Positions 1-64,000 of a stretch of 64,000 nucleotides of DNA are shown piece by piece. Within the stretch, counting starts at the first letter, position 1; each line of letters starts with the position of its first letter. The notes under the pieces are model-generated. The model saw only the letters and a program-made list of their open reading frames with translations, searched no databases and was not told the DNA's origin. The stretch spans positions 1,116,001 to 1,180,000 of the forward strand of contig NZ_LT629757.1 in assembly GCF_900104965.1 (NCBI RefSeq), read 5' to 3'. The stretch comes from Nocardioides scoriae (lineage in GTDB: Bacteria; Actinomycetota; Actinomycetes; Propionibacteriales; Nocardioidaceae). The translations under genes and the position numbers were made by a program.

Positions 1-1
1 C

Positions 2-865
2 CTGGCGCGCGGCATGGACATCGACGACTTCGCGCCCAACCTGTCGTTCTTCTTCTCCAACGGCATGGACCCGGAGTACTCCGTGCTGGGCCGCGTCGCC
101 CGCCGGATCTGGGCGGTCACCATGAAGGAGAAGTACGGCGCCAACGCGCGCTCGCAGAAGCTGAAGTACCACGTGCAGACCTCCGGGCGGTCGCTGCACG
201 CGCAGGAGATGGACTTCAACGACATCCGCACCACGCTGCAGGCGCTGATCGCGATCTACGACAACGCCAACAGCCTGCACACCAACGCCTACGACGAGGC
301 CGTCACGACGCCGTCGGAGGAGTCGGTGCGGCGGGCCCTGGCGATCCAGCTGATCATCAACCGCGAGTGGGGCCTGGCGATGAACGAGAACCCGCTCCAG
401 GGGTCGTTCGTCATCGACGAGCTCACCGACCTGGTGGAGCGGGCCGTGCTGGCGGAGTTCGACAGCATCAACGAGCGCGGCGGCGTCCTCGGCGCGATGG
501 AGACCGGCTACCAGCGCGGCCGCATCCAGGACGAGTCCATGCTCTACGAGCACCGCAAGCACGACGGCTCGCTGCCGATCGTCGGGGTCAACACCTTCGT
601 CAAGCCCGAGTCCGACGTGTCGCAGCCCGAGGTCGAGCTGGCGCGGGCCACCGAGGCGGAGAAGGAGTCGCAGCTGCACCGCGTGCAGGAGTTCCAGGCC
701 GCCCACGCCGAGGAGGCCACCGAGGCGCTGGCCCGGCTCAAGGACGCCGCGATCTCGGGCGAGAACGTCTTCGCGGTCCTCATGGACGCCGCCCGGGTCT
801 GCTCGCTGCAGCAGGTGACCGAGGCGTTCTTCGAGGTGGGCGGGCAGTACCGCCGCAACGTGTGA
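2..865 (+). CDS. icmF: Fused isobutyryl-CoA mutase IcmF, C-terminal part (cut by window edge)
   Basis: IcmF is an adenosylcobalamin enzyme that interconverts isobutyryl-CoA and n-butyryl-CoA; the full protein fuses a B12 domain, a MeaI-type GTPase chaperone and the substrate-binding barrel. Only the last 287 residues are here. The reading frame is open through the left edge, so the start lies outside. The mutase signatures [10 protein letters not shown] (about residues 57-66 of the fragment) and SLHTNAYDE (about 91-99) are present, and the tail ending in [11 protein letters not shown] is typical of IcmF rather than of methylmalonyl-CoA mutase. The next gene starts within its stop codon, so the two are translationally coupled. 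Family call firm; mutase subtype inferred from the tail. Confidence 0.9.
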
Positions 866-1617
866 GCACCCGCAGCGTCACCGGCACCGACGGCAGCGCG
901 CGCACGGCCCACCGGGTGGTGTCGCTGGTGCCCTCGATCACCGAGGCCCTGGCGAGCGTGCGGCCCGAGGCGCTGGTCGGCGCCACCGACTGGTGCACCC
1001 ACCCCGCCGACCTCGACGTCACCCGGGTCCGCGGCACCAAGAACCCCGACCTGGCAGCCGTCCGGGCGCTGCGGCCCGACGTCGTGGTCGCCAACCGCGA
1101 GGAGAACCGCGAGCTCGACGTGCGCCGCCTGCGCGACGCCGGGATCCGGGTCGAGGTCACCGAGATCGAGACCGTGCCCGCCGCGGTCGCGGCGTACCAC
1201 CACCTGTTCGACGACGTCCTCGGCTGGCCGCGACCCGACTGGCTCGCCGAGGCGGAGCGGCTGTGGTGCGGCCCGCTGCCCACCGTCACCCGTCGCGTGG
1301 TCGTGCCCATCTGGCGCGACCCGTGGATGGCGGTGGGCAGCCGCACCTTCACCGGGGACCTGGTCCGCCGGCTCGGGCTGGAGAACGTCCTGGCCGACCA
1401 CCCCGAGCGCTACCCGCACGCCGAGCTCGTCGACCTCGACTCCGCCGGCGCCGACGTGGTGCTGCTGCCGGACGAGCCCTACCCGTTCGCGCCCGAGGAC
1501 GGTCCCGAGGCCTTCACCCGCACCCCCACGGAGCTCGTCAGCGGCCGCCTGCTCACCTGGTACGGCCCCTCCCTGCTCGCCGCCCACCGCAGCCTGGCCC
1601 GCACGCCGACCCCCTGA
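862..1617 (+). CDS. Helical-backbone metal receptor / cobalamin-binding protein (BtuF-like), no export signal
   Basis: A 251-residue protein of the TroA/BtuF superfamily, which binds cobalamin or iron chelates in ABC uptake systems. The N-terminal segment [12 protein letters not shown] followed by [10 protein letters not shown] and GTKNPDL is the usual first lobe of BtuF-like proteins. The GTG start overlaps the icmF stop by 4 bp (GTGA). I see no signal peptide, lipobox or Tat motif before the conserved core, and there is no permease or ATPase gene next to it. A cytoplasmic role serving the B12-dependent mutase upstream is therefore possible, but that is inference. The cargo cannot be read from sequence. 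Confidence 0.8.
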
Positions 1618-1645
1618 TCCCGGCGCCCTAGGTGGTTGCTGGTGG

Positions 1646-1697
1646 CGACAGTTGTTAGTGACTACTGTCGGCTGGGTAACGAGCAGTGACACTGCTC
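1646..1697. promoter_or_regulatory. Two tandem dyads upstream of the MFS gene (putative operator)
   Basis: Dyad 1 is CGACAGT (1646-1652) with ACTGTCG (1664-1670). Dyad 2 is a perfect 8+1+8 palindrome, GAGCAGTG-A-CACTGCTC, at 1681-1697. Both share CAGT/ACTG half-sites. They sit directly before the GGGGAGG ribosome site of the transporter at 1712. Dyad 2 has a one-base centre and cannot form a normal hairpin, so protein binding is likelier than termination. The binding factor is not in this window. Confidence 0.55.
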
Positions 1698-1711
1698 ACT
1701 GGGGAGGCCGC

Positions 1712-3184
1712 ATGTCCAGCTCCACGACCGCGCACGAACGACCGATCAAGAGCCTGATCCCGGCGCGGATGCACGACATGCCGTGGTCGCGCTTCCACTG
1801 GATGGTGATCTTCGGTCTCGGCACGGCGTGGATCCTCGACGGTCTCGAGGTCCAGATCGTCGCGGCCGGCGGCTTCGAGAAGTCGCTGAGCATGAGCGCC
1901 GCCCAGGTCGGGCTCGCCGGCACGATCTACCTGCTCGGCGAGGTCGCCGGAGCGCTGCTGTTCGGGCGGCTCACCGACACCCTGGGCCGCAAGAAGATGT
2001 TCACCCTGACCCTCATGGTCTACCTCGTGGGGGCGGCGCTGGCCGGCCTGGCGCCGACCATGGAGCTGTTCCTGGTCTGCCGGTTCATCTCCGGCATGGG
2101 CATCGGCGGCGAGTACTCCGCCGTCAACTCCGCGATCGACGAGCTCATCCCCGGCAAGCACCGCGGCCGCGTGGACCTCGCCATCAACGGCACCTACTGG
2201 TTCGGCGCGGCGCTGGGCGCGGTGGCCAGCTCGATCCTGCTCGACACCGACCGCTTCGCCGAGGACATCGGCTGGCGGATCGCGTTCTTCATCGGCCCCG
2301 TGCTCGGTCTCGGCATCATCTTCCTGCGCCGCCACATCCCCGAGAGCCCTCGCTGGATGCTGACCCACGGCCGCGCCGACGAGGCCGAGACGGTCGTCGA
2401 GGGCATCGAGCAGTCGATCCGCGACCAGGGCCAGGAGCTGCCGCACCACGACGAGTCCGAGGCCCGCTGGATCAAGGCCGGCACGGGCCTGACGGGCAAG
2501 CAGCTGGCGTACGTCTTCTTCAAGCTCTACCCCACCAGGACCGTCCTCGGACTGGCGCTGATGATCACCCAGAGCTTCCTCTACAACGCCATCTTCTTCA
2601 CCTACGCCCTGGTGCTGAAGAACTTCTACGGCCTCAGCTCCTCGCAGGCCGCGCTGTTCTTCTTCCCCTTCGCCATCGGCAACCTGCTCGGCCCGCTGCT
2701 GCTCGGCCCGCTGTTCGACACCGTGGGGCGCCGCAAGATGATCGGCGGCTGCTACGCCACCAGCGGCGTGGTGCTTGCCATCTCGGCCTTCCTGTTCAAG
2801 GCCGACGCCCTCACCGCGGGCACCCACACCGCCTTCTGGTGCGTGGCGTTCTTCTTCGCCTCCGCCGGCGCCTCGGCGGGCTACCTCACCGTCTCCGAGG
2901 TCTTCCCCCAGGAGGTCCGCGGCCAGGCGATCTCCTACTTCTTCTCCGTCGCCCAGGTCGTGGGCGCGCTCGGCCCGGTGCTGTACGGCGCCCTCATCGG
3001 CGACGGCACCGACCGCGACCCGATGTTCTGGGGCTACCTCCTGGCCACCGGCGTGATGCTGCTCGGCGCCCTCGTGGCGGCGGTCTGGGGCGTGGACGCG
3101 GAGGGCAAGTCGCTGGAGGAGATCGCGCCGCCGCTGACCGAGTTCGACGAGGAAGGCAACCAGAAGACCCTGCTCCCGGTCTGA
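1712..3184 (+). CDS. MFS metabolite/proton symporter (sugar-transporter-like family)
   Basis: A 490-residue inner-membrane carrier with about 12 hydrophobic segments. The two MFS loop signatures are clear: GRLTDTLGRKK in the first half and GPLFDTVGRRK in the second, so both six-helix bundles are complete. FISGMGIGGEYSAVNSAIDE and ESPRW after helix 6 are typical of the sugar/aromatic-acid symporter branch. An upstream in-frame ATG at 1652 would add 20 residues but lies inside a dyad and has no ribosome site, while the ATG at 1712 follows GGGGAGG. It is followed 32 bp later by a universal stress protein and is probably cotranscribed with it. Substrate unknown. Confidence 0.88.
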   Translation: MSSSTTAHERPIKSLIPARMHDMPWSRFHWMVIFGLGTAWILDGLEVQIVAAGGFEKSLSMSAAQVGLAGTIYLLGEVAGALLFGRLTDTLGRKKMFTLTLMVYLVGAALAGLAPTMELFLVCRFISGMGIGGEYSAVNSAIDELIPGKHRGRVDLAINGTYWFGAALGAVASSILLDTDRFAEDIGWRIAFFIGPVLGLGIIFLRRHIPESPRWMLTHGRADEAETVVEGIEQSIRDQGQELPHHDESEARWIKAGTGLTGKQLAYVFFKLYPTRTVLGLALMITQSFLYNAIFFTYALVLKNFYGLSSSQAALFFFPFAIGNLLGPLLLGPLFDTVGRRKMIGGCYATSGVVLAISAFLFKADALTAGTHTAFWCVAFFFASAGASAGYLTVSEVFPQEVRGQAISYFFSVAQVVGALGPVLYGALIGDGTDRDPMFWGYLLATGVMLLGALVAAVWGVDAEGKSLEEIAPPLTEFDEEGNQKTLLPV

Positions 3185-3216
3185 CCGCGAGCACCCACGA
3201 GAGGCCGAGGACCGCC

Positions 3217-3777
3217 ATGACCGAGCCAGACCAGACCCCGCCGTACACCGTCGTCGTGGGGGTGAGCGGGACCTCCAAGTCCCCCACCGCCCTGCAGTGG
3301 GCCCGCGCCCAGGCCGAGTCCCACGGCGGACGGCTCGTGGCCGTGCGGGTCTACCGCGTGCCCAACGTGCCGGCCGGCCCGTCGGGCACGTCCTCCCGGG
3401 TCCCGCCCGACCCCGCCGACCTGCACGCCGAGCAGGTGGTGCAGCTGCAGCGCGACGTGGCCGAGGTGCTGGGCGAGGACCACGGGGTGGAGCTGCGCGT
3501 GGTCCGCGGCAACAAGCGCCGCGGCCTCATCGACGAGGCCCGCGGCGCCGACCTGCTGGTCATCGACGCGCCCCGGACGCCGTCGATGTCACCGCTGCTC
3601 GCCCACCGCATCGTCTACGCCGCCCCCTGCCCCGTCGTGGTGATGCCCCCGTCGATCTCGGGTGCTCCCCCGTCGCCGCTCTCGCGCTCGGCCCAGGCCG
3701 TCGGTCGCGCCGCGCTGCGCTCGGCCGCCACGAGCGGGCGCGCCGGCTTCCGGCCGCCGCCGAGCCCGCTCGACTGA
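3217..3777 (+). CDS. Universal stress protein (UspA) family protein
   Basis: A 186-residue single-domain Usp protein. It begins with the beta strand TVVVGVSGTSKSPTALQWA and has the later GADLLVIDA and CPVVVMP strands of the fold. The nucleotide-binding G-2x-G-9x-G-(S/T) motif is not clearly preserved (the region around APRTPSMSPLLAHRI lacks it), so ATP binding is uncertain. About 35 residues after the fold are rich in Ser, Pro and Ala and look disordered. It follows the MFS gene closely, and such UspA-transporter pairs are common; a link to transport is inference. Confidence 0.85.
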   Translation: MTEPDQTPPYTVVVGVSGTSKSPTALQWARAQAESHGGRLVAVRVYRVPNVPAGPSGTSSRVPPDPADLHAEQVVQLQRDVAEVLGEDHGVELRVVRGNKRRGLIDEARGADLLVIDAPRTPSMSPLLAHRIVYAAPCPVVVMPPSISGAPPSPLSRSAQAVGRAALRSAATSGRAGFRPPPSPLD

Positions 3778-3813
3778 GGCAACGGCTCGGGTGCCGCCTG
3801 GCAGGGTGGGCCC

Positions 3814-5031
3814 GTGCCCTCCCTGCCCCCGCTGCCCCCCGTCGACGACACGGAGGCGGTCGTCGCCTGGGTGGCGACCCACCTGGGCGAGCTCGCCCTG
3901 GAGGGCCCCGACGGGATCCGCCCCGGTGGCCACCGCGGCGGGCAGGCGGCCGCCGACACCGCGCTCGCCACCCTCGACGTCGCGGGCTACGCCCGGTCCC
4001 GCTCGACGGTGCTGCCGGAGGGGCGACGGGGCGCGAGCCGGCTCTCGCCGTACGTCCGCCACGGGCTGCTCGGCCTCCCCGAGGTCTGGGACGCGGTGGC
4101 CGACGCCCCGGCCAACGACAAGCGGCGGTTCCGCGACGAGCTGATGTGGCAGGAGTTCGCCCGCCACCTCTACGCCCGCACCGGCGCGGCGACAGCCGAG
4201 CCGCTGCGCTTCGACCCGCCGCACCCCGCGGCCCCGGCGGAGTGGGACGAGCAGATGGCGTGCACCTCCTGGCTGCGCGACGAGCTCGAGGGCGAGGGAT
4301 GGCTGGTCAACCAGACCCGGATGTGGTGGGCCTCCCACTGGACGGTCCGGCACGGCCGCGACTGGCGCGAGGGCGAGGACGACTTCTTCCGCCACCTGCT
4401 CGACGGCTCGCGCGCCGCCAACCGGCTCGGCTGGCAGTGGACGGTCGGCACGGGCACCGGCAAGCCCTACGGCTTCAGCCGCTGGCAGGTCGAGAAGCGG
4501 GCCCCCCAGCTGTGCCGCTCGTGCCCGCTGCGCGAGGCCTGCCCGATCCAGGACTGGCCCGACGCGGAGCGGGGTCCGGCCGTCGCGGGCACGCCGACCG
4601 CCTCGACGACCGGGCCCGGCGCCGGGCCGGACGTGGTGGTGCGCGAGGGCGAGCCGGCCGCGGTCTGGCTGACCGCCGAGTCGCTGGGAGACGGCGACCC
4701 CGCCCTGGCCGCGCACCCCGACCTGCCCGTCGTCTTCGTGTACGACGAGCCGCTGCTCCGCGCGCTGCGGCTGTCCGGCAAGCGGCTGGTCTTCCTGGCC
4801 GAGTGCCTCGCCGACCTGGCCGAGCGGCGCGAGGTCGACGTGCGTCTCGGGCGGGTGCCCGACGAGCTGGGCGAGACCCCCGTGGCCGCGACGTACGCCC
4901 CGGTGCCGGGGTTCGCCCGCCGCTCCGCCGCCGTCACGCTGGCCGAGCTCCACCCCTGGCCGTGGCTCGCCCGCCCGGCCCAGCAGCGACTGACCTCCTT
5001 CAGCGCCTGGCGCAAGGGCGTCCGCCGCTGA
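3814..5031 (+). CDS. Cryptochrome/photolyase family protein with apparently permuted domain order and four Fe-S-type cysteines
   Basis: A 405-residue protein. The first 250 residues are the helical FAD-binding domain of photolyases: SRLSPYVRHGLLGLPEVW (75-92), WQEFARHLY, and NRLGWQWTVGTGTGKPY (203-219). Cysteines fall at 150, 234, 237 and 243; the Fe-S bacterial photolyases (PhrB type) have C-X87-C-X2-C-X12-C, and here it is C-X83-C-X2-C-X5-C. Residues 282-405 (AVWLTAESLGDGDPALAA, VVFVYDE, LVFLAECLADL, TSFSAWRKG) resemble the alpha/beta antenna domain that is normally N-terminal. The order thus looks circularly permuted. It lacks any other N-terminal domain: the FAD domain starts at the GTG start. 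Likely DNA repair or light sensing; activity is untested. Confidence 0.85.
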   Translation: MPSLPPLPPVDDTEAVVAWVATHLGELALEGPDGIRPGGHRGGQAAADTALATLDVAGYARSRSTVLPEGRRGASRLSPYVRHGLLGLPEVWDAVADAPANDKRRFRDELMWQEFARHLYARTGAATAEPLRFDPPHPAAPAEWDEQMACTSWLRDELEGEGWLVNQTRMWWASHWTVRHGRDWREGEDDFFRHLLDGSRAANRLGWQWTVGTGTGKPYGFSRWQVEKRAPQLCRSCPLREACPIQDWPDAERGPAVAGTPTASTTGPGAGPDVVVREGEPAAVWLTAESLGDGDPALAAHPDLPVVFVYDEPLLRALRLSGKRLVFLAECLADLAERREVDVRLGRVPDELGETPVAATYAPVPGFARRSAAVTLAELHPWPWLARPAQQRLTSFSAWRKGVRR

Positions 5032-5037
5032 GCCCCT

Positions 5038-5089
5038 CGGGTCGTGGGTGCCACCGGGCGCCCGAGCGCCCGCTGGGCCTCACGACCCG
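5038..5089 (+). terminator. Nested hairpin downstream of the photolyase gene
   Basis: Outer arms CGGGTCGTG (5038-5046) and CACGACCCG (5081-5089) enclose an inner GGGCGC-CCGA-GCGCCC hairpin (5056-5071). It begins 7 bp after the photolyase stop. No T-run follows, which is common for actinobacterial terminators. Confidence 0.5.
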
Positions 5090-5197
5090 GGAACCGCTAC
5101 GGCACCCTCGCCGCGCCGGTCGAGGACTCCCGGCTTGTCCCGGACGCCGCCGCGGGGGACGGTGGTCACCCGCCCCCTGCCCGCACCGGAGGACCAC

Positions 5198-5797
5198 GTG
5201 CTCGTACGAGACGCCATGACGCCCGACCCGGTGTCCGTCACCCCGACGACCTCGGCCAGGGACGCCACGGCCGCGCTCTCGCGGCACCGGATCTCGGCCC
5301 TCCCCGTCGTCGACGGGGGAACCGTGGTGGGCGTGGTGAGCGAGGCGGACCTGCTGCGCGACGCCTTCCCGCCCGACCGCCGGGCCCACCTGCGTCCTCC
5401 CCCGGAGCGCTCGGGGCCCACCGGGACCACCGTCGGCGAGGTGATGACGTCACCGGCGGTCACGGCGCACGCCGCCACCGATGTCGCGGACGTCGTGCGC
5501 ACCATGGCGACGGGAGGCTTCAAGAGCCTCCCGGTCGTCGACGACCACGGCGCGCTCGTGGGCGTCGTCAGCCGCAGCGACCTGGTGCGCTTCCGCGACC
5601 GGGGCGACGAGGAGGTCCGCGACGAGGTCGTGTCACTGCTGCGAGACCTGCTCCACCCCGAGTGGCGGGCGGAGGTCGCCGACGGCGTCGTCACCGTCGT
5701 GGGTCCCACGACCCCCGACGACGTCGCCCTCGCCGAGGCCAGCGTGGCGAGCGTCCCGGGGGTCGTGCGGGTCACCACGCGCCCCTCGACGCGCTGA
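5198..5797 (+). CDS. Twin CBS-domain protein with C-terminal BON domain
   Basis: A 199-residue cytoplasmic protein. Two CBS repeats are visible (VRDAMTPDPVSVTP...VVGVVSEADLL, then VGEVMTSPAVTAHA...LVGVVSRSDLV); such pairs bind adenine nucleotides. The last 60 residues (DEVVSLLRDLL...VADGVVTVVGPT...GVVRVTTR) match a BON domain. Upstream in-frame codons extend to 5048, but the GTG at 5198 follows GGAGG (5188-5192) at 5 bases and begins directly at the first CBS motif, so it is the preferred start. Its end overlaps the convergent gene on the other strand by 26 bp. Function is regulatory in general; the target is unknown. Confidence 0.87.
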   Translation: MLVRDAMTPDPVSVTPTTSARDATAALSRHRISALPVVDGGTVVGVVSEADLLRDAFPPDRRAHLRPPPERSGPTGTTVGEVMTSPAVTAHAATDVADVVRTMATGGFKSLPVVDDHGALVGVVSRSDLVRFRDRGDEEVRDEVVSLLRDLLHPEWRAEVADGVVTVVGPTTPDDVALAEASVASVPGVVRVTTRPSTR

Positions 5798-6629
5798 CCC
5801 GGCGCTCGAGCAGCACGGTGTCGCGCCAGGTGCCGTCGAGGCGGGCGATCCGCTCCCGCACGGCCAGCGAGCGGTAGCCGGCGGACCGGTGCAGGGCCAG
5901 GCTGGCGTGGTTCTCCGGGAAGATCGCGGTCTGCAGCGTCCAGGCGCCGGCGCGCTCGGCTTCGGTCACCTGGGTGTGGAGCAGCGCACGGCCCACGCCG
6001 CGGCCCCGGGCCGATGCGGCCACGTAGACCGAGGTCTCCCCGACACCGGCGTAGCAGGCACGACCGGAGACCGGCGTCACCGCCGTCCAGCCGACCACGG
6101 CGCCGTCGACCTCGGCGACCCACGCCAGGCCGGGCCGCCACCTCGCCTGGAGCTCCTCCGCGCTCGGCACGACGGTCTCGAAGGTCGCCTGGCGCGTGGC
6201 GATCCCCTCCTCGTAGACGGCCAGCACGTGGGGCATGTCGGCGGCACGGACGGTGCGGGTGGCGACGTCGGCAGGCAGGTCCTCGAGCCGGTACGCCGGC
6301 ACGGCCGCCGTCCCGAGGACCAGGTCGAGGGCGACGGGCAACTGGGTCCGGCCCGTCGGGTCGACCCGGGCCGTGCCGGTGGCGTCGGAGCCCTCGACCA
6401 GGACCAGCCCGGCCCCGCGCAGCAGCCCGACCTGACGCGCGCACTCGGAGCCGTCGAGCCCCACCGCGGCCGCCAGGTCCTCGACCGGTGTCCCGCTCGC
6501 CGAGGACGCCAGCGCGTGCAGCAACCGGACCCGGACGGGATCGGCCAGCAGCGCGAAGCGCTCGGCCTCCCGGGCCGCCTGGACCGCCGTCAGGACGGGG
6601 CGCGTGCGCCCGGACACAGGTCGCGACAT
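5772..6629 (-). CDS. ArsR-like HTH domain fused to a GNAT (phosphinothricin/ArsN-like) acetyltransferase
   Basis: A 285-residue two-domain protein. Residues about 10-95 are an ArsR-type winged helix (FALLADPVRVRLLHALASSASG, then LAAAVGLDGSECARQVGLLRGAGLV). The rest is a GNAT domain of the phosphinothricin acetyltransferase type: EEGIATRQATFET, the acetyl-CoA loop ARGRGVGRALL, and FPENHASLALHRSAGYR near the end. The ATG at 6629 is used because the HTH begins just after it; upstream extension has no recognisable domain. The ELCVCDL arsenic/antimony site of ArsR is absent. Either a self-regulating resistance enzyme or an effector-acetylating regulator is possible. Confidence 0.82.
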   Translation of the reverse strand: MSRPVSGRTRPVLTAVQAAREAERFALLADPVRVRLLHALASSASGTPVEDLAAAVGLDGSECARQVGLLRGAGLVLVEGSDATGTARVDPTGRTQLPVALDLVLGTAAVPAYRLEDLPADVATRTVRAADMPHVLAVYEEGIATRQATFETVVPSAEELQARWRPGLAWVAEVDGAVVGWTAVTPVSGRACYAGVGETSVYVAASARGRGVGRALLHTQVTEAERAGAWTLQTAIFPENHASLALHRSAGYRSLAVRERIARLDGTWRDTVLLERRVSASRGAW

Positions 6630-6893
6630 GTCCCAGACGCTACTGCTCCCCCACCGCGACGAGAGGAGACCCACGGAGCTCTCGACCCGCGACCAGCTCG
6701 CCGGCGCGGTCACTCGATCCAGCAGGGCGAGGCCGTGGCCGGCGGCCCGCGAGCACGCACCGTGGCAGCCGTCCCGGCCGCCGCTCGTCTGGAACCGATC
6801 TGATCTGGCTCCGAGCCCATCCGGTCCCACCCCCGCTCCGAACCCCTCTGTGGCGTGCCTCACACCGGGGTGCCCATGTCGGAGGTGGAGCTC

Positions 6894-7148
6894 ATGAGCG
6901 AGACAGGCAGAAGGAAGTTCCTGGCGGTGGCCGGAGCCGGGACGGCAGCGGGGGTGATCGGCCTGACCGCCGGTCCCGCGGCGGCCCGGACGACCAGGCG
7001 TCACGACGGCAGCGCCACCGAGAGCGTGGTGGCCTACGTGGAGGACCCCACCTCGGACGAGGTGGTCCTGATGGTGGGCGACGACGAGGTCGTGGTCCAC
7101 GACCTCGACCTGGTCAACCGCCTCCTCAACGCGGCCGGGGGTCAGTGA
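6894..7148 (+). CDS. Small Tat-exported protein
   Basis: An 84-residue protein whose first 30 residues form a twin-arginine signal: RRKFLAVAG, a hydrophobic stretch, then GPAAA as a likely cleavage site. The mature part is short and acidic (EDPTSDEVVLMVGDDEVVVHDLD) with no cysteines. The ATG at 6894 follows GGAGGTGGAG; in-frame ATGs at 6855 and 6876 are possible but worse placed. Its stop shares a base with the ATG of the DUF4331 gene (TGATG), so it is the first gene of a coupled three-gene unit. No family recognised. Confidence 0.78.
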   Translation: MSETGRRKFLAVAGAGTAAGVIGLTAGPAAARTTRRHDGSATESVVAYVEDPTSDEVVLMVGDDEVVVHDLDLVNRLLNAAGGQ

Positions 7149-8524
7149 TGTCGAGCCACCGCGAAGCCCCGGAGATCTCGAAGGACCCCGTCGCCGACGG
7201 CACGGACGTCTACGCGTTCCGCAGTCCCGACAAGCCGGACACGGTCACCCTGATCGCCAACTTCATCCCGCTGCAGCAGCCGGACGGGGGCCCGAACTTC
7301 TACGAGTTCGGCGAGGACGTCGTCTACGACATCCACATCTCCAACGGCGGCCGGGCCAGGACCGACATCCGCTACCGCTTCGACTTCCGCACCGTGGTGC
7401 GCAACAAGAAGACGTTCCTCTACAACACCGGTCCGATCAACGACATCGACGACGCCACCTGGAACCGCCCGCAGTTCTACAAGGTGACCCGCACCGAGGG
7501 CCGCAGCAGCCGGGTCATCGGCAGCAACCTGTCGACCCCGCCGGTCAACGTCGGGCCGCGCTCGACGCCCGACTACGCCAAGCTGGCCGGCCAGGCGGTG
7601 CACCGGCTCGGGTCGCGGACCGTCTTCGCCGGGCAGCGGGCCGACGCCTTCCACGTCGACCTGGGCAGCATCTTCGACCTGGGGGCGCTGCGGCCCTTCA
7701 ACGAGGCGCACGTCATCTCGATGCCGAACATGAACGGCGTCAACTCGGTGCAGTCCTACAACGTGCACACGATCGCGATCCAGGTGCCGATCTCGGACCT
7801 GAGCCGCAAGAACAACCGGCCCACCGACCCGCTGCGCACCGACTCGGTGATCGGCGTCTGGGCCACGGCCAGCCGGCGCCGCGGGCGGGTCTTCGACCGC
7901 AAGCAGGGCCGCTTCGTCAACCGCGGCCCCTGGGTCCAGGTCTCCCGCCTGGGCAACCCGCTGTTCAACGAGGTGCTGGTGCCGATGGCGGAGAAGGACG
8001 AGTGGAACGTCCGGCCGCCCGAGGACGACCGTGCCTACGCCAAGTACGTCAACAAGCCCGAGCTGCAGGGCCTGCTCCCGGCGCTGTACCCCTCGGTCTT
8101 CCCGAGGCTGGCGGCGTACAAGAAGACGCGCGCCGACCTCAACGCCATCCTGCTGACCGGCATCCCCAAGGGCGTGGTCCCCGGCTTCGCCAACTACACG
8201 GGTCCGGTGCAGGCGGACATGCTGCGCCTCAACCTGGCGATCCCGCCGTCGCAGGACCCGAAGGACGGCGGCCTCGTCGCAGGTGACGCGGCCGGCTTCC
8301 CCAACGGTCGACGCATCAGCGACGACGTGGTGGCGATCGAGCTCAAGGCGATCGCCGGGGCCACCATCCCGCTGGTCGACCCGTCGTACACCCCGGACGA
8401 CGCGGCGGCGGCGCTCACCGACGGCACGAGCAACACCAACTCGCCGCTGCTCGACCACTTCCCCTACCTGGGGCTGCCCGGTGGTGGCTACCAGACGGTG
8501 CCGGGGACGGCGGCGGCGTCGTGA
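7148..8524 (+). CDS. DUF4331 domain-containing protein
   Basis: A 458-residue protein that begins at once with the DUF4331 hallmark SSHREAPEISKDPVADGTD and VYAFRSP, followed by FGEDVVYDIHISN and later NYTGPVQADMLRLN. The family has no established biochemical role. It has no signal peptide of its own, although many relatives are exported; the gene just upstream makes a small Tat protein, so export as a pair is conceivable but unproven. The start overlaps the upstream stop and its own stop overlaps the next start, so all three genes are likely one operon. Confidence 0.88.
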   Translation: MSSHREAPEISKDPVADGTDVYAFRSPDKPDTVTLIANFIPLQQPDGGPNFYEFGEDVVYDIHISNGGRARTDIRYRFDFRTVVRNKKTFLYNTGPINDIDDATWNRPQFYKVTRTEGRSSRVIGSNLSTPPVNVGPRSTPDYAKLAGQAVHRLGSRTVFAGQRADAFHVDLGSIFDLGALRPFNEAHVISMPNMNGVNSVQSYNVHTIAIQVPISDLSRKNNRPTDPLRTDSVIGVWATASRRRGRVFDRKQGRFVNRGPWVQVSRLGNPLFNEVLVPMAEKDEWNVRPPEDDRAYAKYVNKPELQGLLPALYPSVFPRLAAYKKTRADLNAILLTGIPKGVVPGFANYTGPVQADMLRLNLAIPPSQDPKDGGLVAGDAAGFPNGRRISDDVVAIELKAIAGATIPLVDPSYTPDDAAAALTDGTSNTNSPLLDHFPYLGLPGGGYQTVPGTAAAS

Positions 8525-8883
8525 GCGCGGCCACGGTCGAGAACCCGTACGCCGGCCAGGGGGCGGTGCTGCTCGACATCGGCGGTGACGTCGGTGCCGT
8601 GGTCGTCGAGGTGCCCGACGAGATGGAGGGCGTCGAGGTCGAGATCCGACCGGCCGGGGCGCCCGGCGGCGGGCACCACCACGCGCACGACCACGGGACC
8701 CACACGCACCACCCCCACGTGGCGGTGGTGCGCCGTCCGGTGGCCGACGGCCTGGTCGCCTCGCTGGTGTTCGGCGAGGTGGTCGAGGGGTCCTACGTGC
8801 TCGTCGTCAAGGACACCGACGACGTGCAGCTGCGGGTCGAGGTCCGCGGGGGTGAGGTCACCCAGACCAGCTGGCCCCGCTGA
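8521..8883 (+). CDS. Histidine-rich hypothetical protein of the DUF4331 operon
   Basis: A 120-residue protein starting at GTG inside the DUF4331 stop (GTGA). Its centre has nine histidines within sixteen residues (HHHAHDHGTHTHHPH), a likely zinc, nickel or copper binding tract. The flanks are beta-rich: LLDIGGDVGAVVVEV before and GSYVLVVKDTDDVQLRVEVRGGEV after. I see no signal peptide or membrane segment. The family is not one I can name. The context suggests a metal-binding partner of the DUF4331 protein. The gene ends shortly before a strong hairpin. Confidence 0.75.
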   Translation: MSAATVENPYAGQGAVLLDIGGDVGAVVVEVPDEMEGVEVEIRPAGAPGGGHHHAHDHGTHTHHPHVAVVRRPVADGLVASLVFGEVVEGSYVLVVKDTDDVQLRVEVRGGEVTQTSWPR

Positions 8884-8906
8884 GGGGTCCGTGGACCGAT
8901 GACGGA

Positions 8907-8934
8907 GGGCGCCGACCGGGAGGCCGGCGCCCTT
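8907..8934. terminator. Hairpin terminator after the DUF4331 operon
   Basis: Arms GGGCGCCG (8907-8914) and CGGCGCCC (8925-8932) are perfect complements around a 10-base loop and are followed by TT. The hairpin lies between convergent genes and can serve both strands. Confidence 0.7.
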
Positions 8935-8977
8935 CGGCGTGTCGGACGGGGGGCGGCGCCCGGCGCGAGGCCCAGCC

Positions 8978-9346
8978 TTACGCTGTACGTCGACGCGCGT
9001 CGACCTCCCGGTCGTCGAGCTCGCCCAGCGTCGCGTCCACGTCGTGGGTCGCGACCGGCACCTCGCCGCGCAGGGTGATGACCGTCCCGACCTGCGGCGC
9101 GATCAGGAGCGTGCGCGCTCCCGCTGCCGCAGCAGCCCTGCGCGGCCCGTTCAGCTCGTCGTCGTCGACGCCGCGACCGGCGACCACGAACCCCACCGCG
9201 CGGCCCGCCAGGTAGCCGGACGTGGCAGCGGTCGCCCGCGGCGTGACGTGCGGGGGCGTCAGCGGTCCCCAGGCCGCGCCGTCCCAGTAGCGGTGCTGCA
9301 GGTGGTGGTCCGTGACGCGGTACCACCCTGCGGGACGGATGCCCAT
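8978..9346 (-). CDS. DUF2510 domain-containing protein
   Basis: A 122-residue protein. Residues 3-32 (IRPAGWYRVTD...HRYWDGAAWGPLT) match DUF2510, a short Trp-rich motif found at the ends of many actinobacterial proteins, usually beside a membrane segment. Here there is no clear membrane helix; the remainder includes ARTLLIAPQVGTVITLRGEVPV, resembling a small beta domain. The ATG at 9346 follows GGAGAGG; an upstream start at 9388 would add 14 residues before the motif. Function unknown. The 205 bp between this gene and the divergent glycosyltransferase probably hold both promoters. Confidence 0.7.
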   Translation of the reverse strand: MGIRPAGWYRVTDHHLQHRYWDGAAWGPLTPPHVTPRATAATSGYLAGRAVGFVVAGRGVDDDELNGPRRAAAAAGARTLLIAPQVGTVITLRGEVPVATHDVDATLGELDDREVDARRRTA

Positions 9347-9551
9347 GACGTGCCTCTCCGGGCAGAGTCGACCGAGCGCCGTGGTCACCAGCCTGGAGGA
9401 GACCCCAGGCTACCCGCTGGGGTGCCCGCACACACCACCGCCGCGACGACGCGTGGACCCAGGTGGCCGCCCGCTGGGGCGGCAGGGCATCCTCGTGGGG
9501 CGACGCCGTGCCCGGACGGCGCACCGCACCCGTGAGCGGCGAGGGGGAGAC

Positions 9552-11033
9552 GTGACGACCACGGAGCTGGGTCGCGACGTCGGCGGGCGCCGCGAGGTGC
9601 GACCCGTCGCCTGGCGGAGCATCCTGCTCCCGACCGTCGTGGTGGCGCTGGCGCTGACGCTGTCGAGCGGCGCCTACGGCTACCACCGCGACGAGCTCTA
9701 CTTCCGGATGCTCCCCGCGCGCTGGGGGTACGTCGACCAGCCGCCCCTGACGCCGTTCATCGCCCGGACCATGGCCGGCCTGGTCGACCAGGTGTGGGCG
9801 ATGCACCTGCCCGCGACGCTGCTGATGGCCGGCTCGGTCGTGGTGATGGCCCTGCTCGCCCGCGAGCTCGGCGGCGACCGGTCGGCGCAGACGCTCTGCG
9901 CCTGGGCGTACGGCACCGCGCTGCTGCCCCTGGAGTTCTCCCGGGTGCTGCTCACCGCGACCGTCGACCTGGTCCTGTGGCCGCTGATCGTGCTGCTGGT
10001 GGTCCGCGCCGTGGTGCGCGAGGAGCCCCGCTGGTGGCTGCTGGCGGGCCTGGTCGTCGGCCTGAGCACCTACAACAAGCTGCTGGTGGCCGTGCTCGTC
10101 GTGGGCGTGGTCGCCGGCATCGCCCTGGTCGGGCCCCGCCGCCTGCTGCGCTCGCCGTGGCCGTGGGGCGCGGGTCTGGTCGCCCTGGTGGTCGGCGCGC
10201 CCAACCTCGTCTACCAGGCGACCCACGACTGGCCCCAGCTGACGATGGGCCAGGCCCTGGCCGACGCCAACGGCACCGAGGTCCGCCTGGTCACGCTGCC
10301 GCTGCTGCTGGTGATGCTGGGCCTGCCGCTGGTCCCGGTGTGGGGCGCCGGCCTGGTCGCCCTGTGGCGCGGCTCGATCCACCCGGAGCTCCGGTTCCTG
10401 GCCGCCGCGCTGCCCGTGGTGGTGGCGCTGACCCTGCTCGGCGGCAGCCAGCCCTACTACCCCCTCGGGCTGCTCAGCGTGGTGCTCGCCGCCGGCTGCG
10501 TCGTGGTCGCCCGACAGCGGTGGGTGGTGCCCGCGGTGGTGGCCAACGCGACCGTCTCGGTGCTGGTCGCGCTGCCCGTGGTGCCCCTCGCGTGGTTGTC
10601 GGCCACCCCGATCACCACCTTCAACCAGGTCGGCCAGGACCAGATCGGGTGGCCCGCCCACGTGGCCCGGGTGGCCGAGGTCCGCGACGCCCTCCCCCCG
10701 GCCCAGCGCCGGCGCAGCGTCGTGGTCGCGGACAACTACGGCGAGGCCGGCGCCCTCGCGCGCTACGGCCCCGACCACGGCATCACGCAGGTCTACAGCG
10801 CCCACAACGAGCTCTACTACCTGGGCCGACCGCCGGAGTCGGCCACCGTCGCCGTCGTCGTCGGCACCTCCCCGTCCCGGCTGCGCGGCTGGTTCGCCAG
10901 TTGCCGGATCGTGGCCCAGCTCGACAACGGCCTGGGCATCGGCAACCAGGAGCAGGACCAGCCGATCACGGTCTGCCGCAACCCGCTGGGGGGCTGGGCG
11001 ACCGTCTGGCCCCAGATGCAGCACCACGCCTGA
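9552..11033 (+). CDS. GT39-like (ArnT/PMT-type) polytopic glycosyltransferase
   Basis: A 493-residue integral membrane protein with about ten hydrophobic helices. After the first helix it has GYHRDELYF, the acidic DE pair that GT-C enzymes of the GT39/ArnT group carry in their first extracytoplasmic loop, and then YVDQPPLTP, also typical. The last 120 residues are soluble and extracytoplasmic (VVVADNYGEAGALARYG, YSAHNELYYLG). These enzymes move sugars from polyprenyl-phosphate donors to proteins or lipids on the outside. The GTG at 9552 follows GAGGGGGAGA. Acceptor unknown. Confidence 0.83.
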   Translation: MTTTELGRDVGGRREVRPVAWRSILLPTVVVALALTLSSGAYGYHRDELYFRMLPARWGYVDQPPLTPFIARTMAGLVDQVWAMHLPATLLMAGSVVVMALLARELGGDRSAQTLCAWAYGTALLPLEFSRVLLTATVDLVLWPLIVLLVVRAVVREEPRWWLLAGLVVGLSTYNKLLVAVLVVGVVAGIALVGPRRLLRSPWPWGAGLVALVVGAPNLVYQATHDWPQLTMGQALADANGTEVRLVTLPLLLVMLGLPLVPVWGAGLVALWRGSIHPELRFLAAALPVVVALTLLGGSQPYYPLGLLSVVLAAGCVVVARQRWVVPAVVANATVSVLVALPVVPLAWLSATPITTFNQVGQDQIGWPAHVARVAEVRDALPPAQRRRSVVVADNYGEAGALARYGPDHGITQVYSAHNELYYLGRPPESATVAVVVGTSPSRLRGWFASCRIVAQLDNGLGIGNQEQDQPITVCRNPLGGWATVWPQMQHHA

Positions 11034-11095
11034 CCCGACCACTCCCGCGCGACGGCCCGACCAATCCGCCGGGCCGGCGGGACCGAACCACTGCC

Positions 11096-11770
11096 GTGCA
11101 GCACACGTCGACCACCGCTCCCGCCCGCGCTCGGACGCTGTCCGCGGCCCAGGCCATGGACGCGGCGTACTCCGGGGCCGACTGCCGCCTCGTCCTCGAC
11201 GACGGCCGCACCACCCCGGTCCAGGCCGCCCGGTGGGCGGAGACCGCGTCGCTCTCCGACGTCGAGCTGCTCGTCGACTCCTGCGCCGGCCCCACCCTCG
11301 ACATCGGGTGCGGCCCCGGCCGCCTGAGCGCTGCCGTCGCGGCCCGCGCCCACCACGTGCTGGGCATCGACATCTCCCCCGTCGCCGTGCGCCAGACCCG
11401 CGCCCGCGGCGCCGCGGCGGCCGTCCACGACGTCTTCGACGACCTCCCGCGCCGGGGCCGGTGGCAGCACCTGCTCCTCGCGGACGGCAACATCGGCATC
11501 GGCGGCTCGCCCACGCGGCTGCTGCGGCGGGCGCGCCAGCTGCTCTCCCCCGACGGAACCGTCGTGGTCGAGGTGACCGCGGACGACGGCGTGCGCGTCC
11601 ACCGCGGCGTGCGCCTGCGGCTCGGCCAGCGCGAGACCGCCCCCTTCAGCTGGGCCACGGTCGGCACCCGCGCGATGCCCGACCTGGCCGCAGCGACCGG
11701 CTTCGACCTGCTGCGCATCTCCGAGGCCGCCGGTCGCCACGTCGCGGTGCTGCGCCCCCGCGCCGCGTAG
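11096..11770 (+). CDS. Class I SAM-dependent methyltransferase
   Basis: A 224-residue protein with the Rossmann-like SAM fold. Motif I is LDIGCGPGRLS, motif II region VLGIDISPVAV, and the post-motif strand is HLLLADGNIGIGG. A GTG at 11096 gives the longest sensible form; ATG at 11156 is an alternative that removes 20 residues without touching the fold. It lies 62 bp after the glycosyltransferase on the same strand and could be cotranscribed, which suggests a cell-envelope or lipid substrate, but this is weak. Substrate cannot be told. Confidence 0.8.
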   Translation: MQHTSTTAPARARTLSAAQAMDAAYSGADCRLVLDDGRTTPVQAARWAETASLSDVELLVDSCAGPTLDIGCGPGRLSAAVAARAHHVLGIDISPVAVRQTRARGAAAAVHDVFDDLPRRGRWQHLLLADGNIGIGGSPTRLLRRARQLLSPDGTVVVEVTADDGVRVHRGVRLRLGQRETAPFSWATVGTRAMPDLAAATGFDLLRISEAAGRHVAVLRPRAA

Positions 11771-11782
11771 GCCCGTCGCCGC

Positions 11783-13291
11783 TCAACCGAGCTTGAACGG
11801 GTCCCGGGTGCCGCCGGTGAGCTCGACGAAGACCGACTTGTGCTCGAGGTACTCGTCGACCGCCTGCGAGCCGTTCTCCCGACCGATGCCCGAGAGGCCG
11901 TAGCCGCCGAAGGGCATGTTGGGCGCGACCACGCGGTAGGCGTTGACCCACACCGTGCCGGCCTTGATCGCCGCGGCCACCCGGTGGGCGCGGTGGACGT
12001 CCTTGGTCCACACCGCGCCCGCCAGCCCGTACGGCGTGTCGTTGGCCAGGCGGACGGCCTCCTCCTCGTCGGTGAAGGTGTACGCCGTGAGGACCGGCCC
12101 GAAGACCTCCTCGCGCGCGATCGTGGCGTCGGGCTCGGCCACGACGACCGTGGGCCGCACGAACAGCCCACCGAGCTCCTCGTTGGGGCCACCGCCGGCG
12201 GCGATCGTCCAGCCCTCGTCGCGGGCGCCCTGGAGGTAGCCGAGCACCTTCTCGTACTGCGGCTGGTTGGCGACCGGACCCATCTCGGTCTCCGCCTCGG
12301 TCGGGTCCCCCTGGGTGATGGCATCGGCCCGGGCCGCGACCTTGGCGACCAGCTCGTCCTTGACGCTCTCGTGCACGATCAACCGGGAGCCGGCCATGCA
12401 GGTCTGTCCGGTCGCCGCGAAGACGCCGGCGACCAGCCCGTTGGCGGCGGCGTCGAGGTCGGCGTCGGCGAAGACGACCTGCGGGGACTTGCCGCCGAGC
12501 TCCAGGGTGACCTTGTTGATGTTGGCGACGGCCGCCTGGGCGACCTTGGCCCCGGTGGCCGTGCTGCCGGTGAACGCCACCTTGTCCACGCCCGTGTGGG
12601 AGGCCAGCGCCTCGCCGGTGGAGCGGTCCCAGCCCGTGACGACGTTGAGCACCCCGGCCGGCAGCCCGGCCTCGTGGAGCACCTCGGCGAAGGCGACCGT
12701 CGAGGCGGGCGCGTGCTCCGACGGCTTGACCACGCAGGTGCAGCCGGCGGCCAGGAGCGGCGCGAGCTTGAAGGTGAGCAGCAGCAGCGGCGAGTTCCAC
12801 GGCGTGATCGCGCCGACCACGCCGACGGGCTCGCGCAGCGTGTAGCCGAAGTAGGTGCTCTGGGAGATGGCCGGCACCGTGCGGCCCTCGATCTTGTCGG
12901 CCAGGCCGGAGAAGTAGGAGTACCAGACCCCCAGGCCCTGGAGCTGGCCGCGCATCTCGCGCATCAGCTTGCCGGAGTCGCGCACCTCCAGCAGGGCGAG
13001 CCGCTCGGCGTTGTCGGTGATGGCCGTGGCGATGTCACGCAGGACCGCGGCGCGGCCGAACCCCGACATCTGGCCCCACTCCCCCTCGAACGCCGCCCGG
13101 CTCGAGGCCACCGCGCGGTCGACGTCCTCGGGCCCGCCGTCGGCCACGGTCGCCCAGGTCCGTCCCGTGAAGGGGTTGGTGGACTCGAACGTGCGGCCCG
13201 ACGCGGCCGCGACCTGTCGGCCGTCGATGAAGAGTCCGAAGGACTCCAGCGCGCCGTTCTGCGTGGCGGTGTCGGAGACGGTCTCGGTCAC
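11783..13291 (-). CDS. NAD(P)-dependent aldehyde dehydrogenase
   Basis: A 502-residue ALDH superfamily enzyme oxidising an aldehyde to the acid. Catalytic residues are all in place: ITPWNSPLL (Asn165), LELGGKSP (Glu264), and GQTCMAG (Cys298). The length is normal for the family, and the ATG at 13291 follows AGGAG. The AraC gene upstream is on the same strand and separated by 155 bp. That gap contains an AraC-type site like those upstream of two further operons, so this enzyme probably belongs to the same pathway. Substrate unknown. Confidence 0.9.
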   Translation of the reverse strand: MTETVSDTATQNGALESFGLFIDGRQVAAASGRTFESTNPFTGRTWATVADGGPEDVDRAVASSRAAFEGEWGQMSGFGRAAVLRDIATAITDNAERLALLEVRDSGKLMREMRGQLQGLGVWYSYFSGLADKIEGRTVPAISQSTYFGYTLREPVGVVGAITPWNSPLLLLTFKLAPLLAAGCTCVVKPSEHAPASTVAFAEVLHEAGLPAGVLNVVTGWDRSTGEALASHTGVDKVAFTGSTATGAKVAQAAVANINKVTLELGGKSPQVVFADADLDAAANGLVAGVFAATGQTCMAGSRLIVHESVKDELVAKVAARADAITQGDPTEAETEMGPVANQPQYEKVLGYLQGARDEGWTIAAGGGPNEELGGLFVRPTVVVAEPDATIAREEVFGPVLTAYTFTDEEEAVRLANDTPYGLAGAVWTKDVHRAHRVAAAIKAGTVWVNAYRVVAPNMPFGGYGLSGIGRENGSQAVDEYLEHKSVFVELTGGTRDPFKLG

Positions 13292-13353
13292 GGGAGCTCC
13301 TGGGTGGGGGGACGACTGGGGTCCCGACGCTACGAGCGACCTCCGCCCGGGGC

Positions 13354-13381
13354 TATCCGCTCACCGCGCTCCGACGTCCGC
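13354..13381. promoter_or_regulatory. Putative AraC-regulator site upstream of the aldehyde dehydrogenase
   Basis: TATCCG (13354-13359) and GTCCGC (13376-13381) have TCCG cores exactly 21 bp apart, as in the two stronger copies near 19105 and 21736. The near half-site lies 62 bp upstream of the start at 13291. The middle of the site is less conserved than in the other two. Confidence 0.5.
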
Positions 13382-13382
13382 T

Positions 13383-13417
13383 GGCGGCACCGGGCGGCAC
13401 CGGGCGGCACCGGGCGG
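13383..13417. repeat. Short 10-bp tandem repeat
   Basis: About three and a half copies of GGCGGCACCG run from 13383 to 13417 in the gap between the AraC gene and the aldehyde dehydrogenase, directly beside the putative AraC site. Confidence 0.7.
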
Positions 13418-13446
13418 GCTGCCGCTCGGCGGGCCCGCTCCGGTCC

Positions 13447-14421
13447 CTAGGCGTGCAGGGTCGCGCTCGGCAGCTCGCCGAACTGCTCGCGGTACTGCTG
13501 GGCGAAGCGCGACTGGTGGAAGAACCCCCAGCTCAGCGCGACGTCGGTGACCCGGGTGCTGCGCGGGTCGGCGCGCAGCAGGTCGGCCCGCACCTTGGCC
13601 AGGCGCACCCGGCGCACGTACGCCATCGGCGACTCCCCCAGCTCCTCCTGGAACGCCGCGTGCAGCGACCGGACGCTGACGCACGCCACTCGAGCGAGCA
13701 CCTCCGGCGTGAGCTCCTCGTGGGCGTGCTCGTCGACGTGGCGCAGCACCAGTGCCACCCGTCCCAGGCGCGTGGTGTCCTCGCGCCCGGCGATGGCGTC
13801 GGAGTACTGGTGTCGCCCGGCCGTGAGCAGGTTGGTCAGGACGTAGGCCTCGAGCTGGGCCCGCGCCAGCGGCCGGTCGCGCACGCCGTCGGCGCGCTCG
13901 AGCTCGGTGGCCAGGAAGCGGACCGAGCGCAGCAGCGCCTGTCCCGAGCTGCTGGCGAGGTCGAGGCCGAAGTCGAAGTCGACCACCTCGGTCACCGGCC
14001 GGCCGATCAGCTCGGCCAGGTGCGTCTCCAGGCTGCTCCGCGAGACCTTGAGGATCAGCTGCTCGGCGTCCGGCGACCACCGCACGGTGTTCGCCTGGTG
14101 GGGGTTGAGCACCAGCCCGCGCGCCCCGGCCGGGGTCACCTCCGTGCGGCCGTCGCTGCGCGAGGCCCAGGTGGCGCCGGTCAGCTGCAGGTTGACGTGG
14201 TACCACTGCTCGGCCGGCGGCATCCGCAGCTCGGTCTCGGCCTGGTAGGTGAGGTAGCCGAGCGTGAGGTAGCGGTCGCTCGTCGCGTTCAGCCGCATGT
14301 CCATCGCGTCCTGCGGCCCGACGAGCTCGTGCGGCAGGTAGACCCGGGTCACCGCGTCACGGGCCTCCTCGAGGCTCTGCGTGGCGATGACGGCGTCGCC
14401 CGCCAGGAACTCTCTGCGCAC
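13447..14421 (-). CDS. AraC-family transcriptional regulator
   Basis: A 324-residue regulator. Residues 1-200 are an AraC-binding-like ligand domain of the type that often serves aromatic or aliphatic catabolic genes. The last 100 residues hold the double helix-turn-helix: LARVACVSVRSLHAAFQEELGESPMAYVRRVRL and VTDVALSWGFFHQSRFAQQYREQFGELP. The GTG at 14421 follows GGGAGG. Three sites with 21-bp-spaced TCCG cores precede the ALDH, the HMG-lyase operon and the DinB-MDR pair, all on the minus strand like this gene; it is the only AraC-type gene in the window and the natural candidate to bind them. Confidence 0.88.
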   Translation of the reverse strand: MRREFLAGDAVIATQSLEEARDAVTRVYLPHELVGPQDAMDMRLNATSDRYLTLGYLTYQAETELRMPPAEQWYHVNLQLTGATWASRSDGRTEVTPAGARGLVLNPHQANTVRWSPDAEQLILKVSRSSLETHLAELIGRPVTEVVDFDFGLDLASSSGQALLRSVRFLATELERADGVRDRPLARAQLEAYVLTNLLTAGRHQYSDAIAGREDTTRLGRVALVLRHVDEHAHEELTPEVLARVACVSVRSLHAAFQEELGESPMAYVRRVRLAKVRADLLRADPRSTRVTDVALSWGFFHQSRFAQQYREQFGELPSATLHA

Positions 14422-14445
14422 TTCGTCCTCCCGCGACGCGGTTCG

Positions 14446-14459
14446 GTGACAGCGGTCAC
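14446..14459. promoter_or_regulatory. Dyad upstream of the AraC gene
   Basis: GTGAC (14446-14450) and GTCAC (14455-14459) form a 5+4+5 inverted repeat 25 bp upstream of the AraC start. It differs from the TATCCG/GTCCGC sites and could be an autoregulatory or unrelated operator. Confidence 0.3.
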
Positions 14460-14534
14460 ACTAGCCACGCCCCCAAGACGGGACGACCCACCCGACCACG
14501 GACCGGTCGGCCCCGTCGTGGTCCCCGGGGCCGG

Positions 14535-16880
14535 TCAGCGGCCCAGCAGGTCCAGCGCGGCCCCGGCGACCGAGCCGGCGTCGATGCCGTGGATGCGGTG
14601 GGCGTCGGGCAGGTCCGAGGACTGGCCGAAGTCGCTCACGCCCAGGCACCGGATCCGGTCACCGCGGGCTCCGGCCAGGAAGGCGAGCGTGTGCGGGTGG
14701 CCGTCCAGCACGGTGACGAGCGGCGCCGGGTGGGCAGCCGGCAGCAGCAGGTCGAGGACGTCGCTGCCTCCCGCTGAGCGGCTGCCCCGCTGCTGGAAGG
14801 ACCGGAAGACCAGGTCGGGGCTGGTCAGGCACACCACACCGGCGACGACGCCCTGCGCCTGCAGCACGCGCGCGGCCTCGAGGACCTCGGGCAGGATCGC
14901 GCCGACGCCGACCAGGGTGACCTGCTCGGTCGCGGGGTCGTGGTCGGTGATCCGGTAGCCGCCCGCCACGGCGTGCTGGCGGCGTCGCTCGGCGAGCACC
15001 TCGTCGTGCGGCACCCGCGCCAGGGCCGGGTCCACCGGGCGCGTCGAGAGCCGGAAGTACGCCGAGGTGCCGCCGGCCACGCCGACCTGGGACATCGCGT
15101 GCAGGAAGCACCACTCGAGGTCCTGGGCGAAGGCCGGCTCCCAGGCCACGCAACCGGGCTGCTCCAGCCCGATGGACGGGGTGGAGACCGACTGGTGGGC
15201 CCCGCCCTCGGGGGCCAGCGTCACGCCCGAGGGGGTGCCGACCAGGATGGACTGCCCGCCGGCGTACATCCCGAAGGACCAGGGCTCCAGGGCCCGCCCG
15301 ACGAACGGGTCGTAGAAGGTCGCGATCGGGATCAGCCGCTCGCCCCACCGCGACCAGGTCGCGCCGAGCTCGCCCAGCAGGCCGACGGTGTTGACCTCGG
15401 CGATGCCGAGCTCGACGTGCTGGCCGGTCTGCGACTCCGACCACCGCAGCACCCGCTCGGCGTCGTCGGCGAACCAGTCGCGGCGCTCCGTGACCGACCA
15501 GACGCCGGTCTTGTTGATCCAGCCGCCGAGGTTGGTCGACGAGGCGACGTCGGGGCTGCAGGTGACGACCCGGGCGGCCACGTCGGGCGCGTCGCGGACC
15601 AGGTCCGAGAGCAGCCGGCCCAGGACGGCCTGGGTCGAGACGGTCTTGCGGTGCGGGTGGCCCAGCGACGTCGGGACCCGCAGCGGGCCCGTGGGGCTCA
15701 CAGTCACCCGGCTCAGCTGCTCCCCGCGGCGGCGGGCCAGCGCGGCGGCGTCCGAGCCGGGGTCGAGCGGCGCCCACGGGTCGTCGAGGTCGGTGCCGCA
15801 GGCGCGGGCCAGCGAGGCCATCTGCGCCTCGTCGAGCAGGGCGGAGTGGTTGCTGGGGTGGCCCTCGGTCGGGAGCCCGCGGCCCTTGACGGTGTAGGCG
15901 AAGACCACGGTCGGCCGGTGGTCGTCGACGGCGCCGAACGTGTCGACGAGCAGCCCGAGGTCGTGGCCGCCCAGGTCGCGGACGGCCTCGACCAGCTGCT
16001 CGGTCGTGAGGGAGTCGAGCAGGCCCCGCAGCTCGGCGGAGGAGTCGGAGCCCAGCACCCGGTCGCGGACCTCGGCGGGGTCCACGCGCAGCATCCGCTG
16101 GTACTCCTCGTTGGGCATCGCCTCCAGGCGGTGGCGCAGCTCGGACCCGCCCGGACGGTCGAACAGCGCGGAGACCAGGCGGCCCCACTTGAGCGTGACG
16201 ACCTGCCAGCCGGCGGCCTCGAACATGGCCGCGAGGCGCTGCACGGCGATGTCGGGCACCACGCGGTCCAGCGACTGCCGGTTCATGTCGACCACCCACA
16301 GCAGCTCGCCCAGGCTGGCCACCTGCGGGTCGGCCACGGCCTCCCAGATGGCGCCCTCGTCGAGCTCGGCGTCGCCCAGCAGGCTCACGAACCGGCCGGC
16401 GGGCGGGGCGTCGGGGAACTGCGAGCGCACGTAGCGGTGCGCCATCGCCGCCCACAGCGTCGCCGTCGCGCCGATGCCGACCGACCCGGTCGAGAAGTCG
16501 ACGGTGTCGGGGTCCTTGGAGCGCGAGGGGTAGGACTGCAGGCCGCCCCGGGCACGCAGCGTCGGCAGGTACGCCGGGTCGAGGTCGCCCAGCAGGAAGT
16601 TGATCGCGTGCAGCACGGGCGAGGCGTGGGGCTTGACCGACACCCGGTCCAGCGAGGTCAGCTCGTGGAACCACAGCGCGGTGCAGATGTCGACCATCGA
16701 GGCGGAGGAGGCCTGGTGGCCGCCGACCTTGACCCCGGTGGCGTTCGGGCGGCCCCGGTTGGCGGCGTCCACGATGGCCGCCGAGAGCCACAGCACGCGC
16801 TGGGAGACCTCGCGCAGCACCGCCACGTCGGCGGCACCCCGCTCCCCGGTGCGGTGGTCGTCCTCGTGCAGGGCGGTCAT
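14535..16880 (-). CDS. AceE-like homodimeric 2-oxo acid dehydrogenase E1 / transketolase-like enzyme
   Basis: A 781-residue thiamine-diphosphate enzyme of the AceE (homodimeric E1) type, shorter than AceE itself (near 890-930). The ThDP/Mg motif is LLGDAELDEGA...VVDMNRQSLDRV (Gly169-Asp170 to Asn200). KPHASPVLHAINFLLG and ELGIAEVNTVGLLGELG, the latter holding the catalytic Glu of the pyrimidine domain, are also present. The ATG at 16880 follows GGAGGAG and overlaps the CoA-transferase stop by 4 bp. It is the last gene of an HMG-lyase - CoA-transferase - E1 operon, with no E2 or E3 nearby, so it may be a stand-alone 2-oxo acid decarboxylase. Substrate unknown. Confidence 0.83.
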   Translation of the reverse strand: MTALHEDDHRTGERGAADVAVLREVSQRVLWLSAAIVDAANRGRPNATGVKVGGHQASSASMVDICTALWFHELTSLDRVSVKPHASPVLHAINFLLGDLDPAYLPTLRARGGLQSYPSRSKDPDTVDFSTGSVGIGATATLWAAMAHRYVRSQFPDAPPAGRFVSLLGDAELDEGAIWEAVADPQVASLGELLWVVDMNRQSLDRVVPDIAVQRLAAMFEAAGWQVVTLKWGRLVSALFDRPGGSELRHRLEAMPNEEYQRMLRVDPAEVRDRVLGSDSSAELRGLLDSLTTEQLVEAVRDLGGHDLGLLVDTFGAVDDHRPTVVFAYTVKGRGLPTEGHPSNHSALLDEAQMASLARACGTDLDDPWAPLDPGSDAAALARRRGEQLSRVTVSPTGPLRVPTSLGHPHRKTVSTQAVLGRLLSDLVRDAPDVAARVVTCSPDVASSTNLGGWINKTGVWSVTERRDWFADDAERVLRWSESQTGQHVELGIAEVNTVGLLGELGATWSRWGERLIPIATFYDPFVGRALEPWSFGMYAGGQSILVGTPSGVTLAPEGGAHQSVSTPSIGLEQPGCVAWEPAFAQDLEWCFLHAMSQVGVAGGTSAYFRLSTRPVDPALARVPHDEVLAERRRQHAVAGGYRITDHDPATEQVTLVGVGAILPEVLEAARVLQAQGVVAGVVCLTSPDLVFRSFQQRGSRSAGGSDVLDLLLPAAHPAPLVTVLDGHPHTLAFLAGARGDRIRCLGVSDFGQSSDLPDAHRIHGIDAGSVAGAALDLLGR

Positions 16881-18100
16881 CCGGTCTCCTCCTCGGTCCG
16901 TGGGGTCCGTCCGAGGACCTCCTCCAGCAGCCACCGGGTGTCGGCCCCCAGATCGGGGCCGAGGTGGCGGATCGGCAGCGAGGTCTCCCCCAGCACCGGC
17001 ACCACGCCCGGGAAGGCGACGGCCCGCTGCTCGCCGTCGACGTCGACGGCCTGCTCCTGCACCATCCCACGGCTGCGGTACTGCTCGTCGCCGACGATGT
17101 CCTCGGCGCGGTAGATCGGCCCGGCGGGCACGCCGGCGTCGTCCAGCACCCGCAGCGCGTCGTCGCGGTCGTGCTGGCGGGTCCATGCCTCGATGGCCTC
17201 GTCGAGCTCGTCGCGGCGGGCCCAGCGTCCGGCGTTCCCCGCGACCGTCGGGTCCTCGGCGAGGTCGTCGCGGCCGATCGTGCGCATCAGCCGCACGAAG
17301 ATCGAGTCGCCGTTGCCCGCGACCACGATGGACGCCCCGTCGCGGCACACGTAGGCGTTGGACGGGGCGATGCCCTCCATCCGGCCGCCGGTGCGCTGCC
17401 GCGTCACGTCGTACGCCGACCAGTCGGGCACCAGCGACTCCATCATCGAGAACACCGCCTCGTGCAGGGCCACGTCGACGTGGCGCTCGGCCGGCGAGAC
17501 GACCTCGGCCGACGTGGCGCGGCGGCGCTCGCGGTCCAGCAGCGACATCACCACGCCGAACGCGGCGTACAGCCCGGCGATCGAGTCGCCGATCGAGACG
17601 CCCACCCGGGCGGGCGGCCGGTCGGGGTCGCCGACCAGGTCGCGCATGCCGCCGAACGCCTCGGCGACCGCGGCGAAGCCCGGCCGGCCCGACAGCGGTC
17701 CGGTCTGGCCGAAGGCCGAGACCCGGGCGACGACCAGCTCGGGGTTGACCTCGGCCAGCACGTCGGCGCCCAGCCCCCAGCGGTCCAGGGTGCCGGGGCG
17801 GAAGTTCTCGATGAGCGCGTCGGAGCGGGCGAGCAGCTCCAGCACCGTCTCGCGGCCCTCGTCGGTGCGCAGGTCGAGCTCGACCGACCGCTTGCCGCGG
17901 TTGATGGTGCGGTAGAGCAGCGACGTGTCGCCGCCGTACAGCCGCCAGGTGCGCAGCTCGTCGCCGGTGCCGGGCCGCTCCACCTTGACGACCTCGGCGC
18001 CGAAGTCGGCCAGAAGCCGGCCCGCGGTCGGGGCGGCGATGTAGTTGCCGAGCTCGACGACGCGCAGGCCGGCCAGGGGCTGCTGGGGGTCCAGGGTCAC
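16877..18100 (-). CDS. CaiB/BaiF family (class III) CoA-transferase
   Basis: A 407-residue enzyme moving CoA between acyl groups. The N-terminal LAGLRVVELGNYIAAPTAGR and LADFGAEVVKVERP, then NRGKRSVELDLR and IENFRPGTLDRWGL, are the family signatures. The catalytic Asp is expected in SIGDSIAGLYAAFGV. The GTG at 18100 overlaps the upstream lyase stop by 4 bp. The neighbours, an HMG-CoA lyase-type enzyme and an E1-like enzyme, suggest it activates a branched or hydroxylated dicarboxylic acid to its CoA ester for cleavage by the lyase. That assignment is inference; family membership is firm. Confidence 0.9.
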   Translation of the reverse strand: MTLDPQQPLAGLRVVELGNYIAAPTAGRLLADFGAEVVKVERPGTGDELRTWRLYGGDTSLLYRTINRGKRSVELDLRTDEGRETVLELLARSDALIENFRPGTLDRWGLGADVLAEVNPELVVARVSAFGQTGPLSGRPGFAAVAEAFGGMRDLVGDPDRPPARVGVSIGDSIAGLYAAFGVVMSLLDRERRRATSAEVVSPAERHVDVALHEAVFSMMESLVPDWSAYDVTRQRTGGRMEGIAPSNAYVCRDGASIVVAGNGDSIFVRLMRTIGRDDLAEDPTVAGNAGRWARRDELDEAIEAWTRQHDRDDALRVLDDAGVPAGPIYRAEDIVGDEQYRSRGMVQEQAVDVDGEQRAVAFPGVVPVLGETSLPIRHLGPDLGADTRWLLEEVLGRTPRTEEETG

Positions 18101-19050
18101 GACGCCGCTCCGCCCAGCAGGTCCCCGGCCCGGCCGAGCAGGGCCTGGACCGGGCTGTCGAGCTCGCCCGAGAGCCAGCTCGCCGTGTCGACCAGGGACC
18201 CCAGCGCGTCGACGTCGGCGCCCTCGACGGGGACCCCCGAGCGGCGCAGCAGGTGGAGCAGGTCCTCGGTGGCGATGTTGCCCGTGGCCGCCGGCGCGAA
18301 CGGGCAGCCGCCGAAGCCGCCGACCGAGGCGTCCAGCGAGACCCGTCCGCCGTGGCCGGAGAGGTCCAGCGTGGTGGCCGCCCAGGCGTTGGCGTAGCCG
18401 GTGTTGCGGGTGTTGTGGAAGTGGAAGCGCAGTCCCGGCACCCGGGCGTCGCCGCGGACCAGCTCCGCCAGGGCGTGCACCTGGCTCGGCACCCCGACGC
18501 CGATGGTGTCGGCGAAGGCCAGCTCGTCGATCCCGAGGTCGGCCACGCGCTCGACGACGCGGGCCACCTGGGCGACCGGCACCTGGCCCTGGAAGGGGCA
18601 CCCGAAGGCCACGGCCAGCGTCACGCTCGCGCGCTTGCCGGCCTGGCGGGCGACCTCCACCGCGGCGGCGGCGTGCTCGAGCCCCTGCTCGACGGTCACG
18701 CCCTGGTTGCGGGTGGCGAAGTCGTCGGTCACGGGCAGCACGATGTTGAGCTCGTCGCAGATGGTCTCCGCGGCCCGCTCGGCGCCGCGGCGGTTGAGCA
18801 CCAGGCCGATCAGGGCGACGTCGTCGCGCGGCGTCAGACCTGCCAGCACCGCCTCGGCGTCCGCCATCTGCGGGACCCGGTCGCCGCGCACGAAGCTGAC
18901 CGCCTCCAGGCGTCGCACCCCGCCCTCGACCAGGCGCTCGACCAGGGCGGTGCGCGTCTCGACGGACAGGGTCCGGGCCTCGTTCTGGAGCCCGTCGCGC
19001 GGGCCCACCTCCACGAGGTCGACCACGGGGGCGGACGACGGATCAGTCAA
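18097..19050 (-). CDS. Hydroxymethylglutaryl-CoA lyase family enzyme (TTG start)
   Basis: A 317-residue DRE-TIM metallolyase. EVGPRDGLQNE (residues 14-24) carries the catalytic Arg18-Asp19, FHFHNTRNTGYANAW the metal-binding His pair, and GGFGGCPFAP the catalytic Cys loop; all three identify the HMG-CoA/citramalyl-CoA lyase branch. No ATG or GTG fits: the TTG at 19050 lies 6 bases after AGGAGG and starts 13 residues before the core. It leads an operon with the CoA-transferase and the E1-like gene. HMG-CoA cleavage yields acetyl-CoA and acetoacetate, as in leucine breakdown, but no methylcrotonyl-CoA carboxylase is near, so a different 3-hydroxyacyl-CoA is possible. Confidence 0.86.
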   Translation of the reverse strand: MTDPSSAPVVDLVEVGPRDGLQNEARTLSVETRTALVERLVEGGVRRLEAVSFVRGDRVPQMADAEAVLAGLTPRDDVALIGLVLNRRGAERAAETICDELNIVLPVTDDFATRNQGVTVEQGLEHAAAAVEVARQAGKRASVTLAVAFGCPFQGQVPVAQVARVVERVADLGIDELAFADTIGVGVPSQVHALAELVRGDARVPGLRFHFHNTRNTGYANAWAATTLDLSGHGGRVSLDASVGGFGGCPFAPAATGNIATEDLLHLLRRSGVPVEGADVDALGSLVDTASWLSGELDSPVQALLGRAGDLLGGAAS

Positions 19051-19056
19051 CGGGGG

Positions 19057-19062
19057 CCTCCT
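19057..19062 (-). promoter_or_regulatory. Ribosome site that fixes the TTG start of the lyase
   Basis: A full AGGAGG on the minus strand, six bases before the TTG at 19050. No other start codon is in range, so it decides the start. Confidence 0.75.
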
Positions 19063-19099
19063 CGATGCCTCGCTGCAGCCTGCCAACACCGGTCCGGAC

Positions 19100-19132
19100 C
19101 TCGATATCCGGGGGGCGCACCACCGTGTCCGC
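19100..19132. promoter_or_regulatory. Putative AraC-regulator site, copy 1 of the strong pair
   Basis: The pattern CTCGATATCCG-N2-GGGCGCACC-N3-GTGTCCGC recurs at 21731, with 28 of 33 positions in the fixed blocks identical. The TCCG cores at 19107 and 19128 are 21 bp apart, two helical turns, as expected for the two HTHs of an AraC protein. The near edge (TATCCG, 19105) is 55 bp upstream of the lyase TTG. It also lies 61 bp upstream of the divergent SCO6745-like gene and might control both. Confidence 0.65.
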
Positions 19133-19192
19133 TCCCAGCAGAAGGTGGCGCCGGGCCTGGTGCGCCGCCCCTCCCGGGGGCAGCATCCCGCC

Positions 19193-20092
19193 ATGGACTA
19201 CACCGAGGCACAGGCCGCGTTCTTCACCGACCGCCCAGGAGAGGTGCACGACCTCGACTGGAGCACCCCCGCCCGCCGGCTCCGCGACGCGGTCGAGCCG
19301 CTGGCCACGATCTGCTTCTGGAGCGAGCCGTCGTACGACGCGTACGCCGCCCTGGGACTGGACTTCCTCCAGGGCTACGTCTACAGCCGGGCCAGCGTGC
19401 TGGGCGACGTCGAGCCGGCGGTCGCCGCAGCGGCGTTCGGGGTCTTCGAGCCCGGGCTGGTCGCCGGCCTGTTCGCCTCGGCCCGCGAGACGGCCTCGGT
19501 CGCCGACGTGCGGGCCGCCAAGGAGCGGGGCGCCGTGGCGGCCCTGCGCGAGTGCCTCGGGGAGCCGGCCGAGCTGGCCGAGGTCGTGGCCGTGCTGCGC
19601 CGTGCCACCGACGCCGCCGACCCGACGGGTCGGGCCCTGCACGCCGGGCTGAGCGGCCTGGACTGGCCCGAGGACCTGCTCGGCCAGCTGTGGCACGCGT
19701 GCACGGTCCTGCGCGAGCACCGCGGCGACGGCCACCTCGCGACCCTCGTGGCGGCCGGGGTCGACGGTGTGCAGGCCAACCAGCTGACCGAGCTGTGGGT
19801 CGGGTGGGACGCGCTCGCCTACACCGGCTCACGGGCGTGGAGCCCCGAGGCGATGGAGGCCGCCACCGGCGCCCTCGAGGAGCGCGGCTGGGTGCGCGAC
19901 GGTGGGCTGACCGACGCGGGCCGGGAGTTCCGCGAGGAGCTCGAGGCCACCACCGACCGCTCGGTCGCCGCCGCGGTCGCGGCGATCGGCGACGACCTCG
20001 ACCGGGTCGTGGGGATCCTCGGCGGCTGGGCCCAGCGCGTCGTGGACCGCGGCTGGTTCCCGCCGGACCCCTACAAGCGCGCCGCGGGCTGA
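19193..20092 (+). CDS. SCO6745-like HTH_67 family protein
   Basis: A 299-residue soluble protein of the actinobacterial SCO6745 family, whose members carry a degenerate winged helix in the C-terminal half (here LTELWVGWDALAYTGSRAWSP followed by GALEERGWVRDGGLTDAGREFREELEATTDR). The N-terminal half has ATICFWSEPSYDAYAALGLDFLQGYVYSRASVLG, also a family feature. No enzyme activity is known. The ATG at 19193 is the start. It diverges from the lyase operon across 142 bp that contain the putative AraC site, so it may belong to the same regulon. It ends at a strong bidirectional terminator. Confidence 0.78.
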   Translation: MDYTEAQAAFFTDRPGEVHDLDWSTPARRLRDAVEPLATICFWSEPSYDAYAALGLDFLQGYVYSRASVLGDVEPAVAAAAFGVFEPGLVAGLFASARETASVADVRAAKERGAVAALRECLGEPAELAEVVAVLRRATDAADPTGRALHAGLSGLDWPEDLLGQLWHACTVLREHRGDGHLATLVAAGVDGVQANQLTELWVGWDALAYTGSRAWSPEAMEAATGALEERGWVRDGGLTDAGREFREELEATTDRSVAAAVAAIGDDLDRVVGILGGWAQRVVDRGWFPPDPYKRAAG

Positions 20093-20097
20093 CGCGT

Positions 20098-20131
20098 CGA
20101 CGGGCCCCGGGGAGGTCCCCGGGGCCCGTCG
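20098..20131. terminator. Perfect 15-bp hairpin between convergent genes
   Basis: Arms 20098-20112 and 20117-20131 are perfectly complementary (CGACGGGCCCCGGGG) around the tetraloop AGGT. It lies between the stops at 20092 (+) and 20139 (-), so it serves both strands. Confidence 0.85.
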
Positions 20132-20138
20132 GTGCCGC

Positions 20139-21158
20139 TCAGGGGTTGACGACGACCTTGATCGCGCCGTCGCTCTTCGACGACGCCACGGCGAACGCCT
20201 CGGCGACGTCGTCGAGCGAGAAGCGGTGGGTGACGACCGGGTCGAGGTCGATCCGGCCGCTGCGGACCAGCTCGAGGCTGCGCTCGTACTGGCCGCGGCC
20301 ACCGTTGCCGCCGACGCCGAACACGGTCAGCGTCTTGGCCATGATCGGGATGACCGGCAGCGGCGGCAGGTCGTTGGCCCAGCCGATGTGCGCGACCTTG
20401 CCCTCCTTGCGCACCGCGTCGAGCACCATCGCCGAGGACGACGGGAACCCGCTGGTCTCGATGACGATGTCGGCACCCGCGCCGTCGGTGAGGTCGAGGA
20501 TCGCCTGCGTGGCGTCGGTCTTCGTGACGTCGATGCAGTCGCTCGCGCCGTACGCCCGGGAGACCTCGAAGGGCGCCTCCCGGGCGTCGGTCACGATCAG
20601 CCTGCCCGCCCCCGAGAGGGCGCACAGGCGGGTCAGCGCGAGGCCGATCGGTCCCTGACCGAGGACGACCACGCTCTCGCCGAGCACGATCCGCAGCCGG
20701 TCGACGGTGTTGAGCCCGACGGCCAGCGGCTCGAGCAGCGAGGCCTGCCACGCCTCGACACCGTCGGGCCGCGGGATCAGGTTGACGACCGGCACGGCGA
20801 TCCGCTCGGTCATGCAGCCGTCGGACCACAGCCCGATCAGCTTCTTCTTCTTGCAGTCGAACGGCTTGTCGGTGAGGCACTCGGGGCACTGGCCGCACGG
20901 CAGCGACGGCTTGACGGCCACGGCCCGCCCCACCCACGACTCGTCGACGCCCTCGCCGACGCTGTCCACGCGGCCGGAGAAGTCGTGGCCCGGGACCCGC
21001 GGGAACGGCGTGTCGATGCGGCCGTCGTACTGGTGGACGTCGGTGCCGCACAGCGACGCCGACTCCACCTGCACCACGACCCACCCGGGACCCGCCTCGG
21101 GCTCGGGCCGGTCCTCCAGGACGACCTGCTCCAGGCCCGTCAGGACGGCGGCGCGCAC
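20139..21158 (-). CDS. Zinc-dependent MDR alcohol/polyol dehydrogenase
   Basis: A 339-residue medium-chain dehydrogenase. Catalytic zinc ligands are expected at LCGTDVHQYDG and GHDFSG, and the structural zinc site is CGQCPECLTDKPFDC, intact. The NAD(P) fold is VVVLGQGPIGLALTRLCALSG. The GTG start at 21158 lies 1 bp past the stop of the DinB-like gene, with GAG inside that gene as ribosome site, so the two are one operon. Upstream of the pair stands the second strong AraC-type site. Likely makes the aldehyde that the regulon's ALDH oxidises; this is inference from shared sites. Confidence 0.87.
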   Translation of the reverse strand: MRAAVLTGLEQVVLEDRPEPEAGPGWVVVQVESASLCGTDVHQYDGRIDTPFPRVPGHDFSGRVDSVGEGVDESWVGRAVAVKPSLPCGQCPECLTDKPFDCKKKKLIGLWSDGCMTERIAVPVVNLIPRPDGVEAWQASLLEPLAVGLNTVDRLRIVLGESVVVLGQGPIGLALTRLCALSGAGRLIVTDAREAPFEVSRAYGASDCIDVTKTDATQAILDLTDGAGADIVIETSGFPSSSAMVLDAVRKEGKVAHIGWANDLPPLPVIPIMAKTLTVFGVGGNGGRGQYERSLELVRSGRIDLDPVVTHRFSLDDVAEAFAVASSKSDGAIKVVVNP

Positions 21159-21159
21159 C

Positions 21160-21660
21160 TCAGACCCCCTCGGGGGCGAAGTCGCGGTCGCGCATGATGT
21201 CGAAGGCCTGGTCGACGTGGCCGGAGGCGTGCCCGATGATCAGCGGCGTCCAGTCCTCCACGGTCATGGTGCCCAGGTCGGGGATCGTGACGCTGCGGGA
21301 CAGGACCTCGGTCGGCACCGCGGCACCCGCGGTCGTCAGCGTCCGGCGGGTGCTGGCCAGCTGCTGGCGGGCCAGGTCGATGGTCGGCGGCGGGTAGCCG
21401 GTCATGTCGTGGCCGACCTCCTCGCGGAAGACGAACTCGAGGTCCGGGTCGGCCTCGAGGCGCTTGACGTCGCCGAGCCACAGGATCGAGCACAGGTTGA
21501 TGTGCGAGACCACCTGGGCCACGGTCCAGCCGCCGTCGCGGTGGGCCCGGTGGAGGTCACCGTCCGCGAGCTGGGCCAGGGCGGCGTCGAGCCGCCCCAG
21601 GGCCGCGTCGGCGTCCTGCACCGCCTGCGTGATGGCCTCCGGCACCGGTGGTGCGCCCAT
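21160..21660 (-). CDS. DinB / maleylpyruvate-isomerase-like four-helix protein
   Basis: A 166-residue protein of the DinB superfamily, four-helix bundles with three metal-binding histidines; some members use mycothiol or bacillithiol. Visible are DGGWTVAQVVSHINL (first metal His in VSHI) and IIGHASGHVDQAFDIMRD near the end, which would supply the remaining histidines (GHASGH). The ATG at 21660 follows GGAGAGGAG. It is cotranscribed with the zinc dehydrogenase. A thiol-dependent step linked to the dehydrogenase is possible but not shown by the sequence. Confidence 0.75.
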   Translation of the reverse strand: MGAPPVPEAITQAVQDADAALGRLDAALAQLADGDLHRAHRDGGWTVAQVVSHINLCSILWLGDVKRLEADPDLEFVFREEVGHDMTGYPPPTIDLARQQLASTRRTLTTAGAAVPTEVLSRSVTIPDLGTMTVEDWTPLIIGHASGHVDQAFDIMRDRDFAPEGV

Positions 21661-21730
21661 GTCGTGCTCCTCTCCTGGGCCCCCGTCGTCGAGGGCAGTC
21701 GAGGCCGAGCCTCGTGCAGCGGCACCACCC

Positions 21731-21763
21731 CTCGATATCCGACGGGCGCACCGGGGTGTCCGC
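21731..21763. promoter_or_regulatory. Putative AraC-regulator site, copy 2 of the strong pair
   Basis: Same pattern as at 19100: CTCGATATCCG-N2-GGGCGCACC-N3-GTGTCCGC. TCCG cores lie at 21738 and 21759, 21 bp apart. The near half-site is about 75 bp upstream of the DinB-like gene start at 21660, in the same orientation relative to the gene as the other two copies. Confidence 0.65.
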
Positions 21764-21844
21764 CTAGCGCACGACCGGGGAACGACCGGGGGACGACCCG
21801 TCCGGCCCCACGACCTCGCCCGGCCGGGCGAGCGCGGCAACGGG

Positions 21845-21965
21845 TCAGACCAGCGGCCTCAGCGACCGCAGCGCCTGGCTCGCACGCACCGCGCGACCCA
21901 GGTCGGCGAGGGCGCGCCCGTGGGTGAGGACCAGGTCACGGACCTCGGGCAGCAGCGCCCTGTCC
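21845..21965 (-). pseudogene. C-terminal remnant of an unrecognised minus-strand gene
   Basis: About 40 codons ending at a TGA at 21845 read LLPEVRDLVLTHGRALADLGRAV and on to RSLRPLV, with the strong G/C third-position bias of real genes here. The frame loses coding character near 21965, where a plus-strand luciferase-family fragment begins. There is no usable start or N-terminal domain. Most simply, the tail of a gene whose 5' part was deleted. The parent family is not recognisable from this piece. Confidence 0.5.
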
Positions 21966-21974
21966 TGCCTTGTC

Positions 21975-22307
21975 ATCTGCCGCGAGACCGAGAAGGAGGC
22001 CAAGGCCGCGCACCAGGCGATCATCGACGCCGGCGACTGGCCCGGGGCCCAGATCATCATGTACGTCCTCGGCATCGAGAGCGCGTCCTTCGGCACCCAG
22101 ATCAAGCAGTTCCAGGAGCGCTTCATCGCCGGCTGGGGCGGACCCAACCTCATCGGCACGCCCGAGCAGGTGGCCGAGCAGTTCCACGAGCTCCACGAGG
22201 CGGGGATGGGCGGCGCGATCTTCGGCTTCCTCGACTACGCGAAGGAGCTGAAGGAGTTCGGCGAGGAGGTCATGCCGCTGCTGCGCAAGGGCGGCCTGCG
22301 GCTCTGA
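21975..22307 (+). pseudogene. C-terminal fragment of an F420/FMN luciferase-like monooxygenase
   Basis: About 110 residues (from CRETEKEAKAAHQAI through LIGTPEQVAEQFHELHEAG to LLRKGGLRL) match the C-terminal quarter of LLM-class flavin monooxygenases, where GTPEQVA-type motifs close the TIM barrel. Members are normally 330-400 residues; the barrel's first three quarters are missing. Codon use is normal. An ATG at 21924 could open the frame but the residues before about 21970 are unrelated and belong to the opposite-strand remnant. Non-functional remnant, joined to that remnant by an apparent deletion. Confidence 0.75.
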
Positions 22308-22351
22308 GGGCGGGCCCGGCGAGCGGACGGGCGCGATCGTGCTTGAAGAAT

Positions 22352-22384
22352 TAAGTAGTATCTAAGTCTACTTACTCTTTTTTT
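22352..22384. promoter_or_regulatory. AT-rich dyad and T-run upstream of the OsmC gene
   Basis: TAAGTAG (22352-22358) and CTACTTA (22368-22374) are perfect arms around nine bases, followed by CTC and a run of seven Ts. AT content is far above the surroundings. It resembles MarR/HxlR-type operators of thiol-stress genes and lies 25 bp before the OsmC start. A weak rho-independent terminator for the upstream fragment is the alternative. Confidence 0.55.
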
Positions 22385-22398
22385 GATCGGAGCACGTC

Positions 22399-22857
22399 AT
22401 GCCCCTCGTCCCCTTCGTCGTCGAGAGCCACGGCTCGGGTGTCGCCCAGGACATCACCGTGCAGGGCGAGCACGCCCACCGGTTCACCTCCGACACCTAC
22501 CCGGCCTTCGGTGGCGAGGACTCCTCCCCCAGCCCGCTGGCCTACACGCTGGGGGCGCTGACGTCGTGCAACCAGATCAGTGCGCAGCTGGTGGCCAAGG
22601 ACCTCGGGCTCCGGGTCGGCGCCTTCACGTTCACCGCGCAGGGCGACCTCGACCCGTCCGTCTTCGTGGGCGGCGCGCAGGGCGACGCCAACTTCCGCTC
22701 GGTCAGCGTGCAGGCGACCGTGGAGACCGACGCCGAGGGCGAGACCTTCGACCACTTCGTCGCCGAGCTCGAGCGGCGCTGCCCGGTGACCCAGCTCTTC
22801 CGCCGCAGCGGGCTGTCCTACTCCTCGACCTGGACGCCCCGGCCGCTCGGCGACTGA
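22399..22857 (+). CDS. OsmC/Ohr family protein
   Basis: A 152-residue OsmC-fold protein. The family reduces organic hydroperoxides through two cysteines, one after the central helix start and one near the end. Here Cys is seen in LGALTSCNQISAQL and again in ELERRCPVTQLFRRSG, at the expected places. The N-terminal beta part includes FTSDTYPAFGGEDSSPSPLAY, where the PxPLxY-type turn is characteristic. The ATG at 22399 follows GGAG. The AT-rich dyad upstream suggests control by a redox-sensing MarR or HxlR protein encoded elsewhere. Confidence 0.86.
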   Translation: MPLVPFVVESHGSGVAQDITVQGEHAHRFTSDTYPAFGGEDSSPSPLAYTLGALTSCNQISAQLVAKDLGLRVGAFTFTAQGDLDPSVFVGGAQGDANFRSVSVQATVETDAEGETFDHFVAELERRCPVTQLFRRSGLSYSSTWTPRPLGD

Positions 22858-22867
22858 GGCGGCACTG

Positions 22868-23770
22868 CTAGCGCAGCTGCCCCCACACGTGGGGCCAGCG
22901 GCCCCGGACTGCCTCGCCCCGGGCGGGGGCGAGCACGTTGCCGGTGGTGGCCGGCTTGGTGCGTCCGTCCTGGCCGAAGCGGTCCATCAGCGGGGTCACG
23001 AGCCGGTCGAAGACGCCCGGCAGCCGGCGGAACCCGGTGACCATCAGCTTGTTGCCCCGTCCGACGTCGACGTCGCGGCGCTGCTGGTCGAGCCCCCGCA
23101 CGCAGGCGGCGGCGACCCGCTCCGGGGTGGTCACCGGCGGCGGTGGGTTGCCGGCATGGCCGGTGACGGTCGCGGCGAGGTCGTAGATCGGGGTGTCGAC
23201 GCCGCCCGGGGACACCAGCGTGACGCGTGTGCCGGGCAGGCGCCGGGCCTCGATCTGCAGCGAGCGGGCCAGCCCGGCCACGCCCCACTTGCTGACGGCG
23301 TACGGCGACATCCAGGGCGTGGCGATCTTGCCCAGCACCGAGCCGAGCAGCACCAGCGAACCGCCCCCGCGCTCCTCGAACACGCGCAGCGAGGCCCGCG
23401 CGACGTTGGCGGTGCCGACCAGGTTGGTCCGCACGACGCCCTCGAAGACCTCCGGGGGCACGTCCTGGAACCGGCCGTACGCCGCGACGCCGGCGGCGTG
23501 CACCACCCCGTCGATCCCGTCGTACGCGGCGACGGCGGTCGCCAGCGCCGCGTCGACGGCCGCGTGGTCGCCGACGTCGGCGGGCACCACCAGCACCTCG
23601 GCCGCCCCGCGGGCGGTGCACTCGCGAGCGACCTCCTCGAGCACCTCGACCGACCGGGAGACCAGGACCAGTCGCGCGCCCTCGGTCGCCAGCCGGTGCG
23701 CGGTCGCCCGACCGATGCCCGAGGACGCCCCGGTGACCAGGACGCGGCGGGCCGGCCCGGCGACGGTCAC
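22868..23770 (-). CDS. Short-chain dehydrogenase/reductase
   Basis: A 300-residue SDR. Cofactor motif VLVTGASSGIGRATA at the N-terminus, HAAGVA in place of NNAG, catalytic Ser in LLGSVLG and YAVSK for the Tyr/Lys pair. An insertion and a long tail after about residue 210 (GLDQQRRDVDVGRGNKLMVTGFRRLPGVFDRLVTPLMDRF) are like those of the larger SDRs acting on lipids or steroids. The GTG at 23770 overlaps the stop of the zinc dehydrogenase by 4 bp, so they form an operon. Substrate unknown. Confidence 0.88.
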   Translation of the reverse strand: MTVAGPARRVLVTGASSGIGRATAHRLATEGARLVLVSRSVEVLEEVARECTARGAAEVLVVPADVGDHAAVDAALATAVAAYDGIDGVVHAAGVAAYGRFQDVPPEVFEGVVRTNLVGTANVARASLRVFEERGGGSLVLLGSVLGKIATPWMSPYAVSKWGVAGLARSLQIEARRLPGTRVTLVSPGGVDTPIYDLAATVTGHAGNPPPPVTTPERVAAACVRGLDQQRRDVDVGRGNKLMVTGFRRLPGVFDRLVTPLMDRFGQDGRTKPATTGNVLAPARGEAVRGRWPHVWGQLR

Positions 23771-24951
23771 GGCTTCAGCACCACCTTGATGCAGCCGTCC
23801 TGCTTCTCCTGGAACAGGTCGTAGCCGTGCGGCGCCTGCTCGAGCGGCAGGTGGTGGGTGGTGAGGTCCAGGGTGCCGAGCGGGTCGGCGTCGTCGAGCA
23901 CGACCGGCATGATGTCGTCGATCCAGCGCTTCACGTGGCACTGCCCGAAGCGCATCGTGATCCCGCGGTCGAACATCTCCATCATCGGCATCGGGTCGAT
24001 CTCCCCGCCGTAGACGCCGCTGACCGAGACCGTCCCGCCCCGGCGCACGCACTTGATCGAGCTGTGCAGGGCACCGAGGCGGTCGAGGGCCATCCTGTCG
24101 GCCAGCGGGGCGGCCACGGCGTCGGGCAGCATCCCGACGATGCCGTGGGCGAGCTTGCCGAAGGGCGACCCGTGGGCCTCCATGCCGACGGCCTCGACCA
24201 CGCAGTCGGGGCCGCGACCGTCGACCAGCTCGAGGAGGGCGGCCGGGACGTCGTCGACGCCCGAGTCGTCGAGGGTCTCGATGCCGTGGCGCTGGGCCAT
24301 GGCCAGCCGCTCGGGCACGCGGTCGATGCCGATGACGCGGGAGGCGCCCAGGTGCTTGGCGATGCGGGTGGCGAACTGGCCCACGGGCCCGAGCCCGAAG
24401 ACCGCGACGGTGCTGCCGGGCTGGACGTCGGCCCAGACGACGGCCTGCCAGGCGGTCGGGATGATGTCGGAGAGGAACAGGAAGCGCTCGTCGGGCTCGT
24501 CCGAGGGCACCGGGATCGGGCCGAACTGGGCCTGCGGGACGCGGAGGTGCTCGGCCTGGCCGCCGGGCACCGCGCCGTACAGGTCCGTGTAGCCGAACAG
24601 GCTGGCGCCCTTGCCGGTGGCGCGGTTCTGCGTGGTCTCGCACTGCGCCATCAGCCCGCGGGTGCACATCCAGCAGTGGCCGCACGAGATGTTGAACGGC
24701 ACCACCACCCGGTCGCCCGGCCGGATGTGGGTGACCTCGGGGCCCACCTCCTCGACGATGCCCATCGGCTCGTGGCCCAGGACGGCGCCCCGGCCGATGA
24801 ACGGGCCGAGCACCTCCATCAGGTGCAGGTCGGACCCGCAGATCGCCGACGACGTCACCTTGACGATGGCGTCGTTGGGCTGCTCGATGCGCGGGTCGGG
24901 GACGTCCTCGACCCGCAGGTCGCGCTTGCCGTGGAAGGTCAGTGCTCGCAT
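23767..24951 (-). CDS. Zinc-dependent dehydrogenase, formaldehyde-dehydrogenase (FdhA-like) branch
   Basis: A 394-residue MDR enzyme. Length and the insertion RATGKGASLFGYTDLYGAVPGGQAEHLRVP place it in the glutathione-independent formaldehyde dehydrogenase-like group, which may act on formaldehyde or other aldehydes and alcohols by dismutation. Zinc sites: AICGSDLH and GHEPMG (catalytic) and CGHCWMC with a later AQC (structural). NAD fold: VAVFGLGPVGQFATRIA. The ATG at 24951 is the only start near the core, although the nearest good ribosome site is 24 bases upstream. Operon with the SDR. Confidence 0.87.
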   Translation of the reverse strand: MRALTFHGKRDLRVEDVPDPRIEQPNDAIVKVTSSAICGSDLHLMEVLGPFIGRGAVLGHEPMGIVEEVGPEVTHIRPGDRVVVPFNISCGHCWMCTRGLMAQCETTQNRATGKGASLFGYTDLYGAVPGGQAEHLRVPQAQFGPIPVPSDEPDERFLFLSDIIPTAWQAVVWADVQPGSTVAVFGLGPVGQFATRIAKHLGASRVIGIDRVPERLAMAQRHGIETLDDSGVDDVPAALLELVDGRGPDCVVEAVGMEAHGSPFGKLAHGIVGMLPDAVAAPLADRMALDRLGALHSSIKCVRRGGTVSVSGVYGGEIDPMPMMEMFDRGITMRFGQCHVKRWIDDIMPVVLDDADPLGTLDLTTHHLPLEQAPHGYDLFQEKQDGCIKVVLKP

Positions 24952-24975
24952 GGGGAACGTCGCGTTGGTGGGGGT

Positions 24976-24981
24976 CCTCCT
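24976..24981 (-). promoter_or_regulatory. AGGAGG at unusual distance from the FdhA-like start
   Basis: A perfect AGGAGG lies 24 bases before the ATG at 24951, with no ATG, GTG, TTG or CTG at normal distance in frame. Either the real spacing is unusual or a few bases were lost or gained here. Confidence 0.35.
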
Positions 24982-25131
24982 GTGCCCGATGCCCCGGGAA
25001 CCACGCGGGACGCGCGCCGCACGACGGGCCGGCCACACGACCGGTCTGCGTCAGTGCGTGAGGGCGACCTCCACGAGGGCGACGGCGAACCCCAGGCACG
25101 CGAGGCCGATCCCCGTCCAGGACACCCGGCG

Positions 25132-25266
25132 CAGGCACTCGAGGAAGCGCCCCCGGGACTGGCCCGGCGAGTGGCGTACGGCCAGGACGCACCGTGGGAG
25201 CGTCCGCACACCCGACCACCCGGCGAGGCCCTGGGGCCGACGGCGGACGGCGGAACGACACGCTGA
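25132..25266 (+). pseudogene. C-terminal remnant of a paralogue of the 52059 protein
   Basis: Forty-four codons (QALEEAPPGLARRVAYGQDA and on to EALGPTADGGTTR) align almost residue for residue with the C-terminal region of the protein encoded at 52059-52781: both contain RRVAYGQDAPWERPH and EALGP. Homology begins near 25130 and nothing of the other 180 residues is present upstream, so this is a relic. It carries no start codon of its own. Confidence 0.75.
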
Positions 25267-25439
25267 CCGGCCCGACCCGCTGCCGGAGGGCCGAGAGCCC
25301 GACGACGCCCCGGGCCAGCGGCCGTGGTGAACCAGCGACGTCGGGACCACCACTGCCGTCGCTGAGGCGCCCTGGCCGGGCGCGCCGGAGTCCTGGTGGT
25401 GCCGCCCCCACCGCAGTCGCTCGCGTCCTACCCTCCAGC

Positions 25440-25567
25440 TCCGGCGGACACCACGGCGCGAGCGCGAGAAGCTCGACGCCCACGTCGCCGAGCTCGTGGA
25501 CCGGCGTCGCGTCCTGCGCGCACAGCTGGACGACCGGGGCGAGCACCGCCCCGACTGGCGGGGCTGA
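25440..25567 (+). pseudogene. Possible C-terminal remnant of a MerR-type regulator
   Basis: The frame ending in TGA at 25567 reads EREKLDAHVAELVDRRRV followed by LRAQLDD, the coiled-coil tail shape of MerR-family proteins (L/I spaced by seven, alternating charge). No HTH is found upstream. The rest of 24952-25683 (except the relic at 25132) shows no gene. The call rests on a short coil and is tentative. Confidence 0.35.
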
Positions 25568-25683
25568 GCGTCCCTGGCTTCTGCTCGCCGCTCCGCCTGC
25601 TCGTGCGAGTGCGAGCGCGCATGCGCGCGACCTCGACCGGGATCACAAAGCGCCACGGGGCGACCAGCAGCACCTGCACGACC

Positions 25684-27762
25684 TCAGCCGGTCTCCTCCT
25701 CGGCGGGCGTGGCCTCCGGCGGCGGGACGACCGGCGGCAGGCACGCCGTGAAGGTGCAGCCCTTCCCCGGCGCCGACGTCACCGTGAGGCCACCGCCGTG
25801 CTTCCGGGCGATGTCGCGGCTCAGGCTGAGGCCCATGCCGGCTCCCTCGATGGCGTGCTCCTCGGCGTACGAGCCGCGGACGAACCGCCCGAAGACGCGG
25901 GCCGCCTCCGACGGGGACAGGCCGACGCCCGTGTCGGCGACCGAGATCACCAGGCCGGCCGCGGGGTCGGCGCGCAACGTCACGGTGACGACCCCGGCGC
26001 CCGGCGTGTAGGTGACGGCGTTGTCGCACAGCTCGGTGACGAGCCGTCCCAGCTGGTCGGCGTGACCGCGGACCGGGAGGGGCTCGGACGGCAGGTGGAC
26101 CACCACCTGGTGCCAGTGCTGCGCCTTCGACCCCCCGGGCAGGAAGGCCGCGGTGGCCGACCGCACGACCTCGGTCAGGTCCACCGTGGCCGCCTCGGGG
26201 CCGTCCGTCGCCGCGTCCGCGTCGTCGTCGCCGGCCCCCGTCGTCTCCAGCCTCGACAGCAGCAGCAGGCTGTCGATCAGGTGCAGGAGGCGCTGGCTGT
26301 TGGACTGGATCTTCCACAGGGCCGAGCGCTCGTTGGCCGGCCTGGTGACGCTGTCGTCGTCGGTGAGGATCTCGAGCCAGCCGATGATGCTCGTCAGCGG
26401 CGTGCGGAGCTCGTGGCTGACCGTGGAGACGAAGGCGTCCTTCGTCGCGGTGGCCTCCTCCAGCTGCGCCACCACCCGTCGCTCCGCCTCCCGCGCCGCG
26501 CCCAGGGCCTGCTCGGCGTGGAGACGTGCGGTCACGTCCTGCGCGGACGCGACGTGACCGACGACCTCGCCGTCCTCGGACTCGACGGCCACCAGCGACA
26601 GCGCCAGCAGGACCTCGTCGCCGGGAGCGCGGTGGGGACGCCAGTCCTGGGGGGTGGCCGCCAGGTCGCGACCCGACGCCCTCCGGTGGTTGCGCACCCT
26701 GTGCGTGACGACGGGTTGGGGCGAGCCGAGCTCGTCGAGCCGACGCCCGACCACCTCGGACTCGGGTCCGAGGAGGTTCGCCGCCGCCGGGTTCACCAGC
26801 GCGATGCGTCCGGTGGCGTCGAGCTCCATGAGGGCGACGCCCGGAGCGGTCGCGGTGATGTTCTCCAGGCGCGCGGCCGTCGTCGCGGCCTCCCGCGCAC
26901 CGGTGCGGGCCCGTCCGACGGTGACGGACAGGGGCAGGCAGGTCAGCGTCGCTGCCAGGACGGCCAGGGCGACGGGGACCAGCTCGGCCGGACCCGGCGG
27001 CCCGGGCAGGAGCGAGAACAGGCCGCGACCCGCAGCGGTGGGAACGACGAGCGCGGCGCCGACCACGACCAGCTGCAGCGCGGTCTCGCGGAGGGGCGCG
27101 CGCAGGGCACCCCAGGCCAGCACCGGGAAGACCAGCACGGGGAAGGCCAGCAGCGGGGGCGCAGCCTGGTCGCCCGCGATGGCGGACCCGACCAGGAGGC
27201 CCAGCAGCACCGCCCAGCGGACGCACCGCCCGGTCGTGCCCTGGGCGCAGGAGGACGGCACCGCCCTGGCGACGACGCCCAGCAGGAGCAGGTGCGAGAG
27301 CCAGTGGAGCAGGAAGGCCGCCAGCGCGACGTACGCCCAGTCGTCCGCCCCCGTCAGCGCCGCCGCCAGCCCGAGGACGAGCCCACCCGCGGCCGCTCCC
27401 GCCGCGGTGCCGAGGAGGTACGACGCCACGTCGCGGTCCTCGGCCAAGTCGAGGCGGGGGCCGAGCCGGCGGACCAGCAGCAGCCTGGTCAGCCCAGCCT
27501 CCGTGACCACGCCCGCGGAGAGGACCACCGAGACGGCAACCGGGAGACCGCCCACGGCGAAGGACACCAGCGCGACGACGCCGATGGCCGTCCACCGCAC
27601 CGGCTGGCTCGCGCGGTGGTCGACCGTCAGGAGCACCGACGCGAGCCCCACGGGCCACAGGGTCGCGACGAGGCTGCCGGAGGGCGACGCCACGGCGACC
27701 ACGACGGCCGCGAGAGCCATCAGCGCGAGGACGACGACGAGGCGAGACCTGAGCACGCTCAT
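25684..27762 (-). CDS. Membrane-bound sensor histidine kinase (MASE1-like, PAS, HisKA, HATPase)
   Basis: A 692-residue kinase. Residues 1-300 are polytopic with about eight to nine hydrophobic helices, MASE1-like. A PAS-type domain follows (RLENITATAPGVALMELDATGRIALVNPAAANLLG) with its tail EDGEVVGHVASAQDVTARL. HisKA has the phospho-acceptor His in SHELRTPLTS at about residue 450, and HATPase_c has the N box ELCDNAVTYTP, G1 VADTGVGLSP and G2 GAGMGLSLS. The ATG at 27762 gives the first membrane helix; it lacks a strong ribosome site. No response regulator gene is adjacent, so it is an orphan kinase. Confidence 0.88.
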   Translation of the reverse strand: MSVLRSRLVVVLALMALAAVVVAVASPSGSLVATLWPVGLASVLLTVDHRASQPVRWTAIGVVALVSFAVGGLPVAVSVVLSAGVVTEAGLTRLLLVRRLGPRLDLAEDRDVASYLLGTAAGAAAGGLVLGLAAALTGADDWAYVALAAFLLHWLSHLLLLGVVARAVPSSCAQGTTGRCVRWAVLLGLLVGSAIAGDQAAPPLLAFPVLVFPVLAWGALRAPLRETALQLVVVGAALVVPTAAGRGLFSLLPGPPGPAELVPVALAVLAATLTCLPLSVTVGRARTGAREAATTAARLENITATAPGVALMELDATGRIALVNPAAANLLGPESEVVGRRLDELGSPQPVVTHRVRNHRRASGRDLAATPQDWRPHRAPGDEVLLALSLVAVESEDGEVVGHVASAQDVTARLHAEQALGAAREAERRVVAQLEEATATKDAFVSTVSHELRTPLTSIIGWLEILTDDDSVTRPANERSALWKIQSNSQRLLHLIDSLLLLSRLETTGAGDDDADAATDGPEAATVDLTEVVRSATAAFLPGGSKAQHWHQVVVHLPSEPLPVRGHADQLGRLVTELCDNAVTYTPGAGVVTVTLRADPAAGLVISVADTGVGLSPSEAARVFGRFVRGSYAEEHAIEGAGMGLSLSRDIARKHGGGLTVTSAPGKGCTFTACLPPVVPPPEATPAEEETG

Positions 27763-28114
27763 GCAGGAGCACCCACCCGAGTCGATCGACACCACGCGAA
27801 CCGGGCCGAGCTGCTCGACCGTCGTACGACTCGCGTCCCGGGGGGAGCGTATCCCCGCCGGAGGACTTTGGTCCGTTTTGTCGAGGATCGGGTCCGGTCG
27901 TGACACGCGGTGCCGACGGCAGCCGCCACGGGCCACCCGCGAGCCTCGACGATCGGGCCGCACGCCGTGCGGACGTGCCGGTGGCGCGGTCGCACGCGCG
28001 GACCCACGAGGCCTCGCCGGGCCGGTGGTCTCGGTCCGCGAGCGGACGGCCAGGGCCTCGAGCACCGACCGTCGGCGGGGGCTCTGGTGCCGGGGACCGA
28101 GACAGACTGGGGGC
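27763..28114. other. Divergent intergenic region without a gene
   Basis: 352 bp between the kinase (-) and the methyltransferase (+). Neither strand shows a frame with a domain or a start and ribosome site. A small dyad, GGAC-TTT-GGTCC, lies near 27862 next to a TTTTGT stretch. Presumably it holds the kinase promoter. Confidence 0.5.
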
Positions 28115-28735
28115 ATGTCCGACCACGCCTGGCCACCCGGCTTCTTCGACCGGCAGGACCCCAGCGACGACGCCGCCTTCTACGCGCCGCCGCGGTTCGT
28201 CACCCACATCGACGACGACGCCGTCCGGGCGGTCTCCGACCTGTACGACGAGCTCGGCGTCCCCGACGGCCGGACCCTCGACCTGATGTCGTCCTGGGTG
28301 TCGCACCTGTCCCGCGCGCCGGTCGACGGACTCACCGTCCTCGGCATGAACGCACGCGAGCTGCACGCCAACCCCCTGGCCGACGAGGTCGTCGTCCAGG
28401 ACCTCAACGTGGACCCGCGCCTGCCCTTCGAGGACGCGTCGTTCGACGCCGTGGTGTGCTGCGTCTCGGTCGACTACCTCGTCCACCCGGTCGAGGTGCT
28501 GCGCGACGCCGCACGGGTGCTGCGTCCCGGCGGCCTGGTGGTGCTCACCTTCAGCAACCGCTGCTTCCCGACCAAGGCCATCCGCGGGTGGCTGGCCACC
28601 GACGAGGACGGTCGCGTCGCGATCGTCCGTGACTACCTCGAGCGAGCCGGCTTCACCGACGTGAGGACCGAGCTGCGCACGGAACGCCGGCGGGGCGGCG
28701 ACCCGTTGCACGCCGCCTGGGCACGCACCACCTGA
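28115..28735 (+). CDS. SAM-dependent methyltransferase-like protein
   Basis: A 206-residue protein of the class I methyltransferase type. LDLMSSWVSHL takes the place of motif I, where the glycine-rich signature is not conserved; VVCCVSVDYLVHPVEVLRDAARVLRPGGLVVLTFSNR is a good motif III-IV region of the Methyltransf_11 family. Because the glycines are missing, SAM binding may be weak or lost. The ATG at 28115 opens it. No operon partner is apparent; the next intact gene is on the other strand. Confidence 0.75.
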   Translation: MSDHAWPPGFFDRQDPSDDAAFYAPPRFVTHIDDDAVRAVSDLYDELGVPDGRTLDLMSSWVSHLSRAPVDGLTVLGMNARELHANPLADEVVVQDLNVDPRLPFEDASFDAVVCCVSVDYLVHPVEVLRDAARVLRPGGLVVLTFSNRCFPTKAIRGWLATDEDGRVAIVRDYLERAGFTDVRTELRTERRRGGDPLHAAWARTT

Positions 28736-28769
28736 CGCTGTCCCCGCGGCGCTCCACGGGAACCACAGG

Positions 28770-28940
28770 TCACCGGAGACGACCCTCCTGGAGCTCGCCA
28801 TGGCCAGGGCGTGCAGCGAGGCCTCGCAGCTCCCTGTGACGAGGTGCTCGTCGGCGATGTTGAGGCGGTTCGACTCCCACAGCTCGCCCACGTGGCGCTG
28901 CGCGGGGACGAGCAGCTCGTCGACTCCAGATCCCGGCCGA
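28770..28940 (-). pseudogene. Internal fragment of a B12-binding (cobalamin cap) domain protein
   Basis: On the minus strand the frame reads GVDELLVPAQRHVGELWESN followed by RLNIADEHLVTG, the helical cap of B12-binding domains, where W...AEH/DEH contacts the upper face of cobalamin. Such domains occur in CarH-type MerR regulators and methyltransferase partners. The Rossmann part that should follow is absent and the frame opens no start upstream of about 28940. It abuts an opposite-strand EAL fragment. Remnant. Confidence 0.65.
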
Positions 28941-28947
28941 GGGAGCA

Positions 28948-29077
28948 GATGTCCGACGCCGCGCAGGCCGCCATCCTGCGGGACCTGGGCTGCGGCGGGG
29001 CGCAGGGTTGGCTCTGGGCACGAGCCGTGAGCCTCGACGAGGCTGTCCGCGCAGGTTGGTTGCGACGGACGTACTGA
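28948..29077 (+). pseudogene. C-terminal fragment of an EAL-domain phosphodiesterase
   Basis: The plus-strand frame ending at 29077 reads SDAAQAAILRDLGC and GGAQGWLWARAVSLDEAVRAG, the last helix and strand of EAL domains (typically ETxxQxxxLxxLGCDxxQGYLxxRP). Only about 42 residues of a 240-residue domain remain. It starts at the point where the minus-strand B12-cap fragment loses its frame. From 29078 to 29215 nothing is recognised. Confidence 0.6.
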
Positions 29078-29215
29078 CGGCGGCGCCCACGGCTCGGGTG
29101 GCGGCGACCAGCGAGTCCCGCACCTCGAGCGCTCAGCCCGGCCAGGAGGATCGCGAGCACCGCGCAGGCGCCACGCGCTGTCGCCGGCGGTCGCGCCCCG
29201 TTCCGGTCGAGCCGG

Positions 29216-30445
29216 CTAGCGCACCCGGGTCAGTCCGACCCGGGTGCCGGCGGCCATCGCGAGCGCGGCGACGCCGAGGGCCACGAGGGCACCTCCGAGG
29301 CCGCCGACCACCGCGGTCAGCGCCAGCACGAGGAGCGGGCACAGGAACTCGCCGATGAACAGCGCGGCGGTCCAGAGCCCGGTGCCGCGGCCGCGCTGCT
29401 GGAAGCCGAGCGGGGTGATGGCCCACACGAGCAGCGTGGGCAGCATCAGGCCGGTGCCAGCCGAGGCCAGGACCGCGCCGGCGACGGTCGGGGCGACGGC
29501 GTCGGTGGCGCCCATGAGGACGAGCCCGAGGCCGGCGAGGCCGAAGGCGACGGGCAGCAGCGCCGACGTGCCGCGACCCGCCACGCGACCGAACGTGAAG
29601 GCACCGACCGCGGTGGCGGCCGAGGCCAGGGCGGCCATGGCCCCGATGGTGGACACCGCGGTCACGCCGACCCTGTCGAGGGCGAAGGGCAGCTCGACGA
29701 TGGGCGTGTAGAACACGACGCCGCCGAACAGCGTGACCGCTACAGCCGGCATCACCGAGCGCCACGGCACGGGCGGGAGCGCGCCACCGGGGCGGCCGGT
29801 GTCGGCGGGGTCGGCGGCGCCGCCGGTCGGCGTCCACAGCAGGCGGGCGGCGAGCACGGCGAAGACCAGGCTCGAGGCGTAGAGCCAGAACGGCGCCCGC
29901 CAGCTGACGGCGCCGAGCCCGCCGCCGACGGCGAAGAAGACGGTGGCCGAGACGCTGGCGAAGACCGTCTGGAGGCCGAGCCAGCGGTCGCGCTCGGCCC
30001 CCGAGAAGTAGTCGGCGATCAGGGTCGTGCAGCAGGTCATGATCGCGGCCTCGGTGACACCGACCCCGGCGCGGCTCAGCACGATCGCGGGGAGGCCGTC
30101 GAGCCAGAGCGGCGCGGTGCCGAAGGCGGCGTACACGACGAGGGCGACGACGAGCAGCCGGGTGCGACCGAAGCGGTCCACGATGCCGCCGGCGAACGGG
30201 GCCAGCAGGCCGATCATCAGGGCCGGGATCGTCAGCGTGACCGGCACCAGGGCCTCGACGCCGGGGGTGCCCGCGAAGGCGTCCTGCATGCTCGGCAGCA
30301 CCGGGGCCAGCAGCACGGCGCCCAGGATGGGCAGGCAGCTGACGAACATCAGCAGCACGCCCTGGGTGCGGCCGGGGACCCGGTCGGTCCGCCGGTCGCG
30401 GGCGGGGCTGGCGGACGAGGTGGTCGGCGCGGTGGTGTCGGCCAT
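29216..30445 (-). CDS. MFS transporter (catabolic cluster)
   Basis: A 409-residue, 12-helix MFS carrier. The loop signature after helix 2 is GGIVDRFGRTRLL, and the middle loop after helix 6 is the polar stretch around WTPTGGAADPADTGRPGG. The ATG at 30445 follows AGGAG. It lies 67 bp behind the LysR gene on the same strand, and both diverge from the ring-degradation genes starting at 31604, so uptake of the cluster's substrate or export of a by-product is the likely job. Confidence 0.86.
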   Translation of the reverse strand: MADTTAPTTSSASPARDRRTDRVPGRTQGVLLMFVSCLPILGAVLLAPVLPSMQDAFAGTPGVEALVPVTLTIPALMIGLLAPFAGGIVDRFGRTRLLVVALVVYAAFGTAPLWLDGLPAIVLSRAGVGVTEAAIMTCCTTLIADYFSGAERDRWLGLQTVFASVSATVFFAVGGGLGAVSWRAPFWLYASSLVFAVLAARLLWTPTGGAADPADTGRPGGALPPVPWRSVMPAVAVTLFGGVVFYTPIVELPFALDRVGVTAVSTIGAMAALASAATAVGAFTFGRVAGRGTSALLPVAFGLAGLGLVLMGATDAVAPTVAGAVLASAGTGLMLPTLLVWAITPLGFQQRGRGTGLWTAALFIGEFLCPLLVLALTAVVGGLGGALVALGVAALAMAAGTRVGLTRVR

Positions 30446-30512
30446 GGCGTGCTCCTGGTGGCTGGTGCTCACGTGACGGGCGTCACGGGGCACAGCCTGA
30501 GCGCACGTCAGG

Positions 30513-31499
30513 TCAGCGGGGAAATAGATCCTGTTGCGGGCCACCATCAGCCTCGTGGATGGGCGAGGCGGCCCGGCCCGCTTCGGCGAGGACCTCGCGC
30601 AGCCACCGGTGGGCCGGGTCGGCGCGCAGCGACGGGTGCCACCAGAACGCCTCCTTGAGGGGCACGACGTCCCACGGGCACGCCAGCACGCGCACCCCCG
30701 CCGCGCCGGCGAGCCGCTCGGCCAGGCCCCGCTGGAGCAGCGCGACGCGCTCGGTCCCGGCGACGAGGAAGGGGACCGCCAGGAAGCTCTCCACCACGAT
30801 CCGGACGTCCGGCTCCACGCCGATGCTGCGCAGCTGCTGCGCGGCCGGCGTGAACGCCGTCGGCTGGTGGTAGGTGACCACCCAGGGCAGCGTCGCGACG
30901 TCATCCATCGTGAGCTCCTCGCCGACCCGCGGGTTGTCCTGGGCCACGACGCACACCCAGGTGTCCTCGTAGAGGTCCACCACCGGGATGTCGGAGAGGA
31001 ACCCGTGCGGCAGCACCAGGCCGTCGACGGTGCGGAGCACCTCGAGGGCGTGACCGACGTGGTAGGGCGTCTGCTGCTGGAACCGCAGCCGCACCCCGGG
31101 CGCCCGGGTCGCCACGATCGTGGCCAGGTGGTCCCCCAGGACGGTCGCGGCGTAGTCGGAGACGACCAGGGTGAACTCCCGCCGCGAGCACGCCGGGTCG
31201 AAGTCCGGCGTCGCGTCGAAGACCCGGGTGACCGCCGCCAGGGCCGGGGTGATCCGGCTGAGGAGCTGCTCGGCGAGCGGGGTCAGCTCGTAGCGGTTGC
31301 CGGTGCGGTGCAGCAGCTCGTCGCCGAAGTGTCGGCGCAACCGGGCCAGCGCCGCGGACACGGCCGGTTGGCTGAGACCGAGCCGGGCGCCCGCGCGCGT
31401 GACGTTGCGCTCCTGCAGCAGCGCGTCGAGCGCCAGCAGCAGGTTGAGGTCGAGGTTGCGCGTGCTCGGGCCGCCGGTGGAGGTCACGCGGGCGAGCAT
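30513..31499 (-). CDS. LysR-type transcriptional regulator
   Basis: A 328-residue LTTR. The N-terminal HTH is LDLNLLLALDALLQERNVTR followed by AGARLGLSQPAVSAALARLR, typical of the NodD/NahR-like branch that starts with DLNLL. The rest is a periplasmic-binding-like effector domain (REFTLVVSDYAATVLG, then LEVLRTVDGLVLPHGF). The ATG at 31499 is chosen; GTG at 31487 would still keep the HTH. It diverges from the monooxygenase gene across 104 bp containing an inverted repeat. The ligand is probably a ring metabolite of the cluster. Confidence 0.88.
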   Translation of the reverse strand: MLARVTSTGGPSTRNLDLNLLLALDALLQERNVTRAGARLGLSQPAVSAALARLRRHFGDELLHRTGNRYELTPLAEQLLSRITPALAAVTRVFDATPDFDPACSRREFTLVVSDYAATVLGDHLATIVATRAPGVRLRFQQQTPYHVGHALEVLRTVDGLVLPHGFLSDIPVVDLYEDTWVCVVAQDNPRVGEELTMDDVATLPWVVTYHQPTAFTPAAQQLRSIGVEPDVRIVVESFLAVPFLVAGTERVALLQRGLAERLAGAAGVRVLACPWDVVPLKEAFWWHPSLRADPAHRWLREVLAEAGRAASPIHEADGGPQQDLFPR

Positions 31500-31516
31500 A
31501 GATCGCGTGGATGGAT

Positions 31517-31546
31517 GCCATCGGAAGTTGGCGGTTCCGCGATGGC
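31517..31546. promoter_or_regulatory. Inverted repeat between LysR and the hydroxylase gene
   Basis: GCCATCG (31517-31523) and CGATGGC (31540-31546) are perfect 7-bp arms with 16 bp between, which contains a further GGAA/TTCC pair. It is midway between the divergent starts at 31499 and 31604, where LysR proteins normally bind. Confidence 0.6.
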
Positions 31547-31603
31547 TGTCGTACGCCGCACAGTGGTGCCCGTCACAGCCACCGACCACCCCGGGAGCAC
31601 GCC

Positions 31604-32734
31604 ATGCCCGCCGTCCGATCAGTCCTCGTCGTCGGGGGCGGAGCCGCCGGAGCCGCCACCGCCGTGCTGCTCGCCGAGCAGGGGGTCTCCGTCGACCTCG
31701 TCGACATCGCCCCCGACATCGCCACCCACGGCTCGGGCATCACCCTCCAGGGCAACGCCCTGCGCGTGCTGCGGGAGCTCGGCGTCTGGGACGCCGTGCG
31801 CGAGCACGGGTACGCCTTCGACGGCCTCGGCCTGCGGGCACCGGACCCGCACGGCTCCCTGGTCGCCGAGCTCGACGACATCCGCACCGGCGGCGACGAC
31901 CTCCCGGCCACCCTGGGCATGCCCCGCCCGACGATGGCGCGGATCCTGCTCGACCGGGCCGTCGCGGTGGGCGTGAAGGTCCGCTTCGCCACGACGTACA
32001 CCTCCCTGACGCAGGACGCGGACGGCGTCGACGTGCTCTTCGCCGACGAGTCCACCGCTCGCTACGACCTCGTCGTGGGCGCGGACGGCATCCGGTCCTG
32101 GACCCGGCGGCAGCTCGGCATCCCGCTCGAGACGAGCAGCACGGGCATGGGCATCTGGCGCGTGTTCACCACCCGACCCGCGAGCGTCACCCGGACCGAC
32201 CTCTACTACGGCGGTCCCTGCTACATCGCCGGCTACTGCCCCACTGGCGAGGACTCTCTCTACGCCTACGTCGTGGAGCGGGCCCAGGACCGCAGCACCC
32301 TCGGCCCCGACGAGCAGCTGGAGGTGATGCGCGGCCTCGCGGCGGCGTACCACGGGCCGTGGGACGAGATCCGCGAGCGGATGGACGACCCCACCCGGGT
32401 CAACTACACGTGGTTCGAGAGCCACGTGCTCGACGCCCCCTGGAACCGCGGGCGCGTGGTGCTCGTCGGCGACGCCGCCCACACCTGCCCGCCCACCCTG
32501 GCCCAGGGTGCCGCCCAGGCGCTGGAGGACGCCTCGGTGCTGGCCGAGGTGCTGCTCGCCGCCGACGTGCTCGACGACCGCGTCTGGGAGCAGTTCCACG
32601 CCCGCCGGGTCGACCGAGCGCGCACGGTCGTGGAGGCCTCGCTCCAGCTGGGCCAGTGGCTGCTCGACGGCGAGCGCGGCGACGTGCCCGGCCTGATGGG
32701 CCGCACCGCCGCGATGCTCCGCGACCCCGCCTGA
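31604..32734 (+). CDS. FAD-dependent aromatic hydroxylase (PHBH-fold monooxygenase)
   Basis: A 376-residue flavoprotein. The dinucleotide fold is VLVVGGGAAGAATAVLL at the N-terminus, the DG motif appears as YDLVVGADGIRSWTR, and the GD motif is VVLVGDAAHTCPPTLAQGAA. These three define class A flavin monooxygenases that add one oxygen ortho or para to a ring hydroxyl using NAD(P)H. The ATG at 31604 follows GGGAG. First gene of the degradation operon; it likely makes the catechol-type diol that the next enzyme opens. Ring type (benzene or pyridine) cannot be told. Confidence 0.88.
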   Translation: MPAVRSVLVVGGGAAGAATAVLLAEQGVSVDLVDIAPDIATHGSGITLQGNALRVLRELGVWDAVREHGYAFDGLGLRAPDPHGSLVAELDDIRTGGDDLPATLGMPRPTMARILLDRAVAVGVKVRFATTYTSLTQDADGVDVLFADESTARYDLVVGADGIRSWTRRQLGIPLETSSTGMGIWRVFTTRPASVTRTDLYYGGPCYIAGYCPTGEDSLYAYVVERAQDRSTLGPDEQLEVMRGLAAAYHGPWDEIRERMDDPTRVNYTWFESHVLDAPWNRGRVVLVGDAAHTCPPTLAQGAAQALEDASVLAEVLLAADVLDDRVWEQFHARRVDRARTVVEASLQLGQWLLDGERGDVPGLMGRTAAMLRDPA

Positions 32735-32776
32735 TCCGTCCTCCTCCCCCCGCTTCCCACCCACCCTGGAGACCCC

Positions 32777-33727
32777 GTGAACGACCCCGTGAACGACCGG
32801 CTCATCACCCACCTGCGCCACGTGGACCTCGCGGTCCCCGACTACGACGCCCAGCTGCGCTTCTACACCGAGACCTGGGGCCTGAGCGCCGAGACCACCG
32901 ACGACGGCATCGCCTTCCTGGCCGCCGAGGGCTCGCCCGAGCAGTACTCGGTCCGGCTGCGCAAGGACGACGCCAAGCGCCTCGACCTGATCTCCTTCGG
33001 CGCCGCCGACGCCGCCGACGTCGACGCCCTGGCCCAGCGGCTGGGCACCGAGGGCGTGCAGCTGGTCAGCGAGCCCGACAAGCTCCAGACCCCCGGCGGC
33101 GGCTACGGCTTCCGCTTCTTCGACAACGACGGCCGCACCATCGAGGTCTCCTCCGACGTGGCCGTGCGGCAGCACCGCAAGGTCGAGGAGGGCGAGTCGA
33201 TCCCGGTCAAGCTCTCCCACGTCGTCATCAACTCGCCCCACCCCGAGGCCACGGTCGCCTTCTACGACCGGCACCTGTCCTTCGCGCTCTCGGACACGCT
33301 GACCTCGCCGCACGTGGGCGACGTGATGTGGTTCATGCGGACCAACCGCTACCACCACAGCCTGGCCATCGCCCGCTGCCCGCACGTCTCGCTGCACCAC
33401 GCCTCGTTCGAGATGCGCGGCATCGACGAGTACATGCGCGGCACCGGCCGGCTGCTGCGCGCCGGTGTGGAGAAGGTCTGGGGTCCCGGGCGTCACATGG
33501 CGGGCAACAACACCTTCAGCTACTTCCTCGACCCGCACGGCAACACCATCGAGTACACGACCGAGCTCGAGGAGCTCGACGAGGACACCTGGCACCCCCA
33601 CCTCTACGACTTCTCCGACCCCGAGGTCACCGACCAGTGGGGCACCGCGAACCCGATGAGCGAGTTCGTGGCCAAGAAGTCGTTCAACGACCCCGACCGC
33701 GGCGTCTTCGTCGCGCCGCCGGTCTGA
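32777..33727 (+). CDS. Type I extradiol ring-cleavage dioxygenase (VOC family)
   Basis: A 316-residue two-domain vicinal-oxygen-chelate enzyme. The Fe(II) triad is in the second domain: His148 (KLSHVVIN), His207/208 (SLHHASFEM) and Glu259 (GNTIEYTTEL). The first domain (HLRHVDLAVPDYDAQLRFY) is the structural repeat. Length and layout match 2,3-dihydroxybiphenyl and catechol 2,3-dioxygenases. The GTG at 32777 follows GGAGA; GTG at 32789 is an alternative. It opens a diol ring next to its hydroxyls, giving a semialdehyde or 2-oxo acid for the hydrolases downstream. Confidence 0.9.
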   Translation: MNDPVNDRLITHLRHVDLAVPDYDAQLRFYTETWGLSAETTDDGIAFLAAEGSPEQYSVRLRKDDAKRLDLISFGAADAADVDALAQRLGTEGVQLVSEPDKLQTPGGGYGFRFFDNDGRTIEVSSDVAVRQHRKVEEGESIPVKLSHVVINSPHPEATVAFYDRHLSFALSDTLTSPHVGDVMWFMRTNRYHHSLAIARCPHVSLHHASFEMRGIDEYMRGTGRLLRAGVEKVWGPGRHMAGNNTFSYFLDPHGNTIEYTTELEELDEDTWHPHLYDFSDPEVTDQWGTANPMSEFVAKKSFNDPDRGVFVAPPV

Positions 33728-33734
33728 GGTCGCC

Positions 33735-34727
33735 GTGCGCCTGGCCACCTACCTCGACCCCGCCGGCACCCGCCGGGCCGGTGTCGTGGTCGAGGACCGC
33801 GTCTTCGCGCTGCCCGGTGACACCACCGTCGAGCAGCTCGTCGAGCGCGGTCTGAGCGCCGCGCTCGAGATGGGCGCGCGCGCCGTCACCGGGGAGGGCA
33901 CCGCGCTGGCCGGCGTACGCCTCCAGGTGCCGCTGCGCCCCGCGAGCATCCGTGACTTCGTCACCTTCGAGGAGCACGTCGAGGGCGTGCGCCGCAGCAT
34001 CGACCGCAGCAGCGGCGTGCCCGACGCGTGGTACGACGCCCCGACCTTCTACTTCACCAACCCGCACGCCCTGGTGGCCGCCGACGAGGAGGTCGCCTTC
34101 CCGGCCCGCAGCGTGGCCCGCGACCTCGAGCTCGAGGTGGCCGTGGTGGTGCAGGGCGAGGGCCGCTCCCTCGACGAGGCCGCCGCGCGGGACCACGTCT
34201 TCGGCTACACCCTGATGAACGACTGGTCCGCCCGCGACCTCCAGGCCCGCGAGATGCAGGTCGGCCTCGGGCCCGCCAAGGGCAAGGACTTCGCCACCTC
34301 GCTCGGCCCCTGGCTGGTCACCGCCGACGAGCTCGAGGACCGCCGCGACCCTGGTGGCTTCCTCGACCTCGCGTGCCGGGTGCTGGTCAACGGCGACGTG
34401 ATCGGCGAGGACCGGCTGGCCCACATGGGCTGGACGTTCGAGGCGATGATCGCCCACGCCTCCCGGGACAGCCGGGTGGTCGCGGGAGACGTGATGGGCT
34501 CGGGCACGACCGGTCACGGCGGCTGCCTGGCCGAGCTGTGGGGCCGCCACGGACGCCAGGACCCGCCCCCGCTGCGCGACGGCGACGTGGTCACCCTCGA
34601 GGTGGAGGGCCTGGGCCGACTCTCCAACCGGGTCACCTCGGCGCCGGCCTCCCCCGCCGCCCCGGCCGTGAGCCGCCGCACGCCGGCCGAGCGGGACGCC
34701 GCCCGCACGGCCTCGGTGCCGTCGTGA
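33735..34727 (+). CDS. Fumarylacetoacetate hydrolase (FAH) family protein
   Basis: A 330-residue FAH-fold enzyme; the family cleaves C-C bonds in beta-diketones or hydrates and decarboxylates meta-cleavage products. RDFVTFEEHV, the metal-binding acids in DLELEVAVVVQGEGR and FGYTLMNDWSARDLQ, and GSGTTGHGG near the end are the known landmarks (E...E...D metal site and the GSGT loop). The GTG at 33735 lies 7 bp after the dioxygenase stop. The last 30 residues are Ala/Pro/Arg-rich and probably flexible. Confidence 0.9.
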   Translation: MRLATYLDPAGTRRAGVVVEDRVFALPGDTTVEQLVERGLSAALEMGARAVTGEGTALAGVRLQVPLRPASIRDFVTFEEHVEGVRRSIDRSSGVPDAWYDAPTFYFTNPHALVAADEEVAFPARSVARDLELEVAVVVQGEGRSLDEAAARDHVFGYTLMNDWSARDLQAREMQVGLGPAKGKDFATSLGPWLVTADELEDRRDPGGFLDLACRVLVNGDVIGEDRLAHMGWTFEAMIAHASRDSRVVAGDVMGSGTTGHGGCLAELWGRHGRQDPPPLRDGDVVTLEVEGLGRLSNRVTSAPASPAAPAVSRRTPAERDAARTASVPS

Positions 34728-35464
34728 CGGCGCTGGCGGGACGTCGGGTCGTGGTCACGGGTGCTGCGTCCGGCATCGGGGCCGCCGTCGTCGAGGCCGT
34801 CCGCGAGCAGGGCGGCACCGCGATCGGGCTCGACGTGCGTGCCTCGGCCGACGTCCGCGCGCTGGACGTGCGCGACGAGGCGGCCTGGTCCGCCCTGGCG
34901 GAGGAACTGGCCGACGGGCCGGACGGTCCGCTCGACGGTCTGGTCTCCTGTGCCGGCGCGACCTGGCGCGCCCGCCTCGGCGAGGTCACCGCCGAGGCGT
35001 TCACGCAGGTGCAGGCCGTCAACGTCCTCGGGCCGCTCCTGGGGCTGCAGGCGCTGACGCCGCTCATGGGGCCGGGCGCCTCGGTCGTCCACGTCGGCTC
35101 GCTGGCCGCGCTCCAGGGCCACTACCCCGTCGCGTACACCGCCTCGAAGTGGGCGCTGCGCGGCCTGACCCACGCCGCGGCGCTGGAGCTGGGACCGCGC
35201 GGCATCCGGGTCAACGCGGTCCACCCGGGGTTCGTGGAGACCCCGATGACCGACTCCGCCTCCCCGGCCTTCCGCGAGGCCTCCGTCCGAGCCGCGTCGC
35301 TCGGGCGCACCGCTCGTCCCGAGGAGGTCGCCGCCGTCGTGTGCTTCCTGCTCGGCGAGGCCGCCTCCTACGTCACCGGCGCGGAGATCCCGGTCGACGG
35401 CGGCACCAGCTCCCACGGCGGCGCCAAGGCCGTCTCCGACGCGCTCCGCCCCTTCCTCCCCTGA
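34724..35464 (+). CDS. Short-chain dehydrogenase/reductase (catabolic operon)
   Basis: A 246-residue classical SDR. VVVTGAASGIGAAVV binds the cofactor, VSCAGATW replaces NNAG, HVGSLAALQG holds the catalytic Ser and YTASKWAL the Tyr-Lys pair. The GTG at 34724 overlaps the FAH stop by 4 bp. The C-terminal GAEIPVDGGTSSHGG is the usual SDR ending. It may oxidise or reduce a side-chain alcohol or ketone on the ring substrate before or after cleavage. Confidence 0.9.
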   Translation: MTALAGRRVVVTGAASGIGAAVVEAVREQGGTAIGLDVRASADVRALDVRDEAAWSALAEELADGPDGPLDGLVSCAGATWRARLGEVTAEAFTQVQAVNVLGPLLGLQALTPLMGPGASVVHVGSLAALQGHYPVAYTASKWALRGLTHAAALELGPRGIRVNAVHPGFVETPMTDSASPAFREASVRAASLGRTARPEEVAAVVCFLLGEAASYVTGAEIPVDGGTSSHGGAKAVSDALRPFLP

Positions 35465-35489
35465 CCCGACCCACCACCTGGAGAACACG

Positions 35490-36644
35490 ATGTTCGAGTA
35501 CTTCCCCGGCAACTACGTCTGGAACCTGGGCGTCGTCGCCGCCCTCAACAGCGGCGGCACCATCGACGAGGTCGACCGCGCCTGCCGGCCGATCCGCGAG
35601 CTCGCGGCCCAGGGGTCCGACGTCGGCACGGCCGAGTTCATGCAGGCCTGGGCGGCGGTCGCCGACCAGCTCGAGCAGCAGGCGCAGGAGGCCGAGAAGG
35701 CCGGCCACCGGCGTACGGCGGGGCAGAAGTACCACCGCGCCGCGGGGTACGTCGCCCAGGCCGAGCGGATGCAGAGCAGCAAGGACCCCGGCCGCAACGC
35801 GGTCTACCAGCACTGCCTCGACCTGACCGAGAAGGTCTTCGAGCTGCTCGACCCCCGAACCGCCCGCGTCGAGGTCCCCTACCGCGACACCGCGCTGCCC
35901 GCCTACTTCAAGGACGCCTCGGTCGACGGCGAGCCGGCCCCGGTGATGGTGATGTTCAACGGCCTGGACTCCACCAAGGAGCACATGTACACCTCCGGCT
36001 TCGCCGACGAGCTGGCCGCGCGCGGCATCTCCACGCTGATGGTCGACTGCCCCGGCAGCGGCGAGGCGCTGCGGCTGCGCGGGCTGACCTCGCAGGTCGA
36101 GAGCGAGGAGTGGGCGAGCGCGTGCGTCGACTACCTGGAGCAGCGCTCCGACGTGCGCCACGACCGGATCGGCCTCGTCGGCTGGTCGCTCGGCGGCTAC
36201 TACGCGCCGCGCGCCGCGGCGTACGAGAAGCGGCTCGCCCTGGTCGTCGCCTGGGGCGCCAACCACGACTGGGGTGCGGTGCAGAAGCGCCGTCTGGACC
36301 GCGAGGGCGAGAACCCGGTGCCGCACTACTGGGACCACGTGCTGTGGGTGTGGGGCGAGACCGACCTCGACACCTTCATCACCAAGGCCGAGGCGGTGCA
36401 GCTCGACGGCGTCGTCGAGCAGATCACGGTGCCGTTCCTGATCGCGCACGGCGAGCACGACCGGCAGATCCCGCTGGCCTACGCCCACCGCTCCTACGAG
36501 CAGGCCGTCAACAGCCCCAAGCGCGAGCTGCGGGTCTTCACCCCCGACGAGGGCGCGACCGAGCACATCGGCCTGGACCACCTCGGGCACGTCGGCACCT
36601 TCATCGCCGACTGGGTCACCGACACCTTCGCCGACCTCGGATGA
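35490..36644 (+). CDS. Alpha/beta hydrolase with helical N-terminal cap (2,6-DHPON hydrolase/FrsA-like)
   Basis: A 384-residue hydrolase. The first 120 residues are helical, and the rest is the catalytic fold: nucleophile Ser233 in LVGWSLGGYYAPRAAA, Asp in AHGEHDRQIPLAY, His near EHIGLDHLGHV, and a conserved acid in FNGLDSTKEHMY. This layout is that of 2,6-dihydroxypseudooxynicotine hydrolase, a C-C bond hydrolase of nicotine breakdown, and of FrsA. The ATG at 35490 follows GGAGAACAC. In this operon it likely cuts the carbon chain of an acyl side chain or ring-opening product. Confidence 0.85.
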   Translation: MFEYFPGNYVWNLGVVAALNSGGTIDEVDRACRPIRELAAQGSDVGTAEFMQAWAAVADQLEQQAQEAEKAGHRRTAGQKYHRAAGYVAQAERMQSSKDPGRNAVYQHCLDLTEKVFELLDPRTARVEVPYRDTALPAYFKDASVDGEPAPVMVMFNGLDSTKEHMYTSGFADELAARGISTLMVDCPGSGEALRLRGLTSQVESEEWASACVDYLEQRSDVRHDRIGLVGWSLGGYYAPRAAAYEKRLALVVAWGANHDWGAVQKRRLDREGENPVPHYWDHVLWVWGETDLDTFITKAEAVQLDGVVEQITVPFLIAHGEHDRQIPLAYAHRSYEQAVNSPKRELRVFTPDEGATEHIGLDHLGHVGTFIADWVTDTFADLG

Positions 36645-37633
36645 GCAGCTCACCGACCGCCCCCGCCGACCTCGACCGCACCGACCCCGCCGGTGCCGTC
36701 GCGGCCGCGGCGGCCCGCGTCTCCAACTGGGGACGGTGGGGGCCCGACGACGTCCGCGGCACCATGAACTTCCTCGGTCCCGAGCAGCGGCGAGCGGCCG
36801 CGGCGCTGGTGCGCACCGGGGAGTCGTTCTCGCTGTCGCAGTCCTTCGACATGGACGGACCGCAGAAGGGCTGGCGGCGGCGCACCAACCCGGTGCACAC
36901 CATGCTCGACACCGGCACCGACGCGGTCGCCGGCGTGCAGGGCTTCCCCCACGGCATCGGCGGCGCCGACGACGTCATCTCGATGCCGCTCCAGTGCTCG
37001 ACGCAGTGGGACGGCCTGGGCCACATCTTCGACCACGGAGTGGCCTGGAACGGCCGTCCCGCGGACCAGGTCGTCACCTCGCTGGGCGACGGCGTGACCG
37101 GCATCGAGACCGTCGCCGACGTCGTCTGCGGTCGCGGCGTGCTGCTCGACGTGGGACGCGCGATCGGCGACGACGGCGAGCTGCCCGACGGGTTCGCCAT
37201 CACCGAGGAGCACCTGCGCCACACCATCGAGGCGCAGGGCCCCTCCTCCGTCGTGCGCCGTGGCGACCTCGTGATGGTCCGCACCGGTCGCCTGGCCCGG
37301 GCCCGGCGCGAGGGGTGGGGCGAGTACGCCGGGGGCGACTCCCCCGGCCTGTCCTTCACCACCGCCGACTGGCTGCACGGCTCGGAGATCGCGGCCGTGG
37401 CCACCGACACCTGGGGCTTCGAGGTCCGGCCCAACGAGTTCGACGTCGCCTTCCAGCCGCTGCACCAGGTCGCCATCCCCCACATCGGCCTGTTCCTCGG
37501 CGAGATGTGGGACCTGGACGCGCTCGCCGACGCCTGCGCCGCTGACGGCCGGTGGGAGGTCTTCCTCACCGCCGCCCCGCTGCGCATCACCGGCGCCGTC
37601 GGCTCCCCGGTGAACCCCGTCGCGGTGCGATAG
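36641..37633 (+). CDS. Cyclase-family (kynurenine formamidase-like) metal hydrolase
   Basis: A 330-residue member of the cyclase/isatin hydrolase family, Mn/Zn hydrolases of amide or ester bonds. The metal motif, HxGTHxDxPxH in many members, appears here as QCSTQWDGLGHIFDHG, a form seen in the long subgroup. GVLLDVGRAIG and DLVMVRTGRLARAR are further landmarks. The ATG at 36641 overlaps the hydrolase stop (ATGA). Last gene of the operon; it may hydrolyse a lactone or amide made during ring cleavage. Confidence 0.86.
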   Translation: MSSSPTAPADLDRTDPAGAVAAAAARVSNWGRWGPDDVRGTMNFLGPEQRRAAAALVRTGESFSLSQSFDMDGPQKGWRRRTNPVHTMLDTGTDAVAGVQGFPHGIGGADDVISMPLQCSTQWDGLGHIFDHGVAWNGRPADQVVTSLGDGVTGIETVADVVCGRGVLLDVGRAIGDDGELPDGFAITEEHLRHTIEAQGPSSVVRRGDLVMVRTGRLARARREGWGEYAGGDSPGLSFTTADWLHGSEIAAVATDTWGFEVRPNEFDVAFQPLHQVAIPHIGLFLGEMWDLDALADACAADGRWEVFLTAAPLRITGAVGSPVNPVAVR

Positions 37634-37746
37634 GGAGGCGCCGCCCCCGGGAGACGCCGGCGGCGGCCGGCGACCGACCACCTGAGGACGGCACGCCGGG
37701 CAGTTCGGACGAGCGACGCGCGATCACGGCCGAGGGCCGGGTGGTG

Positions 37747-37783
37747 CCAGGGCCTCGGCCCAGGGCCTCGGTCCAGGGTCACC
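37747..37783. repeat. Short 13-bp tandem repeat in a gap between convergent genes
   Basis: CCAGGGCCTCGG occurs at 37747 and 37760 and partly again at 37773. The 190-bp gap 37634-37823 holds no gene; a weak 7-bp stem (37639-37645 with 37659-37665) follows the operon stop and may help termination. Confidence 0.5.
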
Positions 37784-37823
37784 TCGACCAGGGATGCCCG
37801 AGCCGTGGGTGTCGACGGAGCGG

Positions 37824-38654
37824 TCAGTCGGCCAGGAAGTCGAGCACCTCCGAGACGAACGCCTGGTGGTGCTGGAAGACGCCGCCGTGACCCGAGTCGG
37901 GGTAGACCACCAGCTTCGCGTCCGGGAGCCGTCGGGCCATGTCGGCCGAGTGCGCGGTGGCGACCATGAGGTCGTGGTCGCCGTTGGCGACGAGCACGGG
38001 GACCTTGATGGCCGACAGGTCGTCGGGCGCGTGCAGCCCGCCCGCGGTGATGGCCCTCAGCTGGGCGAGGCGCGCCTGCGCCGAGATGGGGCGGTCGCGG
38101 TCGCGGGTGCGCTCGGACAGCCTCTCGAAGTACGCCGTGGCGGCCAGCTTGCCCGCCGTGGTGCGCGGGAAGAACAGGAAGTGCCGGGCGTCCTTGCGGG
38201 CGAGGAAGGCCTTGGCGTAGGCGCCGCCGACGATGAACGGCATCTTCCAGACCCCGCCGGCGCCGCGGGGCCCGGTGCCGGCCAGCACCAGGCGGCGTAC
38301 GAGGTCGGGGGCCTGCAGCGCCACCATCTGGGCCACGGCCCCGCCGAGCGAGAACCCGACCAGGTCGACGTGGTCGTGCCCCAGCGCCCGGATCACGGCG
38401 ATGGCGTCGGTGCCCATCTGCTCGAGGTCGCCGGGAACGGTGGAGCCGCTGCCGCCGACGCCGCGGTTGTCGAAGGCGACGACGTGGTGCCGCTCGGCGA
38501 CCCCGTCGAGGACGCGCGGGTCCCAGTCGTCGAGGACGGCGGTGAAGTGGTGCAGGAAGACGACCGGCACGCCACCGCGCTCGCCGAGCTCGCGGTAGGC
38601 GTACGGGATCCCGTCGACTGCGACGGTCTTGGTCGGGGTGTCTGTCCAGGTCAT
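37824..38654 (-). CDS. Alpha/beta hydrolase (paralogue of the 43184 gene)
   Basis: A 276-residue hydrolase. Oxyanion region VVFLHHFTAVLDDWDPRV, nucleophile elbow VGFSLGGAVAQ, acid in VANGDHDLMV, and His in YPDSGHGGVFQHH. It is clearly paralogous to the protein at 43184 (AYRELG-RGGVPVVF, DNWDPR/DDWDPR, VRRLVL-GTGPRG, SGHGG-FQ in both). It is the last gene of the leftward operon OYE - SDR - hydrolase, 1 bp behind the SDR stop. Esterase, lactonase or C-C hydrolase are all possible. Confidence 0.87.
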   Translation of the reverse strand: MTWTDTPTKTVAVDGIPYAYRELGERGGVPVVFLHHFTAVLDDWDPRVLDGVAERHHVVAFDNRGVGGSGSTVPGDLEQMGTDAIAVIRALGHDHVDLVGFSLGGAVAQMVALQAPDLVRRLVLAGTGPRGAGGVWKMPFIVGGAYAKAFLARKDARHFLFFPRTTAGKLAATAYFERLSERTRDRDRPISAQARLAQLRAITAGGLHAPDDLSAIKVPVLVANGDHDLMVATAHSADMARRLPDAKLVVYPDSGHGGVFQHHQAFVSEVLDFLAD

Positions 38655-38655
38655 G

Positions 38656-39539
38656 TCAGCTCATCTCGTCGGCGTTGCTGGGGTGGCCGGTGCGGTCGGT
38701 CGTGGTGGGTCGGGCGTCGAGCCGGGCGAGGACGTCGAGGATGCGCCGGTCAGTGGCGAAGCGGTCGTCGAGCACGGGCCCGAGCAGGCCGCGCAGGGCC
38801 GAGACGGGCTGCCACCGGCGCGGGTGCACGACCCGCACGGCACGGCGCTCGAGCCCGTCCGCCACCGCGGCGGCGGCGGAGGCCGCCGTGACGCGCTCGA
38901 GCATCACCGCAGGCAGGGTCGACAGCAGCTCCAGCACGACGTCGTCCGCGTCGACACCGCGCCTGATCATGTCGGTGTCGACGAGCGAGAAGTAGGCCGT
39001 GAGCACCGAGACGCCGTGGTCCGCCAGCTCCACGCGCAGGCCCCGGCCGAGCTGCTCGACGGCGGCCTTGCTCATGGCGTACGGGATGGTGCCCATGCCG
39101 TTGAGATAGGCGAAGACCGAGCTGATCAGCACGACCTGTCCCCGGTGGCGGACCAGCTCCTCCATCCCCGCTCCGATGGTGTTCACGACCCCGGTGACGT
39201 TGACGGACAGGGTGGCCTCCACGTCAGCCACCGGGGTGTTGCGCAGCGTGGCCGCCCGGGCCAGCAGACCGGCGTTGGCCACGACGACGTCGAGCCGACC
39301 GAACCGCTCCACCGCGCGGGCGACGACCTCGTCGAGGGACGATCGGTCGCGCACGTCCGCGACGCAGCCCAGCGCGGCGTCACCGAGCGCGGCGGCACGT
39401 CGCGGCGTCTCCGGGTCGAGGTCGGCCACCACGAGGCGACCGCCTCGGCCCAGGACCTCCCTGCCGGTGGCCGCGCCGATACCGCCGTTCCCGCCGGTGA
39501 CGAGGACGACCTTGCCGGTCAGGTCGTACCGGGGGCGGC

Positions 39540-39543
<4 letters not shown>
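38656..39543 (-). CDS. Short-chain dehydrogenase/reductase (leftward operon)
   Basis: A 295-residue SDR with VVLVTGGNGGIGAATGRE, VANAG (NNAG-like), LISSVFAYLNGMG with the catalytic Ser, and YAMSKAAVEQLGR. The C-terminal 80 residues (LPAVMLERVTAASAAAAVADGLERRAVRVVHPRRW) are those of longer SDRs acting on lipophilic alcohols. The GTG at 39543 overlaps the OYE stop by 4 bp. Substrate unknown. Confidence 0.88.
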
Positions 39544-40787
<1,244 letters not shown>

Positions 40788-40814
40788 CGGGGCTCCTCCG
40801 GATTGACGTACGGT

Positions 40815-40840
40815 CGTAAGAGTATGATCATACTGTTACG
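40815..40840. promoter_or_regulatory. 26-bp near-perfect palindrome, TetR operator
   Basis: CGTAA-G-AGTATGATCATACT-G-TTACG. The 14-bp core (40821-40834) is a perfect palindrome and the 5-bp outer arms also match; only the G at 40820 and its partner disagree. AT-rich in a GC-rich genome and placed between the divergent OYE (40787) and TetR (40874) genes, it should control both. Confidence 0.8.
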
Positions 40841-40873
40841 GTTCTGACAACCACCGGGCGAAGGAGGCACGAC

Positions 40874-41476
40874 ATGGCCAGGTACGGCCCCGAGCACAAG
40901 GCCGCGACGCGACGCCGGATCATCGAGACCTCGGGCCGGCGCTTCAAGAGCGACGGCTTCGACGGCGCCGGGATCGCGGCCCTGGTGGGCGACGCCGGGT
41001 TGACGAACGGCGCCTTCTACGGCCACTTCGACTCCAAGGACCACCTGATCGCGACCATCGTGTCCGAGCAGCTGGAGGCGCAAGCCGACCTCGTGGCGGA
41101 CCTGCCCGTCGGGCCGGGTTCGATGGCAGCGTACGTCGAGGCCTACCTCTCCCCCGCGCACCGCGACGACCCTGCCGAAGGCTGCCCGTCGGCCGCGCTG
41201 CTGGACGAGATCGTGCGGCAGCCCGAGGCCACCCGTCACGCCTACACGCAGGGCGCCGCACGCCTGGTCGACGCGATCGCCCACCACCTCGACGACGACG
41301 ACGAGGCGCGGCAGCGTGCCATCGGGCTCTACACGCTCCTCGTCTCGTCGCTGCAGCTCGCTCGCGCCGTAACCGATCCCGACCTCTCCGACGAGGTCCT
41401 CGCCGCGGGCCGGGCCAACGCCGCCCGCATCGTGGGTCACCCCCTCACCCCGGCCTCGGACACGGTGCCGCTGTGA
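40874..41476 (+). CDS. TetR/AcrR family transcriptional regulator
   Basis: A 200-residue repressor. The HTH is ATRRRIIETSGRRFKSDGFDG followed by IAALVGDAGLTNGAFYGHFDSKDHL, with the family's YxHFxSKxxL ending. The ligand domain is helical with a Cys at EGCPSAALLDE, as in the TetR_C group similar to NemR-type regulators. The ATG at 40874 follows GGAGG. Its stop overlaps the next GTG by 4 bp, so it is translated with MDR - SDR - hydrolase and presumably regulates itself and the OYE operon through the palindrome. Confidence 0.9.
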   Translation: MARYGPEHKAATRRRIIETSGRRFKSDGFDGAGIAALVGDAGLTNGAFYGHFDSKDHLIATIVSEQLEAQADLVADLPVGPGSMAAYVEAYLSPAHRDDPAEGCPSAALLDEIVRQPEATRHAYTQGAARLVDAIAHHLDDDDEARQRAIGLYTLLVSSLQLARAVTDPDLSDEVLAAGRANAARIVGHPLTPASDTVPL

Positions 41477-42465
41477 GGGCCTTCGTCGTCGACCACCACG
41501 GCCCGGACGGGCTGCGTCCCGCCGAGGTGCCCACGCCGCGACCCGGGCCCGGCGACGTGCTGGTCGACGTGCGTGCGGCGAGCATCAACCCCCTGGACCG
41601 GATGGTCCGCGACGGCGAGTTCAAGCGGCTGCTGCCCTACCGGACGCCCTTCGTGCTGGGACACGACCTCGCCGGTGTCGTGAGGGCGGTCGGGAGCGAC
41701 GTACGCGGGTTCCGCGTGGGTGACGAGGTCTACGCCCGCCCGCGCGACCTGCGGATCGGCGCGTTCGCCGAGCAGCTCGCCGTGGACGCCGCCGACGTCG
41801 CCCTCAAGCCGACATCGCTGTCCTTCGCGGAGGCGGCAGCCGTGCCCCTGGTCGCGCTCGCCGCCTGGCAGGCCCTCGTCGAGGTCGCCGACGTCCGGCC
41901 CGGCCAGGAGGTCCTCGTCCACGCCGGTGCAGGAGGCCTCGGGTCGACGGTGATCCAGGTCGCGAAGCACCTGGGTGCCCACGTCACGACCACGGCCCAC
42001 ACCCGGGACCTCGAAGCCGTGCGGGCCCTCGGCGCCGACGAGGCGGTCGACCACACCACGACGAACGTCGCCGACCTGCCGACCCGGTACGACGTGGTGC
42101 TGGACTCGCTCGGCGCGGACAGCCTGCACACGTCTCTCACGCTGCTGCGGCCCGGTGGCCTGGCGATCAGCGTCGTCGGCCCGCCCGACCCCGCCTTCGC
42201 CACCCAGCTCGGCCACCCCCTGCTGCGACCGGTGATGGCACTGCTCAGCCGCAGGGTCCGCCGTCGGGCCCGCAGGCTCGGGGTCCGCTACTCCTTCTTC
42301 TTCATGCGGGCCGACGGCGCCCGGCTCGCCCAGCTCGCCGCCCTGTACGAGGACGGGACGCTGCGCCCCGTGCTGGACCGGACCTTCGACTTCGACCAGA
42401 CCCTCGAGGCGGTCGCCCACGTCGAGCACGGCCGGGCCCGCGGCAAGGTCGTGGTGACCCGATGA
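41473..42465 (+). CDS. Zinc-independent MDR quinone/enone oxidoreductase
   Basis: A 330-residue NAD(P)H-dependent MDR of the quinone oxidoreductase branch: INPLDRMVRDGEFK, FVLGHDLAGVVRAVG, and the cofactor loop VLVHAGAGGLGSTVIQVAKHLGA (AGAGGVG-type). No catalytic or structural zinc cysteines are present. The GTG at 41473 overlaps the TetR stop. Like the divergent OYE it would act on activated double bonds or quinones, which suggests that the regulated response deals with electrophilic carbonyl compounds. Confidence 0.88.
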   Translation: MRAFVVDHHGPDGLRPAEVPTPRPGPGDVLVDVRAASINPLDRMVRDGEFKRLLPYRTPFVLGHDLAGVVRAVGSDVRGFRVGDEVYARPRDLRIGAFAEQLAVDAADVALKPTSLSFAEAAAVPLVALAAWQALVEVADVRPGQEVLVHAGAGGLGSTVIQVAKHLGAHVTTTAHTRDLEAVRALGADEAVDHTTTNVADLPTRYDVVLDSLGADSLHTSLTLLRPGGLAISVVGPPDPAFATQLGHPLLRPVMALLSRRVRRRARRLGVRYSFFFMRADGARLAQLAALYEDGTLRPVLDRTFDFDQTLEAVAHVEHGRARGKVVVTR

Positions 42466-43187
42466 CCACCCGACTGGACGGCGCGGTCGTGCTGGTCACC
42501 GGCGCCAACGGCGGGCTCGGCACCGAGTTCGTCCGACAGGCGCTCGAGCGCGGTGCGACCAGGGTCTACGCCACCGCGAGGACGCCACGAACGTGGGACG
42601 ACGAGCGCGTGGTCCCGCTCCCGCTCGACGTCACCAGCCCTGAGGCGGTGGCGTCCGCTGCCGCCGCGGCGCCGGACGTCACCGTCGTCGTCAACAACGC
42701 CGGGGCGTCCAACGGCGCCGGCGTCCTGGGTGGGTCCGCCGCGCTCCGGGAGATGTTCGAGGTCAACTTCTTCGGCCCGCTCGCGGTCGCCGAGGCCTTC
42801 GCGCCGGTGCTGGCCCGCAACGGCGGCGGCAGCCTGCTCAACGTGCTCTCGGTGCTGTCGTGGCTCGGCACCGGCGACGGCTACAGCGCCTCCAAGGCCG
42901 CCCTGTGGTCGGCCACCAACACCCAGCGGCTCGCCCTGGCCGCCGACGGCACCACGGTGACCGCCCTCCACCTCGGCTACACCGACACCCCCATGACGGC
43001 CGGGCTCGAGGTCGCCAAGAACGACCCGGCCGACGTCGTCCGGCAGGCGTACGACGCGGTCGAGGCCGGCGACCACGAGGTGCTCGCCGACGAGGTCTCC
43101 CGCCACGTCAAGGCGGGCCTCGCCGGTCCGGTCACCACCCTCTACCCCCAGCTCGCATCCAGCACCCATCGGAGGACCACCCCATGA
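42462..43187 (+). CDS. Short-chain dehydrogenase/reductase (rightward operon)
   Basis: A 241-residue SDR with VVLVTGANGGLGTEFVRQAL, VVNNAGASNGAG, NVLSVLSWLG (catalytic Ser) and YSASKAALWS. The ATG at 42462 overlaps the MDR stop by 4 bp and its stop overlaps the hydrolase ATG by 4 bp. This is a different SDR subgroup from the one in the leftward operon (shorter tail). Confidence 0.88.
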   Translation: MTTRLDGAVVLVTGANGGLGTEFVRQALERGATRVYATARTPRTWDDERVVPLPLDVTSPEAVASAAAAAPDVTVVVNNAGASNGAGVLGGSAALREMFEVNFFGPLAVAEAFAPVLARNGGGSLLNVLSVLSWLGTGDGYSASKAALWSATNTQRLALAADGTTVTALHLGYTDTPMTAGLEVAKNDPADVVRQAYDAVEAGDHEVLADEVSRHVKAGLAGPVTTLYPQLASSTHRRTTP

Positions 43188-44053
43188 GCGCCCCGTCCCG
43201 CCGTGACGACCCCGTCGTCACCTCCTACGCCCTCGCCCCGACCCGGACCATCACCGCCGGGGGCGAGACCTTCGCCTACCGCGAGCTCGGCCCCCGCGGC
43301 GGCGTCCCCGTCGTGTTCTTCGTCCACCTGGCCGCGACCCTCGACAACTGGGACCCCCGGATCGTGGACGCGGTCGCCGCCGGGCGCCACGTCATCGCGT
43401 TCGACCAGCTCGGCGTGGGCGGTTCGTCGGGGTCGGTCCCCGACACCATCGAGGCAGCAGCCAAGGACGCGTACACCTTCGTCACGGCGCTGGGCCACGA
43501 CGTCATCGACGTGTTCTCGTTCTCGATGGGCGGCATGATCGCCCAGGACCTCGTGGTCGCCCACCCCACGCTCGTACGACGCCTCGTGCTGACCGGCACC
43601 GGGCCCCGCGGCGGCAAGGACATCGACAAGGTCGCCGGCACGACGTACTACGACATCCTCCGGGCGACGCTGACCCGCTCGGACCCCAAGGAGTTCCTCT
43701 TCTTCCACCGCGACGCCGTCGGCAAGAAGGCTGCCAGGGAGTTCATCGGCCGGCTCGCCGAGCGCACCACGGACCGCGACGCGAAGATCTCCACCAAGGC
43801 GTTCTCGACCCAGCTCAAGGCGATCAAGGCCTACGGCCGGTCCGCCCCCTCCGACCTGTCGGTCATCACCGCGCCGACGCTGATCGCCAACGGTGACCAC
43901 GACCGCATGGTGCCCTCGCCGCTGTCCGAGGACCTGCACCGTCGGATCGAGGGCTCGGAGCTGGTGATCTACCCCAACTCGGGGCACGGCGGCATCTTCC
44001 AGTTCCACGAGCAGTTCGCCCCCGTCGCCGTCCGCTTCCTCGGCCCCGCCTGA
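43184..44053 (+). CDS. Alpha/beta hydrolase (paralogue of the 37824 gene)
   Basis: A 289-residue hydrolase. VVFFVHLAATLDNWDPR forms the oxyanion region, FSFSMGGMIAQ the nucleophile elbow, ANGDHDRMVPSP the acid and NSGHGGIFQFHEQF the His. The ATG at 43184 follows GGAGG. It ends the TetR operon, and its paralogue ends the mirror operon on the other side of the TetR operator. The pair probably share substrate class. Confidence 0.88.
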   Translation: MSAPSRRDDPVVTSYALAPTRTITAGGETFAYRELGPRGGVPVVFFVHLAATLDNWDPRIVDAVAAGRHVIAFDQLGVGGSSGSVPDTIEAAAKDAYTFVTALGHDVIDVFSFSMGGMIAQDLVVAHPTLVRRLVLTGTGPRGGKDIDKVAGTTYYDILRATLTRSDPKEFLFFHRDAVGKKAAREFIGRLAERTTDRDAKISTKAFSTQLKAIKAYGRSAPSDLSVITAPTLIANGDHDRMVPSPLSEDLHRRIEGSELVIYPNSGHGGIFQFHEQFAPVAVRFLGPA

Positions 44054-44149
44054 GCCGGACCGACCCCGCCGGCAGCACGACCGTGGGCACCCGGAGCCAC
44101 CTGACGCGACCCGTGCTCAGAGGTGCACGTATGACGAACTAGCCACCAG

Positions 44150-44640
44150 TCAAACCAGGATCAGCTCGTCTGGCCTCAGAAGCGGCGCCGTCAGACCCAG
44201 CTCACCGAGGACCCGGCCGTCGAGCTCCGCCGGCTCGAGTGCCCGGAACAGTCCTTCTCGACCGTCCTCTGACACCACACCGTCGAGCTGCAGGGCCGGG
44301 TTCGGTGCGTCACCTCGCACCACGCGACCCCACGTAAGTCCCGATCAGCTCGAGCCAGCGTGAGCCCGGCCCATCGGACGACCCGGTGGCGCTCGTGCGG
44401 GTCGACGACGCCGGAGGGCCAGAAGCGGCTGGCGTGCTCCACGATGCCGAGGTCGAGGCGACCACCGCCTCCGCAGCACGACCCGATCTCGAGCCCGGGG
44501 TGACGCTCGAGCAGCGCCCTGATCACGGCGTGGACGGGACGGGTGTGCGCGTGCACCGCCGGCGTGTGCCGTGGCCCACGCCCCAGTGCTGCGACGGGTC
44601 GGTCGTGGTCCCACTTGATCGCGGCCACACGGCGCCATGA
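44150..44640 (-). pseudogene. Decayed alpha-galactosidase (GH36) gene
   Basis: Three frames hold consecutive pieces of one GH36 sequence. Frame 1 (about 44625-44362): IKWDHDR with the catalytic-nucleophile Asp, then HPGLEIGSCCGGGGRLDLGI (SCxxGGGRxDxG is the family signature) and RHRVVRWAGL. Frame 2 (about 44350-44310): LELIGTYVGS, matching PELMGAHVGS. Frame 3, to the TGA at 44150: PALQLDGVVSEDGREGLF and LRPDELILV. The N-terminal two thirds are missing, so there are at least two frameshifts and deletions. From 44641 to 44803 nothing is recognised. It lies beside a sugar-uptake operon. Confidence 0.75.
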
Positions 44641-44803
44641 CCCGGTCCGGGTGTCAGCTGCGCAGAGCGGGCCGACCAGGACGGCGCCGTCCCGTTCGGA
44701 AAGTGCTCGCCGAGGCATTCGCCCTGCTGGATCCCGCGACGCTCCGCTGGCTGCACCGACCGGCGACGCACGGCAGTTGTCGTGACGCCCACCCGGCAGG
44801 CCG

Positions 44804-45763
44804 TCACCGAGGGAGGTCGGCCAGCACCCGGGCGGTGTGGACGTCGGTGATGAGCCGGTGGACCAGGCCGCTGCGCAGGGCCGCGTGGATCGCCGGCGCG
44901 CGCTCCTGACCACCCCCGACGATGGCCGTCACGTCGGGGACCCGGCGCAGCTGGTCGGTGGTGATGGAGATCGAGCGGTCGACCAGGTCCGACGCGACGG
45001 GCCGTCCGTCGGCGTCGAGCACGGTGGAGCAGATGTCCGCGCAGGCGCCCGCCGCGACGATGCTCTGGCGCAGGTCGACCGGGAGCGCGGCGGCCAGTGC
45101 GGACTGGTCCTCGCGCCAGGCCCCGACGCTGACGATCGCCCGGTCGAGGTGGTCGAAGCAGTCGACCGTGGCGGCGACGAACGGATCATCCCGGAGGCGG
45201 CTGGCGGTCTGCGCGCTGTCGACGACCATCGGGACCTGCAGCGCCCTGACCTCGCCGTCGGCACGCTCGGCCATCGTCCGCGCCAGGTCGAGCGAGCTGA
45301 CGCTCAGGTCCGAGGTCGGGATGCTCCCGACGACCTGCACCACCGTGCAGCGCGCCAGGGGCGGCAGCGAGGTCACCATCGCGTGGAGGGTGCGACCCCA
45401 GGCCACCCCGACGACGTCGCCCTCCTCGATGAGGCTGCCCAGCGCGGCGGCGCTGGCCCGCCCCAGCTGCGCGCGGCGGAAGTCCTCAGGTCCGTCGGGC
45501 AGCGTCAGCACCAGCGCCTGTCGGAGGCCGTAGGCGCTGGCGATGGCCAGCGAGAGGTCGAGGTCGACATCGGTCGGGGAGTGGATCTCGAAGGTGACGA
45601 TCCCGCGCTCGACGGCCTCGTCGAGCATCCTGGCGACCTTGAAGCGCGAGACCCCCAGCTCGTCGGCGATCTCGCTCTTGGTGGCCTTCTCCAGGTAGTG
45701 ACGTCGCGCCGCCACGACCATGTTCATGCTGTCCAGCGCGCTGCGGACCATCCCTCGTGGCAT
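44804..45763 (-). CDS. SorC/DeoR-type sugar-binding transcriptional regulator
   Basis: A 319-residue regulator of the SorC family. The N-terminal HTH is AARRHYLEKATKSEIADELGVSRFKVARMLDEAVERGIV; the rest is the NagB-like sugar-phosphate domain, with GDVVGVAWGRTLHAM, VVQVVGSIP and AIVGGGQERAPAIHAALRSGLVHRLITD. The ATG at 45763 follows GGAGGGG; upstream in-frame starts add 18 residues without a ribosome site. It diverges from the ABC sugar importer, whose promoter region contains a perfect palindrome. The inducer is probably a phosphorylated form of the imported sugar. Confidence 0.88.
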   Translation of the reverse strand: MPRGMVRSALDSMNMVVAARRHYLEKATKSEIADELGVSRFKVARMLDEAVERGIVTFEIHSPTDVDLDLSLAIASAYGLRQALVLTLPDGPEDFRRAQLGRASAAALGSLIEEGDVVGVAWGRTLHAMVTSLPPLARCTVVQVVGSIPTSDLSVSSLDLARTMAERADGEVRALQVPMVVDSAQTASRLRDDPFVAATVDCFDHLDRAIVSVGAWREDQSALAAALPVDLRQSIVAAGACADICSTVLDADGRPVASDLVDRSISITTDQLRRVPDVTAIVGGGQERAPAIHAALRSGLVHRLITDVHTARVLADLPR

Positions 45764-45852
45764 CTCGTCCCCCTCCGGTGCGGCGCAAGCGTACGAGCCC
45801 CGACCCCGCGGGCCCACCCGCCCCGTCGGCGGAGGTCGGAACGGCGTGTCCC

Positions 45853-45881
45853 TTGACAGGTCGCTGTGACTGTCGTCATAT
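45853..45881 (+). promoter_or_regulatory. Sigma-70-type promoter of the sugar ABC operon
   Basis: TTGACA (45853-45858), 17 bp, then TCATAT (45876-45881). It is a consensus -35 in an AT-rich patch and would start transcription just upstream of the palindrome at 45906. Confidence 0.65.
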
Positions 45882-45905
45882 TTTGCTGCACGGATGAGAC
45901 GTTAC

Positions 45906-45919
45906 CGCTCATATGAGCG
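45906..45919. promoter_or_regulatory. Perfect 14-bp palindrome, probable SorC operator
   Basis: CGCTCATATGAGCG lies about 20 bp downstream of the expected transcription start and 23 bp before the ATPase ATG at 45942. A repressor bound here would block the operon. Confidence 0.65.
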
Positions 45920-45941
45920 CCTGAACACATCGGACCTCCAC

Positions 45942-46751
45942 ATGACCCACACCTCCCCCTCCTCGCCGGCTCCCAGCACGACCACGGCGTCCGCCCCCGT
46001 GCTGTCGGCCCGCGGCATCACCAAGCACTACGGCCACGTCGCCGCGCTCCGCGGGGTCGACCTCGACATCCACCCCGGAGAGGTCGTCGGACTGGTCGGC
46101 GACAACGGCGCCGGCAAGTCGACCCTCGTCAGCATCCTGTCCGGGGTCGCCCGCCCGACCGAGGGCCAGCTGACCTTCCACGGCGAGCCCATCGAGATGG
46201 GCAGCCCGCAGGAGGCCCGCGAGCTGGGCATCGAGACCGTCTACCAGGACCTGGCGCTGGCGCTCGACCTACCGATCTGGGCCAACCTGTTCCTCGGGCG
46301 CGAGAAGCTCCGGGCGGGCCTCCTGGGTCGGCTCGGCTTCCTCGACCGGGCGGCCATGATCGCCGAGGCCGACACCCAGCTGAAGCTGACCCGCATCCGG
46401 ATGGCGTCGACGCGGTCGCGCGCCGAGGCGCTCTCCGGCGGCCAGCGGCAGGCCATCGCGGTGGCCCGGGCCGTCTCGTGGGGATCCAGGCTGGTGCTCA
46501 TGGACGAGCCCACGGCCGCGCTCGGCGTGGAGCAGCAGCAGCGCGTCGGCGAGCTGGTCACCAACGTCGCAGCCACCGGCCTCCCGGTTCTCATCATCAG
46601 CCACAACCTGCCCCAGGTGCGCGAGCTGTGCGACCGGGTCCTGGTCATGTACCAGGGCCGGATCGCCGCCGACCTCGACCCCAAGGCGACCCCCGTCGAG
46701 GAGATCATCCGCTGGATCACCGGCGCGGCGCAGCGGGAGCTGGCCTCGTGA
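45942..46751 (+). CDS. Sugar ABC transporter ATPase, single nucleotide-binding domain (FrcA-like)
   Basis: A 269-residue ATPase. Walker A GLVGDNGAGKSTLV, signature ALSGGQRQAIAVARA, Walker B LVLMDEPTAALG, and switch His in IISHNLPQ. Ribose/xylose-type importers usually have a double ATPase of near 500 residues; a single domain with ATP-binding residues of the carbohydrate branch matches the fructose FrcA type. The ATG at 45942 is used; an ATG-less extension to 45894 overlaps the palindrome. First gene of the operon ATPase - permease - binding protein - aldolase - kinase. Confidence 0.9.
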   Translation: MTHTSPSSPAPSTTTASAPVLSARGITKHYGHVAALRGVDLDIHPGEVVGLVGDNGAGKSTLVSILSGVARPTEGQLTFHGEPIEMGSPQEARELGIETVYQDLALALDLPIWANLFLGREKLRAGLLGRLGFLDRAAMIAEADTQLKLTRIRMASTRSRAEALSGGQRQAIAVARAVSWGSRLVLMDEPTAALGVEQQQRVGELVTNVAATGLPVLIISHNLPQVRELCDRVLVMYQGRIAADLDPKATPVEEIIRWITGAAQRELAS

Positions 46752-46843
46752 GCACCCTCGACCACACCACCCCTCGTCCGGACCAGCACCCGCACGAGCA
46801 CACCCCACCGCACCCGAGCCGGCCCCCGGAGGACCACACGCAC

Positions 46844-47899
46844 ATGAGCGCCACCACCGACGCGGGACCCACTCCCGACCTCGACCCGCGGTACGCCGCT
46901 CGCCCGGCGAGCCCCTTGCACCGCGCCGTACGCCTGCTCGGTCGCTGGGACGGTGACGTCGCGCGGCTGCTGATCCTGGCGCTGCTCGTCCTCGCCATCG
47001 GCGTCGTCGCCCCGAGCTTCCTGTCCCAGGCGTCGTGGCTGGCCACGTCCCAGTCCACGACGGTGATCATGCTGCTGGCCGTCGGCCAGGCCTTCGTCAT
47101 CGTCACCGGCGGCATCGACCTCTCGGTCGGGGCCGTGCTGGCCTGCTCCTCGATGGGCGCGGCCGTGGTGATGCGCGACCTGTACGCCGCCGGGTCCTCG
47201 CCGACGCAGACCATCGTGGTCGGCTTCGCCGTCGCCCTGGCCCTCGGAGGCCTCTTCGGACTCGTCAACGGGCTGCTCATCACCCGCCTCGGGATCGCCC
47301 CCTTCATCGCGACCCTCGGCATGCTCGGGGTCGGGACCGGCGCCACCAACCTGCTCAGCAACGGCGCCGAGGTGGTCGGGCTGCCGCCCCAGCTCGGCAC
47401 CATCGGCAACGTGGCACACCTCGGGGGCTGGCTGACCGTCCCCGTCCTGGTCACGGCCGTCATCACCGTGGTGGCCGGCCTGGCCCTGGCCCGCACCCGC
47501 TTCGGGCTGCGCACCTACGCCATCGGGAGCAACCCGGGTGCCGCTCGGCGCGCCGGCATCGGGGCCCAGCGGCACCTGCTGCGGATCTACGTCCTCTCGG
47601 GACTCTTGGCCAGCATCGCCGGGATCCTGCTGATGTCCCGCTTCGTGGGCGCCTCGCCGCTGGCGGGCCAGAACACCGAGCTGGCCTCGATCGCCGCCGC
47701 CGTCATCGGCGGGGCCAGCCTGACCGGCGGTCGCGGGACCGTGCTCGGCGCCGCGATCGGCGCCGCCATCACCGGTGTCCTCCAGATCGGGCTCATCCTG
47801 GCCGGCGTCGAGTCGTTCTGGCAGACCGTCGTGATCGGCGTGATCATCCTGCTCGCCGTCTACGCCGACCAGACCCGCTCCCGCGTCGCCGCTCGCTAG
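46844..47899 (+). CDS. Sugar ABC transporter permease (FrcC/RbsC-like)
   Basis: A 351-residue membrane protein with about ten helices and the BPD_transp_2 landmarks VTGGIDLSVGAVLA, NGLLITRLGIAPFIATLG, and YAIGSNPGAARRAGI (the EAA-like ATPase contact). Two starts compete: GTG at 46748, overlapping the ATPase stop, would add 32 residues rich in His and Pro; the ATG at 46844 follows GGAGG (46828-46832) at 11 bases and starts just before the family's usual N-terminus, so I prefer it. Confidence 0.87.
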   Translation: MSATTDAGPTPDLDPRYAARPASPLHRAVRLLGRWDGDVARLLILALLVLAIGVVAPSFLSQASWLATSQSTTVIMLLAVGQAFVIVTGGIDLSVGAVLACSSMGAAVVMRDLYAAGSSPTQTIVVGFAVALALGGLFGLVNGLLITRLGIAPFIATLGMLGVGTGATNLLSNGAEVVGLPPQLGTIGNVAHLGGWLTVPVLVTAVITVVAGLALARTRFGLRTYAIGSNPGAARRAGIGAQRHLLRIYVLSGLLASIAGILLMSRFVGASPLAGQNTELASIAAAVIGGASLTGGRGTVLGAAIGAAITGVLQIGLILAGVESFWQTVVIGVIILLAVYADQTRSRVAAR

Positions 47900-48029
47900 C
47901 GCCCCGACGGGCCGCCTCCCGCGCGCTCCTGCACGCCTCTCGACCGACCCCACCCCGGCCGTCGCCTGCCCGCACGCAGGTGTCCCACCACACCCCACCC
48001 CCGCCCCACCACAGAACAGGACCCGTCCC

Positions 48030-49052
48030 ATGTCACGACCCGACCGCTCGCTCACCACCCGCCTGGCCCGCACGACCGGCGTCCTCGCCCTCTCCACCTG
48101 CCTGGTGGGCACCCTGGCCGCCTGCGGCAGCAGCGCCGACGCCCAGGCCGGCAGCACGGGCAAGGACGGCACCATCTACCTGGTGCCCGGGCTGACCACC
48201 CACCCCGCCTACCGCACCATGTACTGCGGCGCCAAGGCCGAGGCCGACAAGCTCGGCCTCGACCTGGAGTACGCCGGCGCCACCACCTGGGACCCGTCGC
48301 TGCAGATCCCGATCGTGCAGTCCCTGCTGGCCAAGAGCCCGGCCGCCCTGCTGCTCACCCCGACCGACGGGGCTGCCCTCGCCCCGGTCGTGCAGCAGTA
48401 CACCTCCGCCGACATCCCCGTGATCGCGATGGACACCACCCTCGACGACCCGAAGGGGCTCACCTCCCAGATCTCCTCGAGCAACGAGCAGGGCGGCGCC
48501 GCGGCCGCCGACGCCCTGGGCGAGGCCGTCGGTGACAGCGGCACCGTCGCCATCATCAGCGGCGCCCCGGGCGCCTCGACCGACGAGGCCCGCGTGAAGG
48601 GCTTCGTGGACCGCATGAAGTCCGAGCACCCCGGCCTGACGATCCTCGAGCCGCAGTTCTCCAAGTCGGTCGTGGCCACCGCGGAGAGCCAGACCCAGGC
48701 CCTGATGCTCAAGCACCCCGACCTGGTCGGCGTCTTCGGCGTCAACGGCAACTCCGCCACCGGCGCGGCCAACGCGGTCGACAACGGCGGCAAGAAGGGC
48801 GAGATCACCGTCGCCGGGTACGACGCCGAGCCCGCCACCGTCGAGGAGCTCAAGGCCGGCAACATCGCCATCCTGGTCGTGCAGGACTTCGCGACCGAGG
48901 GCAAGCTCGGCGTCCGGTACGCCGCTGCCGCGCTGTCGGGCGACGAGGGCGAGATCGAGAAGCAGGTCGCCCTGAAGAACGTCATCGCCACCACCGACAA
49001 CGCCGACGACCTCGAGATCTCCCGGTACTTCTACGTCGACAAGTGCAGCTGA
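48030..49052 (+). CDS. Sugar-binding lipoprotein of the ABC importer (FrcB/RbsB-like)
   Basis: A 340-residue periplasmic-type sugar receptor. It has a signal peptide with lipobox TLAACGS; Cys32 is the lipidated residue. The mature part is the Peripla_BP_4 fold: ADIPVIAMDTTLDD, SSNEQGGAAAADALGEAVG, GVFGVNGNSATGAANAV and ITVAGYDAEPATVEELKAG. A C-terminal Cys pair with Cys67 (TMYCGAKAEADKLGLD) may form a disulphide. The 130 bp before it hold no gene and are very C-rich on the plus strand. Sugar identity cannot be read. Confidence 0.9.
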   Translation: MSRPDRSLTTRLARTTGVLALSTCLVGTLAACGSSADAQAGSTGKDGTIYLVPGLTTHPAYRTMYCGAKAEADKLGLDLEYAGATTWDPSLQIPIVQSLLAKSPAALLLTPTDGAALAPVVQQYTSADIPVIAMDTTLDDPKGLTSQISSSNEQGGAAAADALGEAVGDSGTVAIISGAPGASTDEARVKGFVDRMKSEHPGLTILEPQFSKSVVATAESQTQALMLKHPDLVGVFGVNGNSATGAANAVDNGGKKGEITVAGYDAEPATVEELKAGNIAILVVQDFATEGKLGVRYAAAALSGDEGEIEKQVALKNVIATTDNADDLEISRYFYVDKCS

Positions 49053-49089
49053 GACCGCCTCCACCCGACGACCAGACCAAGGACTGACG

Positions 49090-49746
49090 ATGCGTCTCTA
49101 CCTCGACACAGCCGACCGCACCGCGGCCGAGTCCCTCCTGTCGACCGGCCTGTTCGCCGGTCTGACCACCAACCCCACCATCCTCGACCGCGCCGGCCTC
49201 GGGGTCGGCGACATCGAGGACGTCTCGAAGTGGGCCCGCGCTGCCGGCGCCGCCGAGATCTTCTTCCAGGCGTGGGGCAGCACCACCGACGAGCTCGTCG
49301 ACTGCGGCCACCGACTCCGCGACCTCGGGCAGGACGTGGTGGTGAAGGTGCCGGCGACCCGTGCCGGCACCGCGGCCCTGGCCGCGCTCGCCGCCGAGGG
49401 GATCCCCACGCTGCTGACGGCCGTCTACTCACCCGTGCAGGTGATGCTGGCAGCAGCAGCCGGCGCGGACTACGTGGCTCCCTACCTGGGCAAGCTCGAC
49501 GAGAACGGCTTCGACGGTCTCGGCACGGTCGTGGCGATGCAGGAGGTGCTGGCCTCCTCCGAGGCCACCACCCGGATCCTGCTCGCGAGCATCCGGTCCG
49601 TGAGCGCCATGGTGAGCCTCGCCCGGGCAGGTGTGGACTGCTTCACCATGGGAGCACCTCTGGCCGAGCAGATGTTCGTCGACGACCAGACCGCTCGCGC
49701 GGTCGAGGTCTTCGACCAGGTCGTCGCCTCGGGTCTGGGGCAGTGA
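49090..49746 (+). CDS. Fructose-6-phosphate aldolase / small transaldolase family enzyme
   Basis: A 218-residue class I aldolase of the FSA/TalC subfamily. LYLDTADRTAAESLL and GLTTNPTIL start the barrel; the Schiff-base Lys is Lys86 in VVVKVPAT, at the same place as Lys85 of E. coli FSA. GADYVAPYLGKLDENG and ASIRSVSAMVSLARAGVDCFTMG are also conserved. It would cleave or make a ketose phosphate with dihydroxyacetone or glyceraldehyde-3-phosphate. Encoded between the importer and the kinase, so it likely acts on the kinase product or a related ketose. Confidence 0.87.
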   Translation: MRLYLDTADRTAAESLLSTGLFAGLTTNPTILDRAGLGVGDIEDVSKWARAAGAAEIFFQAWGSTTDELVDCGHRLRDLGQDVVVKVPATRAGTAALAALAAEGIPTLLTAVYSPVQVMLAAAAGADYVAPYLGKLDENGFDGLGTVVAMQEVLASSEATTRILLASIRSVSAMVSLARAGVDCFTMGAPLAEQMFVDDQTARAVEVFDQVVASGLGQ

Positions 49747-51233
49747 CCCCGCCGGACCAGCCGGGGACGCTGCTGGGCATCGACCTGGGCACCGCCTCGG
49801 TCAAGGTCGTGCTCACCGACACCGAGGGACGTCCGCTCGTCCAGGCCCAGCGGGCCTACGACGTGGACCACCCCCGGACCGGCTGGTCCGAGACCGCGCC
49901 GCAGCACTGGTGGGAGGCCGTGGGGCAGGCCGTCCGCGAGGTCGCGGCCCACCGACCCGGGCGACCGCTGGCCCTAGGGCTCTCGGGTCAGATGCACGGC
50001 GTCGTGCTCACGGCCGATGACCACGAGCCGGTGCGACCCGCCGTGCTCTGGTCCGACTCCCGCGCCGCGCCCGAGACCGCGGCGTACGACACCCTCCCGG
50101 CGACCGTGCGCGCTCGGCTGGCCAACCCGGTCGTCCCCGGCATGGCGGGCCCCCAGCTGTCCTGGGTGGCCCGCCACGAGCCCGACCTCATGTCCCGGGC
50201 GCGGTGGGCGCTGCAGCCCAAGGACTGGCTGCGGCTCCGGCTGACCGGGATCGTCGCCACCGAGCCGAGCGACGCGTCGGGCACCCTGCTCTGGGACGTC
50301 GTGGGTGAGCGCTGGGACCCCGACGTGGTCTCCGCGCTCAGCCTCGACCTCGGCCTGCTCCCCCCGGTCCTGCGCTCGGGTGGCGCCTTCGCGGGCGCCC
50401 TGACGACGACTGCCGCGGAGCACCTCGGGCTCCCTCCCGGCATCCCGGTCGCGGCGGGCGGCGCCGACACGGCCGTCGCGCTGCTCGGCACGCGGCTCTC
50501 GGAGCCGGGCAGCGTCCAGCTGACCATCGGCACGGGCGTCCAGCTCGTGACCCCCCTCGCCGAGCTGCCCACCCCGCTCCCCCGGCGGCCTCTCACCCAC
50601 ACCTACCGCACCGTCGACGAGCACGGCTGGTACGCCATGGCCGCCAGCATCAACGGCGGCTCGACGCTGGCCTGGGTGTGCCAGGTCCTGGGCATGTCGT
50701 GGCCCGAGCTCTACGCCACCGCCGCGCTGCCGGCCCACGACGACGACCCCCTGTTCCTCCCCCACCTGCACGGAGAGCGGACCGCGCCGACGTCGCAGCC
50801 CCTGCTCGGGGCCTGGACCGGTCTCAGCCCCAGGCACGACCGCGCGCGTCTGGCGCGCGCCGCGCTCGAGGGCGTGGCCATCGCCGTCCACGAGGCGGCC
50901 CGCAGCCTGTCGCTGCCCGCGAGCGCCGAACCAGTGCGGCTGGCCGGCGGCGGCACCGTCGCACCCGCGTGGCGGCAGCTGCTCGCGGACGCGCTCGGTC
51001 GTCCGCTCGACGCGGTCGACACGCCCGGTGCCTCGGGGCTCGGCGCGGCTCTCCTCGCGGGACGCGCCATCGGCGTCGAGGTGCTCCCGCCCTCCCCCGC
51101 GCCACGTCCCCACGCGGCTGAGCCACGCCGGGAGGACACCGAGCGCCTGGCAGAGCGCGCAGCCCGCTGGCGCCGGCAGGCTCTCGCCCTGCAACGGTCC
51201 GGCGTCGAGTCCCCCGCGCCACCCGTGTCCTGA
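49743..51233 (+). CDS. FGGY-family carbohydrate kinase (xylulokinase-like)
   Basis: A 496-residue sugar kinase. LLGIDLGTASVKVVLTD is the phosphate-1 motif, LGLSGQMHGVVL is the xylulokinase-type substrate motif with its SGQMHG, and AVLWSDSRA, PKDWLRLRLTG and the ATP-binding GSVQLTIGTGVQLV follow. The GTG at 49743 overlaps the aldolase stop by 4 bp. Being closest to D-xylulose kinases, it points to a ketopentose or ketohexose as the imported or derived sugar. The last 40 residues are Arg/Ala/Pro-rich. Confidence 0.9.
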   Translation: MTPPDQPGTLLGIDLGTASVKVVLTDTEGRPLVQAQRAYDVDHPRTGWSETAPQHWWEAVGQAVREVAAHRPGRPLALGLSGQMHGVVLTADDHEPVRPAVLWSDSRAAPETAAYDTLPATVRARLANPVVPGMAGPQLSWVARHEPDLMSRARWALQPKDWLRLRLTGIVATEPSDASGTLLWDVVGERWDPDVVSALSLDLGLLPPVLRSGGAFAGALTTTAAEHLGLPPGIPVAAGGADTAVALLGTRLSEPGSVQLTIGTGVQLVTPLAELPTPLPRRPLTHTYRTVDEHGWYAMAASINGGSTLAWVCQVLGMSWPELYATAALPAHDDDPLFLPHLHGERTAPTSQPLLGAWTGLSPRHDRARLARAALEGVAIAVHEAARSLSLPASAEPVRLAGGGTVAPAWRQLLADALGRPLDAVDTPGASGLGAALLAGRAIGVEVLPPSPAPRPHAAEPRREDTERLAERAARWRRQALALQRSGVESPAPPVS

Positions 51234-51600
51234 CCGGGGTCGTGCCCTGCGAGCGCCGAGCGGGACGTGTCGACCGGAGGCCAGAAGCGCGTGTCCGAAG
51301 AATGATGAAGGGCCGCAGTGCCGGGCCCAGGCGTTGCGTCCGAGCGGGGACTTGGGCTCCCTGGACAACCGCAGTTCCCCCGACTGAGGGCGACGAAACA
51401 TCCGCCATCTCCTGGTTGCCTCGTACATCTGAGGGCTCCCGAGGGTGCGGCATCGTGGTCTGGTGCGTCACCGCGGGTGTGCGCGAGTGGCGTCACGCGC
51501 AAACGATGGCAGCTCGTCGTGGCGAGGTCAGCCCAGCTCGCGTGGGCCGACGCGACTCGATGCAGGCCCGCACTCACACCAGTGGTGAGGGCGACCTGAC
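51234..51600. other. Intergenic region without a recognisable gene
   Basis: 367 bp after the sugar kinase. Open frames exist on both strands but none has a domain, the codon bias of neighbours or a ribosome site. No terminator with a strong stem is evident. Confidence 0.5.
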
Positions 51601-51627
51601 GTGACCGGGAAGGGGGCGTTGGGACGC

Positions 51628-51807
51628 ATGTCTCTGCCTTACCGCATCTCGACAAGCACCGCCTTCGCCGGCACGACCTTCGCCGCTGTGACGGCCGGCG
51701 TCGATGGCGCGTGGGTGGTGTCCACCGTGTTGACGGTCGTGGCTCTGCTCCTGCTCTCCCTCGTCGTCCACGGAGTGGGGGCTGCCTCGAAGAGGCAGAG
51801 CACCTAG
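51628..51807 (+). CDS. Small membrane protein
   Basis: A 59-residue protein, SLPYRISTSTAFAGTTFAAV followed by a hydrophobic stretch (WVVSTVLTVVALLLLSLVV) of about 20 residues, so one or two membrane helices. An upstream GTG at 51601 would add nine residues. The ATG at 51628 is preceded by the G-rich TTGGGACGC only. No family known. Real expression is uncertain. Confidence 0.45.
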   Translation: MSLPYRISTSTAFAGTTFAAVTAGVDGAWVVSTVLTVVALLLLSLVVHGVGAASKRQST

Positions 51808-51991
51808 ATCGCCCTCGGTCGTGGTGTGAAACACCCCCCGAGTGTGAGTCCCCGGCGAAGGGGCCGGGTGCGGCCGATGTGCGCTACCGGCTGCGCCTGG
51901 TGGCTGTCGCCTCGACGGTGCCCTGCAGGCCGGGCCGGGTGACGCCATCCGGTGGCCCCGCGAGCACTGACACCTGATCCACGGCGAGTTT

Positions 51992-52014
51992 CCTGGACCC
52001 AGTAGTGGTCCAGG
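51992..52014. promoter_or_regulatory. 8-bp inverted repeat upstream of the 52059 gene
   Basis: CCTGGACC (51992-51999) and GGTCCAGG (52007-52014) around a 7-bp spacer. It lies 45-67 bp before the GTG at 52059, inside the promoter region. Operator is as likely as terminator of the small gene upstream. Confidence 0.45.
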
Positions 52015-52058
52015 GGCAGCTACACGTGGCCCGCGAACAGCCGCGTCACACTGGTGCC

Positions 52059-52781
52059 GTGTCCGACCTGCGCCCTGCCAGCGACCTCTTGCCAGCCGCA
52101 TGGGTGCTCGATGCTGCGCTGACCGGAGACGCGCCTGTCGTGCTGCGCTACGGCCCGCCCGGGTTCGACGCGTACCTGCGTCTGCCCGTGGATCCGGTCG
52201 GACCGGTCGCGCTGGGCCTGGGCCTCGACGCGGACGTAGATGCGATGGAGATCGCGCTGCGGGTGCTCGCCGGCCACACGACCACCCCCGAGGTCGCGTA
52301 CGTCGGTGTGTGGCACGGCTACGGGTTCGCGTCCGGCCCCGACCCGGACGCGCCGGTGGTGCCGCTGCCGAACGCGTGGATGTACCTGTTCACCGGCCCC
52401 GTCTCGGCGATGAGGTACGCCCAGCAGGTCGTGTGGTCCCTCGCCGGGGGTGTACCGGACACCGGTATCGACGCGGAACCCGATCTGGTGTGGCCGGCCG
52501 ACCACGCGTGGTGCCTCGCGTGCGAGGTCGACGAGGAGATCGAGTTCAGCATCGGCTGCACCGACGCAGCCGCGTCTGCTCTCGAGGAGGCGCTGCCGGG
52601 CCTGGTCAGACGTGTCGCCTACGGCCAGGACGCACCGTGGGAACGACCGCACGACAGGCCGCCGCACGAGGCCCTCGGCCCACGCGCGGACGGACGTCAC
52701 GAGGCCCGCGGTCCGGGTCCGGTCGGTCCGGGCGGTCCGGTCGGTCCGGGCGGTCCGGGCGGTCCGGGCGGTCGGTCGTGA
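52059..52781 (+). CDS. Hypothetical protein with Gly-Pro repeat tail (paralogue relic at 25132)
   Basis: A 240-residue soluble protein of a family I cannot name. The core has LRPASDLLPAAWVLDAALTG, GPPGFDAYLRLPV, TPEVAYVGVWHGYG and PLPNAWMYLFTGPV, the latter two with the look of a small aromatic-rich beta domain. RRVAYGQDAPWERPH near residue 190 is shared with a relic at 25132. The last 25 residues are an irregular GP[VG]GPGG tract encoded by a 9-bp tandem repeat. The GTG at 52059 starts before the conserved part; an upstream start at 52005 overlaps the dyad. Function unknown. Confidence 0.65.
   Translation: MSDLRPASDLLPAAWVLDAALTGDAPVVLRYGPPGFDAYLRLPVDPVGPVALGLGLDADVDAMEIALRVLAGHTTTPEVAYVGVWHGYGFASGPDPDAPVVPLPNAWMYLFTGPVSAMRYAQQVVWSLAGGVPDTGIDAEPDLVWPADHAWCLACEVDEEIEFSIGCTDAAASALEEALPGLVRRVAYGQDAPWERPHDRPPHEALGPRADGRHEARGPGPVGPGGPVGPGGPGGPGGRS
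52710..52775. repeat. 9-bp tandem repeat coding for a Gly-Pro tail
   Basis: About seven imperfect copies of GGTCCGG(G/T)C in frame, giving GPVGPGG-type peptide. The length is in multiples of three, so copy-number change would keep the frame. Confidence 0.75.
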
Positions 52782-53160
52782 GGCCCGCGACGCTCCCGGC
52801 TCCCGCAGCCATCGCCGCAGGAGCTCCTGCCAGGGCGCCCCAACCCAACCCCGGTGCGCCTCCCGCCTCACCAGGCCCCGCGGCTGCCGGCGCGCCCCGT
52901 CATCACGACCGCGACGGAGGCGTCTCCACGGTGGTATCGGATGCGTATCTGCGTGGCGATGCGTCACCAAGCCCGCGTCCGTCGGTCGGCGCAGACTAGC
53001 GAGACACCCGGGTGGATGGGCGAGCAGGCTCGTGGTCTGCTCCGCGGTACCGCGACGTCTACAACGAGCTCGCGCTTGCGCCGCGGCGCCTCGCGCTCCG
53101 CGACGTGGGCCCGGTGAGCGCGCCACCGGCCCTGGGGACGGTCTGTGGGGGTGGTGTGGG
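52782..53160. other. Intergenic region without a recognisable gene
   Basis: 379 bp. Open frames show no domain. It contains a perfect 14-bp palindrome, GCAGGAGCTCCTGC, at 52817-52830. Confidence 0.45.
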
Positions 53161-53400
53161 TCAGCCGGTCAGCTCGCTGGACAGCACCAGACATCCGACG
53201 AGGACCCACCCGGCGCCGATGACGTAGAGCATCGGGACACGGCCGCTCTCGTCCGGCTCGTACAGCCTGCTCTTCAAGATGGGTCTCCATGTCGGCCGCC
53301 GTTCGGCTCGTGGGTAGACGAGTCGGACGAACTGGCGGTTGAAGATGACGATGGCGAGTCCGCCGACGATGCCGATGACGCCACCAGCGATGCCGATCAT
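53161..53400 (-). CDS. Small two-helix membrane protein
   Basis: A 79-residue protein with two hydrophobic segments: GIAGGVIGIVGGLAIVIF at the start and VPMLYVIGAGWVLVGCLVL near the end. The loop between them is positively charged (RAERRPTWRPILKSR), so both ends probably face outside. The ATG at 53400 has no good ribosome site. Codon use is coding-like. No family recognised. Confidence 0.55.
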   Translation of the reverse strand: MIGIAGGVIGIVGGLAIVIFNRQFVRLVYPRAERRPTWRPILKSRLYEPDESGRVPMLYVIGAGWVLVGCLVLSSELTG

Positions 53401-53458
53401 GCAGCGCAGCGTAGGGGCGGTGACGCGCTGGTTGCGCGGCTTTGCCGGAGTTCGGTCC

Positions 53459-53878
53459 TCAGGTCTCGAGGTCGCGCGCCCACACGTCGCTGAGCAGACC
53501 GGGGCCGCGCCTTGCTGACGGGTCGCGGACCTGGTCGGTCACGGCGGCGGGTACCCGAACCGCCTCGCCGTCGAGGTGCTGGCCGTCGTGGCCGTAGCGG
53601 ATCTGCAGCTCGGGTCCACCCGGCCACTCGACGCGGACGATCTCGAACGCCGAGTCCGGCGCGTCCGTGCCTGCGGAGCTCTCGAGGATGCGCAGCTTGC
53701 GGGTGTCGCCGTCGCGTGCGAACACGACGTGATCGGATGCCTCCCACGACCCCGGGTTCGGGCCGCAGACCCGGAACGAGACCCACAGCGACGATCCGCT
53801 GCTTACCACCTCGTGCCGCGTCACCCTCAGCTCCCCAAACCACAGGGACTTGTCGGCGGCGTCCGTCACGGGGCTCAT
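53459..53878 (-). CDS. Hypothetical protein
   Basis: A 139-residue soluble protein, beta-rich (SLWFGELRVTRHEVVSSGSS, SLWVSFRVCGPNPGS, PELQIRYGHDGQHLDG). The ATG at 53878 is the start; the frame runs further upstream but the extra residues are Arg/Pro/Ala-rich and lack coding character. No known domain or membrane segment seen. Its neighbours are likewise small and unassigned. Confidence 0.55.
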   Translation of the reverse strand: MSPVTDAADKSLWFGELRVTRHEVVSSGSSLWVSFRVCGPNPGSWEASDHVVFARDGDTRKLRILESSAGTDAPDSAFEIVRVEWPGGPELQIRYGHDGQHLDGEAVRVPAAVTDQVRDPSARRGPGLLSDVWARDLET

Positions 53879-54204
53879 TGTGGCGCTGGCTGCGACAGCA
53901 GCGCTCGACAGAAGGCCAGAGGACGCCGGATGGACGTGGGCGACGAGGACCGGGGCCAGGTCACCCCGCCGGGCAGCCGGCGGGTGCGGGTGAGCGCGGC
54001 CCGGCTCGTCAGCACCCGCTTGCACGCCCCAACGACGTCGCCGCCCCAGCATGGTGGCCGCCTGGCGTCCCGGTCGCCTCCGTCCCGGTCAACGGTCACA
54101 CGGTCGCCGCGGCTCTGCTGAGGAGAGCTGTGCCCCGGTTCCGTCTGACGCACCCAGCAGCGCGCGACCCGCCCCGCCGGTACCCGCAGCCGCCCCCTCG
54201 GTCG
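53879..54204. other. Intergenic region without a recognisable gene
   Basis: 326 bp; no supported gene, tRNA or repeat seen on either strand. Confidence 0.4.
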
Positions 54205-54471
54205 CTAACGCTCGGGGGTCTCGTGCCAACCCCGGCGCACCTCACCGGCCAACCAGGTCGCGCCGCTGACGACGAGGCCCGCCATCGCGACCAGGACCAC
54301 CGCCGCGACCAACGGCATCAGGCCCGCATCGATCAGGACCGGCCTGGCGTCGAGCCCGACGACCTCGAGGAGCCTCGGCACGTAGCTGAGGACCACCAGT
54401 GGCGCGAAGACCTTGATGAACCACCACCGGCCCCGCTGACCCCACGACACCAGCTCATCACCACGCTGCAC
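54205..54471 (-). CDS. Small membrane protein
   Basis: An 88-residue protein from the GTG at 54471. Two hydrophobic helices, WFIKVFAPLVVLSYVPRLLEVV and MPLVAAVVLVAMAGLVVSG, then a charged tail ending VRRGWHETPER. A longer frame from 54585 adds residues with cysteines but no ribosome site. The start is uncertain; the helices have coding bias. No family recognised. Confidence 0.5.
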   Translation of the reverse strand: MQRGDELVSWGQRGRWWFIKVFAPLVVLSYVPRLLEVVGLDARPVLIDAGLMPLVAAVVLVAMAGLVVSGATWLAGEVRRGWHETPER

Positions 54472-54605
54472 GCAGTCGAGCGTAGATCGGCAGACCAGCA
54501 CCGCGGGACAGCTGCCCCCCGAGGCGCACCGCCCAACGGTGAGCAGGTGGGCGCGAACAGCGTCGCCGAACGGTCGAGGGGGCACCGTCTAGGCGTTGTC
54601 GGGTG

Positions 54606-55004
54606 TCACGCCCGCCAGTGCAGCTGACCATCGCCGTGCTCGGCACGCAGCCTCGCCACGGTGCGCTCTGACGCTCGGCCCCGCACGGGCGGCAGCTCCT
54701 CGCGCGTCGAACCGGTCAGCCGCCCGTCCCAGAACACCACGAACCCCTCGTCGTCATCGCGGGACCCGAACAGCTCGGCCACGTACATTCCCAGGTCATC
54801 GTCGACGTAGGCAGCGACGACCTCGACCCACTGGTCCGGGGTCACGAGCACGGTCACCGTCGTCTCGTCCGACGCCACCTCGAGCCTGCCCGGTCCGACC
54901 TCACGCACCGCACCCTCCGGCCGCAGGGTTTCGAGCAGGTCCTGCCACAGCTCGTCCGGGTCGTCCGCGACGACCGTCACCGGGTCCTCACGCGAGTTCT
55001 GCAT
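54606..55004 (-). CDS. Hypothetical protein
   Basis: A 132-residue acidic protein, DDPDELWQDLLETLRPEGAV then TVTVLVTPDQWVEVVAAYVDDD and GFVVFWDGRLTGSTREELPPVRG. It looks like a small alpha/beta domain with no membrane segment. The ATG at 55004 is used; GTG or ATG at 55046 would add 14 residues. Codon use matches the genome. No family I recognise. Confidence 0.55.
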   Translation of the reverse strand: MQNSREDPVTVVADDPDELWQDLLETLRPEGAVREVGPGRLEVASDETTVTVLVTPDQWVEVVAAYVDDDLGMYVAELFGSRDDDEGFVVFWDGRLTGSTREELPPVRGRASERTVARLRAEHGDGQLHWRA

Positions 55005-55193
55005 TGCCAAGCCCGCCCTCGCCGCGGACGTTCCGACGTGCTCCAAGAGCTCGCCGGCAGCATCCGAGACCCTGGATCGAGGCGCTGAGTCACGACCGGT
55101 CGTGACGGCGTTTGCGCCAGATGCCCCGGGTGGGACGCAGCGAATAGGTGGCGAACATGTGCGTCATCTGGGGAGTGAGGGTCAATTGCAGAA

Positions 55194-55227
55194 CGCCCCT
55201 GACCTGCATCTGTGCAGGTCAGGGGCG
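55194..55227 (-). terminator. Perfect 15-bp hairpin downstream of tRNA-Pro
   Basis: Arms 55194-55208 and 55213-55227 are exact complements (CGCCCCTGACCTGCA) around the loop TCTG. It starts 9 bp after the tRNA 3' end in the direction of transcription. Confidence 0.85.
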
Positions 55228-55236
55228 GTGCATCGG

Positions 55237-55310
<74 letters not shown>

Positions 55311-55508
55311 ATGCCCCCGCGGAAAGCTGGTCCGAGGACCTCCACGAAGGCGAGAGCGACCTTACCCCAGGGGCCTGCCGAGCCCACAACCCGGGTCCCG
55401 CCACGGGTGCGCCCGGACGCACAGGCGGCGGTCGGTCGGCTCACAGGTTCCTCTCCGGAACGCCCGGTTGTCTGGGTCCTCCCACCACCCGACGTCTCGG
55501 AGGCCCCC

Positions 55509-56873
55509 ATGGACGACCAGACCCGCCCCCTGCCGATCCCGGGCGCCGACGACGGCCGCGTCCCGTCGAGCGCCGAGCCGACCGGCGCGCCCGCGGCGTA
55601 CGACCGCGACCCGAGCTGGACCTACAGCTGGGGCCCGGACACCCTCAGCCCGGCTCCCCGCTCCCGCCGCGTGCGCCGCGTGGCGCTGCCCGCGCTGGCC
55701 CTCGCGCTCACCCTCGGTGCCGGCGGCGTCGGCTACGCGATCGGCCGGCCCGACGCGACCACCCCGACCGCCGGCGCCCCCTCGCAGACCCTCACCGGCG
55801 GCCAGCCGCAGACCGCACCGGACCAGACCGAGGAGGGCCAGGCGCCTGACGGCCAGGGGTTCGGCTCCGGGGTCCCCCAGGGCCAGCTGCCGTACGCCGG
55901 CGACGACCCCTTCGGCAGCCAGGGCCAGGCCCCGGGCGGCACCGGCAGCGGTGTCGACACCAGCGGCGACACCAGCGGGACGGCCAGCAGCGACCAGGTG
56001 GTCGGGCTGGTGCGGATCGCGACCACCCTGAAGTACGACGGCGCCAAGGCCGCCGGCACCGGCATGGTCCTCACCTCCGACGGCGAGGTCATCACCAACC
56101 ACCACGTCGTCGCGGGGGCCACCTCGATCAAGGTGACGGTGATGTCGACCGGCACGACGTACACCGCCGACGTGGTCGGCACCGACGCGACCGCCGACGT
56201 CGCCGTGCTGCAGCTCGAGGACGCGTCCGGCCTGACCACCGTGCAGACCGACACCTCGGCGGTCGGTGTCGGCGACGCCGTGACCGCGGTGGGCGACGGC
56301 GAGGGCACGGTCGACCACCTCTCGGCCGCCACCGGCCAGGTGCTCGCCACCGACCAGCAGATCACCACGCAGAGCGAGGGCAGCACCCAGGGCGAGAGCC
56401 TCACGGGCCTGATCCAGATCAGCTCCGACGTGGTCTCGGGCTACAGCGGCGGCGCGACGTACGACGCGGACGGCGAGGTCGTCGGCATGACCACGGCCGC
56501 CTCGACCGGCACCGACGACGTGGTCGGGTACGCCGTCCCGATCTCGACCGTGCTGCGGATCGCCCAGGACCTCGAGCAGGGCGTCCAGGACGCGTCGTAC
56601 GCCTACGGCCGCCCGGCCTTCCTCGGCATCGGGCTCGGCGAGACCGGCACCACCGTCCAGGGCGCGTACGCCGGCACCCCGGCCGCCCGCGCCGGGATCG
56701 CCGAGGGCGACACCATCACCGCCGTCGACGGCACGACCGTGAGCAGCGGCGACCAGCTGCGGTCGCTGGTCTCCGCGCACGACCCGGGCGACTCGGTGGA
56801 GGTCACCTGGCGGACCGCGGCCGGGGCCACGAGGACCGCCACCGTGACCCTCGCCGAGGGCCCGGTCGCCTAG
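55509..56873 (+). CDS. HtrA/DegP-like membrane-anchored serine protease with PDZ domain
   Basis: A 454-residue S1C protease. Residues 1-57 are cytoplasmic, followed by one membrane helix (VALPALALALTLGAGGVGYAIG) and a Gly/Gln/Pro-rich linker to about 165. The triad is His in ITNHHVVAG, Asp in DATADVAVLQL, Ser in SGYSGGATYD. The C-terminal PDZ is FLGIGLGETG...PAARAGIAEGDTITAVDG. The ATG at 55509 follows GGAGG. It is a cell-envelope quality-control protease in the MarP/PepD style. The stop lies 4 bp from the convergent der stop. Confidence 0.9.
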   Translation: MDDQTRPLPIPGADDGRVPSSAEPTGAPAAYDRDPSWTYSWGPDTLSPAPRSRRVRRVALPALALALTLGAGGVGYAIGRPDATTPTAGAPSQTLTGGQPQTAPDQTEEGQAPDGQGFGSGVPQGQLPYAGDDPFGSQGQAPGGTGSGVDTSGDTSGTASSDQVVGLVRIATTLKYDGAKAAGTGMVLTSDGEVITNHHVVAGATSIKVTVMSTGTTYTADVVGTDATADVAVLQLEDASGLTTVQTDTSAVGVGDAVTAVGDGEGTVDHLSAATGQVLATDQQITTQSEGSTQGESLTGLIQISSDVVSGYSGGATYDADGEVVGMTTAASTGTDDVVGYAVPISTVLRIAQDLEQGVQDASYAYGRPAFLGIGLGETGTTVQGAYAGTPAARAGIAEGDTITAVDGTTVSSGDQLRSLVSAHDPGDSVEVTWRTAAGATRTATVTLAEGPVA

Positions 56874-56877
56874 GGCC

Positions 56878-58278
56878 CTAGCGCTTGCGCTTCTCCCGCG
56901 GCCGCACCTCGAGGCTGATCGGCGTCCCGACGAAGCCGAACTCCTCGCGCAGCCGGCGCTCGATGAAGCGCTCGTAGCCCGCGTCGAGCTTGCCGCTGGT
57001 GAAGAGCACGAACGTGGGCGGGGCCGCGGAGGCCTGGGTGCCGAAGAGGACCTTGGGCTGCTTGCCGCTGCGCACCGGGTGGGGGTGCTCGGCGACGAGG
57101 CGCCCGAGGAAGCTGTTGAGCTGACCCGTGGTCACCCGGGTCTCCCAGCCCTCCAGGGCCCGGTCGAGGGCCGGCACCAGCCGGTCGACGTGCCACCCGG
57201 TGCGGGCGGTCAGGTTGATCCGCGGCGCCCACTGCACCTGCACCAGGTCGCGCTCGATCTCGCGGTCGAGGTAGTAGCGGCGCTCGTCGTCGACGAGGTC
57301 CCACTTGTTGAAGGCGATCACCAGGGCGCGGCCGGAGTCGCGGATGGTCTGGATGATGCGCATGTCCTGCTCGGAGACCGACTGCGAGCCGTCGATCACC
57401 AGCACGGCGACCTCGGCGCGCTCGATGGCGGTCTCGGTGCGCAGCGAGGCGTAGTACTCGTGGCCCGACGCCGTCTTGACCCGCTTGCGGATGCCGGCGG
57501 TGTCGATGAAGCGCCAGGTCCGGCCGCCGAGGTCGATCAGCTCGTCGACCGGGTCGACGGTGGTGCCCGAGGCGTCGTCGACCACGACGCGGTTCTCACG
57601 GGCGAGCTTGTTGAGCAGCGAGGACTTGCCGACGTTGGGGCGCCCGACGATGGCGATGCGTCGGGGGCCGCCGATCTCGCCGAACTGCTGGGCGGGGGTC
57701 TCGGGCAGCGCGGCGAGGCACGCGTCGAGCAGGTCGCCGGAGCCGCGGCCGTGCAGCGCCGAGACGGGCATGGGCTCGCCGAGGCCGAGGTTCCACAGGC
57801 CGTAGGCCTCCGCCTCGGCGCGCTGGTCGTCGACCTTGTTGGCCGCCAGGACGACGGGCTTGCCGGACTTGCGCAGGATCCGCACCACCTGGGCGTCGCC
57901 GTCGGTGATGCCGACCCCGGCGTCGACGACGAACAGCACGGCGTCCGCGATCTGCACCGCGATCTCGGCCTGGGCCGAGATCGACTGGGCCAGGCCCTTG
58001 GCGTCGGGGTCCCAGCCGCCGGTGTCGACGACGGTGAAGGCGCGGCCGTTCCAGACGGCGTCGTACGACACCCGGTCGCGGGTCACGCCGGGCTTGTCCT
58101 CCACGACCGCCTCGCGGCGGCCGATGATGCGGTTGACCAGCGTGGACTTGCCCACGTTGGGGCGCCCGACCACGGCCAGGACGGGCGCCAGCACCTCGAG
58201 GTCGGACCCGGGCAGGGCCGCGTCGGACGAGGCCCCGGAGGAGCGGTCGGCGGGCGTCGGGCGGTCTTCGGTGCTCAT
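56878..58278 (-). CDS. der: Ribosome biogenesis GTPase Der (EngA)
   Basis: A 466-residue protein with two tandem GTPase domains: [27 protein letters not shown] in the first; [28 protein letters not shown] in the second; then the KH-like domain ([20 protein letters not shown]...FVLFTSGK). Der works in 50S subunit assembly. The first 30 residues are an actinobacterial extension. The ATG at 58278 overlaps the plsC stop by 4 bp. Last gene of the minus-strand housekeeping operon. Confidence 0.97.
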
Positions 58279-58958
58279 GGCGTCATCTCTTCGTGTGTCG
58301 TGAGGGTCGGGCCCAGCGGGCCCGGGAGTCGCAGTCCGGTGAGGCGCTCGGCCTCGCGGGTGGTGCGGACGATGGCGGTGGTGACCCGCGCGGCGGCCTC
58401 GGCCACCTGGGCCTGGGTGCGGGGCCAGCCACTGCGGCCGAGGAGCACGGGCTCCCCGAAGGTCATCGCGATCCTGCTGCCCCGCGGCGGCAGCGAGCCG
58501 GCGTCACCGCCGGGCTCCCGGGTGCCGAGGAAGGCCACCGGGACGACCGGTGCCCCCGTCACCAGGGCGAGGTACGCCGCCCCCGAGCGCGAGGTGGTCA
58601 TCTCGCCACCACCCCGTCCGCCCTCGGGGAACACCCCGACCACCCGGTCTTGTTCCAGGACGGCGACCGCGGTGCGGATCGCCCGGCGGTCGACGACGTC
58701 GCGGTCGAGCGGGATCTGCCCCGCGGCCCGCAGCACCGGCGCCGCCGGACCCGCGAACATCTCGCGCTTGGTCAGCGCCTGCACCGGGCGCGGCGAGGCG
58801 ATGGCCAGGAACGGGCCGTCGAGCCAGCCCACGTGGTTGGCCGCCAGCACGGCCGGGCCGCGGGCGGGGACGTGGCGGGCGCCGTGGACCTCCATGCGCC
58901 ACCACGCGCGCAGCAGCCGCTGGGCTGCCGGGCGGCCCCGCACGAGCAGGGCGGTCAC
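58275..58958 (-). CDS. 1-acylglycerol-3-phosphate O-acyltransferase (PlsC-like)
   Basis: A 227-residue membrane-associated acyltransferase of lysophosphatidic acid or related lipids. Block I is [11 protein letters not shown] (HX4D), block III is VFPEGGR, and [11 protein letters not shown] and [13 protein letters not shown] are the remaining blocks. The GTG at 58958 overlaps the cmk stop by 4 bp. The position between cmk and der is conserved in actinobacteria. Confidence 0.92.
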
Positions 58959-59656
58959 GCCGGTCTCCCGGACCCCTCGGGCGAGGTCGCGCCGGCCTGC
59001 TCGACGAGGCCGGCGACGAGGTCGACGACCTGCTCCAGGGTGTAGGGCGTGGTGTCGAGGTGGACCGCGCCGTCAGCCGCGACCGCGGGGGCGGTGGCCC
59101 GCCCGGAGTCGATGGCGTCGCGGCGCAGCAGGTCGGCCTGCGTCGCGTCGAGGTCGCCCGCGCCGTTCTCGGCCGTGCGCCGTGCGGCCCGCGCGGCCGG
59201 GTCGGCCGTGAGGTAGAGCTTGACCTGGGCGTCGGGCGCGACCACGGAGCCGATGTCGCGGCCCTCGACCACGATGCCGCCCGCGCCGATGATCTCGCGC
59301 TGCAGGTCGAGCAGCCGCTGGCGCACCTGCGGCACCGAGGCGACCGCGCTGACGTGGTCGGTCACCTCCTGGGTGCGGATCCGCTCGGCCACGTCGTGGC
59401 CGTCGACGGTGATGGTCGGGGCGTCGGGGTCGGTCCCGGACTCCACGACGGGACGCGCAGCCAGCGCCGCGACCTGCTCGGCCACGTCGGCGGCCGCGAA
59501 GTCCACGCCGGCGTCGATCATCGCGGCCGTGACGGCGCGGAACTGCGCACCCGTGTCGAGGTAGCGCAGGCCCAGCCGCGAGGCGACCCGGCGGGACGTG
59601 CTCGACTTGCCGGACCCGGAGGTCCCGTCCATCGCGACGACGATCGTGCTGGCCAC
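58955..59656 (-). CDS. cmk: Cytidylate kinase
   Basis: A 233-residue enzyme phosphorylating CMP and dCMP. P-loop AMDGTSGSGKSSTSRRVA, YLDTGAQFRAVT for the CMP site, VVEGRDIGSVV and LYLTADPAARAARR. The GTG at 59656 follows AGGAGG at ten bases. Longer open frames upstream run into tyrA and lack homology. Confidence 0.95.
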   Translation of the reverse strand: MASTIVVAMDGTSGSGKSSTSRRVASRLGLRYLDTGAQFRAVTAAMIDAGVDFAAADVAEQVAALAARPVVESGTDPDAPTITVDGHDVAERIRTQEVTDHVSAVASVPQVRQRLLDLQREIIGAGGIVVEGRDIGSVVAPDAQVKLYLTADPAARAARRTAENGAGDLDATQADLLRRDAIDSGRATAPAVAADGAVHLDTTPYTLEQVVDLVAGLVEQAGATSPEGSGRPA

Positions 59657-59735
59657 GGTCGTGGTACCTCCTGGTGCTGGCTGCGGGGTGGGGGCGGTGC
59701 CGGGGGCCTCGCCGACCCGGTCGCAGCCGCTCATG

Positions 59736-60803
59736 CTACCGGTGGGTCGTCCAGTCCCGGGCCTCGAGCGCGGTGCGCAGCGGCTCGGCCGCCTCGTCGG
59801 CGACCAGCAGCTCCACCAGGCCCACGGGCCGGCCGGGGTCGTGGTCGATGCGCAGGTCCTCGATGTTGACCCCGATCTCCCCCACGTCGGCGAACAGCCG
59901 GGCCAGCTCGCCCGGGTGGTCGGGCACCGCGACGTACACCGGGCGCGTGGGCAGCGACGGCCCGCCGTGCTTGCCCGGGATCGCCCGGGTGCCGGCGACG
60001 CCACGCTCCAGGATCTGGCCCAGCGCGTCGTCGTCGGCGGCGTCGAGGACGCCGACCAGGCGCACCAGGTCGTCGCTGACCTGCCGGAGCAGGTCGGTCA
60101 CCGCCGGCCGGTTGGCGCGCAGGATCTGGCGCCACAGGGCCGGGTCGCCGCCGGCGATCCGGGTCACGTCGCGCACGCCCTGGCCCGAGAGCGACAGCTC
60201 GGCCGGCTCGACGCCGGCCAGCTGGCCGGCGGTCAGCACGGCCAGCAGGTGGGGCAGGTGGGAGGTGCGGGCGACGGCGCGGTCGTGGTCCAGCGCGCTC
60301 ATCCGCAGCGACTCCGCGCCGCAGCGCCGGGTCAGCTCCTCGACCAGCGCGACGGCGGCCGGGTCGGCGTCGGGGTGCGGCGTCACGGCCCAGGGACGCC
60401 CGTCGAAGAGCGCCTCGCTGCCGGCCAGCGGCCCCGAGCGCTCGCTGCCGGCCATCGGGTGGCTGCCGACGTAGCGCTGCACACCCCCGGGCGCCAGCCG
60501 CCGCACGTCGTCGAGCACGCCGCTCTTGACGCTCGCGACGTCGGTGACCACGCCACCGCGCCGCAGCGCGTCGGCCACGACCTCGGCCACGTGGTCGGGC
60601 GGCACCGCGACCACGGTCAGCTGGGCCACCCCGGACGCGGGCGCGGGGTCGCCCGCGCCCAGGCCCACCGCGGTGCGCACGTGCTCGGGGCTGCGGTCGG
60701 AGAGCCACACCTCGAGCCCGGCCCGACGCGCGGCGAGGCCCACGGAGGTGCCGAGCAGGCCGGCTCCGACGACGTGGACCGGTCCGAGGAGGTGGTCGCT
60801 CAC
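59736..60803 (-). CDS. tyrA: Prephenate dehydrogenase with C-terminal ACT domain
   Basis: A 355-residue tyrosine-pathway enzyme, prephenate to 4-hydroxyphenylpyruvate. NAD fold VHVVGAGLLGTSVGLAARR, then GSHPMAGSERSGP with the catalytic His, and SHLPHLLAVLTAG. Residues about 275-345 (VYVAVPDHPGELARLFADVGEIGVNIEDLRI) form an ACT domain for feedback by an amino acid. The GTG at 60803 is the start. It sits 6 bp behind aroH, giving prephenate synthesis and use in a row. Confidence 0.95.
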   Translation of the reverse strand: MSDHLLGPVHVVGAGLLGTSVGLAARRAGLEVWLSDRSPEHVRTAVGLGAGDPAPASGVAQLTVVAVPPDHVAEVVADALRRGGVVTDVASVKSGVLDDVRRLAPGGVQRYVGSHPMAGSERSGPLAGSEALFDGRPWAVTPHPDADPAAVALVEELTRRCGAESLRMSALDHDRAVARTSHLPHLLAVLTAGQLAGVEPAELSLSGQGVRDVTRIAGGDPALWRQILRANRPAVTDLLRQVSDDLVRLVGVLDAADDDALGQILERGVAGTRAIPGKHGGPSLPTRPVYVAVPDHPGELARLFADVGEIGVNIEDLRIDHDPGRPVGLVELLVADEAAEPLRTALEARDWTTHR

Positions 60804-60809
60804 CGGGTG

Positions 60810-61193
60810 CTACTCATCGGGCAGGGCGCGCACCCGGTGGAGGTCGCGCCGCAGCGCGGCCGCCCCGTGGAGGTAGACGTGGGTGATCTCCTCGCGGGAG
60901 AGCTGGGTCTCCACGTGGGCCATCAGGCGCACGACGCGGGGCATCGAGCCCTCGATCTCGAGCTCGCGGGCGCAGATCAGCGGGACGTCGTCGAACCCGA
61001 GCTGGCGGGCGGCGTACGCCGGGAACTCGCTGTGGAGGTCGGAGGTCGCGGTGAAGATGATGCTGATGAAGTCGTGGACCTCGAGCTCGTTGGCCTCCAT
61101 GACGCTGCGCACCATCTCCGCGACCCGGTCGAGCATGTGGTCGCGGCTGTCGGCGTCGAGCTGGGTGGCTCCCCGGACGGCACGGACGTGCAC
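60810..61193 (-). CDS. aroH: Chorismate mutase, AroH type
   Basis: A 127-residue trimeric AroH-type mutase, chorismate to prephenate. VRAVRGATQLDAD carries the active-site Arg near residue 7, IIFTATSDLHSEFPAYAAR the central core, and THVYLHGAAALRRDL the C-terminal Tyr-Leu and Arg. GTG start at 61193. Directly upstream of tyrA. Confidence 0.95.
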   Translation of the reverse strand: MHVRAVRGATQLDADSRDHMLDRVAEMVRSVMEANELEVHDFISIIFTATSDLHSEFPAYAARQLGFDDVPLICARELEIEGSMPRVVRLMAHVETQLSREEITHVYLHGAAALRRDLHRVRALPDE

Positions 61194-61276
61194 GGGTCCT
61201 CCTGGCGTTCGCGGGCGGCGGGCGCGCCGAGCCTACCGCCGGGCGCCGTGACGGGTCGGGCCGCCGTCACGGGCGA

Positions 61277-62026
61277 CTAGAGCTGGCCGGCCTCGAGCAG
61301 GGCGCCGAGCTCGTCGGAGGTGAGGTCGCGCAGCTCCCCGCTCCGGATGCCGCGCACCACCACGGGCCCGATCGCGGTCCGGGTCAGGCGCCTGACCGGG
61401 TGACCGACGTGATCGAGCAGCCGCCGCACGATCCGGTTGCGGCCCTCGTGGATCACCAGCTCGACGATCGAGCGCTCGCGGGTGCTGGAGACGACCTTGA
61501 CCCGCGAGACCGTCACCGGGCCGTCCTCGAGCTCGACCCCGGCGAGCAGCCGCTTGAGGACGGCCTTCTCGACCACGCCGTCGACCTCGGCGACGTAGGT
61601 CTTGTCCATCTCGTACGACGGGTGGGCCAGCCGCTGGGCGAACTCTCCGTCGTTGGTGAGCAGGATCAGCCCGTCGGTGTCGGTGTCGAGCCGACCCACG
61701 TGGAAGAGCCGCTCGGGCCGGTCGGCCACGACGTCGCCGAGGTGGCGCCGGCCCTCGGGGTCGGACATGGTCGAGACGACGCCCCGGGGCTTGTTGAGGG
61801 CCAGGTAGACGTGGTCGCTGACCGGGGGCAGCCGCTTGCCGTCGACCCGGATGACCGCGCGCCGCGGGTCGACCTTGGTGCCGAGCCGCGTGACGACCTC
61901 GCCGTCGACCTCGACCAGCCCGGCGAGCATGATCTCCTCGCACTTGCGACGGCTGGCCACGCCCGACTGGGCCAGCAGCTTCTGCAGCCGGACCAGTCCC
62001 TCCTCGTCGGTCTCGATCTCCCTCAT
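61277..62026 (-). CDS. rluB: Ribosomal large-subunit pseudouridine synthase RluB-type
   Basis: A 249-residue enzyme. The N-terminal S4 RNA-binding domain (LVRLQKLLAQSGVASRRKCEEIM) is followed by the RsuA/RluB catalytic domain with the Asp in VGRLDTDTDGLILLTND. Acts on 23S rRNA. The ATG at 62026 overlaps the scpB stop by 4 bp. Confidence 0.94.
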   Translation of the reverse strand: MREIETDEEGLVRLQKLLAQSGVASRRKCEEIMLAGLVEVDGEVVTRLGTKVDPRRAVIRVDGKRLPPVSDHVYLALNKPRGVVSTMSDPEGRRHLGDVVADRPERLFHVGRLDTDTDGLILLTNDGEFAQRLAHPSYEMDKTYVAEVDGVVEKAVLKRLLAGVELEDGPVTVSRVKVVSSTRERSIVELVIHEGRNRIVRRLLDHVGHPVRRLTRTAIGPVVVRGIRSGELRDLTSDELGALLEAGQL

Positions 62027-62721
62027 GGGGCCATGCTGTCATCGGGCCCGGACCCGGCCTCGACCCGAGGCACCGCCGCGACCTCCTGCTCGTCCTCCAG
62101 GTCCTCGATCCCGGGCAGGAACGGCGCCAGCTCGGGCAGCTCGTCGAGCGAGCCGATGCCGATGCGCTCGAGGAAGTAGCGGGTCGTCCGGTAGAGGTGC
62201 GCGCCGGTCTCCGCGTCGTGGCCGGCCTCCTCGACCAGGCCGCGGGCAAGCAGGGTGCGCATCACGCCGTCGACGTTGACGCCGCGGATCGCCGAGACCC
62301 GGCTGCGGCTGACCGGCTGCTGGTAGGCCACGACCGCGAGCGTCTCGAGCGCCGCCTGCGTCAGCCGGGCCTGCTGGCCGTCGAGCACGAAGCGCTCGAC
62401 CACGCCGGCGAGCTCCTCGCGGGTGTAGTAGCGCCAGCCGCCGGCCACGTGGCGCAGCTCGAAGCCGCGGCCGGTCTCGTCGTACTCCCGGGCCAGGGCG
62501 GCGAGCGCCGCCTCCACGTCGGGCACGGGGTGGCCCACCGCCGCAGCGAGCGTGGTGTCGTCGAGGGGCTGGTCGGACACCATCAGCAGCGCTTCCAGGG
62601 CAGGACGCAGCGGGGCCAGGGGCACGTCGAGCGTCGGGTCGTCGCCCGTCGCGTCGGCGCCCGTCGGGTCCGCGGCGTCCCCAGCGGGCTGGTCAGCGGG
62701 CTGGTCAGTGGGCTGGCTCAT
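62023..62721 (-). CDS. scpB: Segregation and condensation protein B
   Basis: A 232-residue ScpB. Two winged helices: LEALLMVSDQPLDDTTLAAA and LTQAALETLAVVAYQQPVSRSRVSAIRGV. It forms SMC-kleisin complexes with ScpA for chromosome segregation. The first 35 residues, rich in Gln, Pro, Asp and Thr, are flexible. It overlaps scpA by 17 bp. Confidence 0.95.
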   Translation of the reverse strand: MSQPTDQPADQPAGDAADPTGADATGDDPTLDVPLAPLRPALEALLMVSDQPLDDTTLAAAVGHPVPDVEAALAALAREYDETGRGFELRHVAGGWRYYTREELAGVVERFVLDGQQARLTQAALETLAVVAYQQPVSRSRVSAIRGVNVDGVMRTLLARGLVEEAGHDAETGAHLYRTTRYFLERIGIGSLDELPELAPFLPGIEDLEDEQEVAAVPRVEAGSGPDDSMAP

Positions 62722-63586
62722 GCGGCTCCTCGGCTGCAGGGGGTACGTCGGCCCCGGCCGGGGGCCCGTCGAACTCGTCGTCGATCTCGACCTCGGTGTC
62801 GTCGTCGCCCGTCCAGCGGATGCTCAGCTCCCCCAGCGGCGTGACCTGGTCGAAGGCCACCACGCCCTCCCGGAACAGCTCCAGCAGCGCCAGGAAGCGC
62901 GCCACCCGGGTCATCGTGTCGGGCGCGTCGGCGGCCAGGGAGCGGAAGGTCGTCGTGCCGCTCCCCCGCAACCGCCCCACCACCACGGCAGCCTGCTCGC
63001 GCACGCTGACGGCGGGGGCGTGGATGTGGGCCAGGCCGACGCCCTCGGGCTCCGGCTTGGGCGCCATCGCACGGGCCGCCAGCCGGGCGAGCTCCTCCAG
63101 CCCCAGCCCGATCAGCACCTCGGGCAGCAGCGTGGCGAACCGCTCGTCGAGGCCGACGGCGCGCGGGTGGCGGCGCTCCTCGCCCAGCATCCGGGTCTCG
63201 AGCAGCGAGGCCACCTGCTTGAAGGCGCGGTACTGCAGCAGCCGCGCGAAGAGCAGGTCGCGGGCCTCGAGCAGCGCCAGGTCCTCCTCGTCCTCGACGT
63301 CGCCCTGCGGCAGCAGCCGGGCCGCCTTGAGGTCGAGCAGCGTCGAGGCCACCAGCAGGAACGACGTCGTCTGCTCCAGGTCCCAGCCCTCGCCCTCGGG
63401 ACCGGCCGCCTGGTGGGCCTTGATGTGGGCGATGAACTCGTCGGTGACCTGCGAGAGCGCGACCTCGGTGACGTCGAGCTTGTGCCGGCTGATCAGGCTC
63501 AGCAGCAGGTCGAAGGGACCCTCGAAGTTGGCGAGGTGGACGGCGAAGCCGGTGGCCTCGACCTGGGTCCCCGCGTCCTCAGTCAC
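62705..63586 (-). CDS. scpA: Segregation and condensation protein A (kleisin)
   Basis: A 293-residue kleisin. FAVHLANFEGPFDLLLSLISRHKLDVTEVALSQVTDEF is the N-terminal SMC-binding helix pair; EQAAVVVGRLRGSGTTTFRSL and VARFLALLELFREGVVAFDQVTPLGEL are the C-terminal winged helix. Partner of ScpB. The start is 8 bp inside the RHH-like gene. Confidence 0.95.
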   Translation of the reverse strand: MTEDAGTQVEATGFAVHLANFEGPFDLLLSLISRHKLDVTEVALSQVTDEFIAHIKAHQAAGPEGEGWDLEQTTSFLLVASTLLDLKAARLLPQGDVEDEEDLALLEARDLLFARLLQYRAFKQVASLLETRMLGEERRHPRAVGLDERFATLLPEVLIGLGLEELARLAARAMAPKPEPEGVGLAHIHAPAVSVREQAAVVVGRLRGSGTTTFRSLAADAPDTMTRVARFLALLELFREGVVAFDQVTPLGELSIRWTGDDDTEVEIDDEFDGPPAGADVPPAAEEPHEPAH

Positions 63587-63950
63587 CGGTGAGGCGCTGC
63601 ACCAGGACGCTGTCCTCGCCGTTGGCCTCGAGGTCGGCCAGCGCCATCGCGATCGCCACCCGGACCAGTCGGCCCCGGTCGACGGCGATGCCCTGGCTGC
63701 GCCGCAGCGAGAGCCGGGCGTGCTCGAGGTCGAGCAGCTCGTCGGCGGTGACGTAGACCGTCATCTTCTCGTCGTGGCGCACCCGTCCGCTCGGCCGCTT
63801 GACGGGCTCGGCCGCGGGCGCCTCCTCGACGGGCGCGACCGTGGCGAGCTGGCGGGCTGCCGTGCCCCGCTCGCGCGCGTCGCCCTGCTCGGGCGCGCCG
63901 CTGGGACGGAACAGGTCGTCGGCGGCCGGCAGGCTCACGCGTCGGGGCAT
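63579..63950 (-). CDS. Small ribbon-helix-helix-like protein between parA and scpA
   Basis: A 123-residue protein. The last 60 residues, KMTVYVTADELLDLEHARLSLRRSQGIAVDRGRLVRVAIAMALADL, resemble a ribbon-helix-helix fold (basic beta strand, two helices), as seen in partner proteins of ParA. The N-terminal part is low-complexity. The ATG at 63950 overlaps the parA stop by 16 bp. The fold is inferred; a role in DNA binding for segregation fits the position. Confidence 0.8.
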   Translation of the reverse strand: MPRRVSLPAADDLFRPSGAPEQGDARERGTAARQLATVAPVEEAPAAEPVKRPSGRVRHDEKMTVYVTADELLDLEHARLSLRRSQGIAVDRGRLVRVAIAMALADLEANGEDSVLVQRLTGD

Positions 63951-64000
63951 CGGTCGAGCACCTCCTTGGCGAGCTGGCGGTACGCCGCGGCACCGGGCGA
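63935..64000 (-). CDS. ParA-like chromosome partition ATPase, C-terminal end (cut by window edge)
   Basis: The minus-strand frame ending in TGA at 63935 reads SPGAAAYRQLAKEVLDRCPDA, the typical C-terminal helix of actinobacterial ParA proteins (AYRxLAxEV). The frame stays open to the right edge. Assignment rests on 21 residues plus its place ahead of the RHH-like gene and scpAB. Confidence 0.75.
   Translation of the reverse strand, partial: SPGAAAYRQLAKEVLDRCPDA

What the first reader, a model, noticed from the sequence alone, without database searches (positions are those of the whole stretch)
3814..5031. Photolyase-like protein with domains in swapped order and a four-cysteine Fe-S pattern
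The helical FAD domain is N-terminal and the alpha/beta antenna domain appears C-terminal, the reverse of all classical photolyases. Cys150, 234, 237 and 243 follow C-X83-C-X2-C-X5-C, close to the Fe-S bacterial photolyases (C-X87-C-X2-C-X12-C). No second photolyase domain lies upstream. A permuted Fe-S cryptochrome or photolyase would be a new architecture or an under-described one.
Basis: partly seen in the sequence, partly recalled or inferred. Interest (0 to 1): 0.75.

Follow-up and report, generated by a model that had tools for sequence, protein, structure and literature searches.

The report
Actinobacterial photolyase with swapped domains
This gene most likely makes a light-driven DNA-repair enzyme whose two halves sit in the opposite order from textbook photolyases; that layout is already in print under other names, but its back half looks like a relocated ordinary light-antenna domain, which bears on the idea that such enzymes are antenna-less ancestors.

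Summary
ORF 3814-5031 encodes an N-terminal photolyase FAD domain, four cysteines (C-X83-C-X2-C-X5-C, invariant in 75 of 75 aligned relatives) and a C-terminal alpha/beta domain; AlphaFold mean pLDDT 94.7, pTM 0.93.

The C-terminal domain is related to the classical antenna domain: profile comparison P 1.2e-5 for the window's own family and 2.7e-9 for Deinococcus relatives (reversed controls 0.24, 0.22), an HMM search of genomes and fold.

The architecture is not new. It is the SPL / NewPHL / Phr6 group, whose inverted order is in print (passages), as are Fe-S cysteines in some members. Best reading: a CPD photolyase with FAD and a 4Fe-4S cluster; cofactors and repair are inferred.

Two points go further. 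[quoted passage not shown] here that domain is present, at the other end. And genomes with this gene nearly always also hold the Fe-S (6-4) photolyase: 30 of 33; within the window's family 7 of 7 with the gene against 6 of 54 without.

The parts
3814..5031 (+). Coding sequence of the domain-swapped photolyase-like protein (405 aa plus stop)
   Evidence: full-length orthologues
3925..4563 (+). N-terminal helical FAD/catalytic domain, about residues 38-250
   Evidence: PF03441 match residues 156-217; PDB photolyase alignments; helices in the model
4261..4263 (+). Codon of Cys150, aligned with Fe-S (6-4) photolyase cysteine 1
   Evidence: invariant in 75 of 75; aligned in 20 of 20, and in 19 of 20 with cysteine columns masked
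4513..4542 (+). Codons of Cys234, Cys237 and Cys243 (C-X2-C-X5-C), remaining candidate Fe-S ligands
   Evidence: invariant in 75 of 75; Cys234 and Cys237 aligned with FeS-BCP cysteines 2 and 3 in 19 of 20 each, but in 0 of 20 with cysteine columns masked
4564..4656 (+). Linker between the domains, about residues 251-281, variable in length
   Evidence: alignment A1; lower pLDDT blocks 88 and 84 in the model
4657..5028 (+). C-terminal alpha/beta domain, residues 282-405, related to the classical N-terminal antenna domain

Best explanation
An Actinomycetota member of the SPL/NewPHL/Phr6 group: a CPD photolyase whose FAD-binding catalytic domain is N-terminal and whose antenna-type alpha/beta domain is C-terminal. 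Proposed working: reduced FAD in the helical domain, excited by blue light, gives an electron to a cyclobutane pyrimidine dimer in its pocket and the dimer splits; the flavin is re-reduced through a tryptophan dyad (W207, W184); four cysteines hold a structural Fe-S cluster as in FeS-BCPs; the C-terminal domain packs on the FAD domain in the role of the usual N-terminal antenna domain and helps close the flavin site. Shown here: domain order, relationship of both domains to photolyase domains, conservation of repair and cysteine positions, a confident model. Inferred: FAD and cluster occupancy, CPD repair, preference for single strands, how the C-domain packs, and whether any antenna pigment binds.
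For: FAD domain: 1tez E 1.3e-12 and, with the family profile, E 6.1e-22. CPD-pocket, flavin-Asn and electron-path positions conserved (roles recalled). Cysteines invariant in 75 of 75; first one placed on FeS-BCP Cys1 in 19-20 of 20. C-domain: hhalign against 13 classical antennas not chosen for their match to it, P 1.2e-5 (window family), 2.7e-9 (Deinococcus), 5.6e-7 (both together), reversed controls 0.22-0.28; C-domain HMM finds N-terminal antennas of 7 ORFs of classical order, E 2.4e-7 to 1.7e-3; PF00875 on the C-terminus of 2 of 3 Deinococcus relatives; Foldseek: the 12 photolyase/cryptochrome chains among the 50 listed have TMq 0.52-0.61, the other chains at most 0.43. Same layout in published relatives (passages). 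Rhodococcoides genomes hold one orthologue and one other photolyase-like match each (4 of 4).
Against: No bench data for this protein. With cysteine columns masked, Cys2 and Cys3 no longer align with those of FeS-BCP (0 of 20), and the fourth sits in a shorter loop. No C-domain structural match reaches E 0.001. PF00875 is found at E <= 1 in only 3 of 75 Actinomycetota members (best 0.083) and the Deinococcus matches are under Pfam's cut-off. The third tryptophan of the classical triad falls on the unconserved F133.
Confidence: 0.82

Rival explanations
1. Swapped order is the older state: SPL-type proteins lie at the root of the family and the classical order arose from them.
For: In the FAD-domain tree, rooted on FeS-BCP, the swapped groups branch one after another between FeS-BCP and the classical enzymes rather than as one clade. 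PMC9649867 reports the fewest changes with SPL as root (passage).
Against: One clade of all swapped groups is not rejected (p-AU 0.226, and 0.351 without two long rows), so the grade is weak. The C-domain is closer to class I antennas (P 1.2e-5) than the FeS-BCP N-domain is to them (P 0.0018). Nothing here roots the tree.
Confidence: 0.3
2. A cryptochrome-like blue-light sensor rather than a repair enzyme.
For: Own genome also holds a classical photolyase and an Fe-S (6-4) photolyase, so repair could be covered without it; 785 genomes searched hold it only patchily (9 of 98 relatives; 26 of 396 in the phylum at E 1e-38 or better).
Against: Positions of the CPD pocket are invariant or nearly so across 75 members. 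[quoted passage not shown] No conserved signalling partner beside it.
Confidence: 0.1
3. The C-terminal domain is an unrelated HUP/Rossmann-like domain that merely resembles an antenna domain.
For: It is short (131 residues modelled), Pfam does not recognise it in the window protein, and structural matches have E >= 0.03 in the PDB.
Against: Universal stress proteins, a comparison set of similar fold, give only P 0.16 (window family) and 0.001 (Deinococcus) in the same test, against 1.2e-5 and 2.7e-9 for antennas. The HMM search finds antennas in genomes it was not trained on.
Confidence: 0.05

Closest known systems
SPL, short photolyase-like proteins (Xu et al. 2021, Mol Biol Evol 38:4505; paper not held, known here from passages in PMC9649867, PMC9178010, PMC9498864; details of the R. 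fascians member recalled)
   Same: FAD domain of CPD class I/III type, no N-terminal alpha/beta domain, four cysteines in some members, present in Rhodococcus (orthologues at 62-64%); very probably the same family
   Different: Described as lacking the alpha/beta domain; here an antenna-type alpha/beta domain is present at the C-terminus. What the paper itself says of the C-terminus was not seen.
NewPHL (Emmerich et al. 2020, NAR 48:12845; paper not held, known from passages in PMC13274461, PMC9426592, PMC8948257)
   Same: N-terminal FAD domain, C-terminal domain, Trp dyad; CPD repair in single strands reported for members
   Different: Phr7, which PMC9426592 links to them, lacks the Fe-S cysteines, as do the four alphaproteobacterial relatives aligned here; their short C-domain links only marginally to classical antennas (P 0.0025; 1.7e-4)
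Phr6 and Phr4+Phr5 of Cyanobium and marine Synechococcus (PMC9426592, passages)
   Same: Inverted order with FAD domain first and photolyase domain last; Fe-S cysteines implied
   Different: Cyanobacterial; no sequence was available here for comparison
FeS-BCP, prokaryotic Fe-S (6-4) photolyases (PhrB, CryB; PF04244)
   Same: Cysteine pattern close; Cys1 aligns in 19-20 of 20; FAD domain related (4dja E 3.8e-4)
   Different: Classical order, longer last loop (X12 against X5), separate gene in the same genomes, different branch in the tree
Class I CPD photolyases (1tez, 1owl, 1dnp, 2j07)
   Same: Best PDB match of the FAD domain and of the antenna domain by profile; catalytic positions
   Different: Domain order reversed; no Fe-S cysteines in the pattern (recalled); full Trp triad (recalled)

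Membership tests
SPL / NewPHL / Phr6 (domain-inverted photolyases) | Photolyase FAD domain at the N-terminus with no domain before it | tested here: met
SPL / NewPHL / Phr6 (domain-inverted photolyases) | C-terminal alpha/beta (photolyase or short Z) domain | tested here: met
SPL / NewPHL / Phr6 (domain-inverted photolyases) | Four cysteines (some SPLs, Phr4/Phr6) | tested here: met
   75 of 75
SPL / NewPHL / Phr6 (domain-inverted photolyases) | Falls in one clade with named SPL and NewPHL sequences | tested here: inconclusive
   Named sequences were not at hand; with Deinococcus and alphaproteobacterial relatives one clade is neither shown nor rejected
SPL / NewPHL / Phr6 (domain-inverted photolyases) | Light-dependent CPD repair in single-stranded DNA | not testable with these tools
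   Conserved positions only
FeS-BCP (prokaryotic Fe-S (6-4) photolyase) | N-terminal alpha/beta domain before the FAD domain (PF04244 type) | tested here: not met
   no Pfam match but PF03441 up to E 10; order reversed
FeS-BCP (prokaryotic Fe-S (6-4) photolyase) | C-X87/88-C-X2-C-X12-C | tested here: not met
   C-X83-C-X2-C-X5-C
FeS-BCP (prokaryotic Fe-S (6-4) photolyase) | Bound 4Fe-4S cluster | not testable with these tools
   no spectroscopy
Class I CPD photolyase | Antenna domain N-terminal, FAD domain C-terminal | tested here: not met
Class I CPD photolyase | Conserved CPD-pocket positions (E. coli E274, W277, N341, M345, N378, W382, W384; roles recalled) | tested here: met
   E109, W112, N166, N203, W207, W209 invariant, M170 at least 90% (alignment, conservation)

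The most novel reading that the evidence does not exclude
SPL-type photolyases are not antenna-less ancestors. They are derived enzymes in which a class I-type antenna domain came to lie at the C-terminus, and trees rooted on them are misrooted. In Actinomycetota the enzyme acts as the CPD-repairing partner of the Fe-S (6-4) photolyase, the two being kept or lost together.
Probability: 0.42. Interest if true: 0.55.

Novelty: new member of a known kind. Interest (0 to 1): 0.4.

Why it matters
[quoted passage not shown] passages; the reasons I saw there are CPD activity, the Fe-S cluster and a fewest-changes tree). If the domain is present but relocated, and closest to class I antennas, SPLs are not the simpler form they seem, and the question becomes testable with a two-domain tree and one structure. 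The near-constant pairing with the Fe-S (6-4) photolyase suggests a division of labour between two flavoproteins with cysteine clusters.

Tried and rejected
Rejected: a fusion artefact or frameshift (orthologues of about the same length across the phylum). Rejected: an unrelated C-terminal fold. Rejected as the general cause of the pairing with FeS-BCP: one operon.

Led nowhere: conserved neighbourhood (largest neighbour cluster 16 of 80 loci, with many shadow ORFs; the window's stress-protein neighbour recurs in 1 of 80 loci). Single origin of the swapped order: neither shown nor rejected. Phages: 0 of 8 matching records cover 80% of the protein. Viral structure library: best E 0.0038 (M127L of Myxoma virus), rows named photolyase at E 0.068 to 0.25. 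Cysteine distances and superposition on PhrB: no coordinates.

Results against my reading: masking the cysteine columns removes the alignment of Cys2 and Cys3 (0 of 20). The strongest hhalign values (P 4.4e-9 and 2.7e-11) used an antenna set in which 4 of 17 rows had been found by the C-domain HMM itself; without those four they are 1.2e-5 and 2.7e-9, and an earlier set gave 6.4e-5 and 1.3e-6. Controls are not all flat: C-domain against its own FAD domain 0.017, Deinococcus C-domain against universal stress proteins 0.001. Alphaproteobacterial C-domains link to antennas only at P 1.7e-4 or 0.0024-0.0025, and not to the window's C-domain (0.073). Foldseek on the C-domain has no match at E 0.001 or less.

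Rows dropped: alignment A2 holds the window and 74 of the 80 loci; left out were L102 (cut at a contig end), L112 (shortest) and L045, L047, L056, L061 (relatives of rows kept). Of the 11 weak places, 10 were read; L160, with stops inside, was not. The tree used 12 of the 75 Actinomycetota rows, 8 of the 20 FeS-BCPs, 3 Deinococcus, 5 alphaproteobacterial, 1 DASH and 20 classical rows (9 of the 22 classical loci, 6 of the 8 antenna loci, 5 from plasmids). The antenna set holds 17 of those 20 classical rows (L162, L169 and L121 did not pass the start-motif filter).

Full report
What is there. The window is G000:C1:1116001-1180000 of a 4.06 Mb single-contig genome. ORF 3814-5031 (405 aa) starts 36 bases after a universal stress protein gene (3217-3777). 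Pfam sees only the photolyase FAD domain, residues 156-217. phmmer against the PDB gives class I photolyases (1tez, E 1.3e-12), aligned from residue 70 to 216 of the query and 235 to 398 of the chain: the domain that is C-terminal there is N-terminal here. The genome also holds a classical photolyase (L001) and one PF04244 gene, the family of the Fe-S (6-4) photolyases.

Family. Of 98 related genomes, 9 (own included) hold full-length orthologues at 61-100% identity. A scan of the genome collection gave 422 relatives; the best 80 were kept. By their record titles these are Actinomycetota, among them Acidimicrobiales, Solirubrobacteraceae, Patulibacter and Nitriliruptoraceae. In a phylum sample 33 of 396 genomes match a profile of the C-terminal domain alone; 26 of them strongly (E 1e-38 or better), 7 only weakly. 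More distant relatives lie on plasmids: Deinococcus (33% identity over 83-84% of the query in the two best) and Alphaproteobacteria, mostly annotated 'FAD-binding domain-containing protein'.

Structure. A 75-row alignment gave a model with mean pLDDT 94.7 and pTM 0.93. Helices run over residues 13-235; five strands alternate with helices from 283 to 380; a last helix covers 396-402. Against the PDB the whole model matches photolyases and cryptochromes over 210-294 columns with TMq 0.30-0.43 in the 50 rows listed of 218, in keeping with one domain matched at a time; no listed entry covers both domains in this order. The C-terminal 131 residues alone (pLDDT 90.3) match class II photolyase (8oy6, probability 1.00, TMq 0.59) and mouse CRY1 (0.99, 0.55) best. 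Among the 50 rows listed of 725, the 12 photolyase/cryptochrome chains have TMq 0.52-0.61 and the others at most 0.43, but no match has E at or below 0.001, so fold evidence alone is moderate. Target ranges are not printed; that the match is to their alpha/beta domain is inferred, since the other domain is helical.

Sequence relationship of the C-terminal domain. First, hhalign. Against 13 classical antenna domains chosen without regard to this match, the window family's C-domain gives P 1.2e-5 (probability 81%, 60 columns), the Deinococcus C-domain P 2.7e-9 (96%, 124 columns), both together 5.6e-7; the same antennas reversed give 0.22-0.28. The two C-domains match each other at P 1.2e-15. A set of 17 antennas, four of them found through the C-domain HMM, gives 4.4e-9 and 2.7e-11; a first set gave 6.4e-5 and 1.3e-6. 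Controls for window family and Deinococcus: universal stress proteins of the same genome 0.16 and 0.001, FeS-BCP N-domain 0.1 and 0.011, classical FAD domain 0.56 and 0.5, own FAD domain 0.017 and 0.086. Alignments are shallow (Neff about 2 to 4), so P values are rough. Second, the C-domain HMM run over 396 genomes returned 11 weak places besides the 26 strong ones. I read 10: seven are ORFs of classical antenna-FAD order matched at their N-terminal antenna (E 2.4e-7 to 1.7e-3, per genome), one an antenna-like ORF with no FAD domain in the same frame (E 2.8e-5), two unrelated (E 0.008, 0.009). L160 was not read. Third, Pfam PF00875 appears on the C-terminus of 2 of 3 Deinococcus relatives (E 7.2e-4, 1.0e-3; under Pfam's cut-off) and at E <= 1 in 3 of 75 Actinomycetota members. 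For scale, the same 13 antennas match the FeS-BCP N-domain only at P 0.0018, so the SPL C-domain is closer to class I antennas than that accepted relative is.

Cysteines. Invariant in 75 of 75. The family HMM aligned to 20 FeS-BCPs puts Cys150, Cys234 and Cys237 on their cysteines 1, 2 and 3 in 20, 19 and 19 of 20. With the cysteine columns masked the first still aligns in 19 of 20, the other two in 0 of 20: the first is firmly placed, the others are placed by the cysteines themselves. The fourth sits in a shorter loop (X5 against X12). A cluster is likely, not shown.

Function. Positions that in E. coli photolyase carry the CPD pocket, the flavin Asn and the electron path (E274, W277, N341, M345, N378, W382, W359, W384; roles recalled) fall on E109, W112, N166, M170, N203, W207, W184 and W209 in the 1dnp alignment; all are invariant except M170 (at least 90%). 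The third Trp of the classical triad (W306, recalled) falls on F133, which is not among the conserved columns. A mere Trp dyad is what PMC8948257 reports for D. shibae NewPHL (passage). CPD repair is the most likely activity; preference for single strands is carried over from NewPHL (PMC13274461, passage).

Pairing with the Fe-S (6-4) photolyase. PF04244 occurs in 28 of 198 genomes of a phylum sample and in 30 of 33 genomes that hold the swapped enzyme (13 of the 28 are among these 30). Within the window's family it is 7 of 7 with the gene against 6 of 54 without (Fisher p 3.9e-6); with the genomes at least 90% complete, 7 of 7 against 6 of 42 (p 2.0e-5). The seven are not independent (three share a genus) and no species tree was used. 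Neighbourhood explains little (1 of 80 loci). S. elongatus also holds a CPD photolyase, an FeS-BCP and an SPL (PMC9178010, passage). Whether the pairing is in print I do not know: the searches showed no title or abstract start that reports it, and I read passages only.

Evolution. A tree of 49 FAD domains places the swapped groups one after another between FeS-BCP and the classical enzymes, but one clade of all of them is not rejected (p-AU 0.226; 0.351 without two long rows). A single swap is possible and not shown; direction cannot be read without an outgroup. What changes is the picture of SPLs as forms that lack the alpha/beta domain (as told in PMC9649867): in the Actinomycetota and Deinococcus proteins studied here it is present at the other end. 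For alphaproteobacterial relatives this is inconclusive.

What is known. PMC9426592 (passages) describes reverse-order photolyases in Synechococcus and Cyanobium, FAD-binding domain first and DNA photolyase domain last, and notes that Phr7, unlike what it implies for its relatives Phr4 and Phr6, lacks the Fe-S cysteines. PMC13274461 (passage) says that NewPHLs or SPLs show an inverted domain topology. The two primary papers (Emmerich 2020, Xu 2021) are not held; what they say of the C-domain was not seen, and they may already note its kinship. Four Rhodococcus/Rhodococcoides genomes each hold one orthologue of this protein and one other photolyase-like match, so the R. fascians SPL of Xu et al. 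(recalled) is very probably this orthologue.

Verdict. A correct observation of a real architecture that is already in print: a new member of a known kind. The antenna identity of the relocated domain in Actinomycetota and Deinococcus, and the pairing with the Fe-S (6-4) photolyase, are the parts worth following. After checking, the odds of the most novel reading were lowered slightly (0.45 to 0.42), because the unselected antenna set gives weaker P values.

Noticed in passing
G000 and 32 other genomes; family sample: Genomes with the swapped photolyase nearly always also carry the PF04244 Fe-S (6-4) photolyase: 30 of 33, against 28 of 198 in a phylum sample.
   Followed up: partly
G194:C25, G259:C3, L043 1687-3831: In a few genomes the swapped photolyase and the Fe-S (6-4) photolyase genes are neighbours.
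   Followed up: no
L114, L115, L116, L120: In 4 of 4 annotated alphaproteobacterial plasmid loci an AarF/ABC1/UbiB-family kinase gene lies beside or within about 2 kb of the NewPHL-like gene.
   Followed up: no
window 3217-3777: Universal stress protein gene directly upstream on the same strand, 36 bases from the photolyase start; the same neighbour is seen in 1 of 80 loci (L033).
   Followed up: partly
window 5048-5797: Downstream ORF with what look like CBS-type repeats by eye (no family search was answered for it); no similar ORF in the 80 flanking sets.
   Followed up: no
hits H41-H45, H48: Short Listeria and Enterococcus 'phage' records without annotation match photolyases; they may hold host DNA.
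   Followed up: no
L160 (G420:C41:35350-35448): Short weak match to the C-domain profile with two stops inside; not read.
   Followed up: no
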